64,000 bases of DNA, from the NCBI RefSeq assembly GCF_964204865.1, contig NC_135263.1, positions 11,577,426 through 11,641,425 on the forward strand. The letters run 5' to 3'. Each line of letters opens with the position of its first letter. Positions within the stretch are counted from its first letter, which is position 1. This DNA is from Styela clava (taxonomy: Eukaryota > Chordata > Ascidiacea > Stolidobranchia > Styelidae). The position numbers were made by a program, and so were the translations under genes. Positions 1 to 64,000 of the stretch are shown here, one piece after another. The notes under the pieces are model-generated. The model was not told the origin of the DNA and did not search any database. It saw only the letters and a list, made by a program, of their open reading frames with translations.

Positions 1-607
1 AAAATCACTGTTTTAGAATATATTCAAGATGGTAAATTTTGACCATCCCTGGCTTACATTTACATATATAATATTTAAAAAGTAATCAGCAATTCCATAA
101 ATTAGTTAAAAATTTGGTAAAAAATTTTATCTTGCCCAATTGAAATATTGAACTGCAGAAAGTGTAGGACATATCTTGAAGTTTTTAAAAACGGATGAGA
201 AGGTACAATTACAGCTCAAAATAATTGTTTTTTCTTCAACGGAATAATTGATGATTTTCTGCCCAATTTCCTTCAGTTTTGTAACATAAACTCTCAGGCT
301 ATTTATGTTACCTTAAAATGTATTTGTTCAACCAAAGTATGTGTTAGGTTTTACCTCTGATATCTGTGCTTAATATAAATATTGCACTGTACACCATTGG
401 CAACACTGGGCTAAACAGAGCTGATGGGAATTTGCCTTGTGTTGTCACTCCGTGACGCCTTTTTAACTTTATTTTAATTATCTGATATATTTCAATAACT
501 ATTTGCCTCAAAAACTGAGACATTAATTTGGGGATAGGGCCCAATAATTTACCAATTTGGCAGTTGATAGTTGCTTGTTGTTCTTTCGCAGCACTTCAAG
601 AGATCTC

Positions 608-633
608 GTCACTCCGTGACGTCACGGAGTGAC
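608..633. repeat. 26-base perfect palindrome (GTCACTCCGTGAC plus its reverse complement)
   Basis: The 13-base word GTCACTCCGTGAC is followed at once by its reverse complement, giving a perfect 26-base palindrome. The same double motif recurs at 1786-1811 and 23707-23732, and single halves occur at 444-456, 1998-2010, 2166-2178 and 23919-23931. Such a word is likely the terminal or internal hairpin of a dispersed miniature element, but no element borders could be set. Confidence 0.85.
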
Positions 634-1596
634 ATAAGTATGTCATTTTTGAAAAATATTATTTTTTTGTACGCGAAGTACTATAATATTGGGTTTGAAC
701 TGTTAATTCTTCCACTTTTCCCTCTACTTACTTTGGATCTTACCCACAATGAAACTTGAATGACATGATTGAATGGCAATGGCAACTTTTTTAAAACTAT
801 CGATGACCAAAATATTTGACCTAACATGTGCCGGTTTTGAACAATATGAACGAACTTATTGTAGACTACAATTGAAAAAATAGGTAATCTGTTGGAATGG
901 CAGAATAAATATGGCAAAATGCATCGTTTTGCAATATAATTCGACTATTTTGTAAAAAGCATAAGTGAATTCAAATAATTCACAAACAATATAAATCTCA
1001 AGTTTTAACATCGACATCTGGATTTTCGTTTATATCCATTTATCGGGTATTAACTCATAGGATGCGAAAAATCATGAAATGTGAAAGAAATATGATATGT
1101 TTGTCAAAAATTGAAGATACTTCCAATTAGAAAACGCCAGTACGTCACTCATTGTCACCAATAATTTTTTTTACGTGCCAACTATATCATAAAGCTGGAA
1201 AAAGCAAAAATGATGCAATGACGAGTTTTTGCAGGGACATATTTATCACTGTCTTCTTGTTCTGAATATGCAGACTAAGAGTACTATGTTTGGGGCCCAC
1301 TGCTTCTATGTGTGCTTTGCAAGCAGATGCAAGTACTACCTAACAAGAGAGACTTCAACGCAAAAGAAAATGCTTTTCTATGGTTAATAAATTAGATATC
1401 CAAATAACAAAAATCGTTGCATGGTGCAAAGATTCTTAAACTGAATTGCATTAACGGATCCTCCAGATTCTGTATTTTGAATTGCCCATACTTTATCAAG
1501 TCACTGCAATAAGATTCCAGATATATAGGAGTGGAATAATTATGTTTGTTTCATGTTGTCTGTGCAACATAGCTTTTTACTTACCTATATAGATTA

Positions 1597-2163
1597 TTAA
1601 AGTTAGTGCACTCGTTTAGCATATTAATATGAGGGAGACACAAGCAGAACGACAAAAAAATATAATGTATCCCAATTTTTTGTTTAAATGTTTTGTAATT
1701 TCAAACAAATACCGGTAACCAATTTTGACCTAGTATAACTAATTGTTCAACATTCTTAATACCATTTTAATGATAAGGAATTTTTGTCACTCCGTGACGT
1801 CACGGAGTGACATGTGACTAGTTGGGCCGTATAATTGGGCTGCTTCCTGAAAAATGTTTGGTGTACAATAGATTTTGCATAAATGTAGAGATTAATATCT
1901 CTAGAATACAGAAACAAGTTATTATAATTGATATGTCACGAAGCTTTTGACGAAATTTGGTTGATATATCGCAGTCATTTTATGCATTCAACTTTTTGTC
2001 ACTCCGTGACATCACTTGTTTTGTCTCGTCGTTTGAAAAATATTTGGTTGAAAGTGAAAAGTGAATTATGGTAAATACATCAGTGTTACTGCTACCAATT
2101 GGCCGTACTAAAAATAGCAAACCACCAAGACCTTGATATAGTAAAATTGATTAAATGTGTGAA
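1597..2163 (+). repeat. Dispersed repeat, copy 1 (second copy at 23524-24083)
   Basis: About 565 bases starting TTAAAGTTAGTGCACTCG are repeated in the same orientation at 23524-24083 with few differences. Both copies carry the double palindrome and, about 212 bases further on, a single GTCACTCCGTGAC half. The copies diverge abruptly at both ends, as expected for a mobile repeat. No coding capacity is visible. Confidence 0.85.
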
Positions 2164-3410
2164 ATGTCACTCCGTGACATTTGTGGAATTGCTGTAATGT
2201 ATTTATTCACATATACAGTAACAATATCTGATATGGTCGCACATCCTCCACAGTTGTTATCAAAATTCATCATATTTAAAAATTAAACCCAAAAGTAAAA
2301 TTTGACGTCAACAGCAGTGAGAAGAAAAGCACGAAAAATGGGAAAATTTAGTACAAATATATTTGATATGGGAAAAACATTGAACTATTATACATTATGT
2401 CTGTCTGTATCAATTAAATGAAATTGTTACTGTATCTAGTCATTCTTACATTAGTTTGGTTTACAAAATGTGGAGTGTATTTGCTCACTGGATTTTACAT
2501 GCAGGTGTAAAAATATGTACAGTTTGTTTAGCGTCATTTACTTTTGGAATGTCAATTTATATGCCAAATGCATTGTGTTTTGTTACACCTTTCCTTTTCA
2601 TTATATCGTGGTTTATTGTACAGATGTAGTCAGAAGATCCAAATGTCCATACTGTCGGTATAATTTCAGTGAATATTAACTACATCTACCTGAACTAGGA
2701 ATGCGAACATTCATGAACCAATTTAATTTCCTGAACAGAGCCATCTGTACCTAATTATTGTAATTTTATTACCGGTAAATATATTTTGTTTTTTACAGCT
2801 CACATATTGTTATGTACATATTAAAAAAAAAGATCGACACTATTTAGACTGAGCAGTTTTTCTAGTGAAACTTTTATTCAAAAATAGTTAGGTAAAGATA
2901 AATAGATTATTTTATATTTTCTCAGAAAATTCCTCCTCAGATTTCAAATATTTTAAAAAACCCTCCCAACTTGCATTTGGGCAAAAATTATTTAACCTGA
3001 AACCATGTCATGATATATTTATGTAAGTTGGGATATAACTATAACACATCAGGTTTTAAAAAAAACTTCAAAAGGGTCATCCTAACATCCTTACAGAGTT
3101 CATAATAATTTGAGATAATCATTCACCTTCATGCATTATTGATCATGATTAGGTGTTCTGCAACATTGCTGGGCTTTTCCTAACCATGTAGTTTGATTTT
3201 TATAATATGGTGCCTCACAGCAATGTGAAAATTAGCTATTTATGGTCTTCATTTTAAAATTTGCTTCGAGGGTTTTTTGACAAAATTGTTGGAATTGAGG
3301 GGACTGGTTATCAATACACATCTGGCGTCACTTTGAGAGACAAAGTGAGCAATAACAAATTGGTCGAAAGTCCCCAATCGGCCTGTTTTGATTTTACAAC
3401 CTGTATTATG

Positions 3411-3748
3411 ATCTATGCCAGGGCTACTCAACTGGCGGACTGCGGTCCGAATCCGGACCTTTCGGGTATTCGATTCGGACCGTGCATAATCTTTATTTTG
3501 GATCCTTAGCCTCACTTTTGAAGTTTCCTTTCATAAAATCACTTTCATAGTTTTACAAATATATATGAAAAGAACTATAACGCCATAACAAACAATCTTG
3601 ATTAGCTAATAATCATTAGTCGGCCGAGGAATTGCGTGTTCAAGGATGCCGAAATATAATTTCTGGAAAGTCCGGACCCAAATATTTTCGAAGTTTTGTA
3701 AGCGGACCTTCGGTAAAAATAGTTGAGTAGGCTAGCCCTGATCTATGC
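3411..3748. mobile_element. hAT-type miniature element with 8-base target duplication
   Basis: The element proper is 3419-3740 (322 bases). It begins CAGGGCTACTCAACTGG and ends TAGTTGAGTAGGCTAGCCCTG-like, an imperfect inverted repeat. It is flanked on both sides by ATCTATGC (3411-3418 and 3741-3748), an exact 8-base target-site duplication, which is the hAT signature. It carries no transposase and is non-autonomous. Confidence 0.9.
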
Positions 3749-3972
3749 CATTTACCATACAATCATTAGCGAAATAAGCCTAATAGAATTGCTGAAAACT
3801 TCATTTTCTTTCTATGTGAATTTTTGTCAAAACCGAATATGTGAAAATTGCAAGATTGAGTTGGCTTGGGGATTAGCACCAATAAACCAATTGGAGTCTA
3901 TGAACTATAATCAGGGAGTATTACTCAATGCAGCAACTCAGAATCATCGAAAGAGCGGAATATTATTTCTTT

Positions 3973-4329
3973 ATCTAAACCAGGGTTCTCCAAACCCAAT
4001 GTAATTGTTAATAGGTAGCCTACTCTTCACTGTCTCCAGACATTTATAGATCGCTTGTGTGCACCCAAAATTGCTGTAATAATAAGTCACGTGTACTGCG
4101 AATTAAGTTGTAGTTGAAGCTTCTACTGAGGTGAAAATATGACTTTTTGAAGAGTTTCCAAACCAAGGTTTTCACATTATTATTCTGTATTACAATGTTA
4201 TCAGTATTACAATTTTTTGAGGCAGATTTGAAGGTATGGAAAGATAATTATTAAACTCAATTTAATGCTCCCCCTGAAAAGGCAAAAGTAACCCCTGGAG
4301 ATACCAGATCTGGAACCCCTGATTTAAAC
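3973..4329. mobile_element. hAT-type miniature element
   Basis: The element runs 3981-4321 with ends CAGGGTTCTCC and GGAACCCCTG. The flanks are ATCTAAAC (3973-3980) and ATTTAAAC (4322-4329), an 8-base duplication with one mismatch. It is non-coding and probably older than its neighbour at 3419. Confidence 0.75.
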
Positions 4330-4484
4330 TGAGTTTTGATATGTGAATAAACCCATGTATTGGTATCAGAATGAAACTGAAGAAATGACCATTGCGTTCT
4401 ACTATGCAACAATTGTCAATTAGTCAAAACTTACCAGTAGTCTTAAATCACGTAGCTATAATTATTGACATAACACTTCCTTAC

Positions 4485-6011
4485 CGCTTCTGAATCATCA
4501 ACAAACGGATCATTTTCATCATATCCATATCCTGCACCAACTAAATCCCTGACTTTATCTTTTCTTTTATGTTTATGTCCTGCCGCAGTCGCTCCATATT
4601 TTATTTCAAAATATTTTGCCATTGCTTCGGCTTCATTCCTTTCTTTTTCTTCTTCTTCTTCCAACAGATTCTGGCACATTATATCATTTTCACCCTTCGA
4701 TTTTTTTTCCTACAAAACAAATATCGAAGCTTAGTAAAACTTGTAAAAAAGTTTGCAAATGACTGTTTCAACTGAAATCAATATGTCATACCAAATGAAT
4801 TGTTATTTGAATCAATTTAAAATTTTTTATATATCTGATAATCAATGTTCCCTCTAATTTTTTGTAGTATGTGAGCGCAGAAATTTTGGTGTGTGCGCAC
4901 TTTTTTGGAAATTACTAATATTTGTGCAAAAAACAATGAAGAAATTTTGGCGTTCTAACCAGGTAATAAGTGGGCCAACAACAAACTTTCTCAACCTGCC
5001 AACCGAGAACATTGTTACATTACATCGAAATACGTCTGTGCGCAGTAAATCTATGCGTGTGCGCAGCCTCTGAAAGCTGTGTGCGCGTGCACACGTTAGA
5101 GGGAACACTGCTGATAATCTACATTTTTGATTATACAAATAATTTCGAATAATTTTTTTTTCAAATTCTCATTTTCAGCAATTAAAATTACACAGTATGA
5201 CCAAAAATGGCCTCAGTAATTTCTGAAATTGTGCATTCCCAAACTAACACTGATTGAATTTACGTAGACTTCCATGTGCTTTTTACTAACACAATTTACA
5301 ATATATATCAGACATTTCATAAATGAAAAATATTATTTTAAAAGGTATTAGAAGTAATAAATTATTCTGCTTTGGCCATTTCTGGACCATATTTTATTAA
5401 ACTAGTCTGAAACTTTTCTCTTTGATCCAGTCATATACCAGTAAGTAAATTCCTGAAATTACTAAGATATAGCAAAATATAATTTTTCAGACGATAAATT
5501 GACACGGTTTTATGTTTCAGTGTAAAAAATTTCATTACAAGTTGAAGAATTGAATTAAAAATTGAAATCATTCATAGAAATTGAAAATGCTGTTTCAAAT
5601 TTCAAATTCATTTTTATTTGTGAGAATTCGATCATCAAATTGCATAGGCGATCATATACAAATTTAACATATCATTTTGAACAGAAAGTACGGAATAAAA
5701 TTACAAATAAGCTAACACCAAAATTCCAATTCAACATTCAAATTGAAGAAATCGCACACAATTAATTAGTTTCAAATTTTAGAAATTAACTTTATTAATT
5801 TCGTTCTCAATTTTAGTTACATAAATGCAGAATAATAACGAATAAAAACACAAGGACCCACCTTTAATGTTGTACGCACAAGATCAATGTATGAGTATTC
5901 AGGGCAAGTTGTTCCAGTAGAGTCAGGTAAATCCAGTTCAAATCGTAGCGTCGGCTTTTTCTTCTTCTTATTTTTCTTTTCTCCAGGCAACTTTGCATCT
6001 ATTGAATCCAT
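4485..6011 (-). CDS. UBN: Ubinuclein (UBN1/2, Hpc2-related domain) gene, first two coding exons
   Basis: Two minus-strand exons encode the N-terminal 125 residues. Exon 1 is 6011-5862 (50 codons, phase 0, donor GTGGGT). Exon 2 is 4709-4485 (75 codons, acceptor TTTTGTAG, donor GTAAGG). Exon 1 has a lysine-rich stretch and then a segment with [10 protein letters not shown], as in the conserved ubinuclein N-terminus that contacts HIRA. Exon 2 ends with the Hpc2-related domain core: [24 protein letters not shown]. In known family members this domain serves the HIRA complex, which deposits histone H3.3 in chromatin independently of replication. The start is the ATG at 6011, preceding an open run of 50 codons. 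The remaining exons were not found and probably lie left of the window. The 1.15 kb first intron holds a hAT miniature element. Confidence 0.88.
4835..5118. mobile_element. hAT miniature element in the Ubinuclein first intron
   Basis: The element is 4843-5110 (268 bases), with termini CAATGTTCCCTCTAA and TTAGAGGGAACACTG. It is flanked by the exact 8-base duplication CTGATAAT (4835-4842 and 5111-5118). The interior is rich in alternating GTGCGC runs. A second copy of the same family lies at 56032-56307, also in an intron. Confidence 0.93.
5119..5861 (-). other. Rest of Ubinuclein intron 1
   Basis: AT-rich sequence between the hAT miniature element and coding exon 1. No reading frame, RNA gene or repeat could be supported. 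Confidence 0.6.
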
Positions 6012-8038
6012 CCTCCTTGTACTCCGTTATATGAAATACAGAAAACTTAACAACCTGACTAAAATCCAGAGCTTATTCAGACAGCAAATAACTATCGCTT
6101 TCACATTTTCAACTTTATACCATCTAAAGAATATAAGACAGAAATGAATAACGATTTTCTTTTTTTGATTATTGAAAAAGATACTACTTGTTCAACCATG
6201 AAAGGAGCATACAGTTAAATTTGCATGTACCATAAACATAAATTCAGTTTTATAAAAATTGCTGCAACTAATAAATATTCCACCATAACCAACCAAGATT
6301 GCACAAAAATGATAAAATAAAAAGAAGGCGTTCCAATAGATAGATAAAACTAAAAGAAAACAATCCCTTTCTAACCACAGAATATAAAATAGAAATTTCT
6401 ATTTTTGTAAATAGTTTGAAAGAGTTCTACATTTGTGAATTCTACATCTTTTTAGATCTGTATTCTGTGACTTTTGAACATCACTGTACTCATTGCAAAA
6501 AAATGATAATTTCAGACAATATATTCCACAAAAAAGTTATACTTTTGATATCAAGGATTGATATTCAATTACGATAAGTGGAAATTTACAACAAAATATG
6601 TTGCACGCATCAAAGGATCATTTTTATACACTGTATGGGTAATTCAATTTGTTTCTGGCAAACCTTATTTGTGACACTCACACAAACAGGTCTACAAGTC
6701 AATATATGAAGAAGTTGTTATCGTCTCAAATTTTGATATAGGTAGTCATTAAAACTATGCTTATAACAAATGCATAACAGCTTTGGCAGTTCAGTTTCAT
6801 ATCGAGATGATTCAAGGCCCAAGGTCTGCAACAACAAAATTATATCTTCCATGACTACTAAATTGTAAAAATAATGTGAATGAGCTAAAGGTGAAATGGC
6901 AAGGTGAACAGATATGAACAACACACTTGAAAATAATCAATACTTAACCTCATTTGGATAAACTTAAATCTCTTGAAATAAAATCAATAACTGGCACAAA
7001 ATTTTAAACTTTTATGGTAACCACTTTGATAACTTATAAGCATATAACAAGAAAATCTAGCATGAAAGATGAGAAAAGCTACGATAACTTGTTATTTAGT
7101 GCTAGTTTCTATTAGTGCCAACTGCCAAAACCCTCAATTAACACTTTGAGCAAGTACAACAAGAACAGAAAAAATTTAGTGTTACAGCACCAGCATTTAC
7201 TAGAATTCGAATATGAATACCCAAGTTCAAAACACACCTACTAGCGTGACACTCTGAGTCTGGTTGATCACACTTTAAAATGACAAAGTTAATCAATAAG
7301 AGAAATGAAAAAGACCTATGCAATGACTAGAAGTATTAAATACAGAACTATAATAAAGGCATATAACACGATGAAAATATGGCATATTATTGGGAAATTC
7401 TCCTCACGAAATAGGCATGGTAAATCATACATAATGATGAAGATTCAACTTCTGGTACTTAAGAGAATAGCGAATTAGAATATCGCCCTTGCGGTTTGTT
7501 ACAATTTCAAGTGATACTTGCATGAATCTTCCACACAGAATAATGACAAAAAGTATTTCAAGATCTTGTTTTAAAACGAATGTAAAGAAACACATCATTA
7601 CACACACAATTCACCAAATAAATTATAGTAAACTAATATAACTGAAGTAACTGACGAAAAAAATACAAATCAGGCACTTGTGTTGACTTGTCAATAATGA
7701 AAAGGAGATACCAAGAAGAATTATTTCAAAATGATTGAAACATGCATTCATGGCCTGATTCGGAAATATTCCAAAATATTAGAAACATCCGTTCATGCCC
7801 TTATTAACCTCAAAATTTTTTATAAAACTCAAAGTTAAACAAAAAAAATTCAGAATACAACATTTTATGCATGCTGATTATGATGGATCGCCAAAAATAT
7901 TTGAAATAAATATATTAGATTGCAACAAATGAATGAAGACGAAGTAGGCAGTATTTGACAATGTTTTATTAACATGCAATAAACAAATCTCGAGTCATTA
8001 AATAAATTGTACCATAGAGTTACTGAAAATGACAGTAA
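6012..8038. other. Intergenic region with the 3' UTR of the BTB gene
   Basis: Only short AT-rich reading frames occur and none resembles a known protein. The right end must contain the 3' untranslated part of the BTB gene. On the minus strand, AATAAA-type signals appear around 7960-7985. The left end should contain the promoter and 5' UTR of the Ubinuclein gene. Confidence 0.5.
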
Positions 8039-9760
8039 TTATAATGGAAAGTTTCCTAAATCTGTTCCAGATCCATTTTCTTCAATCGAAGCAGTAGATG
8101 TTCCTGAAGCGCCTGCTACTTCCTTGGTAGACACAAGTATTTGTGATGATCCCGATATATCCCGCCCATTACCATTTGTCACAAATCTTGGCTTAAATAT
8201 TATTGCTACTCTTACAGAATTTGTCATTCTCAATGGCCCGTTGAACTTGAAACAAGGCACCTCTGCAGGATGGTCAAGATCATGGGATAAAAAGTTGTAA
8301 TGAAGATTAACTTCATGACGCTCCATAGGCTGCGATTGTTGAAACATAACAGCAAAATTCATTGGTGTAGGACTGAATTTTGGAGGACCAGCACGAGGTG
8401 GGGATTGTTGTGGTATCAGATTTGATGACGATTGCAAAGTTCCAAATTTATTTTGTCTGTCACCGCTTTCAATTCGCATGAAATACTCTTCAGGAGCAAA
8501 TTTAATGGATGACTCACATAGTAACCTAACTATCTTTTCTTTTTTTACCTGATATAAAGAAACATCAACAACGACATGGTGTTTTATAGGCCTTAAAGGT
8601 GTGACCGTCATTACCAGAGGGACACTCTTCTCCATCATTGATGTTGTCGGAGTAAACACATATCCCAAATTTGGTAACACTGTGGACTTATTGCTGCTTG
8701 AGCTACGTGGATTTTTTTTTTCGCCCCGAATTCGTATTTGCCAGTATTGTTCTGGCGGAGATAAAACAGGATGATTCACACATGGCACACCAACTGAATT
8801 TTCATAAAATGTTTCACCATTTGTATCAACAGTTAGAAAATAGCACCACAATCGATGAGTATAATTCCTTGGACGGAAATTGGAATCCGAGAAAGAATTA
8901 CTATGAACATCGGTAGCTATTGATCGAAATCTATGAGCATTAGCTAACATAGGAGTGAGTATTTGTTTGTATGTTTGGCAAAAAGTGGATATTTCTATTT
9001 CATAAAGTTGCTCAGGTAGCATCATCGGCATTCGAATCAGACATAAGAGAGATTGTAGTTGTTCAGTGGATAAGTCGTACTGAGCGGTAACCCATCGAAC
9101 AACAGCACCAAATATAGTTTTTTCCCAAAGAACGACTAGATCATCACGAGCAAGAAGAGTGACAAGGAAATCATGTTCAAGTCGAAGAAAATCCTCAGAG
9201 CTTACAACCTCATCCATTTTGGTAACGACAACATCAACACAAGCATTTTGTAAAACTCCATGGCCGCTTACTTGAGCATATGATAGCCATCTCAATGCTC
9301 CAGTGACGCTTCCATCCTTCACAGTTTTATTCATGTACTGCTCGAACTTATTTTTTAGTGGTTGAACATTATATTTATCAGCTAGCATAAGCAATGGTAA
9401 TGCAGATGTAATATCAACTTCAATATCGCCACAGTATAAAAATCTTAAAAAGCTTTCAAAAATTGGGACACATTCTTCACATTCTTGAATTTCAAGTTCA
9501 TTATGATCTCCATCCCATCTTTGTGAGCACATTGTCCGAAATACATCACTCATGAGTCCAAGCACAAATTTATGAGCATAGTACCTTGTTTCCCCAAGTT
9601 TTAGAGTCACATCGCTCATCTCAGGATTATTAAAATATTTTGACATTGAAGTAATGATTCCTTCTGAGCTGGTCATAGATGATTGGTTAGATGGGGTTAG
9701 CTGTTTTCTGGTGTCCTCCATATTGCTTTTGTCACAGTCACACCACATAATCATGAGCAA
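8039..9760 (-). CDS. BTB-BACK domain protein, BTBD17-like
   Basis: One uninterrupted 573-residue frame. A BTB/POZ domain covers about residues 45-150 (SDVTLKLGETRYYAHKFVLG and FLRFLYCGDIEVD are typical). A BACK domain follows at about 155-265 (VVRWVTAQYDLS, LLCLIRMPMM). The C-terminal ~300 residues are a beta-rich region and low-complexity serine/glutamine stretches. This layout matches vertebrate BTBD17, whose function is poorly known; other BTB-BACK proteins often recruit cullin-3. No kelch repeats are present, which argues against the KLHL family. The first ATG (9760) gives a short cysteine-containing leader; the ATG at 9721 (MEDTRKQ) is an equally plausible start, and I see no signal peptide. 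A coding frame this long without introns is unusual next to the other genes here and could reflect an old retrocopy. Confidence 0.88.
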   Translation of the reverse strand: MLMIMWCDCDKSNMEDTRKQLTPSNQSSMTSSEGIITSMSKYFNNPEMSDVTLKLGETRYYAHKFVLGLMSDVFRTMCSQRWDGDHNELEIQECEECVPIFESFLRFLYCGDIEVDITSALPLLMLADKYNVQPLKNKFEQYMNKTVKDGSVTGALRWLSYAQVSGHGVLQNACVDVVVTKMDEVVSSEDFLRLEHDFLVTLLARDDLVVLWEKTIFGAVVRWVTAQYDLSTEQLQSLLCLIRMPMMLPEQLYEIEISTFCQTYKQILTPMLANAHRFRSIATDVHSNSFSDSNFRPRNYTHRLWCYFLTVDTNGETFYENSVGVPCVNHPVLSPPEQYWQIRIRGEKKNPRSSSSNKSTVLPNLGYVFTPTTSMMEKSVPLVMTVTPLRPIKHHVVVDVSLYQVKKEKIVRLLCESSIKFAPEEYFMRIESGDRQNKFGTLQSSSNLIPQQSPPRAGPPKFSPTPMNFAVMFQQSQPMERHEVNLHYNFLSHDLDHPAEVPCFKFNGPLRMTNSVRVAIIFKPRFVTNGNGRDISGSSQILVSTKEVAGASGTSTASIEENGSGTDLGNFPL

Positions 9761-9829
9761 TTACCGACAACTAGCAATCAACAACAGAATATATAAGTAA
9801 AATATAAGTTATGCAATCCAATGAAAAAT

Positions 9830-10172
9830 GCGCGGCGGTGTGGCTCAACTGGCTAAGCGTTAGGAATACGCTCGCCACCGCACCTCTAATTACTCTGCGT
9901 GGGTTCGCAGGTTCAAATCCCATGCAGGGATGATTATGTGCGAGAGGATTGCTGGACTCCTCGCCATCGTTGGGTGGTTCACGTAACCGCTGGTAGGTTA
10001 CGGCTTCCTCCACCACCAAGTCCATGCTTCCAAAAACAAAACCATATACGGTAACTAATCCCATACCCGACTTGGAATGGTAACCGGACGAGAGGCCGTG
10101 GTTCGCCATATGGATAAGCCGTCTTATCGGCTTTTCTCTCCCCCGGGATAAATATGTAAATCCTATCCTATC
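9830..10172 (+). mobile_element. tRNA-derived SINE
   Basis: It begins with a tRNA-like head: RNA polymerase III A box TGGCTCAACTGG near 9841 and B box GGTTCAAATCC at 9910-9920. An unrelated body follows, ending in the tandem tail TCCTATCCTATCC. The same body and tail occur, decayed, near 24470-24650, 29548-29735, 31490-31640 (reversed) and 58740-58830, so this is a family and not a tRNA gene. It lies just upstream of the BTB gene in the opposite orientation. Confidence 0.85.
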
Positions 10173-10552
10173 CAGTCTGCTTCATCCATTAATCTGACCA
10201 ACTTTAATCCTATACAGAATGTTACCTTAATACCGGTACCAGAACTAAATAGAAATTGTAAATTGATGGTTTGATTAACATAATACAGTAATAGATACAG
10301 GAATACAGTAATAGCTAATAGGTCTTGCTTGATCTATCGACAGTTCTGTATTTTCCATACTACCCAAGGTTGAAGGTGCTAAGCGCTTTGTCAGTTTTCC
10401 TAGTATTCTGTTTATTGCTGATTGCTGTACAGTTGTGTGTATTTTATTTGCCTCAAAATGTAGCAGTATCTGCATAATAATTAAACAGTGTAAGAGCCAA
10501 CAGCCAGATAGTAAAAATAATGCAGTACCTACCGGTAGTGAAAATACCGGTA

Positions 10553-10561
10553 CCGGTAGCC
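10553..10561. repeat. Left 9-base target-site duplication of the giant element
   Basis: CCGGTAGCC at 10553-10561 is repeated exactly at 23152-23160, immediately outside both inverted termini. A 9-base duplication is typical of Mutator-like and Drosophila foldback elements. The surrounding target DNA is itself rich in ACCGGTA words, which weakens the inference a little. Confidence 0.8.
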
Positions 10562-10929
10562 ACCTAGGTAAAGCTAGCGGCCACTTCCAGCGGACAGTTA
10601 CCAATTTTTCCAAATTTGAACCCGCCATGTTCCACGACAGTTGTCGCGAATTCACTTAATTGCGCCTACATGGATGCACAAAAATTAGGCGATTCTTCCT
10701 TTTAGAAACTGACGACAGACCTGAAACATAATAAAAAACAAAAATGATTGAAACAACACATTTTTTCCTCGATAAATTATTGCTCAGAAACTCATTTATC
10801 GACAAAATCTAAAATTTAATTGAGTTGCAGCGTGATTTATGCAAGAAATAATTTTTTCTCATCCAATTCATTAATACAGTGAATTTGATGAAGATATATA
10901 AAACATATACTAAATTTTAAAACAATTCC

Positions 10930-13462
10930 ACTATGCGGAAAGTTAGGAAATACCCCCCAATTTAAGGAAAATTTTTAAGAAATTGTCAATATAACTCAGT
11001 TAAAGCGTAATTTATGCAGGAAATAATATTTTCTCATCCAATTCATTAATACAGTGTATTTGGTGGACAAATATAAAAAACATATTGAAATTTAAAAAAA
11101 ATCCACCGTGCGGAAAGTAGAAAAATTCCCCCCAGTTTAAGAAAAAAATATAGAAAATCTCCAATTTAACTCAGTTAAAGCGTAATTTAGGTAAGAAGGA
11201 ATTTTTTCTCATCCAATTCATTATTGCAATGTGTTTGGTGGACAAATATAAAATAGATATCAAAATTTAAAAAAAATCCACCGTGCGGAAAGTAGGGAAA
11301 TTCCCCTCAATTCAATGAAAATATTTGAGAAATCGTCTATCCAACTCAGTTAAAGCATAATTTATGCAAGAAAGAATATTTTCTCATCCAATTCATTGAT
11401 ACAATGTATTTGGTTGACAGATATAAAATACATATTAAAATTTAAAAAAATCCACCGTGCGGAAAGTAGGGAAATTCCCCCCAATTTAATAGAAATATTT
11501 GGGAAATCGTCTATCCAACTCAGTTAAAAAATAATTTATGCAAGAAAGAATATTTTCTCATCCAATTCATTAATGCAGTGTATTTGGTGGACAAATATAA
11601 AATACATATTAAAATTTAAAAAAAATCCACAGTGCGGAAAGTAGGGAAATTCCCCTCAATTGAAGAAAAAAATATAAGAAATCGTCAATTTGACTCAGTT
11701 AAAGCGTAATTCAGGTAAGAAGGAGTTTTTTCTCATCCAATTCATTAATGCAGTGTTTTTTTGGACAAATATAAAATACATATTAAAATTTAAAAAAATT
11801 CCACCGTGCGGAAAGTAGGGAATTCCCCCTCAATTAAAAAATATATATAAGAAATCGTCAATTTGACTCAGTTAAAGCGTAATTTAGGTAAGAAGGATTT
11901 TTTTCTCATCCAATTCATTAATGCAGTGTGTTTGGTGGACAAATATAAAATACATATTTAAAGTTAAAAAAAATCCACCATGCGGAAAGTAGGGAAATTC
12001 GGTACTCTCGAAATATGGACACAAAGATGACGCACAACCTGAATATAAAAGGTGTACCAGGATAGGTTCAGATTTAGAATCTAGATTGTACGCTTTTGGG
12101 AGTGCAGGGAATAAACCCATTTATGCAAAAAATAATTTTTTCTCATCCAATTTATTAATACAGTGTATTTGATGGATATATATAAAATATATATTAAAAT
12201 TTAAAAAAAATCCACCGTGCGGAAAGTAGGGAAATTCCCCCCAATTTGATGAAAATGTTCGAGAAATCGTCTATTTAACTCAGTTAAAGCGTAATTTATC
12301 CAAGAAAGAATATTTTCTCATCCAATTCATTAATACGGTGTATTTGGTGGACAGATATAAAATACATATTAAAATTTAAAAAAAATCCACCGTGCGGAAA
12401 GTAGGGAAATTCCCCCCAATTTAATGGAAATATTTAAGAAATCATCTATCCAACTCAGTTAAAGCATAATTTATGCAAGAAAGAATTTTTTCTCATCCAA
12501 TTCATTAATACGGTGTATTTGGTGGACAAATATAAAATACATATTAAAATTTAAAAAAAATCCACCGTGCGGAAAGTAGGGAAATTCCCCCCAATTTAAT
12601 GGAAATATTTGAGAAATCGTCTATTTAACTCAGTTAAAGCGTAATTTATCCAAGAAAGAATATTTTCTCATCCAATTCATTAATACGGTGTATTTGGTGG
12701 ACAAATATAAAATACATATTAAAATTTAAAAAAAATCCACCGTGCGGAAAGTAGGGAAATTCCCCTCAATTTATTGAAAATATTTAAGAAATCGCCTATC
12801 CAACTCAGTTAAAAAATAATTTATGCCAGAAAGAATATTCTCTCATCCAATTCATTAATAGAGTGTATTTGGTGGACAAATATAAAATACCTATTAAAAT
12901 TTAAAAAAAATTCACTGTGCGGAAAGTAGGGAAATTCCCCTTAATTGAAGAAAAAAATTTAAGAAAATCGTCAATTTGACTCAGTTAAAGCGTAATTTAG
13001 GTAAGAAGGAGTTTTTTCTCATCCAATTCATTAATGCAGTGTTTTTGGTGGACAAATATAAAATACATATTAAAATTTAAAAAAAATCCACCGTGCGGAA
13101 AATAGGGAAATTCCCCCCAATTGAAGAAAAAAATATAAGAAATCGTCAATTTAACTCAATTAAAGCGTAATTTAGGTAAGAAGGAATTTTTTCTCATCTA
13201 ATTCATTAATGCAGTGTGTTTGGTGGACAAATATAAAATACTTATTAAAATTAAAAAAAAATCCACCGTGCGGAAAGTAGGGAATTCCCGCTCAATTAAA
13301 AAATATATATAAGAAATCGTCAATTTGACTCAGTTAAAGCGTAATTTAGGTAAGAAGGATTTTTTTCTCATCCAATTCATTAATGCAGTGTGTTTGGTGG
13401 ACAAATATAAAATACATATTTAAAGTTAAAAAAAATCCACCATGCGGAAAGTAGGGAAATTC
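10930..13462 (+). repeat. Left satellite array, ~175-base monomer, about 15 copies
   Basis: Each monomer contains the recognisable core CCGTGCGGAAAGTAGGGAAA, a CTCATCCAATTCATTAA segment and a GACTCAGTTAAAGCGTAATT segment. Successive cores lie near 10935, 11108, 11283, 11457, 11633, 11807, 11981, 12218, 12391, 12565, 12739, 12917, 13092, 13268 and 13442. The two monomers followed by an extra ~115-base cassette explain the longer steps. Outermost monomers are more diverged (CTATGCGGAAAGTTAGG), as in many subterminal arrays. Confidence 0.95.
12001..12117 (+). promoter_or_regulatory. Promoter-like cassette, left arm copy 1
   Basis: A ~115-base insert between satellite monomers. It contains TATAAAAGG at 12044-12052 and a possible initiator TCAGATT whose A is at 12070, 26 bases from the first T of the TATA box, pointing to the right into the element. 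The cassette ends GCAGGGAATAAA. Confidence 0.65.
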
Positions 13463-13577
13463 GGTACTCTCGAAATATGGACACAAAGATGACGCACAAC
13501 CTGAATATAAAAGGTGTACCAGGATAGGTTCAGATTTAGAATCTAGATTGTACGCTTTTGGGAGCGCAGGGAATAAA
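13463..13577 (+). promoter_or_regulatory. Promoter-like cassette, innermost left copy, ahead of the ULP1-PHD gene
   Basis: Same cassette as at 12001. TATAAAAGG lies at 13506-13514 and the TCAG initiator-like A at 13532. The first ATG of the downstream gene relic is at 13577, about 45 bases from that possible start, directly at the arm/core border. This position is what one expects for the gene's own promoter, with the other copies arising by array expansion. Confidence 0.7.
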
Positions 13578-15554
13578 TGACCGTCTCACTGCTACTGTTC
13601 CCGACAGACAACTCAATAACAATTCTACCTCTACATGATTCCAAATGGGATATAAAAGTATAATTTATTCAATCACAAGCAATTAAATAATTTTTATAAT
13701 TCGTTTGTATTACGTTATGGATAGTTATATTGCTGGTTGTATTTTTCACCAACATACCAGCATGCATCACCATCTAATGACTGATGTAAGTCAATCTTTC
13801 AATCTTTGATGTTTTTAATTTTTCAGGCGGATAGGAAACATCCAATAAATATATCCGAGGCTCGAGAACCCCGGTGTAATTGATATGTATAAGTTGATTT
13901 CATGATTACTTTTGTTACAAAAATATGAAAAAAACAATTTGACGCGAACATCTCGGATTTGAATGTAAAACTGCTGGAATATACTTGCGGAACTATGATC
14001 GAAAACCATTGATATAAACAAAATTAGGGTTGGAAAAATAGACATTGTTTTTTTATCTAAAAATTCCATATTCATCTTTCCTACAACACTTCAATATCAT
14101 ACTTATATCATCTCATTTGTTTTACAGTTAAATTTGGGAAACTATAGCGTGATTGTTTCTGCGTGCAGGATAAATGGAAATCACTGGGTTCTTTTGGTGA
14201 GGATGAAGTTTTGTTTTGAAATTTTAATAATATTCAATAAATAAAAAATTGTTGTGGCAAAATTACATATTGCTTTTTTGTATTTGATTCTTCATTTTGA
14301 TTCGAACAAAATATCTTTGCAATTCATTGACACAACGAGAAATAATTTCTACTTTCTGAATCCGTATGGAAGTTCAATTGAAGAGACCACTCACGCATGT
14401 AAAAATTATAAGTGAGTTCAATTCCTGAAATACATCTTATCGTTAGCCATTTCAACTACAAGCTAAAGTAGAAACTCAATAAACCTTTACTTCACTGTTG
14501 CCAGATCGCTTTCAAATCCTGGAATGGATTTTTTAAAATTATCTTCTTTACAGTTATCCAGTCCTTTATTTTTAATATTCTATTTCTCTTGTTGAAAGTA
14601 TTCGGCTGTTTTCGTGAATATTTTCGTTAAAGTAAAAACATGTCCTGTTCTTACAAATAATATATATCATATGAACTACATAATCACATTGTACCAGTAA
14701 CAAACTGTATTTACAATTTGAATGACATTGACAATTGTGAATGACATTGAAATTGAATGAAAAGTATTGATTTTTAAAAATGAAGTTACATGAAAAGTAT
14801 ATTAGTAAAACTGAATTTACACACGTTACAACACACAGAAACTGGATGAATTTACGAAAAGAATGCGAAAACTGGACACCAACGGTTACTGAACATCCCA
14901 TTCAGAGGGATGGATCCAGTTGTAGAATTTACGTGATAAAGGTATATAGGAAGTCATACAAATTTAATTATCCATACATCAGTATATGTTCTTTGTCAAT
15001 TTATTCACAAGAAATTGTTCCATAAGAATTGATTAATTTATTTTCATATACCAAACAACATTCTCATGATTTTCTTCACACTATTTTGCGTTATTTTGAA
15101 ACTTATTTTGTCTATTGGTTCTTTGGCATATATTCGATTGCAGTTCGCTTGGATGATGCTGGAAACTAAAAGCATCCATGTTGTTTCACCAATCGATGAA
15201 AGGGCGAAAATTGCCAGTTGGGTGATTCAGAATTCCGGTATGACGAAATGAATATTTGATATTTAGATAATTATCTAAACATTACGCAGTTAAAAAATAC
15301 ATTTTTGACAGACTGCGCGGAGACGTACTGCAGTTTTTGTGGTGAGACGGGAGAAGGAGAATGGGTAAGTAACCTAATAGGTGTTCAATAAACATGCAAT
15401 CTATAATTTTATATTCATGTTATTTTTACTTTTTTCAAAGATTGGCTGTGATGTGTGTCCACGCTGGTTTCATGCTGGATGCTACAACGGAGATATTGCG
15501 GAGATATTGGACGTACTTTGGAAATCTCCAGCATGCGAGGCCGGTTGGCATTAA
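13577..15554 (+). pseudogene. Decayed ULP1 (C48-type) cysteine protease fused to a PHD finger
   Basis: Exons that fit by phase: 13577-13657 (MTVSLLLFPTDNSI start), 14128-14196 (NGNHWVLL), 14323-14411 (FIDTT, NFYFLNPYGSS), 14839-14941 (HPIQRDGSSC), 15144-15237, 15312-15364 (CSFCGETGEGEW), 15441-15554 (CDVCPRWFHAGC, stop TAA). ULP1 proteases use His-Asp/Asn-Gln-Cys: His of NHW, Asn of NPYG, Gln of PIQ and the Cys of SSC are all present. ULP1 enzymes cut SUMO or related modifiers; PHD fingers bind histone tails. Signs of decay: the acceptor before 14323 reads AA instead of AG; the usual Gly after the catalytic Cys is Arg; the PHD finger lacks its last CxxC pair; the exon between 13657 and 14128 could not be read cleanly. 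It is transcribed inward from a TATA cassette. Confidence 0.75.
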
Positions 15555-15665
15555 AACGCATTTGATGTAAAAATAAGTTTCAAAGGGTTGCCACTTGACA
15601 CTAACAAGTAGATCAAATGGCCATTTCCCGTTAACCTGTCCATTGAGTACAGAGCCATGAATATA

Positions 15666-16321
15666 CAGTAGAAGCGCTACCCACGAAATTAATTCGTTCC
15701 GAAGACCCGTCGTATTGCATAAGGCGTTTCACCTGTAAATGCCCTAATCCGTTTTAAGTCCACGTAAAACTCGGACATCATTTTCGTATAAATTATATTA
15801 ATGCTTAAAATCCAACAACTACATGTTAGAATTAGATTACAGCATAATAAATAAACAAAGAACATACGGAAAGAAGGAAGAACATAGTAATAACGAATAA
15901 AAACTAAGAACGGTATGCTTATGTACCTTTGTTTACCATCGTCATAATCAAATGATTGATTCCCAAATTACCGTCCGCCACTGATGGAGACTTAAGACCA
16001 GAAAACTTGTTTTATTTTTTAAGTCGGTTTTTACTTGATTTGAGTCGGCGCTAATCTTTCATGTCTGGTGTTATTATTTAAATTTTTTTTATTTTTTTTA
16101 AATCGAAAGTTTGACGGCGCTAGGAAATGTGCGTCATATTCGGTATTCTCAAAAACACCAAAAAACGATATTCGAAGGTCGCAATATTCAAATATTAGGT
16201 TTGTATTGAACATCCCTGCATTAAATTAATCTAAAATGAACAAATATCACTATGCAAGTTTTCGGAAAAGAATTGTTGGATTTTTCGTATCCAGAGCCAT
16301 TCGTACGTAGAGTTTCTACTG
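15666..16321. mobile_element. pogo/Tigger-like MITE nested in the giant element
   Basis: The ends are CAGTAGAAGCGCTACCCACG and, read from the right on the other strand, CAGTAGAAACTCTACGTACG, flanked by TA on both sides (15664-15665 and 16322-16323). Termini beginning CAGTAGAA with a TA duplication fit pogo/Tigger-type Tc1-mariner elements. It is 656 bases and non-coding. It inserted about 110 bases after the stop codon of the ULP1-PHD relic, so it is younger than the host element. Confidence 0.75.
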
Positions 16322-16323
16322 TA

Positions 16324-16970
16324 TACAAGTTTTTCGTGATATTTTTTGCTTCCATTTTTTTGTGATTGGCGAATAAAAAACGATTTGTTGATTGATTCAT
16401 GTGAAAACTTCATTTGGGAATTGAAAGTTTCTTCACACGTTTACAGTGATCGTAGCGGCTACTATCGATCGTATCGTCGTTTCTTCCAACGTCTTAGTAC
16501 GGTGTGCCATACTTCCTTTAGCTCTTTAATACAGTTTCACAGTCTTTCAAATTCTGAGATATTTTTTAACAACAGCATTAAACGGTTCGGCGACATACAT
16601 ATTCGACATAAAAAATGAAGCGCCATAAGTGTCAAATCGTTACTAATCTTGATGACGCCACCTCATCTGTTAAGGTTGAAAATACTATTCTGATTTAGGC
16701 TGCTGATGTACTGAGTTAAGGCTGCACGTTCACCGAAGGTGACCCAAAGATACCAGCATAAGTTACTACTGAGGTTTTACGGAAGGTAGTGCTATATGGA
16801 GTGAGAGGGGGTGTTACGAGGTTGTAGTGTAAACCAATAAAATGAAATGAGAACATGATAAAACTTCAAAAATAATATTTAGTTATGGAGGCGAATGGGA
16901 ATGATCAATAAATATGACAAGATTTCGCTTTAATTTATATAAATTTACGATTCCGTTGATTTTAACATAA
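16324..16970. other. Right part of the giant element's core, no recognised gene
   Basis: A plus-strand frame at 16346-16618 codes 90 residues that I do not recognise. No transposase catalytic motif, domain or convincing splice chain was found on either strand. If the element once had a transposase gene, this is where a remnant would be expected. Confidence 0.5.
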
Positions 16971-18322
16971 GTTAGGGGAATTTCCCAACTTTCCGCACGG
17001 TGGAATATTTTTAAGATTTAATATTCGTTTTATATATCACCATCAAATACACTGTATTAATGAACTGGATGAGAAAATATTCGTTCTTGAATAAATTACG
17101 CTTTAACTGAGTTAAATAGACGATTTCTCAAATATTTTCATCAAATTGGGGGGAATTTCCCTACTTTCCGCACGGTGGATTTTTTTTTCAAATTTTAATA
17201 TGTATTTTATATTCGTCCACCAAATACACTGTATTAATGAATTGGATGAGAAAAAATTCCTTCTTACCTAAATTACGCTTTAACTGAGTCAAATTGACGA
17301 TTTCTTATATATATTTGTTAATTGAGGGGGAATTCCCTACTTTCCGCACTGTGGATTTTTTTAAATTTCATTATGTTTTTTATATTTGTCCACCAAATAC
17401 ACTGTATTAATGAATTGGATGAGAAAATATTCTTTCTTGCATAAATTATTTTTTAACTGAGTTGGATAGACGATTTCTTAAATATTTTCATTAAATTGAG
17501 GGGAATTTCCCTACTTTCTGCACGGTGGATTTTTTTTAACTTTTAATATGTATTTTATATTTGTCCACCAAATACACCGTATTAATGAATTGGATGAGAA
17601 AATATTCTTTCTTGAATAAATTACGCTTTAACTGAGTTAAATAGACGATTTCTCAAATATTTTCATCAAATTGGGGGGAATTTCCCTACTTTCCGCACGG
17701 TGGATTTTTTTTAAATTTCAATATGTATTTTATATTCTTCCACCAAATACACTGTATTAATGAATTGGATGAGAAAATATTCTTTCTTGCATAAATTATT
17801 TTTTACATGAGTTGGATAGACGATTTCTTAAATATTTCCATTAAATTGAGGGGAATTTCCCTACTTTCCGCATGGTGGATTTTTTTAAAATTTTGATATC
17901 TATTTTATATTTGTTCACTAAACACACTGCATAAATGAATTGGATGAGAAAGAATTCCTTCTTACCTAAATTACGCTTTAACTGAGTCAAATTGACAATT
18001 TCTTATATTTTTTTCTTCAATTGAGGGGAATTTCCCTACTTTCCGCACGGTAGATTTTTTTTAAATTTTAATATGTATTTTATATCTGTCCACCAAATAC
18101 ACCATATTAATGAATTGGATGAGAAAATATTCTTTCCTGGATAAATTACGCTTTAACTGAGTTAAATAGACGATTTCTCAAATATTTTCATCAAATTGGG
18201 GGGAATTTCCCTACTTTCCGCACGGTGGATTTTTTTTAAATTTTAATATGTATTTTATATTCGTCCACCAAATACACTGTATTAATAAATTGGATAAGAA
18301 AAAAATATTTTTTGCATAAATG

Positions 18323-18440
18323 GTTATTCCCTGCGCTCCCAAAAGCGTACAATCTAGATTCTAAATCTGAACCTATCCTGGTACCCCTTTTATATTCAGG
18401 TTGTGCGTCATCTTTGTGTCCATATTTCGAGAGTACCGAA
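18323..18440 (-). promoter_or_regulatory. Promoter-like cassette, right arm copy 1
   Basis: Reverse complement of the left-arm cassettes; CCCTTTTATATTCAGG on the plus strand is a TATAAAAGGG box on the minus strand. It points leftward, so inward. It differs from the other two right copies by a few bases. Confidence 0.6.
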
Positions 18441-19258
18441 TTTTCCTACTTTCCGCATGGTGGATTTTTTTTATATTTTAATATGTATTTTATATTTGTC
18501 CATCAAACACACTGCATTAATGAATTGGATGAGAAAAAATTCCTTCTTACCTAAATTACGCTTTAACTGAGTCAAATTGACGATTTCTTATATATATTTT
18601 TTAATTGAGGGGGAATTCCCTACTTTCCGCACGGTGGATTTTTTTTTAACTTTTAATATGTATTTTATATTTGTCCACCAAACACACTGCATTATTGAAT
18701 TGGATGAGAAAAAATTCCTTCTTACCGAAATTACGCTTCAATTGAGTTAAATTGACGATTTCTTATATTTTTTTCTTCAATTGGGGGGAATTTCCCTACT
18801 TTCCGCACAGTGGATTTTTTTTAAATTTTAATATGTATTTTATATTTGTCCACCAAAACACTGCATTAATGAATTGGATGAGAAAAAACTCCTTCTTACC
18901 TAAATTACGCTTTAACTGAGTCAAATTGACAATTTCTTATATTTTTTTCTTCAATTGAGGGGAATTTCCCTACTTTCCGCACGGTAGATTTTTTTTAAAT
19001 TTTAATATGTATTTTATATTTGTCCACCAAATACACCATATTAATGAATTGGATGAGAAAATATTCTTTCCTGGATAAATTACGCTTTAACTGAGTTAAA
19101 TAGACGATTTCTCAAATATTTTCATCAAATTGGGAGGAATTTCCCTACTTTCCGCACGGTGGATTTTTTTTAAATTTTAATATGTATTTTATATTCGTCC
19201 ACCAAATACACTGTATTAATAAATTGGATGAGAAAAAAATATTTTTTGCATAAATGGG

Positions 19259-19373
19259 TTATTCCCTGCGCTCCCAAAAGCGTACAATCTAGATTCTAAA
19301 TCTGAACCTATCCTGGTACCCCTTTTATATTCAGGTTGTGCGTCATCTTTGTGTCCATATTTCGAGAGTACCG
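19259..19373 (-). promoter_or_regulatory. Promoter-like cassette, right arm copy 2
   Basis: Same inward-facing cassette, 935 bases from the copies on both sides, as part of the higher-order repeat. Confidence 0.6.
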
Positions 19374-20193
19374 AATTTCCCTACTTTCCGCATGGTGGAT
19401 TTTTTTTAACTTTTAATATGTATTTTATATTTGTCAATCAAACACACTGCATTAATGAATTGGATGAGAAAAAATTCCTTCTTACCTAAATTACGCTTTA
19501 ACTGAGTCAAATTGACGATTTCTTATATATATTTTTTAATTGAGGGGGAATTCCCTACTTTCCGCACGGTGGATTTTTTTTTAACTTTTAATATGTATTT
19601 TATATTTGTCCACCAAACACACTGCATTATTGAATTGGATGAGAAAAAATTCCTTCTTACCGAAATTACGCTTCAATTGAGTTAAATTGACGATTTCTTA
19701 TATTTTTTTCTTCAATTGGGGGGAATTTCCCTACTTTCCGCACAGTGGATTTTTTTTAAATTTTAATATGTATTTTATATTTGTCCACCAAAACACTGCA
19801 TTAATGAATTGGATGAGAAAAAACTCCTTCTTACCTAAATTACGCTTTAACTGAGTCAAATTGACAATTTCTTATATTTTTTTCTTCAATTGAGGGGAAT
19901 TTCCCTACTTTCCGCACGGTAGATTTTTTTTAAATTTTAATATGTATTTTATATTTGTCCACCAAATACACCATATTAATGAATTGGATGAGAAAATATT
20001 CTTTCCTGGATAAATTACGCTTTAACTGAGTTAAATAGACGATTTCTCAAATATTTTCATCAAATTGGGAGGAATTTCCCTACTTTCCGCACGGTGGATT
20101 TTTTTTAAATTTTAATATGTATTTTATATTCGTCCACCAAATACACTGTATTAATAAATTGGATGAGAAAAAAATATTTTTTGCATAAATGGG

Positions 20194-20308
20194 TTATTCC
20201 CTGCGCTCCCAAAAGCGTACAATCTAGATTCTAAATCTGAACCTATCCTGGTACCCCTTTTATATTCAGGTTGTGCGTCATCTTTGTGTCCATATTTCGA
20301 GAGTACCG
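20194..20308 (-). promoter_or_regulatory. Promoter-like cassette, right arm copy 3
   Basis: Same inward-facing cassette; its sequence and its following monomers are practically identical to copy 2. Confidence 0.6.
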
Positions 20309-23151
20309 AATTTCCCTACTTTCCGCATGGTGGATTTTTTTTAACTTTTAATATGTATTTTATATTTGTCAATCAAACACACTGCATTAATGAATTGGAT
20401 GAGAAAAAATTCCTTCTTACCTAAATTACGCTTTAACTGAGTCAAATTGACGATTTCTTATATATATTTTTTAATTGAGGGGGAATTCCCTACTTTCCGC
20501 ACGGTGGATTTTTTTTTAACTTTTAATATGTATTTTATATTTGTCCACCAAACACACTGCATTATTGAATTGGATGAGAAAAAATTCCTTCTTACCGAAA
20601 TTACGCTTCAATTGAGTTAAATTGACGATTTCTTATATTTTTTTCTTCAATTGGGGGGAATTTCCCTACTTTCCGCACGGTGGATTTTTTTTAAATTTAA
20701 TATGTATTTTATATTTGTCCACCAAAAACACTGCATTATTGAATTGGATGAGAAAAAACTCCTTCTTACCTAAATTACGCTTTAACTGAGTCAAATTGAC
20801 GATTTCTTATATTTTTTTCTTCAATTGAGGGGAATTTCCCTACTTTCCGCACGGTGGATTTTTTTTAAATTTCAATATGTATTTTATATTTGTCCACCAA
20901 ATACACTGTATTAATGAATTGGATGAGAAAATATTCTTTCTTGCATAAATTATTTTTTAACTGAGTTGGATAGACGATTTCTTAAATATTTTCATTAAAT
21001 TGAGGGGAATTTCCCTACTTTCCGCACGGTGGATTTTTTTTAAATTTTATTATGTATTTTATATTTGTCCACCAAATACACCGTATTAATGAATTGGATG
21101 AGAAAATATTATTTCTTGAATAAATTACGCTTTAACTGTGTTAAATAGACGATTTCTCAAATATTTTCATCAAATTGGGGGGAACTTCCCTACTTTCCGC
21201 ACGGTGGATTTTTTTTAAATTTCAATATGTATTTTATATTTGTCCACCAAATACACTGTATTAATGAATTGGATGAGAAAATATTCTTTCTTACATACAT
21301 TATTTTTTAACTGAGTTGGATAGACGATTTCTTAAATATTTTCATTAAATTGAGGGGAATTTCCCTACTTTCCGCACGGTGGATTTTTTTTAAATTTTGA
21401 TATCTATTTTATATTTCTCCACCAAACACTTTGCATTAATGAATTGGATGAGAAAAAATTCCTTCTTACCTAAATTACGCTTTAACTGAGTTAAATTGGA
21501 GATTTCCTATATTTTTTTCTTAAACTGGGGGGAATTTCCCTACTTTCCGCACGGTGGATTTTTTTTAAATTTTGATATCTATTTTATATTTGTCCACCAA
21601 ACACACTGCATTAATGAATTGGATGAGAAAAAATGCCTTCTTACCTAAATTACGCTTTAACTGAGTCAAATTGACAATTTCTTATAATTTTTTCTTCAAT
21701 TGAGGGGAATTTCCCTACTTTCCGCACGGTGGATTTTTTTTAAATTTTAATATGTATTTCATATTCGTCCACCAAATACACCGTATTAATGAATTGGATG
21801 AGAAAATATTCTTTCTTGGATAAATTACGCTTTAACTGAGTTGAATAGACGATTTTTCAAATATTTTCATCAAATTGGGGGGAATTTCCCTACTTTCCGC
21901 ATGGTGGATTTTTTTTAAATTTTAATATGTTCTTTATATTCGTCCACCAAATACACTGTATTGATGAATTGGATGAGAAACTATTCTTTCCTGCATAAAT
22001 TATTTTTTAACTGAGTTGGATAGACGATTTCTTGAATATTTCCATTAAATTGGGGGGAATTTCCCTACTTTCCGCATGGTGGATTTTTTTTAAATTTTAA
22101 TATGTATTTTATATCGGTCCACCAAATACATTGTATTAATGAATTGGATGAGAAAATATTCTTTCTTGCATAAATTATGCTTTAACTGAGTTGGATAGAC
22201 GATTTCTTAAACATTTCCATTAAATTGGGGGGAATTTCCCTACTTTCCGCACGGTGGATTTTTTTTAAATTTTAATATGTATTTTATATCTGTCCACCAA
22301 ATACATTGTATTAATGAATTGGATGAGAAAATATTCTTTCTTGCATAAATTATGCTTTAACTGAGTTGGATAAACGATTTCTTAAATATTTTCATTAAAT
22401 TGGGGGGAATTTCCCTACTTTCCGCACGGTGGATTTTTTTAAAATTTTGATATCTATTTTATATTTGTCCACCAAACACTTTGCATTAATGAATTGGATG
22501 AGAAAAAATTCCTTCTTACCTAAATTACGGTTTAACTGAGTTAAATTGGAGATTTCCTATATTTTTTTCTTAAACTTGGGGGAATTTTTCTACTTTCCGC
22601 ACGGTGGATTTTTTTTAAACTTTGATATGTATTTTATATTTGTCCACCAAATACACTGTATTAATGAATTGGATGAGAAAATATTATTTCCTGCATAAAT
22701 TACGCTTTAACTGAGTTATATTGACAATTTCTTAAAAATTTTCCTTTGATTGGGGGGTATTTCCCAACTTTCCGCATAGTGGAATTGTTTTAAAATGTAA
22801 TATATGTTTTATATATCTTCATCAAATTCACTGTATTAATGAATTGGATGAGAAAAAATTATTTCTTGCATAAATCACGCTGCAACTCAGTTAAATTTTA
22901 GATTTTGTCGATAAATGAGTTTCTGAGCAATAATTCATTTTATCGAGGAAAAATGTGTTGTTTCAATCATTTTTGTTTTTTATTATGTTTCAGGTCTGTC
23001 GTCAGTTCTAAAAGGGAGAATCGCCTAATTTTTGTGCATCCATGTAGGCGCAATTAAGTGAATTCGCGACAACTGTCGTGGAACATGGCGGGTTCAAATT
23101 TGGAAAAATTGGTAACTGTCCGCTGTAAGTGGCCGCTAGCTTTACCTAGGT

Positions 23152-23160
23152 CCGGTAGCC
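23152..23160. repeat. Right 9-base target-site duplication of the giant element
   Basis: CCGGTAGCC, identical to 10553-10561, immediately outside the right inverted terminus. Confidence 0.8.
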
Positions 23161-23523
23161 TACCGTTACCGGTACGTAATTATTACTCCTGCCAGTAGAG
23201 GGATACGATTAAAGCCAACCCGAGTGACTACAGTATAACATTTTCAGACGTTATAGTCACTTTGGAGCCAACGATATAGAGGTACATGCGTGTCTAAAAG
23301 AATATCGATATATTAAAGTAGCACTGGCATCTATTAATTGTGTCGACATAACTGCAAAATCATGTCGGTACCTGTACCGATGACATCCATCAAATATATT
23401 TATATATCAGAATATGTGTCCAACGAAATGACAGAATCAAGGCAGTGTACAGTAATTCATTTCACTGGCGCTCTCACTGGAAAGTGGGCCTTACGACAGG
23501 CGAGTACCGGTACCGATAATCCT

Positions 23524-24083
23524 TTAAAGTTAGTGCACTCGTTTAGCATATTTATATGAGGGAGACACAAGCAGAACGACAAAAAAATATCATGTTTCCC
23601 AATTTTTTGTTTAAATGTTTTGTAATTTCAAACAAATAACTAATTTTGATCTAATATAACTAATTGTTCAACATTCTTAATACCATTTTAATGATAAGGA
23701 ATTTTTGTCACTCCGTGACGTCACGGAGTGACATGCTACTAGTTGGGCCGTATAATTGGGCTGCGCCCCAAAAAATGTTTGTTGTACAATAAATTTTGCA
23801 TAAATGTAGAGATTAATATCTCTAGAATACAGAGACAAGTTATTATAATTTATATGTCATGAAGTTTTTGACGAAATTTGGTTGATATATCGCAGTCATT
23901 TTATGCATTCAACTTTTTGTCACTCCGTGACATCACTTGTTTTGTCTCGTCGTTTGAAAAATATTTGGTTGAAAGTGAAAATTGAATTATGGTAAATACA
24001 TCATTGTTACCTCTATCAATTGGCATTCTAAACGTAACAAACCACCAAGACCTTGATATAGTAAAATTGATTAAATGTGTGAA
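23524..24083 (+). repeat. Dispersed repeat, copy 2 (first copy at 1597-2163)
   Basis: Same-orientation copy of the sequence at 1597-2163, including the double palindrome at 23707-23732 and the single half at 23919-23931. It lacks the extra GTCACTCCGTGAC half that follows copy 1. Confidence 0.85.
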
Positions 24084-24439
24084 TGAATATGGAATTGATG
24101 TACTACGGTTATAGTACTGTGTTTGATATTGTTCCGTTCCTAAAAAATTGCCTCCATTTATGTATTTGCAATCTTTTAACTATTCTTTTTAATTTTTTAA
24201 TTTCGCTTTTTCGCAAATAGCCAAAGAAATAACAATTTTATTAACATTGTTTGAGTCAATGTTAAATAAACATTAAATGAAAAACATGTGAAGATTGTTT
24301 TATTAAACCTTTTTAGCTTGTATATAATTTTTATTTCATTGTTTTATATTGTTATTTCCTGCAAGTTACAAAATAAATGATGACGGTAGTCTATGTCCTT
24401 TATTGAAACTTTTTATAGTTGGCAACTCTAAGCGTAGGA

Positions 24440-24660
24440 CTAAACTTGCCTATAGCACTTCTGATAATTCCCCTACGTGTGTCACATCCCGTGATTATGT
24501 GCAAGAAAAATACTGAACCTTACGGTTTAGGATGGTTTTTACAACCACTGGTCGTTTACGTCTTTACGACTTCCTTAACCATCAAGTCCATGCGCCTGGA
24601 AATTATGACCGATCAACAAATCAGAAACAGGATAGGGGAACTAACCAAATAAATTTTCAA
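24440..24660 (+). mobile_element. Decayed tRNA-type SINE fragment
   Basis: Contains GTGATTATGTGCAAGA, a GGTCGTTTACGT segment and ACCATCAAGTCCATGC, matching the body of the SINE at 9830-10172 with many substitutions. The 77-codon open frame across it is accidental. Confidence 0.6.
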
Positions 24661-25222
24661 ATTAATGAATTTATATTATACACATAACAGTATTGAAAAA
24701 TATTTTTTCTTATTTTTTATTTGATTGGATGGAGATAAACATAAATTTGATAGTAAGTGCACAGAACAAGCATTGGAATGAGAATTTAGCACCACGTCAA
24801 GCACAACAATATAATATTGAACTTACAGCAGTACTAATTATATATGAATCAATATTATAGATGAACTATTTAATAAATTGACAGGATTCTATTAATAAAC
24901 TACAATTATTAAACATTTTTATCTTTTCGTTCAATGTGTGACGCGTAAGGTTTGGTGTAAAAATTGTCAAATTCGTTTATCTATTTTATAATTGCACGGT
25001 AGAATTTATATTTATCCCACATTTTACAGTACCACATGAATATATATATGTGAATAAATTATGGAATTCCTGCATGTGTGCTCAGAACAAGTACGTAGAT
25101 GGCAATTCATTTATCATAGTGAATTAAATGATTCATTATACATTACTACATGAAAATATATATGCGAATAGATCGTGGGGTTCCTGCATGAATGTAATAA
25201 TCTGGAGCGTATAGTACATTAT

Positions 25223-25790
25223 CTATTTACCTTGAGCTCTTGCTGCAGTTCTACTAGCATACTGTTTCTCAATAATTTTATTTGTCACCTCTTTTGCGTG
25301 AATATTTAACCTTAGAGTGAGAAAACGTTTCAAAATTTTAAAAGCGACATTGTGGCAAGATGGGAAATTATATTTCAAGCAGTCAACTTTATCTATCAGA
25401 AAAGTAACTGGCGAACATAGAAACAAACGCATTTTTGCAGATTCCACAGTCTTGTTTTTTCACTTCTTTGAGCACAGTTAAATAATACAAAGCATCCGCT
25501 TCACATGTGTCGAAAAAAGCCGATGCAGCTCCAAGCAATACCTCCATTGCACTGGATTCGTCGCTTGTTGCTTTTTTAGAGTCGAATTGCCGGTTTTCCA
25601 AATTTGTTTTGATGAATTCGAGCAAATGGGGTGTATCATCGTTTTCGTAGTTTATTGAGGTCGGGGTGCTCATAAATTGTGAGACGGAAATAAGTTTGAC
25701 AGCCACACGAGATTGCGTTGGTTTCGGGTGTTGAACTTTCTTGCTACGAACCTGAAACATAACTAAATATACTACAAACGTCTTTTGCAA
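25223..25790 (-). pseudogene. Possible C-terminal relic of a DNA-transposon protein
   Basis: Two overlapping minus-strand frames (25790-25389 and 25447-25223) read as one protein broken by a frameshift. The second contains VDCLKYNFPSCHNVAFKILK and LNIHAKEV, a helical segment resembling C-terminal ends of THAP-linked transposon proteins. I cannot name the superfamily with certainty. No start region or terminal repeats were found. Confidence 0.35.
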
Positions 25791-25879
25791 TGAATTAACA
25801 TTTGAAATACGATTTAAATTTCATCATTACTTGCAAAAATAAATTTTCCGAGGCATCTTGCGTTAGCCTTACAGCCATG

Positions 25880-26120
25880 AGAAAAACGAGAGAGCTATGC
25901 TCAAATATATGGACACGTAGATTCACATAATTTTGATGACGTCATAGCGAAAAAAAAAGTAAAAGCCTTCTGGAGAAATTTTTATCTTTAACCACTGAAA
26001 ATTTCAAAGCAATTGGTCCAGTATTCGAAGAGAAAAGCGACTTTTTAAAAACGTGTCAAAGAACAAGAACAACAACATAATATTGAAACGATCGTTATGT
26101 CCACTACGTGTCCAATAACT
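25880..26120 (+). repeat. Interspersed repeat family, copy 1
   Basis: A segment with GCTCAAATATATGGAC, then CAAAGCAATTGGTCCAGT and AACAACAACATAATATTG recurs diverged at 55340-55610 (same strand) and at 58360-58545 (opposite strand). Its ends were not resolved. It is probably an old miniature element; no coding content. Confidence 0.75.
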
Positions 26121-26374
26121 TCACCATCTAACCGCGGTTCAAATATTACCTGCTTTAAACGTATGCCTTAGGTTTATGACGTTTCGCACTTGCGAGGAAA
26201 AGCGATAAGTGTTTTTCATAACGAACGCAGAGCTACCACGTTGCAACATGTAATTGCAAAACGTCGCTGCGTAACGGAGTAATTAAGGAACGTCGCTGTT
26301 TAACTCAAGTTGGCGCAGAGGACATATGAAGAATTGGAGAACATTAAATAAAATACCTTATACAATTTTACTGG

Positions 26375-28558
26375 TGCACGATCAGGGGCGGACTAAGCCC
26401 CTTTGGTGCCCTAAGCACTGGAGGCTTTGGTGCCCCCATATGTGTCTTTTAAAATACATATAATTAAGTGTATTATCCATCAAAAATACTCACAACCAAC
26501 AGTAAAAAAATACAACTTCTACGAAAATTTTTAGATTTTCTTACAATTTTTTGACTGTGAAATTTTGCTCATATTCCCAAAACTAATCTTATTACATAAT
26601 ACATCTTTTACATTAAATAATGAACAACACAAAATTTTGAAAAGATGAAATTGAAATAAAACAATACCAACAGTAAGGAAGCAAACGATGTTTTTCGGTA
26701 CATTTACTTGAATTTGATTCTGATAAATTTTCTCATATTATCAAAACAAGTCTCTCTCCATACTAGATACTACGCCACTGACATTACAAAGGCACCACTA
26801 ACATTTGAAAAGACAGAAGTCTTTCACTTACTTTTGAAAAGTTTTTTCCTAATTTTTTTAGCTGCAAAGTCTTTGATTAGATCCTCAAAACTAAGCTTAT
26901 GTAACACATCTGCCTCTATACTCAACAGAGATAAAGCATCTAGTATTCTAGTCTGTCTTGTTTCATAGTTGTTCTGTAGGGGTTTTTAATATACTTCAGC
27001 TGAGAAAATGAACGTTCTGCTGGACAATTTGTGATCATTAATGTTGAAAATATTTGAAAGCTATTGTCTACATTTGGAAAGGCGCACTCAATGTTATATT
27101 CTACAAGAATTTTGTAAAGTTCAGCATGACTGAATCTTGATTTTTTTTTCCCTGTGTCATTGAATTTATGGAGCACATATAAATGAAACTGCTGAAGCTC
27201 AGCTGAGAAATTACTGTTGAAATCTTCTGGGTAAGCATCAATAAGCTTTTGACAACCCTGCGAATACCTTTCCTTCTCAGCAGATGAAGAGACATTTGAT
27301 TACAGTGGTAGCGTGAGCGCTTCATAGCGTTCAAATTCATCTCGTGGAATGCGCAGCTGGCCTCGTAATGATGCATACAGATGCGCGCATGTTTGTAAGT
27401 CTACATTCTCACTTTGCAGAACTTGACTTACTTCGTGAAAATTCTGTAAAATTTCATTCCAAAACAATAACATAAAACGAATTCCAGCTCCTGCATTTTA
27501 TCTGCAATATAAGTAGTCTAGCTGCCTAGGTTTGCATCAACTGGCTTAGCAGAATATGATTTTCATATATTCTGGGAATTGTCGCGATTAAGACTCACGC
27601 GTCAAGTCTCAACGTGAATCGAAATACCAGATGAACCGAGTACAAACTGCAGTTTAAAATTTTACCATTACTTATTAGTCTAGTCTACCTTACCAGAAAA
27701 CTCCCCAACTTCGCTGACCACTAGATCGCTGAAATGCGATCGCGGAACCGCCACATAGTGCGCCATTCCAAATTTTGATGTTGTCGCTACACCAAACTTT
27801 CGACAAGTAAGTTTCAGTGTTCATCACTAATGTACCTTCCCCGAGCATCAACCTCCTTGTTGACTTCGAGTAATTGGCCAATCAGCAAGATGCTAAAAAG
27901 TAACGTAACAATGCACCCTTTTCGCATCCGCTCAGACACTTTTCTCACTCAGACAGATTTTCAGGCATGGTTGTAAACATTACCTCGTTTTCGCGTTTTT
28001 TTATCTCCATTCGTTAGTTTTCAGTTGTGTTTGAGTATAAATCAGATAATTAAATGATCACCATGTCTTTTTATAAGTTTTAATTCAATTGCAGTAAATG
28101 AAAAATTGGTGTAAAAATAGCTGTGTTAGACTAGGCTAAAATTCCTTACCGGTATTTATATAAAGGTGATTATTGTACGCCATGAAACATGATAGTCTCA
28201 ACAAATATCCCATTTTACAGGGGCCAACTCGCGAAATCACTCTTAAAATAAGCCCCGAGAATTTTGCAATTGTAAAGTATAGGAAGAATTTTTCGGGGGT
28301 CAAAGGTCGGGGAAAGGTCCATTGATGTACACGATTTTTTAAAGGTAGTTCGCAAACCTCCAACCATTGATCGAGAAGCTTAATATGATGCTTGAGGAAA
28401 AGAAAATACGAACAAGTCTGAGTTGTCTGTTCAACTCGTAATATTTTATTAAACACCGATGAACTATTGAAATAAAAATTTCTGTGGTGCCCCCCTTTGC
28501 TTGGTGCCCTAAGCACGTGCTTATATTGTTTACTGGTTAATCCGCCCCTGTGCACGAT
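26375..28558 (-). mobile_element. hAT transposon with degraded transposase
   Basis: The element is 26383-28550 (2168 bases). Ends are CAGGGGCGGACTAA and TTAATCCGCCCCTG, and the flanks are the exact 8-base duplication TGCACGAT (26375-26382 and 28551-28558). The left end of the element holds the 3' part of a minus-strand hAT transposase. Most of the transposase N-terminus is missing, so it is an internally deleted copy. A related relic lies at 46585-47972. Confidence 0.95.
26850..27380 (-). pseudogene. hAT transposase C-terminal region (dimerisation domain), frameshifted
   Basis: Minus-strand frames show CAFPNVDNSFQIFSTLMI, then NCPAERSFSQLKYIKNPYRT and, in another frame, LLSIEADVLHKLSFEDLIKD. 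The motif with ER-FS-L-K--K--R is the conserved hAT C-terminal dimerisation region found in ZMYM1-like and similar transposase-derived proteins. At least two frameshifts and stops separate the pieces, so no functional protein can be made. Confidence 0.85.
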
Positions 28559-29151
28559 AAATAAATTCAATCTAATGATAGCACCCGAAAGCTATCTTTA
28601 ACCTCTACAAATGTGTCGACATCATATTAGGTTAAAACAAAGACAAATCGTTCAAAAAAATTTCACGCTTTTCAATTTTGCCGATTTTTGTACGATAATT
28701 GCGACATTTTATCTTCATCGCATAATTATTCTCCTAGATTGTCTCTCAAACAATATAAAACTTGTCTAAATATAATGTAAGGTTCCTGAGATATGAGGTT
28801 ACAAAGTTGCATAGCTCACACGGGATAATAAGATAACTATCGCAACTTTCACGAAACCGCACGATACCAGTATTGTTCCACTAGGCAAATAGCAAAAGAA
28901 AAATGCTAAACTTACTCGAATAAAATATAAAACAGTAACAAATCTCCAAACAAATTAACAAACCTGATCAGCAGACTGACTTTGTGTATATGTTTTCTTG
29001 TGAACAAAACAAATAAACTCTCACTCTCTCCCTCTAAAACAGACTGAGGCTGCGCCGTTCCCGAGATTCGTCGGACCCAAAATGGCGTCCGATATGCATC
29101 ATTGCACATGATGCCTCCACTTGTTTTATAGTCACTTTGTTCCAAACCAAA
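28559..29151. other. Spacer between two mobile elements
   Basis: No supported gene or repeat. Near its right end GCGTATATAAAGG (29151 onward) looks like a TATA box that belongs to the THAP/YqaJ element. Confidence 0.5.
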
Positions 29152-29960
29152 GCGTATATAAAGGACTTGCACGGGTCACGTGACTTTGTTACTGGACGGC
29201 AATAAAACAAAAACGTCCATTTGGCTCCTGTCAGTTGCAAGTCGGACTATACGTTTCCGTTTTGTTTGGCTGTTGAAAATGGTTATTTCGTATTGTTCCG
29301 TTGGCTGTACGTATAGTTTAGACAACGAAATAGATCTTCAGTTATATTCCACTGATTTCAAAAGATCCGGAACGTCCCGCAATATGGATATCATCTATTG
29401 CCTATTACATTGGCAGGTATTGTTCAAGGTATTGTTTCCCTAATTAGCAGGTAATCTATTATTAAGTGTGAAAGGTTGAATAGATAACTAAAGTTTACCA
29501 CCAGTGGTCATGCAAAAAATAACCAGAATTCAATTGAATTCGCCATCTAGGAATACGCTCGCCACCGCATCTCTGATCACCCTGGGAGTTTCACAGGTTT
29601 CAATCCCAGAGAAGATTGCAGCTCTACTCCCACCGAGGGTGGTTCACATGACCGCGGTTACGATCATTCCCCACCATCCAAGTCAATGCTTCTGAAAACA
29701 AATAACTCCCAGATAAATCCTATCCTATTGGTGCTTGTACAACTGATCCAAAATGTCTTTTTATTGTCATTGGTAAAAAAGATATGCTACCCGGAATCAA
29801 ATTCATTTACGACTAGTGGCTGTGGTAAGATATGGACATAAATTTCACACTCCTTGATCGTAAGATTTTATGAAAACTCTATCTGTATCCATTATTTTAC
29901 AGATATGGGTGCGACCATGGAATAGATGGATGGCAAAGTATAAGTTGCAACAAGACCACA

Positions 29961-30209
29961 GTGGCACAAGACCTCAGCTTGCGTGACTTGATAATACATC
30001 CTCAATATCCATTTATTGATGCTTATCGTAATGACAAAGTAACTTGTGATTACTGTGGATTGGTGGAGATAAAGTGTCCATTGTGCTTTAACGAAAGCAA
30101 CTTCAAGACGACCCTATCAAGGAAAAAAAATTGTTTCGGTGGGTCTGGTAGTGAAGGTTTCAGTCTGAAGTTGGACACCGATACTACAACCAGATACAGT
30201 TGCCAATGA
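29961..30209 (+). pseudogene. YqaJ-like recombinase/exonuclease relic
   Basis: The frame encodes HPQYPFIDAYRNDKVTCDYC followed by GLVEIKCPLC. The block with a Gly-Leu-x-Glu-Ile-Lys-Cys-Pro core after a Cys pair is characteristic of YqaJ/lambda-exonuclease-like nucleases carried by eukaryotic transposons (Glu and Lys are catalytic in that fold). The upstream Asp-containing PDG-type motif is degraded. The frame ends at 30209 and a further fragment may lie around 30610-30700. Confidence 0.6.
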
Positions 30210-31799
30210 AACTTAGCAGGGCGTAATATTGCGACTTTGTGATCTGAAAGGAAATTCTGATGGGTAGCCGGCTAGCCGCAACCTTTTGTTTAAAGAATAT
30301 TATGAGATATGACTTAAGAGTCTAAACTTTTATTTGAGAGGGGTGTAACCCAAGCTAATTTGCAAATGGTATTCATGGTACAAAATATATCACACACTTT
30401 ACAGTAATTATAAATTATATTTGAAAAATAAAGCACATCAAAAATGTATTTTCAAAAAACAATTGGTTTTATCTGCAGATACTAGGTTGATATTAAAGAT
30501 TGACCATTTCAATGCTAAATTTTCTTTAGTCAAAAGCCACACTTGATTCGCAAAGATTTGTGAATCCGCACAGTACACCAATTTGTCTAATGTTTTGATT
30601 CCATTGGCAGGAGGTTGTGGATCGGTGCTGCTCAGGATGGGATATTTTTGCCTCTAAATGCATATTACGTGTTTCACATGAATCCATCGTGCTCAGATTC
30701 GACTGTTTTCAAGGTCTGAAGGCTCCAACAGCCTTATTTTATGGATACACAAGAGAATTTTCAGTGTGGTATGCATGGGTCAGTTGGAGTCACTAACCTC
30801 GAGATATCTATAAGCAAGGATAAGATAACCTGGAAGTAACATTCCCTAATTTAGAGTAAAAAATATATCTGCCTCCACGGCCCTTTCAAATGGAAGATAT
30901 GATGCCTCGGGGGTAATTTCTATCAAATATTTTACAGTATTATGGTTCTAGTGAAAAGGGGTGTAGTCGGCTTTTTTTTAACGTGTGGTAGGTCTAGTCG
31001 AAAGACACATTAAATGTTTATGCTAACAACTGCAAATTAATATTGCAACGCATACAAGTTGACAGAATTTGTTGAAATGGTCCTGCCTTTTGCCTTTCTT
31101 CAAATTCCCCCTTTTCTAACTATTCTCTTCCTCTCTGGGGATGGCGAAAATTCAAATATCGATGGAACATATAAGCAGCTGATAATGGGTTATCTTCCCT
31201 TTTTCCTGAAAACAAATTAAACACTAATCATCATTTGACAGTGCCAAGTTTGTGTATCAGATCAGTAATAAATTACCTGCTGACTAACAAAACAATCAGA
31301 CAACACCTTCTGACCATTAATAAAGATTTCTTTCAATTTAAAACGCAACTATGCCTACCAATGTGGGTAGTTTTCAGGATAGAATTTATCTGTGGTTGGG
31401 GACAGATTGCAAGGTGCAACATCGTACGATTACCATTCTATGTCAGGATCAGTTAGCCAGTTATTTGTTTTAGAAGCATATACTTGATGGAGGGGGATGT
31501 CGTAATCGACCAGCGGTCGTGTGAACCACCCTCAGTGGGAGGAGAGCTGCAATCCCTTCGCACATAACTATCCCCGCATGGGATTGGAACCTGTGAAACA
31601 CCCAGGGGGATCAGAGATGCGGTGGCGAGCGTATTCTTAGATGGAGAATTCTGGTTATTTTTTGCATTAGCACTGGCATTAAACTTTAGTTATCTATTCA
31701 ACTTTTCACACTTACTAATATATTACCTGCTAACTAGGAAAACAATAACTTATGGCAATTATTGATTAATACCTTACACGAGTCAGGTCTACAAGTAGG

Positions 31800-32095
31800 C
31801 CTACCAATAACAGTAGTTTGTCATTTGCTTTCCATTGAAATGAGGGAGCTTATGAATATTTAAAAATTTGATAACGGCACATGATGACTCACCATCAACG
31901 AAGTGCTGTCCGCATACAGTGAAACACAAGTGAGATGGCTTCTGGACTTGACACCAAGCAGTCCTGCCAATAGATGATATCCACATTGCGCGACGTTCCG
32001 GATCTTTTGAAAACAGTGGAATATAACTGAAGATCCATTTCGTTGTCTATATACGTACAGCCAACGGAACAATACGAAATAGCCATTTTCAACAG
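31800..32095 (-). pseudogene. THAP-domain exon relic (right arm, fuller copy)
   Basis: On the minus strand, MAISYCSVGCT supplies the first Cys pair. After a frameshift, FSKDPERRAMWISSIGR gives the invariant Trp, and VCGQHFVDGESS gives the second zinc pair (Cys and His). This C-x-C, W, C-x2-H order is the THAP zinc-finger DNA-binding domain. The frameshift near 32020 breaks it. The left inverted copy (29279-29400, plus strand) keeps only the first half. Confidence 0.75.
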
Positions 32096-32415
32096 CCAAA
32101 CAAAACGGAAACGTATAATCCGACTTGCAACTGACAGGAGCCAAATGGACGTTTTTGTTTTATTGCCGTCCAGTAACAAAGTCACGTGACCCGTGCAAGT
32201 CCTCTATATATAACAAGCCAGGCAACGCCCAATCATGGACGCGATCTTGTGCCTATTGTTCTCGGCCATCTAACACAGCGTTCTATGAGAAGTTCTCACA
32301 CAATTATTGAAACATACCTATTATTTTCACTAATATTTCAGATAGATAGAGGTCGCGTTTTGGAGTAGAAGCTTAGCCGAACGTGGTGATATCCTTTCAT
32401 GTCTGCCAAATTGCA

Positions 32416-34258
32416 TTTATAGTTAGGCTTACCATAAATCTGAAACAAAAAACCGGGACGGAGCGATTTGGCAAACATTCGGTCGATTGCCAGTCTTGAT
32501 AATATTGGTTGGAACGTCTACCATGCTATTGCGGGTATATACGGCTGTAAATCTCTACTGATCATTGAATTAGAAAAAACACAAAAAATCAGTTTGTATT
32601 ATTCATTTAGACCAAAAGTATTTGTCCGCAGATGGAACCTTTCTCAAAAATTCTTGTTTTGATTTTGTCATAAAACTGATAACAAGAGACATCACCATTA
32701 AATTTGCAGGTTACGGAGTGGTTTTATATTTTCTTCTGGCATTCTGCACCTGCTTTCGGACCAAAATTTTTTAACAATGGAAAAAATCCTTTCAACAGAT
32801 GCCGATGTTCCGAAAAACAAAATCAACCAATTTGCTGCAAATTCGAAATGCTAATATTTCTGTTAGAAAAAACGTTAAACATCTCTGTCCACTTAATTTC
32901 AATCGGCAAAGTAAGTCAAATTGCATTTGAACCATGCTCAGATAAATATCTCTTTATCAGTATTCGTCGAAAAGTGCATCGCTATTCAAAACCTGATCAG
33001 CTAACCAAACATATCATTTATCAATTTTGCAGACCAAACACTTCAATCCAGTTTATTTCACTCTTCAAATTTGTCCATATGTGTGGCCTGGCACCATTGT
33101 AGGCTTCATCGTGCAGCTCTATATACGATAGACATTTCTCGTAAAAATCGCAAACATTCTTTTTAAATACAAATTTTTTCCCTGCAAATTTAGCTTCACC
33201 TCTGACAGAATATTTGCAACATCTACGGCAGGGATCGGCAACCTTTTGTCGCCCGCGGGCCAAAATTAAGGGTTGCGAGTCATTGGCGGGCCGCACATAT
33301 TTTTAGAAAGTTGAAACTGAACGGATGATACTTTTTATATTAAAAATCAAGCAGTGATACATGTCTCGAATAGAATATAGATTTATTTCCTCATTGCATC
33401 TCAAAAAATTCCATTTGAATATTTTCAGCGCCATTGAACCCTTTGCACTTAGCATCAACTTTTCTGCGTTTTGTTGCCATTCGAGCTTGAAGTAAATCAT
33501 CATTAAATTCAGAGGAGAACAGCGGAGCAATGCACCAACTCTCATTTATTTCTGGCTATACGTGCAAAATCAGCGAATCCGCTTATCAGACAGCGGACAT
33601 CAGAAATTCTAACTGTGTATATTTACAAGTTAATGCAAATTTAGCCTCAAAAAATTTGAAATTAATTTAGAGGTGCAGTCAAAACTTTGGTCATGAATAG
33701 CAGTGTGATAGGTAAATGTCGGCTCCCAACGACACAGAATCATCCGAATTTGTTATCGCAAAATTGGTCAGTCGAGTCGATGCCTCAATGTTTTGTGCTT
33801 CCTGCTTTGGATATGATCGTTGACATCTGAACGTCCGCCATGACTAATAGAAAAACAGATCTGCAATGCGTACAGTGTACCTTTCCTCCTTCAGTTTGCT
33901 TCAAATAAGGAAAATCTTTCTTCAACTCATCAGAAAACTTGTACTTTCTTTTTGGCATTTCGACAACTTAACGACATTGCAATTAACGCCAGAAAACACA
34001 TTAAGACATATACCAATTGTGACATAACAATAGAGCGATTTCTCTCTCTGAACTAGCAAAGTGTGTCGCAAAACAGTGGTAAATGGGCTATCACCGTTAA
34101 AAAAAAATTTGTAATAATAATGAATTTGAATTTTTTACCCATGAAAACCGTGCTGACAAACCGGGACATTTGAGTCAACCGGCCGGGACGCCGAGACAGC
34201 TTGTCAAATCCGGGACTGTCCCGGCTAAACCGGGACGTATGGTAAGCCTATTTATAGT
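32416..34258. mobile_element. Non-autonomous hAT-type element (TAGGCTTACCATA ends)
   Basis: The element is 32424-34250, starting TAGGCTTACCATA and ending TATGGTAAGCCTA, with CCGGGAC words inside both ends. Exact flanking duplication TTTATAGT (32416-32423 and 34251-34258). At 33231 a CAGGGATCGGCAACC word suggests a second, nested hAT end. Several open frames of up to 132 codons occur but none is recognisable. Confidence 0.9.
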
Positions 34259-35403
34259 GCATTGAATTGTCGTTAAAAACAAGTATGCCGGTTTCGAGTT
34301 GCTTCAGAAGTAAGTTGGCCATTCTAATCGTCATAATTGACCATTTGACAATGACGTTTCTTGTGACGTCACAGATGGACAGTTGTATTTATTCGTCGAA
34401 ATTACCTTGGGACTCAAATTCGCTTCAATGGCCGTTTCTATTTTTGGGCCAACATTTTCTCGTCTGTCAAGCTCCATAATGCCCGTCGCTCAGCTCTGAG
34501 CTGCACTAGAAGACCAAATGACATTGTAGGATTGTTGCGATGGCATTATACACCGTCAAATCGGCGTATCATTATAAAATTTTCCCAAAAGATGACCAAA
34601 ATGGTTCTACGTTGTGTTTGTGGCCAAATTTAACGCATTAGATAGTTTTTTATTCTTAATTGCGTTATATATTTAGATAGCATATAGCTTGAAGTTCAAA
34701 ATCCACCCTTCGGGTTTATTCTAGCCCTTATAACAACTGACTTATTGGATTCGGTACAAGAACACGGCGAAAATTTCCCATAAGACTCCATTGTTTCGCG
34801 TTTTCTAAATATGACAAGATGGCGTCCATAAACTTGTTAAACATTAGGCAAGTTGGTTGCCGGCCGTTGGTCCAAACCCAGGCCCGCGGGCCACATGTGA
34901 CCCGCCACTTTATTATCTTTGGCCCGCGTCGCATTCGGAGAGGAATAAAATCGCATTTCTTGTTGTTTAGTCTTAAAATTAACCAAAAAATCTTTTGACA
35001 GATTGTTGCATCACTAATGTCACTGAATTGACTAGTGTTATGGCTTGCTGAGGCAACTAGCGAAGTTAAACGAGCAAAGTTCTTGGCACTATTATGGCCC
35101 GCGAACAATGCAAAAGTATTTTGTGGCCCGCGGAGCTGCCAATCTTGGACCACCCTGAATTAGACTCTAAGCTAATTACTAGGCAGCCTAGGTCTGTATG
35201 CTTTTTCAGTACTAGCCTACCGAACATCAGCCCCTTTACTTGCCATCTGTTTTGTGTAACTCAGGTAACCGTTAGCGTTATATATATAAAAAATTAGAGT
35301 ACCGGTACACATTCTACTGTTTTACTGTTACAATACAGTACTGAATGCAGAAATAGTACCATTAATATTCAATTAATAATGATTCCGAAAAAAACAAAAG
35401 TGT
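34259..35403. other. Intergenic stretch with a further hAT-like fragment
   Basis: A GC-richer block at about 34852-35154 has ends with GGTCCAAACCCAGGCCCGCG and CTTGGACCACCCTG, typical of a hAT miniature element, but no clear target duplication was found. Elsewhere nothing is supported. Confidence 0.55.
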
Positions 35404-35917
35404 ATTATAGCTAGGGTTACCGTATTTTTGTGACTTCAAATCGGGACGCCTCGAAAGACAACGACCCCTTAGCTGTGATTTTATAACTTCACATTTTCCG
35501 ATTTTACTACATAGGCCCACATTCCTACATTTAAAGCTGTCTCGGCTGTCTTTATTGACCATATTGTTATCGAAATTTCATGCGCATATTCTCTGTCAAA
35601 ATATCGGGTTCAGTTCGAAAAATAGGAAGGAATTGACGTTAACGATACCGGTACAAATAATTCGAATTTAGACTAATTAGTATTGGTTTTACATGCGATA
35701 CGTCTGCCATCAATGGGAATCAGCGGGAAACGAACGCATTCACCTTCAGTAAGCAGGCTAGCGCTGCGCTACAAAGAAACAACAGTAACGAGAACAAGTT
35801 TGTGTATTATGCTGGAAAAGCGTGACTTTTGGCTGACTTATCGTGACGGCGGGACAAAACGCTGAAAAGCGGGACTGTCCCGCTTAAAGCGGGACGTATG
35901 GTAAGCCTAATTATAGC
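35404..35917. mobile_element. hAT-type miniature element, same family as 32424-34250
   Basis: The element is 35412-35909 (498 bases), from TAGGGTTACCGTA to TATGGTAAGCCTA, with CGGGAC words inside both ends. It is flanked by the exact duplication ATTATAGC (35404-35411 and 35910-35917). Confidence 0.92.
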
Positions 35918-38900
35918 CAAATATGGAATGGGTAGAAGCATTTTTAAAGAGGAAAACAAAATCCGCCAGAAAATTGCCATCATGTTCTGATAATCTGGCG
36001 GAAGAAGAAGCTGCCAGTTGCCGTTATTGGCACAATCAAGTCCATAGCTGGTGTGTATTACAAACCAAAGCTGAGTGACTTTTACACGAAATACTCCGGT
36101 AACCTCAGCTAGTCAATTGTTGAGACTACTCCAGTCAATTCCTGCCAAGTTACTTATTAAATTATTATACGTGGTTGCTAGTTTGAAGATCGACACACCA
36201 CATATAGCCTGGCAGTGGGGATGAATGCTCGGAAGGAAGGTACAGTTATTCCATTCCGACTTAATTATGTTTTCGAGTGCATGCTATTTCTCCACTTAAC
36301 CAGATAAACAAATTTTAACCGTTTGTAAGTAGTTTATAAGATTAGTATAGCCGGGTGTTATCCTATGACATTATTTTTAAGAAGTACATTGGTGGATTTG
36401 TGGTTCACAAAGTATTATCAAAGTTTGGCTCATCATTAACTGCTTGCTTAACCCAATCACGACCCAGAGGCAGATTTATTCTGCTAAAAAAGGCCGTTTA
36501 AAGTATCCTTCCGAAGATGTGATGGGAATTGTTACTAGAGCATATTTATTAATACGCAGAGAAACAGCCGGAGAGTTTAAATATAATGATTCGTCAGTTT
36601 ATCAACCACTGTGAAGGGTGATTTTATATAAAAAAAAAACAGCAATTGACGTGTATAGCAAATAAGATATAAAAGGCGATCTGCTGCAGAAAGCTAAATA
36701 TTTTCTCGTTATCTGAGGCAGTCGGATAAAGTAGTGCCATATTTAGTAATTTCAGGAAAACAGACTTTGTTTTGCTCTGTACATTTCACTTTTCCATCAC
36801 TACAAAATTTAGCATAGCTTGTCCAGTCCAGGTTTTTTGTTCCAGTTATTCAATGTTTTATATCTTTCAACCATATCTGTTTTCAAAGTATATGTGCAAA
36901 AGGGGTCAAGACATACATTGAACACACATCATGGAGTTATATATTTTGAGCCAGGCTCAGCCACTCCATAGGACTAGACTTGAGTCTTTTTTGAAGGTAT
37001 GTGAATAGAGCTTTTTGTGCAAATATGTCTGAATTTTTTTTTTTGTTAGCGTTCCCTCTAAGCTGCGCGTATTGACAGTTACAGTATTGCCAATTCTGCG
37101 TTCGTTTAACTTTAAAACGTTGTGTTCTTTTCTAATTTTCCGCGCATCCCTGTTGCTGGTCGAATTTTTGAAATGTAAAAAAATATAAAATCATTTTTCT
37201 ATATCATAGATTTTCCGTAGCTTGAATGCTTTTTAGACCTCCAAGACCAAAATAAATACGCGTATTCCAGCGTTCGATCGGACCCGCTAGCTGTTTCGAC
37301 CTCATTGGCAAACAAATATTTCAGAAGCCCCCCTTTGAAAATCTCTGGCTACACCCCTGAGGAGTACAGCAGAATTCGTTCTTCTTTTTGACAGTTGTTA
37401 ATAGTCTTGAACTCAATGTTCCTAAATTTTATCTGTGGAAATCTTCAACTTCGCTCGTTTGTCTTTTTCAACTTTAAAATTGGTTTGAGTTTGTGACATG
37501 TAGCACGAAGTGTCTGATAAGATAGCCAATTGCTGGGCGTTTATAATGACTTGAAGAATTCATCCAGTACTTTTTGGAGTGGGAGGTAAGTAATTTCTGT
37601 CAGCTTTTTGAACAGTTTTAGTAAAACTTTCCGGTAGGACTTTAGAACGAAGTGCTGTACAAGGGACAGGGGAAAAGAATTTTAGCAATGCCAACTTTGG
37701 AAGGATTGCTATTCATAAGCAGAAACATTATTACTGAAATAAATCTCGTACGAAATGGTCCAAAGCAGTGGTTCCAAAACTGGCGGTAAATGGCAATTTA
37801 TAGGGGAGGGTAATTCAGTACTCACGGTTTTGAAATGTTCTTTCATATTCCCCCGTTCCTTTCACTGTTCTGTGTAAGAGCTGGACGTGTAGTGTCCGCA
37901 TTTAGTTGATGAGCATTGTCATGTTCGAAGTATCGCGGTCAGTGGACCCGTAATAACAATGCTTCGTCGTACGTTCGGCATCTTATTAGATTGATAATGA
38001 TTGAAATTTTAAGCATGATCAAGATTTTTTTTTAAATGATACAACCATGCATGTTCTGAACTATCTCTATTCTCATTGGCGATAAACACAACACAAAATG
38101 GAAGAATTTAGCGATAATAAAGGCCTGTTCCTGGTTCCATTTTACAGCTTTTTTCCAGAATGTCTTAGGTAGCAATATCACCAAAATATTCTGTGGTGTG
38201 GAAACCTTGTTCGATTTCACGTTCGTTTAAACCAAACTAATAAAAAAGTAGTCATGTAAATATATTCTTCCGTTTAACATATCGCTATTACGCAACACAA
38301 ATGACGTACAAACGGACATCCAATTTGAAATAGGTTTTTAATACTGAAAAAATATTGGCAGCGAACAAAATCAGGTCTTGAGATACACACAATCACAAAA
38401 AGCATAAAAAGGCGAAGTCGGCTAAAATGGTTTCATAATTAATTACTATCATTGCGTTTGCATGAATCATTTGAAATTTATCTTGTAATGATATAAAGGA
38501 AACATCGATCTTCGATAACTTTCCATCTTGAAAACTGCAATGTGAATATAAAAACCAGAACTAAAGAATAAGGCACAAAAAGTAAACGGTTCAAAATGGT
38601 ATGCATTTTGCGTCGCAAGCGTTATTATTAGTTACTATACTCTGGATTTTTTAAAAACATGGAAGCTATAATAGCTCAAAGTTTGCAAAAGCTGGCGCGT
38701 GGGAAACTTTAGGATCAGTTCGGGTAAATAATTTAAAGCTCCGCTCTGATCGTCTTTCGAGAGTACTGGTAAGCATCTGGAAGAACGCAACAAGTTTAAA
38801 ACTGGTATGCGAAAAAAAATAAGTGAAATTGTTCAGTATTACTTTTAGGAGTGAAATAATAAAAAAACGACAGTAAATATAAAAACTGGATACAAAAAGT

Positions 38901-39301
38901 CAAATTTTTCTTCTGCCACACAAGGTTAATGAAATACTCCGAATATGCTGGAAAAATCGAACTCATTGAAGGGCGACTGTGTAATAACCGCGCCGAAAAC
39001 CGTGAAAGAAGAGCTATTAAAAGTATTTCAGAAATAACACTTTACTTCAAGGCCACGAAACAAAGCCTATGTTGTGTCAATTGGCTTTCTAATATTATTT
39101 TACATTTAATTTACGAGTATGGGTGTGGTCTACGAATTCAAAACCCCTACAACTGTCGTCGTGCTGCGGCTTGGCTGCGCAAGAGCATGAATAGTATTTC
39201 GCAATAGCAATGCAATATACAATTCCATCGTCAATTTGTTTTGCAAACGTTCATGATCGTAATTTTTTTCCTATACGAAGTTCGTGGATTAAAAACTATC
39301 C
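35918..39301. other. Intergenic region downstream of Smad2/3
   Basis: Contains short hAT-like termini (CGTTCCCTCTAAGC at 37051 and CAGTGGTTCCAAAACTGG near 37765) without resolvable partners. The right end carries the Smad2/3 3' UTR. No coding region was recognised. Confidence 0.5.
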
Positions 39302-45009
<5,708 letters not shown>

Positions 45010-45149
45010 TTAGCAGAACTTTTTATCTAAGTTACTTAAAAATAGCCATATGGCTCTTTCAGACTTTAATAATAAGTATATCTGTATATACCAAGATACT
45101 GAACTACATGCAAGAAGCAAGTTCAAACAGCAACATTAAACATCAGTAA

Positions 45150-45480
45150 AATTTGGTACCGTATTCCAGTATTCAGATATCCAAATATCAATACTGCAAT
45201 ATCTGAATACAGGAATATGGTCTGGTGGTACCGTACTGTACCGGTGGTACTGTACAGATAAACCTATTTGTGTATTTAAAATATTGTCCTACACTGTCAA
45301 CTGTTGCCCTATTACAGTATTATGTCCCCATACTGCCATAGCTGTATTTTGGTGACGGTACGATACCGGTATTGTTATTAGTTTTTCTACAGTTCTACCT
45401 AGGACTTTTCCCATGCAAGGAACTTACCGTGCGGCGCCGTACAGTACCAGTTTTGTTGGCGCAATACCGTAATAGATTTA
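45150..45480. repeat. Hairpin-prone ACCGGTA/GGTACC-rich block upstream of Smad2/3
   Basis: Repeated GGTACCG, ACCGGT and imperfectly palindromic runs (for example CAGTATTCAGATATC with its near complement some 35 bases later) make a region prone to fold back. It lies 150-490 bases upstream of the Smad2/3 ATG, so it is part of the presumed promoter region. Confidence 0.5.
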
Positions 45481-46584
45481 TCATCATTAGACCTTCGCGT
45501 CGTAATAAACTGCGCGCAAGATCAGAAGTTCATTTCAAATTTAGAACATAGCACGATTTGAAAACTACGGCAACGTTTTTTCAATTTTTGTATTCGATTT
45601 TTCGCCATCGGCGTTTCACCCACTTTTACTCTAACGCTGTTTGGCTGTTAGGGAATCGAATTTTGGTGAAATTCCCAATTTTTACATTTCATTCAACGAT
45701 TTCAACATGCCGACCTCTACGCTTTGTGAAAACTTGTTCGCTTAGTAACTCACGTTCTGGTAGGTATCAACTAATCCCCCAACTATTCTAGTCCGACAGT
45801 CTATTACCCATGCCGCAACAACAGCTGATTTACCCCAAACCGGCTTACTACGGCACCAGGACCGAACTTTTGTTTTCTTTACTCAGCCAATGTATTTCTT
45901 TGGCGACGCTATGTCGCATGACCGTTAGTAACCTTTCTGATTTATATTCTTCCGCGAGACGTACAACGGACATAATACTGTCTTTATTTTGTCTGATTTT
46001 CTCAAAATTATATATAATCATTTTTTCAGTAATAATTCATTTTTCTGTGCTTAAAACGACAAATTTTCAATTGGATATATCGAACTAAAATTTAAAAACA
46101 TAGAAAGTAGGACGTAAAAATTCTCCATTATTTTTTTTTGAGGTAAAGCAGAACAGCCTTCGAGCGTAAAATTAAAACTGATACATACAGCATGCAGCAA
46201 GAGCATTTGTAGTTTAGCACCCTTGATAATTAGCAAAGTTTAACAATAGTCAACTAGCTGCATAATTAGCACGAATATACGTCAAGAGCTGAGTTGGAAG
46301 TTTCCGATAACGGCATCGCTGCAAGCTCGCTGGCGTCAATTATTAAGATAGCTAACGGCCCCGAATTCTTTTAAAATATTTGTGTTTATTCTTTAACTAA
46401 TTACTCAGCGATTAACTCGACTAATTAATCCAATTTGCCGTAACAGTGAATGAAACAAGCTGTACAATACGAAGTAATACACATTAATAAAATAAATGAC
46501 CTGACAATTTTAACACGAAAATATATTTAAGCTTGTCGTTACAATTATATATTATATCCACGGTGTTTATGATCCCATGCGCCG
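45481..46584. other. Upstream region of Smad2/3, no supported gene
   Basis: Two plus-strand frames (45558-45791 and 45810-46088) are open for 77 and 92 codons, but show no domain and no credible splice context. They are left unannotated. Confidence 0.5.
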
Positions 46585-47972
46585 TAGTGGCGTGCCTAGA
46601 GGGGGGCGGAGGGGGCAGCCGTTCGAAATAAGCAATTTTTAGTCTTTTTATAAATTTTACCTAAAATAAGGAATTTATCCCTAAAGCCCCAGGCAGCACG
46701 TTATAGGGGGGCAGAACCGAGCTGTAGTTTCCGTTATTACACATGTTTTTATTTATTTATAAGCTGACATTATGTGTTTAGTTTGTGTGACTAACTGTGG
46801 GAAATTGACCCCAGAAAAACTTTTCCTATATTCTACAATTGCGAGACTTTTAGCGCTCATTTCAAGTGTGCTTTCGCGAGTTAGTGCCTCAAACTGATTT
46901 ATATGTTTCAAACAATCATTTAAATTTAAAAAAATGCAACCCTGATATTCAAAAGTACCGATAGAAAAGTTTAGCCTAGTTTGGCTATTTCCAGACCTTT
47001 GATCTCCGAATTTTCGGGGCTATTTTAGGAGTGCTATTGCGAGTTGACGCTCGTAAAATGAGGTATGTGTTTCAAATCATCATTATAAATTCATTGCATA
47101 CAAAAATCTGTTTTTCAGAAGTACCGGTAAAGAATTTTAGCCTAGTCTATCACAGTTATTTCTACACAAATTTTTTATTACTGCAATTAAATTAAAACTA
47201 TTCGGATCATTGAATTATCTGATTTGTATTTAAGTTTCTTAAAACACAACTGAAAACTAACAATTAGAGTTCAAAAATGCGAAAACGAGGTAATGCTTAC
47301 GACCACGCTTGAAAATCTGTCTCAGTGAGAAAAGTGTCTGAGCTGATGCGAAAAAGGAGCATTGTTACGTCTTGCTGATTGGCAAATGTCACGGAATAAA
47401 CAAATAAGTTGATGCTCGGGGAAAGGTCCATTAAACTATAAGAAGACAGAATAATCATTAAATTATTTGATCCGTACTGTAATTTCCGAAACATAACCAA
47501 AAACTAACAAATAGCATGCAAAACGGCGAAAACGAGTTTAATGTTTACAACCCTACCAAAAAATCTGTCTGTGTGGCTGCTAAAACGTCTACTGTCGCTT
47601 TTCCAAAGTGGAAACAGGGATTTTCCAAAAAAATGTCGAAAATTTTATTGCCTCGTTGGTTGGGCTCGGCTGATATTCCTGACGAACGAGGGGAAAGAGG
47701 CTGTCGTTCAGACATTTGTTGACAGCAAAGTCGCAATTGGACATAGAAATAAGGGACTTGTTTTTTGCCAATAAATGAGTTCGATCTTGTAATATGAGTT
47801 TGTTGCTCGGGTTGATGATTTATTTAATAAAACAAACGCTTCCACCTTACTTGGCCTTTAATAATTTATTTATATAATTTGTTCATTCCACGAATTATTT
47901 TTGAGGTTAGGTATGGGGGGCAGCATTATCAGAAACTCTCCCCTGGCAGCAGAAGAGTTTGGCACGCCTCTG
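46585..47972. mobile_element. hAT-type relic related to the element at 26383
   Basis: Ends are TAGTGGCGTGCCTAGA and TTTGGCACGCCTCTG, an imperfect inverted repeat. Interior segments (for example GAAAAGTGTCTGAGC and TTTCGGGGCTATTTTAGG) match the hAT element at 26383-28550 in the opposite orientation. The CGAAAACGAG-led segment is duplicated inside (47282 and 47524). The 8-base duplication is not clean. No intact transposase. Confidence 0.7.
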
Positions 47973-50900
47973 CATGGCCGCATATACACTAGTCGCACTC
48001 ACTACTTTCGTGATACTTGCCGTTGAAGTTTGACACAATCCACGCTCCACAACATCGTTTGTTCATTTCAGACAATTTTTCAAAAACTATTATGTAGCGT
48101 CATTCATGTCGGCCGCGTATAAGAAAGTCATTAGGCAAGATGTTTTTTTTCTCTCACTGCAATCGTTTTATATGAATGCTAAAGACAAAATAAGTTGAAA
48201 ATCAGCAATCAGAGGTACGATGGCGTGTGCTGAAGCTTAGCACGATGTGCCAACCGCGTATCATGATAGAGTGGTACGTGACAATATTATTTATAAAAAA
48301 TTTTTAGTTGACCAACATAATAGTCTTCTCATGTCTGTGTGTCTGCATCGTATAATGTATTCATATTATAAAGTTATACTGTGGACCATGTACCACAATA
48401 CTCCTCTACCCGATGTCATATGTATTACATCACCCAACTTCGCAACTTTCAGATGAATATATATATTCCCTAAAACCCTTATTTCAAACTTCCTAACTTT
48501 TTTATATTATTTAACCAAAATGCAATTGATTAAGTGTCAAGTTTATTTTTGGAATTTCTCTTATCCTCGCGCCCATGGTCTAGTGATTTTATGTCATGCC
48601 AGTGAGAATATATACACCAAATGTATGTACCGAGTCCTAGAGTATGTACGATGAAATAAATTTTCTAAGATTTGTTGATGTTAATGAACTAGCTCTGAAG
48701 CGTTTCTTTCTCTTTTAATATATGAATTGGGCATCTATCACCAAGTTTGTATCGAGCTTTTTGCTTTTATTTATGTTTTCGATTGTGTTTTCCAGTTGAC
48801 AAAAAAAAATCACTCCATCTCTCTCTATTATTACAAAACGCAAGAATTGAAAACTTAAGCTATAGCTCTTAATATCCTCGGATTATCTGAAGGTCAATAA
48901 AACTAAAAATAAAATGCACCGTAAACGTTGATTTCACGAAATTTCAGTTACAGGCAAGATAGTACGCTAACCACCTAAATAGATTGGATAAAAGAATACA
49001 TAATTATAGATAAAGGTAAAGGGATCTCATCAGGGCCGGATTTAGACGATGAGAGCCCCAGGTTTTGCCGATTGTGAGAGCTTTATTTAACAATGACGTC
49101 ATAAAATTCATTATGGCGTCAATAAAGGCCTTCCATGGTAATGTAAAATATATTTTTATGTTATAAAAATTTCATATTGCTCGAAACACGAAATTTCAGT
49201 TACAGGCAAGATAGTACGCTAACCACTTAAATAGATTGGATAGCACGTTAAAATAAAAATAGAAGCTGTAATAAAACGTCGTCACCTTCTTAGTTTAAAA
49301 TCAGGGAATTATTGTAAATTTCCCCCAAAAAAGCTTATGACAGCTTTTCTTACCAGTTGGTCCCAAACTTTTTTTACAGACATGTCCATCCCATTAAAAT
49401 TCCTGGACCAACGGCAACCCTTTTATTCTCATTGTATGGTCTATCAAATTGTTTACATCAAATACGAACTGGTCATGGTACCATGATTAGTAAACTAATA
49501 TTTTCATTTTATATAGATTAAGGTGGTCAAAGGTTGCGAAGTTGGCGGGCCACAAAAACTTTCGAGGATGTCTCGCGAGCCGCGGTCGGAGAAAACCCGA
49601 AAGTGATCAAAACATCGCGAGTTTACTTACTTTAAATATATTTAAGAATCAGAGTTTACGGTTCTGATCAGATGTTTAAGGAAGTTATTATGAAATTGCT
49701 TCCAGAGAAATACCGTGGTATTTTAGGTTTCCTTTTTCGTGTATGATTTTGTAATGTCTCTTAAAATTACATTTTTCCGTAACATATATTACTTGAAAAC
49801 ACACTAGACTCTGTGGTTTAACGTTGTCGTGGGTAAGAAAATACTTTTTCTTCCAGTTTACCTCGGTCAACTTTTTTATTACACTCATTGTATGATGAAG
49901 TTTGACTAATTCTATAACGTGCCTGGTGCTATCGCCAAAGAACAACCAAGTTTGTCTGAGTTTGGACTCAGAACCCAGCTAAAAAATCTGGATCGCGTCG
50001 CATTAGGCAGCTCTGTTCGTCACTGCTGTCACATGGCCAACGCTTGATATATATAGAGGAGTGTTTCTACCAAAATAAAGGCACAAAACGTCTCTCCAAA
50101 TGAGAAGTTACTCGACGGGAGCCCAAATGCACGAAGTTTAGATAAAAAGCGCGACTCATTTCAACGGCTTGGTCCTGTCTGCACAACACAATTCCTTCTT
50201 CTAATCTTTTTGTACCGATCACAGGACGTCATTCCCATATTGGCACCGACTTGACGTTTATAGATACAACATTGAACTTCCGTGATTTTAACGAACATCA
50301 ATCTCGACATCGGAATTAGGAAAAAGGTTATTCCCAGTAAGTCAAAAATGTTCTGCCAATAAATACAAATATCTGCCAATGGTTTACTTTAGTGCACGCT
50401 AAAATTGTTCTGCGGGCCGCACGGAATGTGTCTACGGACGCATGCGGACCGCGGGCAACGGTTTGGACCACCCTGAATAGATAGTCTACCACCTAGTCCT
50501 ATACATTATTAATATTGCTATTAGATCTCTCTGTCAATAATAAAAAAATTTTTTGTAGATGATCCATCTCTGTGTCGATGCCTCCATCATTGATACAGAC
50601 TTATGAAGATTTTGCTCAATGAACTACTAAATTAGTACACTAATATAATTGACTATCAATTTACGAAAGCGCCTGTCATATGAGAATGAACACTGACGAT
50701 GCCATTTCATTGAATTTTTGTTAATTGGCAATAAGTGGATTGATGATGCATAAAATTGCATTATTGGGCTACCCTTAATAAGATTTTGCGAGCATTGCAT
50801 ATAGCAACCGAGATTCACGCGTCAAAATGGCATTCGATACTTTCAACTTCATCGCAGTAGCCTACAAACGTATTTTAATGAACAGAACTATTTGTTTAAT

Positions 50901-51582
50901 GTAATATAATATATGGCATTTCCCATGTTTTATTCGCAATATGCTGATTGATATATCTCCGCGTCGTTTCAATATAGATTTGCGCTTCATTAACACTATA
51001 GACGAAAAATCACAATTTTACAACCAAGAAACTTGCCCTAATATCGTCCCAGTAGTCTAAGCAAAAACAATTTTTGTAAAGGTTTCATAATTGACTAATA
51101 TTTAACTCCAAACCTCCGCTTATACCTGAGGATTTTACGGAAATGTAAAAGTTATAATTTTGTCTTCGAAACCAGCGAACAAAGCTTTTCACAACCTCAA
51201 CAACAGCAATTTAGAAAAACCCCAATCCGCAATAGGTCACTTGTGTGCTCAATAAAACAAATAGGGCTTGGCTTCACAAAGACAAAATTTATATAAATTA
51301 CCTGTACAACATCATAAACGACGCATATGGCCCTTTTTTTCTCTATTCCATTATATTTTTGATGTAGCTGCTGACAATTTCAACATACATGACTCAATTA
51401 TACATAAAAGTTTATGCAGTTTGATGAAATATATTCAGCACAATGTGCAGAAGCCATTTTGTTACAATAATTATTTCGAAGTAATGAATTTCTATATCAA
51501 TAATAGTCCACTTTAAATAGTAATTTTAACCGCGTTTTTGACAAACTTCTATATGTATAGCTATAGCTACTATATGTATATA
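47973..51582. other. Intergenic stretch with old mobile fragments
   Basis: A 50-plus-base direct repeat (about 48938-48990 and 49182-49240) brackets a CAGGGCCGGATTTAGACG word. A GC-richer segment at about 49521-50476 has ends AAGGTGGTCAAAGGTTG and GTTTGGACCACCCTG, resembling a hAT miniature element without a clean target duplication. No gene is recognised. Confidence 0.55.
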
Positions 51583-52201
51583 CATGGTGTCTCAAAAGTA
51601 TGTATACATGCACTTTTAAATTTTATTTGCTTTTTAGGTACTCATCATAGAGCGTTCATATCTTTAAAAGCCATGGTTAGGATAAGTCGTAAAATTTAGG
51701 TATTGTTTACATTGTTTATCAACCCACAGGATGACAAGGAGATTAATTAACCCAAGAAATGAGATTGCTGTTTGTCAGGCATATAAAGCATATAAATCAG
51801 TAAGGCGAACTCAGCGCGTCTTTAACAGAGAATTTGGAATTAATTCGGCTCCTACACGACGAACAATTTATGCAATTCATCGTAAATTTATGGAAACTGG
51901 ATCTGTAGTTGATGCACAAATATCAGGAAAACATTCAGAGCCGAATTGATTTCAAATTCTCTTTTAAAGAGACGCTGAGTTTGTCTTACTGATTTATATG
52001 CTTCTTGTCAAACAGCAATTTTGCACCTCATTTTTTGGGTTAATCTCCTTTTCATTTTGTGGGTTGATGGAAAATGCAAACAATACCTCAATTTTACTAC
52101 TTATCCATACTATGTTTTCTGAAGAAATGAACGCTCGATGATAAGTACCTGAAGGGCAAATCAAAATTAAAAGTGTATATTTACTTTTGAGACACCCTGT
52201 A
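51581..52201. mobile_element. Mariner-like foldback element
   Basis: The element is 51583-52199 with ends CATGGTGTCTCAAAAGTA and TACTTTTGAGACACCCTG, flanked by TA. Almost the whole length folds back: the left half, which codes an N-terminal helix-turn-helix segment (EIAVCQAYKAYKSVRRTQRV, 51731-51949), is repeated inverted in the right half. Only about 90 bases in the middle are unpaired. Such helix-turn-helix segments occur in Tc1/mariner-type transposases. No catalytic domain is present. Confidence 0.85.
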
Positions 52202-52530
52202 TATAACGATCAATATTACTATTAAAAATATCCCTGAGAGAATTATTTTATTGAGATGCCGATGACTATTCCCCTATCAATTATTTACTGTTAATCAACT
52301 ATTTTTAAACCTCGAATATTTTTTTATTGTATTGTACTCATAGTTGGATGTAAATTAATATTTACATTTGTGCGTTGAACATTTTTGCAGAAGTAGTCGT
52401 AATTGATTACCACTTTTACTTCTATGCATGCTGTAATATTTCTTATTCTTCTATGAAATTTCAACCTTTATCTGTAATCTGTATACGTTGAATAATCTTT
52501 CCAGTTGGAAAACCCGAATTTTGAGACGCA

Positions 52531-52915
52531 ATGTCAGCAGAAGAAACGACACGTGGTATGATAGAGGATCATGGAAGTGGATTTTTTCAGTAAGTAATCT
52601 CTGAATATTATATGTCACGCATAAAATATTATGGTCTTACCTAGTCTAATGAAAAAGTATCTTTAAATATACTTCATATTTTTTCAACGCAATAGAAATT
52701 GATTTCAGTTACAGATAATAATTAAATATTGGACACAAACCAAATGACAAAATTTTAAACAATTGAATATAACTATACTATTTTACAGTTCGAGTGTACC
52801 ATGGATGATACTGGCAATTCTAAGTGGAGCTATTGCAATGGCAGCTTATTATTTTAAATGGAATACAATCTGTCGGCGCTCCTCTCGAAGGAATCAACAG
52901 ACAGAGAAAGCTTAA
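52531..52915 (+). CDS. Small single-pass membrane protein, paralogue 1
   Basis: Two exons: 52531-52589 and 52789-52915 (intron GTAAGT...TTTTACAG), together 186 nt and 61 residues. Order: a short polar N-terminus (MSAEETTRGMIEDHGSGFF), a His at the splice junction, SSVPW, a ~19-residue hydrophobic segment (MILAILSGAIAMAAYYF) and a basic tail (CRRSSRRNQQTEKA). The basic residues after the hydrophobic segment predict that the C-terminus is cytosolic. I do not recognise the family. The next gene downstream has the same plan and intron phase, so the pair is a tandem duplication. Support comes from matching structure, not from homology searches. Confidence 0.6.
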
Positions 52916-54992
52916 TGCGACAGAGATATATATATATTTTATGCATGACAACTTTCTTTACTTTTGTAACGAGTGTAAATTTTTTATTCGGTGAATACTA
53001 TTTTATTCTATATATATATATATATATATATTGGATATAGGTATATTGGATAATGAATGAATTTGTAATCTTGAATTTAAACTTTAGTTTATAAGCGTCT
53101 CTTCAATTTGAACAAGATACCTTTATTGTGCTAATTCGAGTCGATTGAATTGTATGTATTCATGAACGCTATGTATTACCGCACACAGCGATGCTATCAT
53201 CGTATACTAAACTTATAAACGTTATTCATCCAAAATTATTGGCGTTATTAGTTCGCAATATGAGGGTACTTGGTTTCAAAAGTATTTCTGGTAGTGACGG
53301 GTATATAGTGTAGGAGTTATGTAGGCTCAACGAGCTCACAAACTGTTGTTTCGACGAAATTGACTATATTCTACCAGTAGATATATTTGTTGTTATCTGT
53401 GAAATTTCGGACTATTTTCGTGAACTATACTGTGGGAAATTTCAATGGAGGTTATTCTACCATATATCACAACGCCATCGAATTTAAATGAAGATTCGAA
53501 GGTCGAACATCCTCGGCATCCATAATGAGCCATAAAAATAATGCGTCTTATTTTGCACAATTGGAGGTATAAAATTATGGGTAAATGTTGTTGGATATGA
53601 CATAGTGGCGGTCTGAAAACAACAGCAGAAATTTAGAACAGCAAACCCAGGGTCAAATCGAAATATTTACGTCAGGAATTACTTATGGTTTGAATCACTG
53701 TTCAATGTCATTAAACAAATTTTCGTTTACTATTGTATTGCACTTCCAGAATTTAAAAAAAGATTAAGAGTTACCTATCAATGGTGTTTACTTGTTTTTA
53801 GCGTGACATGAGTCATTTTCTTAGATCTTCCAGATCGCAGATATAATGATTCAATTAATTAATAGACTATCTTCAAGGCAGGGTGTGGAAAATCTTACTA
53901 ATTCAAGCTAGTTCGAGTTTCACAATAGCGGGGAAAGAAAATTTACTAACAGCAGAGCTATGAACCTTGTTAAGATTCAAGTTGACAACATTGAAGTATA
54001 ATCACTTTTCATTATTTCTTTATTGTTAGGGAGTGTTTGTTATTGCTTGTGTTTTGAACAAATCATGATGATTACTATTTAAAATCCTATAATCGATATC
54101 ATTTGCTACATATATCGATTGTTAAAAAGACGGGGTTAATAAATTAAGGTCCATTGAACGTTCGTAATTGTGTTTATTCAATGCAGGATTTGAAATTAAC
54201 GTCATAATGTATTCACTTATGTTTATAAGTTTTGGGAACTGGGAAGATTTAGATTTTGATGTATACAATATTTAGAAAGATTGTAATATTGGTAGGTATC
54301 ATCAGACGATTCTACGTGAAATTATATAATACAATCTCGTTCATAATGTTACATGATGTATTTTGCAAGACACGAGAGAAAACTAGAATTGTCTTAAAAC
54401 TAACCTAACGACTCTGCAAGGCACCCAACGACTGTGTTATTTATCAAGATGACCTAAAGTCATGCATTTATGGGGGTACTGGCAAATGTACCAGTGTTTC
54501 TTTGAAAAATTGCATAAAAACAAAAAATTGGATATTGAAATCCCTCGTCACAGAGAAGTCTTATCGGAATAATTGGTGCAAATAATTTAGAGTGATTATA
54601 CCTGTATGCATGATCTGACTGGTATTCAACAAATCCAAAATCAATATTGTTAAGCATGTTGGTTACAATATAAATAAAGGGCTCAAATTGGTATAACCAT
54701 TCTCGAGAAAAGCTAAATAGACACACCATTCTGGCAGGTGTTTTATGCTGTCAACGTCAGGCGCATCTTTTCATTTTTTCACATAAAATATCGAATAAAC
54801 ACTAAAGTAGTCATGTCCGTATTTCGGGTACGAAGAGCCTATGAATTGAGAAATAAAATAAATAATTTAGATTCGAGCGTATAGGACAAGCATGTTAGCA
54901 TAAATACACTTAAAATATTTATTTATTCATTCGATCTACCAGAAAAGTGAATTAATATTTATTTGATTTTGATCACAAAAGTAGAAAGGATA
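52916..54992. other. Spacer between the two small membrane-protein genes
   Basis: AT-rich, with a TA dinucleotide microsatellite at about 53010-53032. No other exon of this family and no known gene was found, though a small exon could escape notice. Confidence 0.5.
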
Positions 54993-56757
54993 ATGTCGGC
55001 GACAGAAGGAAAACCACATAACATTCAACATTGCCATGGACTATTTCAGTAAGTATATATATATATATAAATATATATAGGTTATGGTCGATGAAAATTT
55101 TAATTTATTAAATATTATTGCTATATAAAAAAAATTCTTACTGACTACTTCTAATACTAAACTTTCGTTTATTCAAAAAAGCTAGATCTTTACTAAGTAT
55201 TGGGTTGACACGGTATTGATAAATTCTTTTTTTGCTAAATTTTGAGGGGAAACTGCGTCAAAGTTTATTAAATATTGAGCATTTCTGATTTACATTTATA
55301 TGAATCGTTTACCTAACATTTTACGTGACATTAATTTAAGAGAGCGATACTCAAATATATGGACTCGAAGACCAAATCGAAGCAGGGGTCTACTCAAAAC
55401 ACCTGCCTTAGAGATCACAAGAATATTTGAAATAAGTAAATAACATACAATACGTAAAGAAATTACAATCTTTTAACCACTGGAAATTCCAAAGCAATTG
55501 GTCCAGTTATTAAAGATATAAGCGATTTTTTCATAACGATGAGAAGGAAAATTCTAACATGAAGAACAACAACAACATAAAAACAAAACGATCCATAGGT
55601 CTATTTCGTGTCAAGTAATTTGATTTACATTAGATAATATATATATGTATGTATATATATGTTTTTTTTTCTACGTTGCACAAATACTACACTGAATTTC
55701 ATATATTAAATAAATTTAATCATTCAAATATTTATTCAAGTGTGAAATCTCCGCCGGAACCATCTCACGAAGTAAAAGATAATGAAGGGGAACACTGTCA
55801 CGGGATGCTTCAGTAAGTCACTGATAAGTAATAAAAACTCTAACTCTATTTTAATCCAATCAAAAGTGGGTCTTTGAAATGGTAAAGAATGCAATTAATC
55901 AAAATAAACCATGTTGATACCGAGGTAAATATGTGCCATAAATGATTATTGACTTTTAGAATAACATTGGTTTGATGCAAGATGGACATCTTTTTTCAAT
56001 ATGACTCATATTTATTTATTTCACTGCTGTGCAATGTTCCCTCTAATTTTTTGTAGTATGTGTGCGCAGAAATTTTGGTGTGTGCGCACTTTTTTGAAAA
56101 TGAATAATATTTGTGCAAAAACCAATGAAGAAATTTTGGCGTTCTAACCGGGTAATAAGTGGGCCAACAACAAACTTTCTCAACCTGCCAACCGAGCACA
56201 TTGTTACATTATATCGAAATACGTCTGTGCGCAGTAAATCTATGCGTGTGCGCAGCCTCTAATAGCTGTGTGCGCGCGCACACGCGCACACCTTAGAGGG
56301 AACACTGCTGCTGTGTATGAATTTCTACAATGAAATTGTCTCGAAACAGTGGCAGTAACTACTGAACGGAGGCTTGACTTTGGACTTGAATTTCGAAGTT
56401 TGTAGACATTCGAATGGCCAGGGATACGACTTGCGACTCGGGATTTAGGTACTTGTACCCAACACTCTCCGTGAGTGTTTGAAGCAGTTGGAACATCAAA
56501 TGCCATTTTATCATTTGACTTAGTTTCCAATTGCATATTGTTTCTTTTACGCCGTAAATAAATATTCTAATGTGGAGTTTTAAAATCGCAATCTTTTTTT
56601 CAGCTCAAGTTGGCCATGGACAGTTTTAGCGATGTGCCTTTTCTTGCTTGTATTCGCTTATGTTATGATGAGATACACAGATCGGTGTCCACGGAGATTG
56701 AACATTATAAAGGGGTGTCGCAAACGTCGAAACTCCATTTGTGAAGATGAAGTATGA
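54993..56757 (+). CDS. Small single-pass membrane protein, paralogue 2, with a duplicated exon
   Basis: Three exons: 54993-55048, 55741-55812 and 56604-56757; 282 nt, 93 residues, every junction in phase 2. Exon 1 ends HCHGLF and exon 2 ends HCHGML, each followed by a junction His, so exon 2 looks like a duplicate of the end of exon 1. Exon 3 starts SSWPW, then a hydrophobic segment (TVLAMCLFLLVFAYVMM) and a basic tail (RCPRR, KGCRKRR) ending CEDEV. Skipping exon 2 (72 nt) would keep the frame, so alternative splicing is possible. A hAT miniature element sits in the last intron and another element begins 107 bases after the stop codon. Family unknown. Confidence 0.62.
55340..55610 (+). repeat. 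Interspersed repeat family, copy 2
   Basis: Diverged same-strand copy of 25880-26120 (CTCAAATATATGGACTCG, CAAAGCAATTGGTCCAGT, AACAACAACATAAAAAC), located in the first intron of the second membrane-protein gene. Confidence 0.7.
56024..56315. mobile_element. hAT miniature element, second copy of the family at 4843
   Basis: The element is 56032-56307 (276 bases), same termini (CAATGTTCCCTCTAA, TTAGAGGGAACACTG) and same interior as 4843-5110. It is flanked by the exact duplication CTGCTGTG (56024-56031 and 56308-56315) and lies in the last intron of the second membrane-protein gene. Confidence 0.95.
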
Positions 56758-56855
56758 GTCAGGATGTATAGAAGATTTTAAAGAAAATGTACAAGAACTA
56801 TCAAACTACAAACGTCTGATATTCGAAGAAACATGGATTACGTCTTATTATAATG

Positions 56856-57645
56856 ATTTAGAACAGGGGTCTTCTACTCAAAATATCTCGCGGGCCACTT
56901 TTTTGAAATTTATTGACGACGCGGGCCGCAAACTAACAAATTATATACAAAATTGTTATACAAAAGTTAACAATGTAAATCTGAATATATTTGTTGAAAT
57001 TACCCTTGAATCTTACACCAAGCGAGACATGAAACATATTCGTTTACATATTCGTGTTGGTTCTTTGGCTCCGTTTTGAAGCGGTAAAATACTTGATGTT
57101 AGGCCTTATTTTGCGTTGGTTTGCTGGTTTGCTTTGATCGAATCTTCACAAGTTTTGTTTATGTCTGAGAAAAATTTCTCTGTTTCATCAGTGAAAATTT
57201 TATTTGCGATACCTTTTCGTGGCGAATTGTTCCAGTATAAACATGGTATTTTCCCTTGTGTAATGATCCATAAGTTTAAAATAATCTAGTTTTGCGTTAA
57301 CTACACATATATATGATTCATAATCAACTAATGATTCACAACTGCACACTTCCGTGACCTGAACGAAACTTGTTTGTTTCGTTATAATAATAACGCGAAA
57401 TGAAATGATTGAATTTACAATTTAATTATTACAATAGAATAAAACATGAACGTGGTAAAGTGGAATAACGGGGGTTATTTTTGTTTTACTTCAACAGTTG
57501 GTTGTACCGGACTCTTGATGTTAAATAACACGATAGAACTCATAGTTGACATCATACTATTTTAGTTTTTTCTGGAAAAATCTTAACCAAACGCGGGCCG
57601 CAAAAATTGCTTTGCGGGCGCGTGTTGGAGACCTATGATTTAGAA
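56856..57645. mobile_element. hAT-type miniature element in the presumed 3' UTR
   Basis: The element is 56864-57637 (774 bases), from CAGGGGTCTTCTACTCA to GTTGGAGACCTATG, with GCGGGCC words inside both ends. It is flanked by the exact duplication ATTTAGAA (56856-56863 and 57638-57645). It is non-coding; the open frame crossing its left border is accidental. Confidence 0.92.
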
Positions 57646-58359
57646 TAAGGAATTTCTAATCTTTTAACTTTCTTATCTATTTTTGTCAAGAATTTACTTT
57701 TCGAATACAAAATATATATGCTATTCTGGTACCAAATACATAAGCTTTTATTGACAAAATATTTCTAGCGGTATAAATTGACACTCTGAAAAGGCCAAGA
57801 GTGTTTAACTGTTGTCTTCAGAATGTGGCAGATTGAATCCTTAATCCTGAGTCGTGTATTAATGTTTGAATCTAGAAATCCTCTGAATCTAGAAATATTC
57901 TTCCTATATTTCACACTGCTTATTTTGGTTACATTGTTAAAATCATCGTTTTGTCGCCACATGTTCCACAAGCTGTCATTAAAGAGCTGGTAGCTATATT
58001 CAAAAGCTTAGTCTTATTATATCCCGATTTTCAGAGCCTTTCCATTACTGCAAATTACCCAAAACACTTCCGAGAAGAAAATGACGACGCACTTTAGATT
58101 TAGGTAACATATCTACAAACTAACATATTTCATCCACATTTAAGAAGCTGACTAAGTATTACAGATATGAACGAACATATTAAAAAACGGTTTACCCATT
58201 CATAGAATTATTAAAAACATTGTCATGTGGTCCAGTGGTCGGGGCTGGAAATACAATCTCTGTAGAATTCTTTTTCGAATAGAAAAGTTGCAATTATACA
58301 TTTCCAAATCTTAGTATAGCACCATGTTCAACTACTTTTGGTTTAACGAAAAAGTATTT

Positions 58360-58545
58360 TATTGGACACGTAGTGGACATAGCGATCGTTTCAATATTAT
58401 GTTGTTGTTGTTCTTTGACACGTTTTTAAAAAGTCGCTTTTCTCTTTGATTACTGGACCAATTGCTTTGAAACTTTCAGGGGTTAAAGATAAAAATTTTC
58501 TTCGTAGGCTATTACTTTTTTTTTGCTATGACGTCATCAAAATTT
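58360..58545 (-). repeat. Interspersed repeat family, copy 3
   Basis: Reverse-complement copy of 25880-26120 (ACTGGACCAATTGCTTTG, CAATATTATGTTGTTGTT), close enough to align over most of its length. Confidence 0.75.
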
Positions 58546-58829
58546 CTAATAATGGCATTTCTTCTTAGTCGAAATAATATGCCCCTTAAAATCTTGGGAA
58601 ATTTTGATAGAATACAATCTGTTACCTCAATCTGTTTTGACGGGAAGCCGCAGGGAACCAAAACGATTTATCTAGCAGCAACACTCAAGGTTCAAGTATC
58701 TAATGGAACTAAATTAATTAAAAATCTATTTTCGCCGTCTTATCGGATTTCCTCCACCGGGATAAATAGGTAAATCCTATCTTATTTGTTCTCTCCCCTG
58801 GGATAAATAATTATGTAAATTTCCTATCC

Positions 58830-59217
58830 TACCGTGTTTCCATGAAAATAAGACCTACCCTGAAAATAAGATCTAGCCTGATTTCAAAAATGGTTTTAAT
58901 ATAAGCCCTCCCCTTAAAATAAGACCCAATCAATAACGCGATTTTTTTTACCTAGTCGATAGCACGAAATCTCTCGTGCACGTTTTAAATGCTTGATAAT
59001 TTATGTTTTGCAGTTATTTTGAATAAAAACGTGTTATTTATAAGTAAATGGATATCGGTTTTCATCTTTTATATATTTGAATTTCGTAATCCCCATAAAT
59101 TGTAATTTTGTTTTTGATAAATGGAAATATAAGCCATCCCCCGAAAATAAGCCCTAGTGTTATTTTTCAGAAGAAAATTTAAATAAGACCCAGTCTTAGT
59201 TTCGGAGAAACACGGTA
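58830..59217. mobile_element. TA-flanked MITE with ATAAGACC-rich ends
   Basis: The element is 58832-59215, starting CCGTGTTTCCATGAAAATAA and ending with the inverse (CGGAGAAACACGG), flanked by TA. The word GAAAATAAGACC or close variants recurs several times inside the left end. It lies about 110 bases upstream of the OVCA2-like start codon. Confidence 0.8.
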
Positions 59218-59327
59218 TAATTATAGGGAACACTGTTTTACACAATGGGGAATACCCCACACATTAATACTGTTAATTGCATTTGACTCAAATCTCGCTT
59301 TTCTATTTAGTATTTTGTCATGCTGTA

Positions 59328-61801
59328 ATGGCAACAAGCGGCTCGTTTCCTTTGCGAATATTTTGTCTGCATGGATACAGGTACAGTTACTCACAGAATT
59401 TTTTTTTAGCTATGAAACTGATGAGATTACGTTGCTATTAGACACTTTTTGTAAGACACTAAACACTAAAACATCCAAAATCAGAAAAATAGTACCGGTA
59501 CGGTACAATTTCAGAAATCAGTCACAATTTAGCCTACTTGTACTAGTTCTACAAGAATGAATAGCGATGCTGTAATACAGCAACTGGCACATTTGGCATT
59601 ATACGGTATGGCTGTACCGGTATGGTATAGAAGTTAACCATACCTGTTTTTGTCATCATGCTGTAGTTTTTTTAATATCTGAATATGTACCAGCCTAAAT
59701 TCTTTCTCAGTCACTTCATACCTTTTGACAGACAGAGTGAAAAGACATTCCGACAGAAAACCGGTTCGTTGAGAAAGATTTTGAAAAACAAAGCTGAGCT
59801 GGTTTATATCACAGCACCAAATCTTGTTCCGAACAAAGAAGACAATGATGTAGGTCTGTTGTTTAATTTCTCAGATAACGATTGCTGTTTACAAAATAAG
59901 TTTTAATGAAGAGATGAAATTTTATTAAAATATTGTACAATACATGGTGCTATCATGGAATCTCTAGAGTGTTCATATTCTATGTACATATGCACAAAAC
60001 TAGTTATACTAGTTTGGTTGAAACTAGTTATACCAATCGAAGCTCTGTACCAGTTATACTAAATTGAAGCTGAGATTAAAATGTTTTAGGGGAATCTACA
60101 CAAGTTGAAGATCAATATGGTTGGTGGTTTTCAAGTCCAGATGACACCTACCATGCTCAAAATCATACAGACTGCTGTAAAGGATATGAACAATCAATTG
60201 AAAAGATAGCTCAATTCATGAATGACAATGGGCCATTTGATGGTAAATGAGACCAATATTATATATCAAGTAAAAAAGAATGACAATGCATCTCAAAGGT
60301 ATTCAGTAGTAAGCAGTGCAGCAGCATTTGTAAGATGATGATGATTTGTATGATGTGGTCTGCAAACATTTTTTTTTATCTTGTGGATCTTTTGCATATG
60401 TCTATGATATCAAGAAAAACCAGCAATTTATATGGGGCTCGGTTAGGTAAATGTCAGTTGAATGCATCTCACCGATGAAGCATCAATATTTAATGATTCC
60501 TGGGCTCATGTTATATAGCGATTGGAAAAGAGTAATGAATTTAGCCAAATTGATGTCCTTTCGTAAAAAGTAGCAAACATACGCAATTGAAAATACGGTA
60601 ATTGATAGAAAACACCACTCATTTATCAGGAGTAAGTAGATGATAACTAAGGTTGATCCCTTTTTTAAATTTCTTTATGTGGACTGATAAATGTCTTTTG
60701 TTTTAGGAATTCTCGCTTTCAGTCAAGGAGCTTCTCTTCTATCCTTGATTTGTGCACTGAAAGAAACAGGAGGTAAAATTCTATATTTCATTTAAGGCAG
60801 GGAAACTAAAATATTATCAGTTAGTGAATTATTGTAAACCATATAGACATGATGGTTTTGGGGTAGTTCATGGAATCAGAATCATTTGGCAATGTGTTTG
60901 AACCTGATGCCCACCTGCTCATACAGGTTTAACTATCTGGGCAGGCCACGCTTATGATGAATTGGCAATTCTCCTTTCAGAACATAGTAGCAACCTGAAT
61001 TTCTGCTGCTGGATGCTCAGAGTTATGCTTTAAGAGAAGGTGTAGCGAAATATCTCATAAAAAAGTAGCAATGATTTGAGAGAGGTAGGCAACTGCTGCA
61101 GGCATCTTAGGATCTAATGGTTTTTGATAAATCATCCCTTCTAAATATTTACCTTTATTACTTTTATTCAGTACACTCATAATTCAATAATATTGAGCAT
61201 TTTCTAATTTTTCCACAGATGTTAGGTTTTCTTTCAAATTTGCAATCTTAGTTGCTGGATTCAGAAGTCGACAATCACAACATGAAAAGTTGTACGAGAC
61301 GGTCATCACAACACCTTCACTACATGTCATCGGAGATACAGATCAAGTTATTCAGAGAGGTATGTGTATATTATAGATTGATTACACAATGTACTTTATT
61401 AGTTTACATTTGACCATTGTATTTGGTGACTATGCCGCTAAGGCATTAGACAAGCAAAAAGTTTTACCATGATTGTGAGTTTAATTCTAGGCTCTTATTA
61501 ATGCCTCCTCATTTTGTGAAGTATTGCTTCGAAATAAGGCTTCTTAAACCGTCCTATTTAATAAAAACTGATTCATTTGTTGGAAGGTATCTCACAGTAA
61601 TAAAGGTAAATTTTGCACTTGAGCTAATTTGTTTTTTGCATATTGATTTACACTTTTTCTGCAGAGATGAGTGATGAACTTCTATGCAAATTTAAAGATC
61701 CAGTTGTGTTACGGCATCCGGGTGGTCATTTCATTCCCACTTCTTCTCAGCAGAAGCAAGTTTATCTCCAATTTCTAAATAATTTTAGAGATGTGTGTTG
61801 A
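59328..61801 (+). CDS. OVCA2: OVCA2/FSH-type serine hydrolase, complete, six exons
   Basis: Exons: 59328-59380, 59732-59853, 60090-60242, 60707-60772, 61219-61359, 61665-61801; 672 nt, 223 residues, close to the ~227 of human OVCA2, all phases consistent. The protein is an alpha/beta hydrolase of the FSH1 family; human OVCA2 cleaves long-chain alkyl esters in the cytosol. Start MATSGSFPLRILCLHGYR is the typical first strand and oxyanion loop. The nucleophile elbow is AFSQG (exon 4), where GFSQG is usual; the Asp is in GDTDQVI (exon 5) and the His in HPGGHFIP (exon 6). There is no signal peptide. AATAAA at about 61921 is a plausible polyadenylation signal. The first ATG is chosen because it gives the family's N-terminus directly. 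Confidence 0.96.
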
Positions 61802-64000
61802 CCTTATAATATTTTTTTATGAGTTTATAATTGTAATGTAAATGAATAATTTTTTTATTGTTACATTTATTTTCAATGCTGTTCAATTCTAAGTCCAGTG
61901 TTTAAGTGGAAATAACGTGGAATAAATTAAAGTGAAATTTCAGTCGCTGTGCATAGAATCCATCCATCCATTATATATTCGAGAGGTATGGGGTAGGCAT
62001 AGCGAATATTCACGCGTGAACATGGATTTTTTTTTTAAATTTTCTCGCTGTTCATATACTTGGATATTGTCTCTTGTTGCTCATCGAACGGCTATGGCTT
62101 TGTAAATGCCCATTCCCAAGTAATCGGCATCATTCAACTCATTGAACACTCCTAGGCAAGGAAGGATAGTATCGTCTCAACTCCCGTTTCAGATTTATTA
62201 CATCTTTTTTGTCCGAACCTTCGATACTGCGCTAAAAAAATGAGGTTTCTGCGCTGTACCAGTTTTAAATCGTTTTTGGTGGACTACTAGTATAAAATCG
62301 AAATAATTTTGCATGTATCAATTCCGTTTTTGTTTTTTTCTAAAATCAAGCTTAATTGAAGATGAGCTGGGCTAACTAAAAGCGCGTGTGCGTTACACAC
62401 GTAAGTGCCTGAGCTATGCAAGTCGTGCGACTGTTGACACACGGCCATACCTAATGCAGGTGAGAACTCATTAGATTCTGAAACAAGACTCCTATCTAGC
62501 TTTAATACTCGTGACAAAGAATCCGTTGACTACTGAATATTTAGGGACAGGCCGACTCCTCTGTTTTGTACATGAATGGCAGAAACCACATATTATGCAT
62601 TGCGAATTGTGCTTCCTTTTCGACATGATTACATAGCTGATAGATAAAATGAGCATAACTTAACATTAAATATCAAAAAATAGAATTTGCAAATGAGTGT
62701 GGTAGTAGGAGTAGTATCAAATAGGGATTTAAATCCCATTCGTTTTTAGGTTACAAAATTAAGTGATTTTAATAAACCTATCCGTCATCTCGGAATCGGA
62801 TAATAGTCGGGAAACTTCACCCCAGAGTCACAAAATATCATCTTTCGCCAAAAAAGTCACTAAATCCTTCATTTTACTGGCGGGGTAAGTCTTGCCGGGA
62901 AGCAGCATGCAAAACTACGACTCGTCAACTCCCAATGGTGCAAATCCATTCGAAACTTCTAAATCTTCGAAATGTTTTAGGTAATAAAGTATGATGAGCT
63001 GATTATCGGACATTCGGAAACCCTCGCTGTGAATTTCTTTCTGAAAAACTACTCCGGATTAAGAGACCGAAAGAGAAGTTATAAGGCAGTAAACAGATGA
63101 GGGTTATAGACAATCGATTATGACGTCTGAAGACTTTTCTAGGAGAGGCGAGTTCTATCTTATCTGGGAAATAAACACAACGAAGCAACATTTTGTCCAT
63201 GGAAAAAATTGCAGTTTGTGAGACAAAAGAGAGCCAATTACAATTAATATATTTTTTTAAGTATACCTAACGGCATTACTAGAGTCACACTCTCCGTTTG
63301 TACGGGGGGACTATGAACTCACGTTAAAAAAAATATCGAAGAGCACGGCGATTATATCCAACTTTCATTGACGCCTTCCGAGATACGTATGTTTATTCAG
63401 TACAAGTCATTATAGTTGCTCACTGGCGAGTGCACCAGCAGAAACTGGTGACCGTACATTTGAACCCATGTGTATATCCACGGGTTCAATCTATATGCGG
63501 GTGCTAAAACCCATGGGTTAGGGTTAGTATGGGTTCAACTATCCGAAAAACAAAAAAAATTCCATAGGTGCAATTGTCATGGGTTCAAATGTACGTGGGT
63601 TCAAATGTAATGGAACCGCAGAAACTAGGTGTTCAAGATTCTGCATTGCAATCGTGAGTGAGTCAGTATGAATATCAAAGATTGATCCACAAGACTAAGA
63701 TTTTCCCAAAAACTCTGGATTAAAATTTCATTATGATATAAATGAAATAAATAAAAGCTGTTATTAAAATTCGTCCATAATGAAAAAAATTATGCGTCTT
63801 TGGGCCAAAAATTGTTCATCATCGTTGCCGAACAATCTTTAAATTATATTCTACTACTTTAATCGCCATATTATTGGATACTTTTGCAATCGAATCATAT
63901 CAAACGTATCACGGTGCCAGATATCAAACATCAACATTTGTTCAGATTGGTTGACTGAACGTTACATACATTACACTTTCACGTAATTAACACATTCAAA
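61802..64000. other. Intergenic region to the window end
   Basis: Begins with the 3' UTR of the serine hydrolase. A repeat with TACATTTGAACCCATG words in both orientations (about 63450-63615) looks like a miniature element with the ends GTACATTTGAACCCATG and its inverse. No gene is supported. Confidence 0.5.

Follow-up and report, generated by a model that had tools for sequence, protein, structure and literature searches.

Structure of the Element

The window, by which we mean the whole 64,000-nucleotide stretch of Styela clava DNA analysed here, contains an element of 12,590 bp at positions 10562-23151, with both ends located. It starts at 10562 with ACCTAGGTAAAGCTAGCGGCCACTT, and the reverse complement of this sequence closes it at 23151. 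An exact 9-mer, CCGGTAGCC, lies on either side as a target-site duplication without strand (left, 10553-10561; right, 23152-23160). The expected chance of an exact 9-mer beside fixed ends is about 1e-5 given this base composition, although the true chance is somewhat greater because CCGGTA motifs abound in the local flank. The initial annotation had reported near-identical inverted ends and an exact 9-base direct repeat at these places, and both are there; its interval, 10553-23160, takes in the two duplications along with the element proper.

The left arm, on the plus strand, begins with the outer, non-repetitive part of the terminal inverted repeat (252 bp, 10562-10813), inward of which lies an array of a 175-bp monomer: an outer block of 6.8 units (10814-12000), a 118-bp copy of a spacer that we call S (12001-12118), an inner block of 7.7 units (12119-13462), and a second, 115-bp copy of S bordering the interior (13463-13577). 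The interior occupies 13578-16967 (plus strand). The right arm is oppositely oriented, on the minus strand, and consists of an innermost block of 7.7 units (16968-18323), a copy of S (18324-18437), two higher-order units of 935 bp, each made of 4.7 monomers plus S (18438-19372 and 19373-20307) and identical to one another at 931 of 935 positions, an outer block of 14.8 units (20308-22896), and the non-repetitive outer part of the right terminal inverted repeat (255 bp, 22897-23151). Spacer S, about 117 bp long, thus recurs twice in the left arm and three times in the right. Landmarks of the 175-bp repeat number exactly 15 on the left and 33 on the right, as the approximate counts of the initial annotation had it. 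An alignment of the two arms, begun at the ends and carried inward, gives 93% identity over 1,451 aligned bp, with 98% identity in the outermost 420 bp. Spacer S, the 935-bp units, and the Peptidase_C48 and PHD exon pieces described below are additions to what was first annotated.

A Family of Mobile Copies

Searching the genome with the first 24 bp of the element, allowing up to 3 mismatches, gave 58 matches (a reversed control gave 0), which were paired into 25 two-ended elements, leaving 7 single ends and one further end inside a copy. The S. clava genome therefore holds at least 25 two-ended copies, 4.5-18 kb in size, with ends beginning ACCTAGGTAAAGCTAGC. Target duplications are exact in 23 of the 25 pairs, with 18 of 9 bp and 5 of 8 bp; one of the other two has a base missing on one side, and one has no duplication. 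In all 17 copies examined from end to end the arrays are opposed, and the common plan is an end of about 256 bp, a 175-bp array, an interior or none, an opposed array, and an end. Departures from this plan are extra stretches inside C14a, C2b and C6b and the extra internal end in C1a. We considered the possibility that the 18-kb copy is a longer, perhaps autonomous form, but it carries a LINE-like insertion nested within it, in which endonuclease and reverse transcriptase domains were recognized.

We also looked for unoccupied targets, using 15 joined flanks against part of the genome. One was found: adjoining copy C16a is a tandem duplicate of its target that carries the target sequence once and no element, with 98.7% identity over 307 bp. 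No empty site for the window copy was seen among the 40 matches listed (40 of 290 candidates scored), and the only long matches among them were to its own two flanks. Inspection by eye of 20-30 bp at each end of the 25 copies revealed no sharing of flanks beyond the inverted ends, a result that would have told against the initial annotation had it turned out otherwise.

Insertions of the family are spread over many unrelated sites, each as a rule with 9 (sometimes 8) bp of target duplicated. It combines inverted arms of tandem repeats, variable arm length, and mobility with target duplication, which are the structural marks of foldback elements, and the window element is a mobile foldback transposon. 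The family to which it belongs is new and of a known kind, and the form it takes is unusually big. The initial proposal of a foldback-type element with changing arrays is thus borne out by the 25 paired copies, their 23 exact 8-9-bp duplications, differences in arm length among 14 copies, and the one unoccupied target. It might be argued that the structure is no transposon at all but a chromosomal satellite duplicated in inverted orientation, or else an error of assembly, as opposed arrays are difficult to assemble and the flank of the window copy is itself repetitive, with its CCGGTA motifs. Against this stand 25 copies with the same ends, differing flanks and their own duplications, and the unoccupied target beside C16a; the non-transposon reading is already contradicted for the family as a whole, and we give it almost no credence.

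Evolution of the Arrays

Arms carry from 7 to 33 landmarks, and left and right counts are equal in only 2 of the 14 copies measured. For core monomers, the closest relative is found in the same arm in 98 of 420 cases, compared with 17 expected, and in the other arm of the same copy in 22 of 420, compared with 16 expected. The closest monomer pairs point to growth of the arrays mainly by block duplication inside one arm, and array length may shift through unequal exchange or replication slippage there. Conversion between arms as the main homogenizer is unsupported, both by the other-arm neighbours, which are near expectation, and by the ends, which are barely closer within one copy (97.7% identical) than between different copies (96.9%). 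Neither the monomer as a derivative of the outer end nor spacer S as a derivative of the monomer found support, as similarity did not rise above that of shuffled sequences (58 of 200 and 77 of 200 shuffles, respectively, score as high).

Exact monomer landmarks number 371 genome-wide, 216 of them in the 17 retrieved copies. The initial annotation had suggested that such an element could seed satellite DNA; of the 371 landmarks, the 100 whose places were listed are all inside elements, with no free satellite seen among them. One may speculate, with much more doubt than confidence, that this is a satellite of nucleosome length, with higher-order repeats, that evolved wholly inside a mobile element and is kept by it. 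As parts of the same tentative reading, selection for a working end, which might consist of phased nucleosomes or of repeated transposase-binding sites, would lie behind the strictness of the 175-bp period and the conservation of the outermost units, and array length would set the rate at which each copy moves. If this were true, the family would amount to a moving laboratory, one that copies itself, in which satellites evolve within a chordate. With about two dozen independent copies whose monomers can be counted, satellite expansion and homogenization become directly testable away from centromeres, and the element brings into a chordate genome long inverted arrays from which hairpins and inversions could arise.

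The Interior and Its Ulp1-PHD Gene Pieces

Aligned blocks of the interior of the window copy share 93.7-100% identity with 9 further long copies, and this interior lacks two stretches that most of the 9 have. Peptidase_C48 and PHD domains were recognized in this interior once exon pieces were joined. The pieces, all on the plus strand, are three from an Ulp1-like (Peptidase_C48) relic (a, 14131-14199; b, 14314-14409; c, 14831-14941), one between Ulp1 and PHD (d, 15144-15236), and the two parts of the PHD finger, the second with a stop (e, 15314-15364; f, 15444-15554). Across 11 copies (10 for piece d) we counted 10 silent, 32 replacement and 3 stop changes; two of the stops are in copy C5a and the third is near the edge of a piece. 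The silent changes compare with 11.7 expected without selection (p = 0.73), and by these counts the Ulp1-PHD piece, carried inside the large copies, looks to be evolving neutrally.

A transposase domain was not recognized at an E value of 0.1 in 29 interior frames scanned singly, taken from the window copy (10 of its 15 frames of at least 60 aa), C8a, C9a, C14a, C2a, C1a and C6b. The same scan also missed the window copy's Ulp1 and PHD pieces that match when joined, so an exon-split transposase could likewise escape it. A methyltransferase-like frame spotted by eye in C1a had no Pfam match at 0.01, and a fish Ulp1-PHD protein used as query found nothing in the genome.

That the element is autonomous, with the Ulp1-PHD gene encoding a working protein or with an exon-split transposase hidden from scans that have little power for such genes here, would fit the exon pieces keeping frame in most of the 11 copies and the prediction of part of the gene as S. 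clava protein LOC120338846. The protein pieces, however, bear no sign of selection and are at least as variable as the non-coding interior (8.5% of sites compared with 5.9%), and at least one copy without an interior, as well as others with short or different interiors, still has exact duplications. We regard autonomy as very improbable. The family is probably non-autonomous, and the Ulp1-PHD piece would be a decayed remnant or captured cargo rather than a working enzyme.

Candidate Mobilizers

The 9-bp majority (18 of 25 duplications, with 5 of 25 at 8 bp) fits the duplication length of MULE/Mutator elements. MULE duplications span 8-11 bp, while duplications of 8-9 bp occur outside MULEs too, in superfamilies such as Zisupton, hAT, P and Merlin. 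In the table of one survey (PMC6446971), 9-bp duplications are frequent. A genome search for the MULE domain gave 82 matches over the cut-off, some of which may be host genes, since the one at locus L057 resembles a ZSWIM-type gene; by eye, no match of the 82 comes closer than about 17 kb to any end of the family. Among these and the 38 matches for Peptidase_C48, a search that is weak here because the family's own exon-split pieces went unreported, inspection by eye found no autonomous partner inside an element with family ends. The sequence was examined at six of the 82 MULE loci. Two MULE frames, 940 and 992 aa long and one of them carrying an OTU domain, showed no link to the family ends.

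The MULE at L055/L056 follows the same plan as the foldback family. Its opposed arms are built of tandem repeats that differ in number (about 27 and 32 units), and of the two copies examined one has a target duplication of 9 bp and the other of 8 bp. Unlike the family, it has a 454-aa frame with FLYWCH and MULE domains, a repeat of 16 bp, a length of 4.07 kb, and unrelated ends (GGTGACAGCAC and GGTTCCATTATC), and its element part gave no match to the foldback family. The S. clava genome has at least one seemingly intact MULE family, although one survey reports limited evidence for MULEs among chordates (PMC6446971).

The MULE type proposed in the initial annotation agrees with the duplication length, the pairing of Ulp1 with PHD, and the presence of a MULE of the same plan in the genome; no transposase domain was recognized in the element. 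Neither a DDE transposase in the interior frames scanned nor, among the MULE matches compared, ends in common with a transposase-bearing element was found, and we favour the view that the element works like a MULE-moved foldback, without assigning it to MULE/Mutator. The most likely candidate for the mover is a Mutator-type (MULE) transposase. Such an enzyme, encoded elsewhere, would bind the family ends, and the bound element would move by cut and paste.

The same foldback element might instead be moved by a Rehavkus-type or other superfamily making 8-9-bp duplications, rather than by a canonical MULE. Rehavkus is described as making 9-bp duplications and as having both a PHD finger and, near its 3' end, a minisatellite (PMC6446971), and the family interior likewise has a PHD finger and the arms are tandem arrays. 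The Rehavkus minisatellite, however, sits before the 3' end, whereas here arrays fill both arms and no transposase was recognized, and the records given in that survey are from Arthropoda and Annelida only. PHD is paired here with Ulp1, a pair described in Ginger1 and Mutator transposases (PMC2836005). We find this alternative unlikely, and consider it probable that the window element belongs to a foldback DNA transposon family that is itself probably non-autonomous and is moved by a MULE.

Comparison with Known Foldback Elements

By description, Drosophila FB4 shares the foldback plan with repeat-rich inverted arms, in copies of 627-2,266 bp (PMC2955051). Sea urchin foldbacks such as TU have inverted repeat-rich arms too; PMC4079207 mentions the sea urchin elements by name. 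The Meloidogyne Mutator/Foldback element Tm1 is likewise described with composite inverted ends, variable tandem-repeat number and mostly 9-bp duplications, and is tied to a Phantom-like (MULE) transposase, although its repeats are 13-15 bp and its elements 1,080 and 2,593 bp (PMC3169594), compared with 175 bp and 4.5-18 kb here.

Tetris, a foldback of Drosophila virilis, has a unique outer domain, a variable-copy repeat array and a variable middle, as here, with 8-9-bp duplications in complete copies, and is also apparently non-autonomous (PMC4079207). In the account given there, its outer end and repeat have a 37-bp stretch in common and the repeat has spread to free satellite, in contrast to the Styela end and monomer, which lack similarity, and to the Styela monomer landmarks listed, all of them inside elements. 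The Tetris repeats are AT-rich and about 220 bp long, compared with our 175-bp monomer, and its arms reach up to 1,735 bp (PMC4079207), whereas those of the Styela family reach up to 6.2 kb, or 7.6 kb in C14a with its inserted stretch.

Layout of the element

The element occupies 10562-23151 of the window (12,590 bp) and is flanked by exact 9-bp copies of CCGGTAGCC. Inward from each end there is a unique part of 252-255 bp followed by an array whose AT-rich monomer is 175 bp long, and the 3.4-kb interior sits between the two arrays. The initial annotation had described opposed arrays of about 15 and 33 monomers, and a short diagnostic landmark pattern used to count monomers returned the same picture: the left array has 15 landmarks and the right one 33, and the two face each other. 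A spacer of ~117 bp, S, breaks up the left array at two points and the right one at three, and the right arm contains two adjacent 935-bp blocks identical at 931 of 935 positions. Because the blocks between spacers stop at the same monomer fraction (in most arms of 14 copies), S probably had a single origin and then spread with block duplications. At E 1e-3, the rest of the window gave no match to monomer, spacer or end sequence. The arrays are described as they stand in the 376.6-Mb genome assembly, where the window is G000:C18:11577426-11641425.

Several features lie around the element. A dispersed repeat in the left flank (window 9962-10173) overlaps an open frame and recurs with 95% identity at 5855-6065 of L051, one of the fetched genomic stretches. 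In a minus-strand frame at window 26940-27299, the stretch NCPAERSFSQLKYIKNPYR was judged by eye to resemble a hAT-dimerisation domain, and the species-named matches of a flanking BTB protein are to the ascidians Phallusia, Ciona and Clavelina.

Copies across the genome

The first 24 bp of the element, with up to 3 mismatches allowed, matched 58 places in the genome, and the reversed control matched none. Pairing ends by position and orientation, with pairing and distances checked by eye from printed lists, gave 25 elements with both ends, 4.5-18.0 kb in length, and left seven ends single and one as an additional internal end; the counts are lower bounds, as copies with diverged ends escape the search. 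All 25 junction pairs were read, giving exact 9-bp target duplications in 18 and exact 8-bp duplications in five; of the other two copies, C14a has a base missing from its duplication, and C3a, with a damaged left end, has none. Shared flanks beyond the ends would have spoken against transposition in the initial annotation, and the 20-30 bp adjoining the ends are unlike between copies (25 copies, by eye); farther out, some copies have other dispersed repeats in common.

We read 14 copies at full length, the window copy included, and later three more, and all 17 have opposed monomer arrays. Additional stretches lie inside an array, end or interior in C14a, C2b and C6b, and C16a is without any interior, its two arrays adjoining directly. 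C16a occupies one unit of a local duplication, and the neighbouring unit (L009 6410-6716) is empty, has the target once and is 98.7% identical over 307 bp; it shows the site in its state prior to insertion, and was the sole such case when 15 joined flanks were searched against the stretches fetched up to that comparison.

Two end subfamilies can be told apart, GGCCACT and GGACACT. GGCC copies that were read at full length and possess a long interior (ten, plus C2b) have an Ulp1-PHD interior in common, whereas the GGAC copies C2a and C10a share a different interior of 1.5 kb. C1a (L053 1232-6506) has yet another interior, of 5.3 kb, with an extra left end behind it and a methyltransferase-like frame without Pfam support. 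In C2b (L029 4180-8298 and beyond) a nested LINE-like insertion has raised the length to 18 kb; one frame there carries endonuclease and reverse transcriptase domains.

Change within the arrays

Landmark spacing is regular: of 482 intervals measured over 28 arms, 330 equal 175 exactly and 412 fall within 174-176. An arm has between 7 and 33 landmarks, and the left and right counts agree in 2 of 14 copies, on a count that may overlook diverged units. We aligned 475 units, leaving out seven with lengths outside 160-245. The outermost three are kept by position across arms (identities of 96%, 95% and 91%), with later positions at 86-88%. Excluding the first two units as queries, and searching all 475 with the expectation taken among 420, the closest relative lay in the same arm for 98 of 420 units (17 expected), in the other arm for 22 (16 expected) and in another element for 300 (387 expected). 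The excess within arms supports change by block duplication within an arm, and leaves conversion between the two arms a weak role at most. Average identities are nearly alike (87.0% within an arm, 87.1% to the other arm, 86.9% to another element), thus the duplication signal is confined to the closest pairs.

The initial annotation had suggested that such an element could seed satellite DNA. Genome-wide there are 371 exact occurrences of a 25-base landmark pattern (reversed control 0), 216 of them within the 17 fetched copies; among the matches listed, 100 of 371 (contigs C1 to part of C6), all lie by eye within elements, an element being defined here by at least one family end. A monomer search, with 37 of 94 candidates scored, likewise placed all the matches listed within elements. 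Among these matches no free array was seen, although unassembled satellite would escape.

Interior gene pieces and a model for the mobiliser

When joined, the interior exon pieces match Peptidase_C48 at E 2e-4, and their PHD part by itself matches PHD at E 4e-8. The joined pieces are 97% identical to a database protein labelled Styela clava LOC120338846 over 56% of the query; together with the BTB matches, this points to an ascidian host, most likely Styela clava. Changes counted in 11 copies (10 copies in the case of one piece) give no sign that the Ulp1-PHD protein is being kept by selection: with 10 silent changes, 32 replacements and 3 stops, they are near the neutral expectation (p = 0.73, in a test of low power against weak selection). 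Two of the three stops fall in one copy and the third near a piece edge, and variable sites make up 8.5% of the Ulp1-PHD pieces versus 5.9% of the non-coding interior. No transposase domain was found at E 0.1 in 29 single frames from seven copies; the scan likewise missed the window copy's own Ulp1 and PHD pieces, and would therefore also overlook an exon-split transposase. The family is probably non-autonomous.

Ginger elements make target duplications shorter than 9 bp. Ulp1 and PHD domains are described together in Ginger1 and Mutator transposases (PMC2836005), and of these two Mutator would better suit the 9-bp duplications. Genome-wide, 82 MULE-domain matches exceeded the cut-off, and six loci were read. 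Two of them, L055 (reverse, 1279-5345) and L056 (1112-5178), hold 4.07-kb MULEs that are 99.7% identical over 4,067 bp, with a 454-aa frame carrying FLYWCH and MULE domains (domain search on L056). In L055 the two arms are opposed arrays of a 16-bp repeat, with some 27 units in one and 32 in the other, and the target duplications of the pair are attctaaaa (9 bp) and ctgacttt (8 bp). At least one MULE family of this genome thus has a foldback plan, together with target duplications of the same two lengths, 9 and 8 bp. The ends of this MULE differ from those of the foldback family, so it is a model for the mobiliser and not the mobiliser itself identified.

On one side of the MULE-like L058 (about 197-3816) lies an array of 9.7 units of a 67-bp repeat; the other side has only a short inverted stretch that matches it, and inspection by eye showed no target duplication. 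No long inverted arms were found within the fetched stretches of L051, L052 and L057, and L057 fits a ZSWIM-type domain better than MULE. The 940-aa frame of L051 (1015-3834) has a MULE domain just below the cut-off, and the 992-aa frame of L052 (130-3105) has one above it plus an OTU protease domain; judged by eye, both start with a PHD-like stretch rich in cysteine.

Comparison with known systems

Among the matches listed in a literature search on foldback, satellite and Mutator-like elements, none was found naming Styela clava or an ascidian, subscription papers and Repbase being outside its scope. We class the element as an apparently new family within a structural kind that is already known. 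Foldback ends are tied to a MULE-type transposase in Tm1 (PMC3169594), and 9-bp duplications are linked with PHD and minisatellites in Rehavkus (PMC6446971). The closest described plan is that of Tetris in D. virilis (PMC4079207), although the arms of the present family are several times longer.
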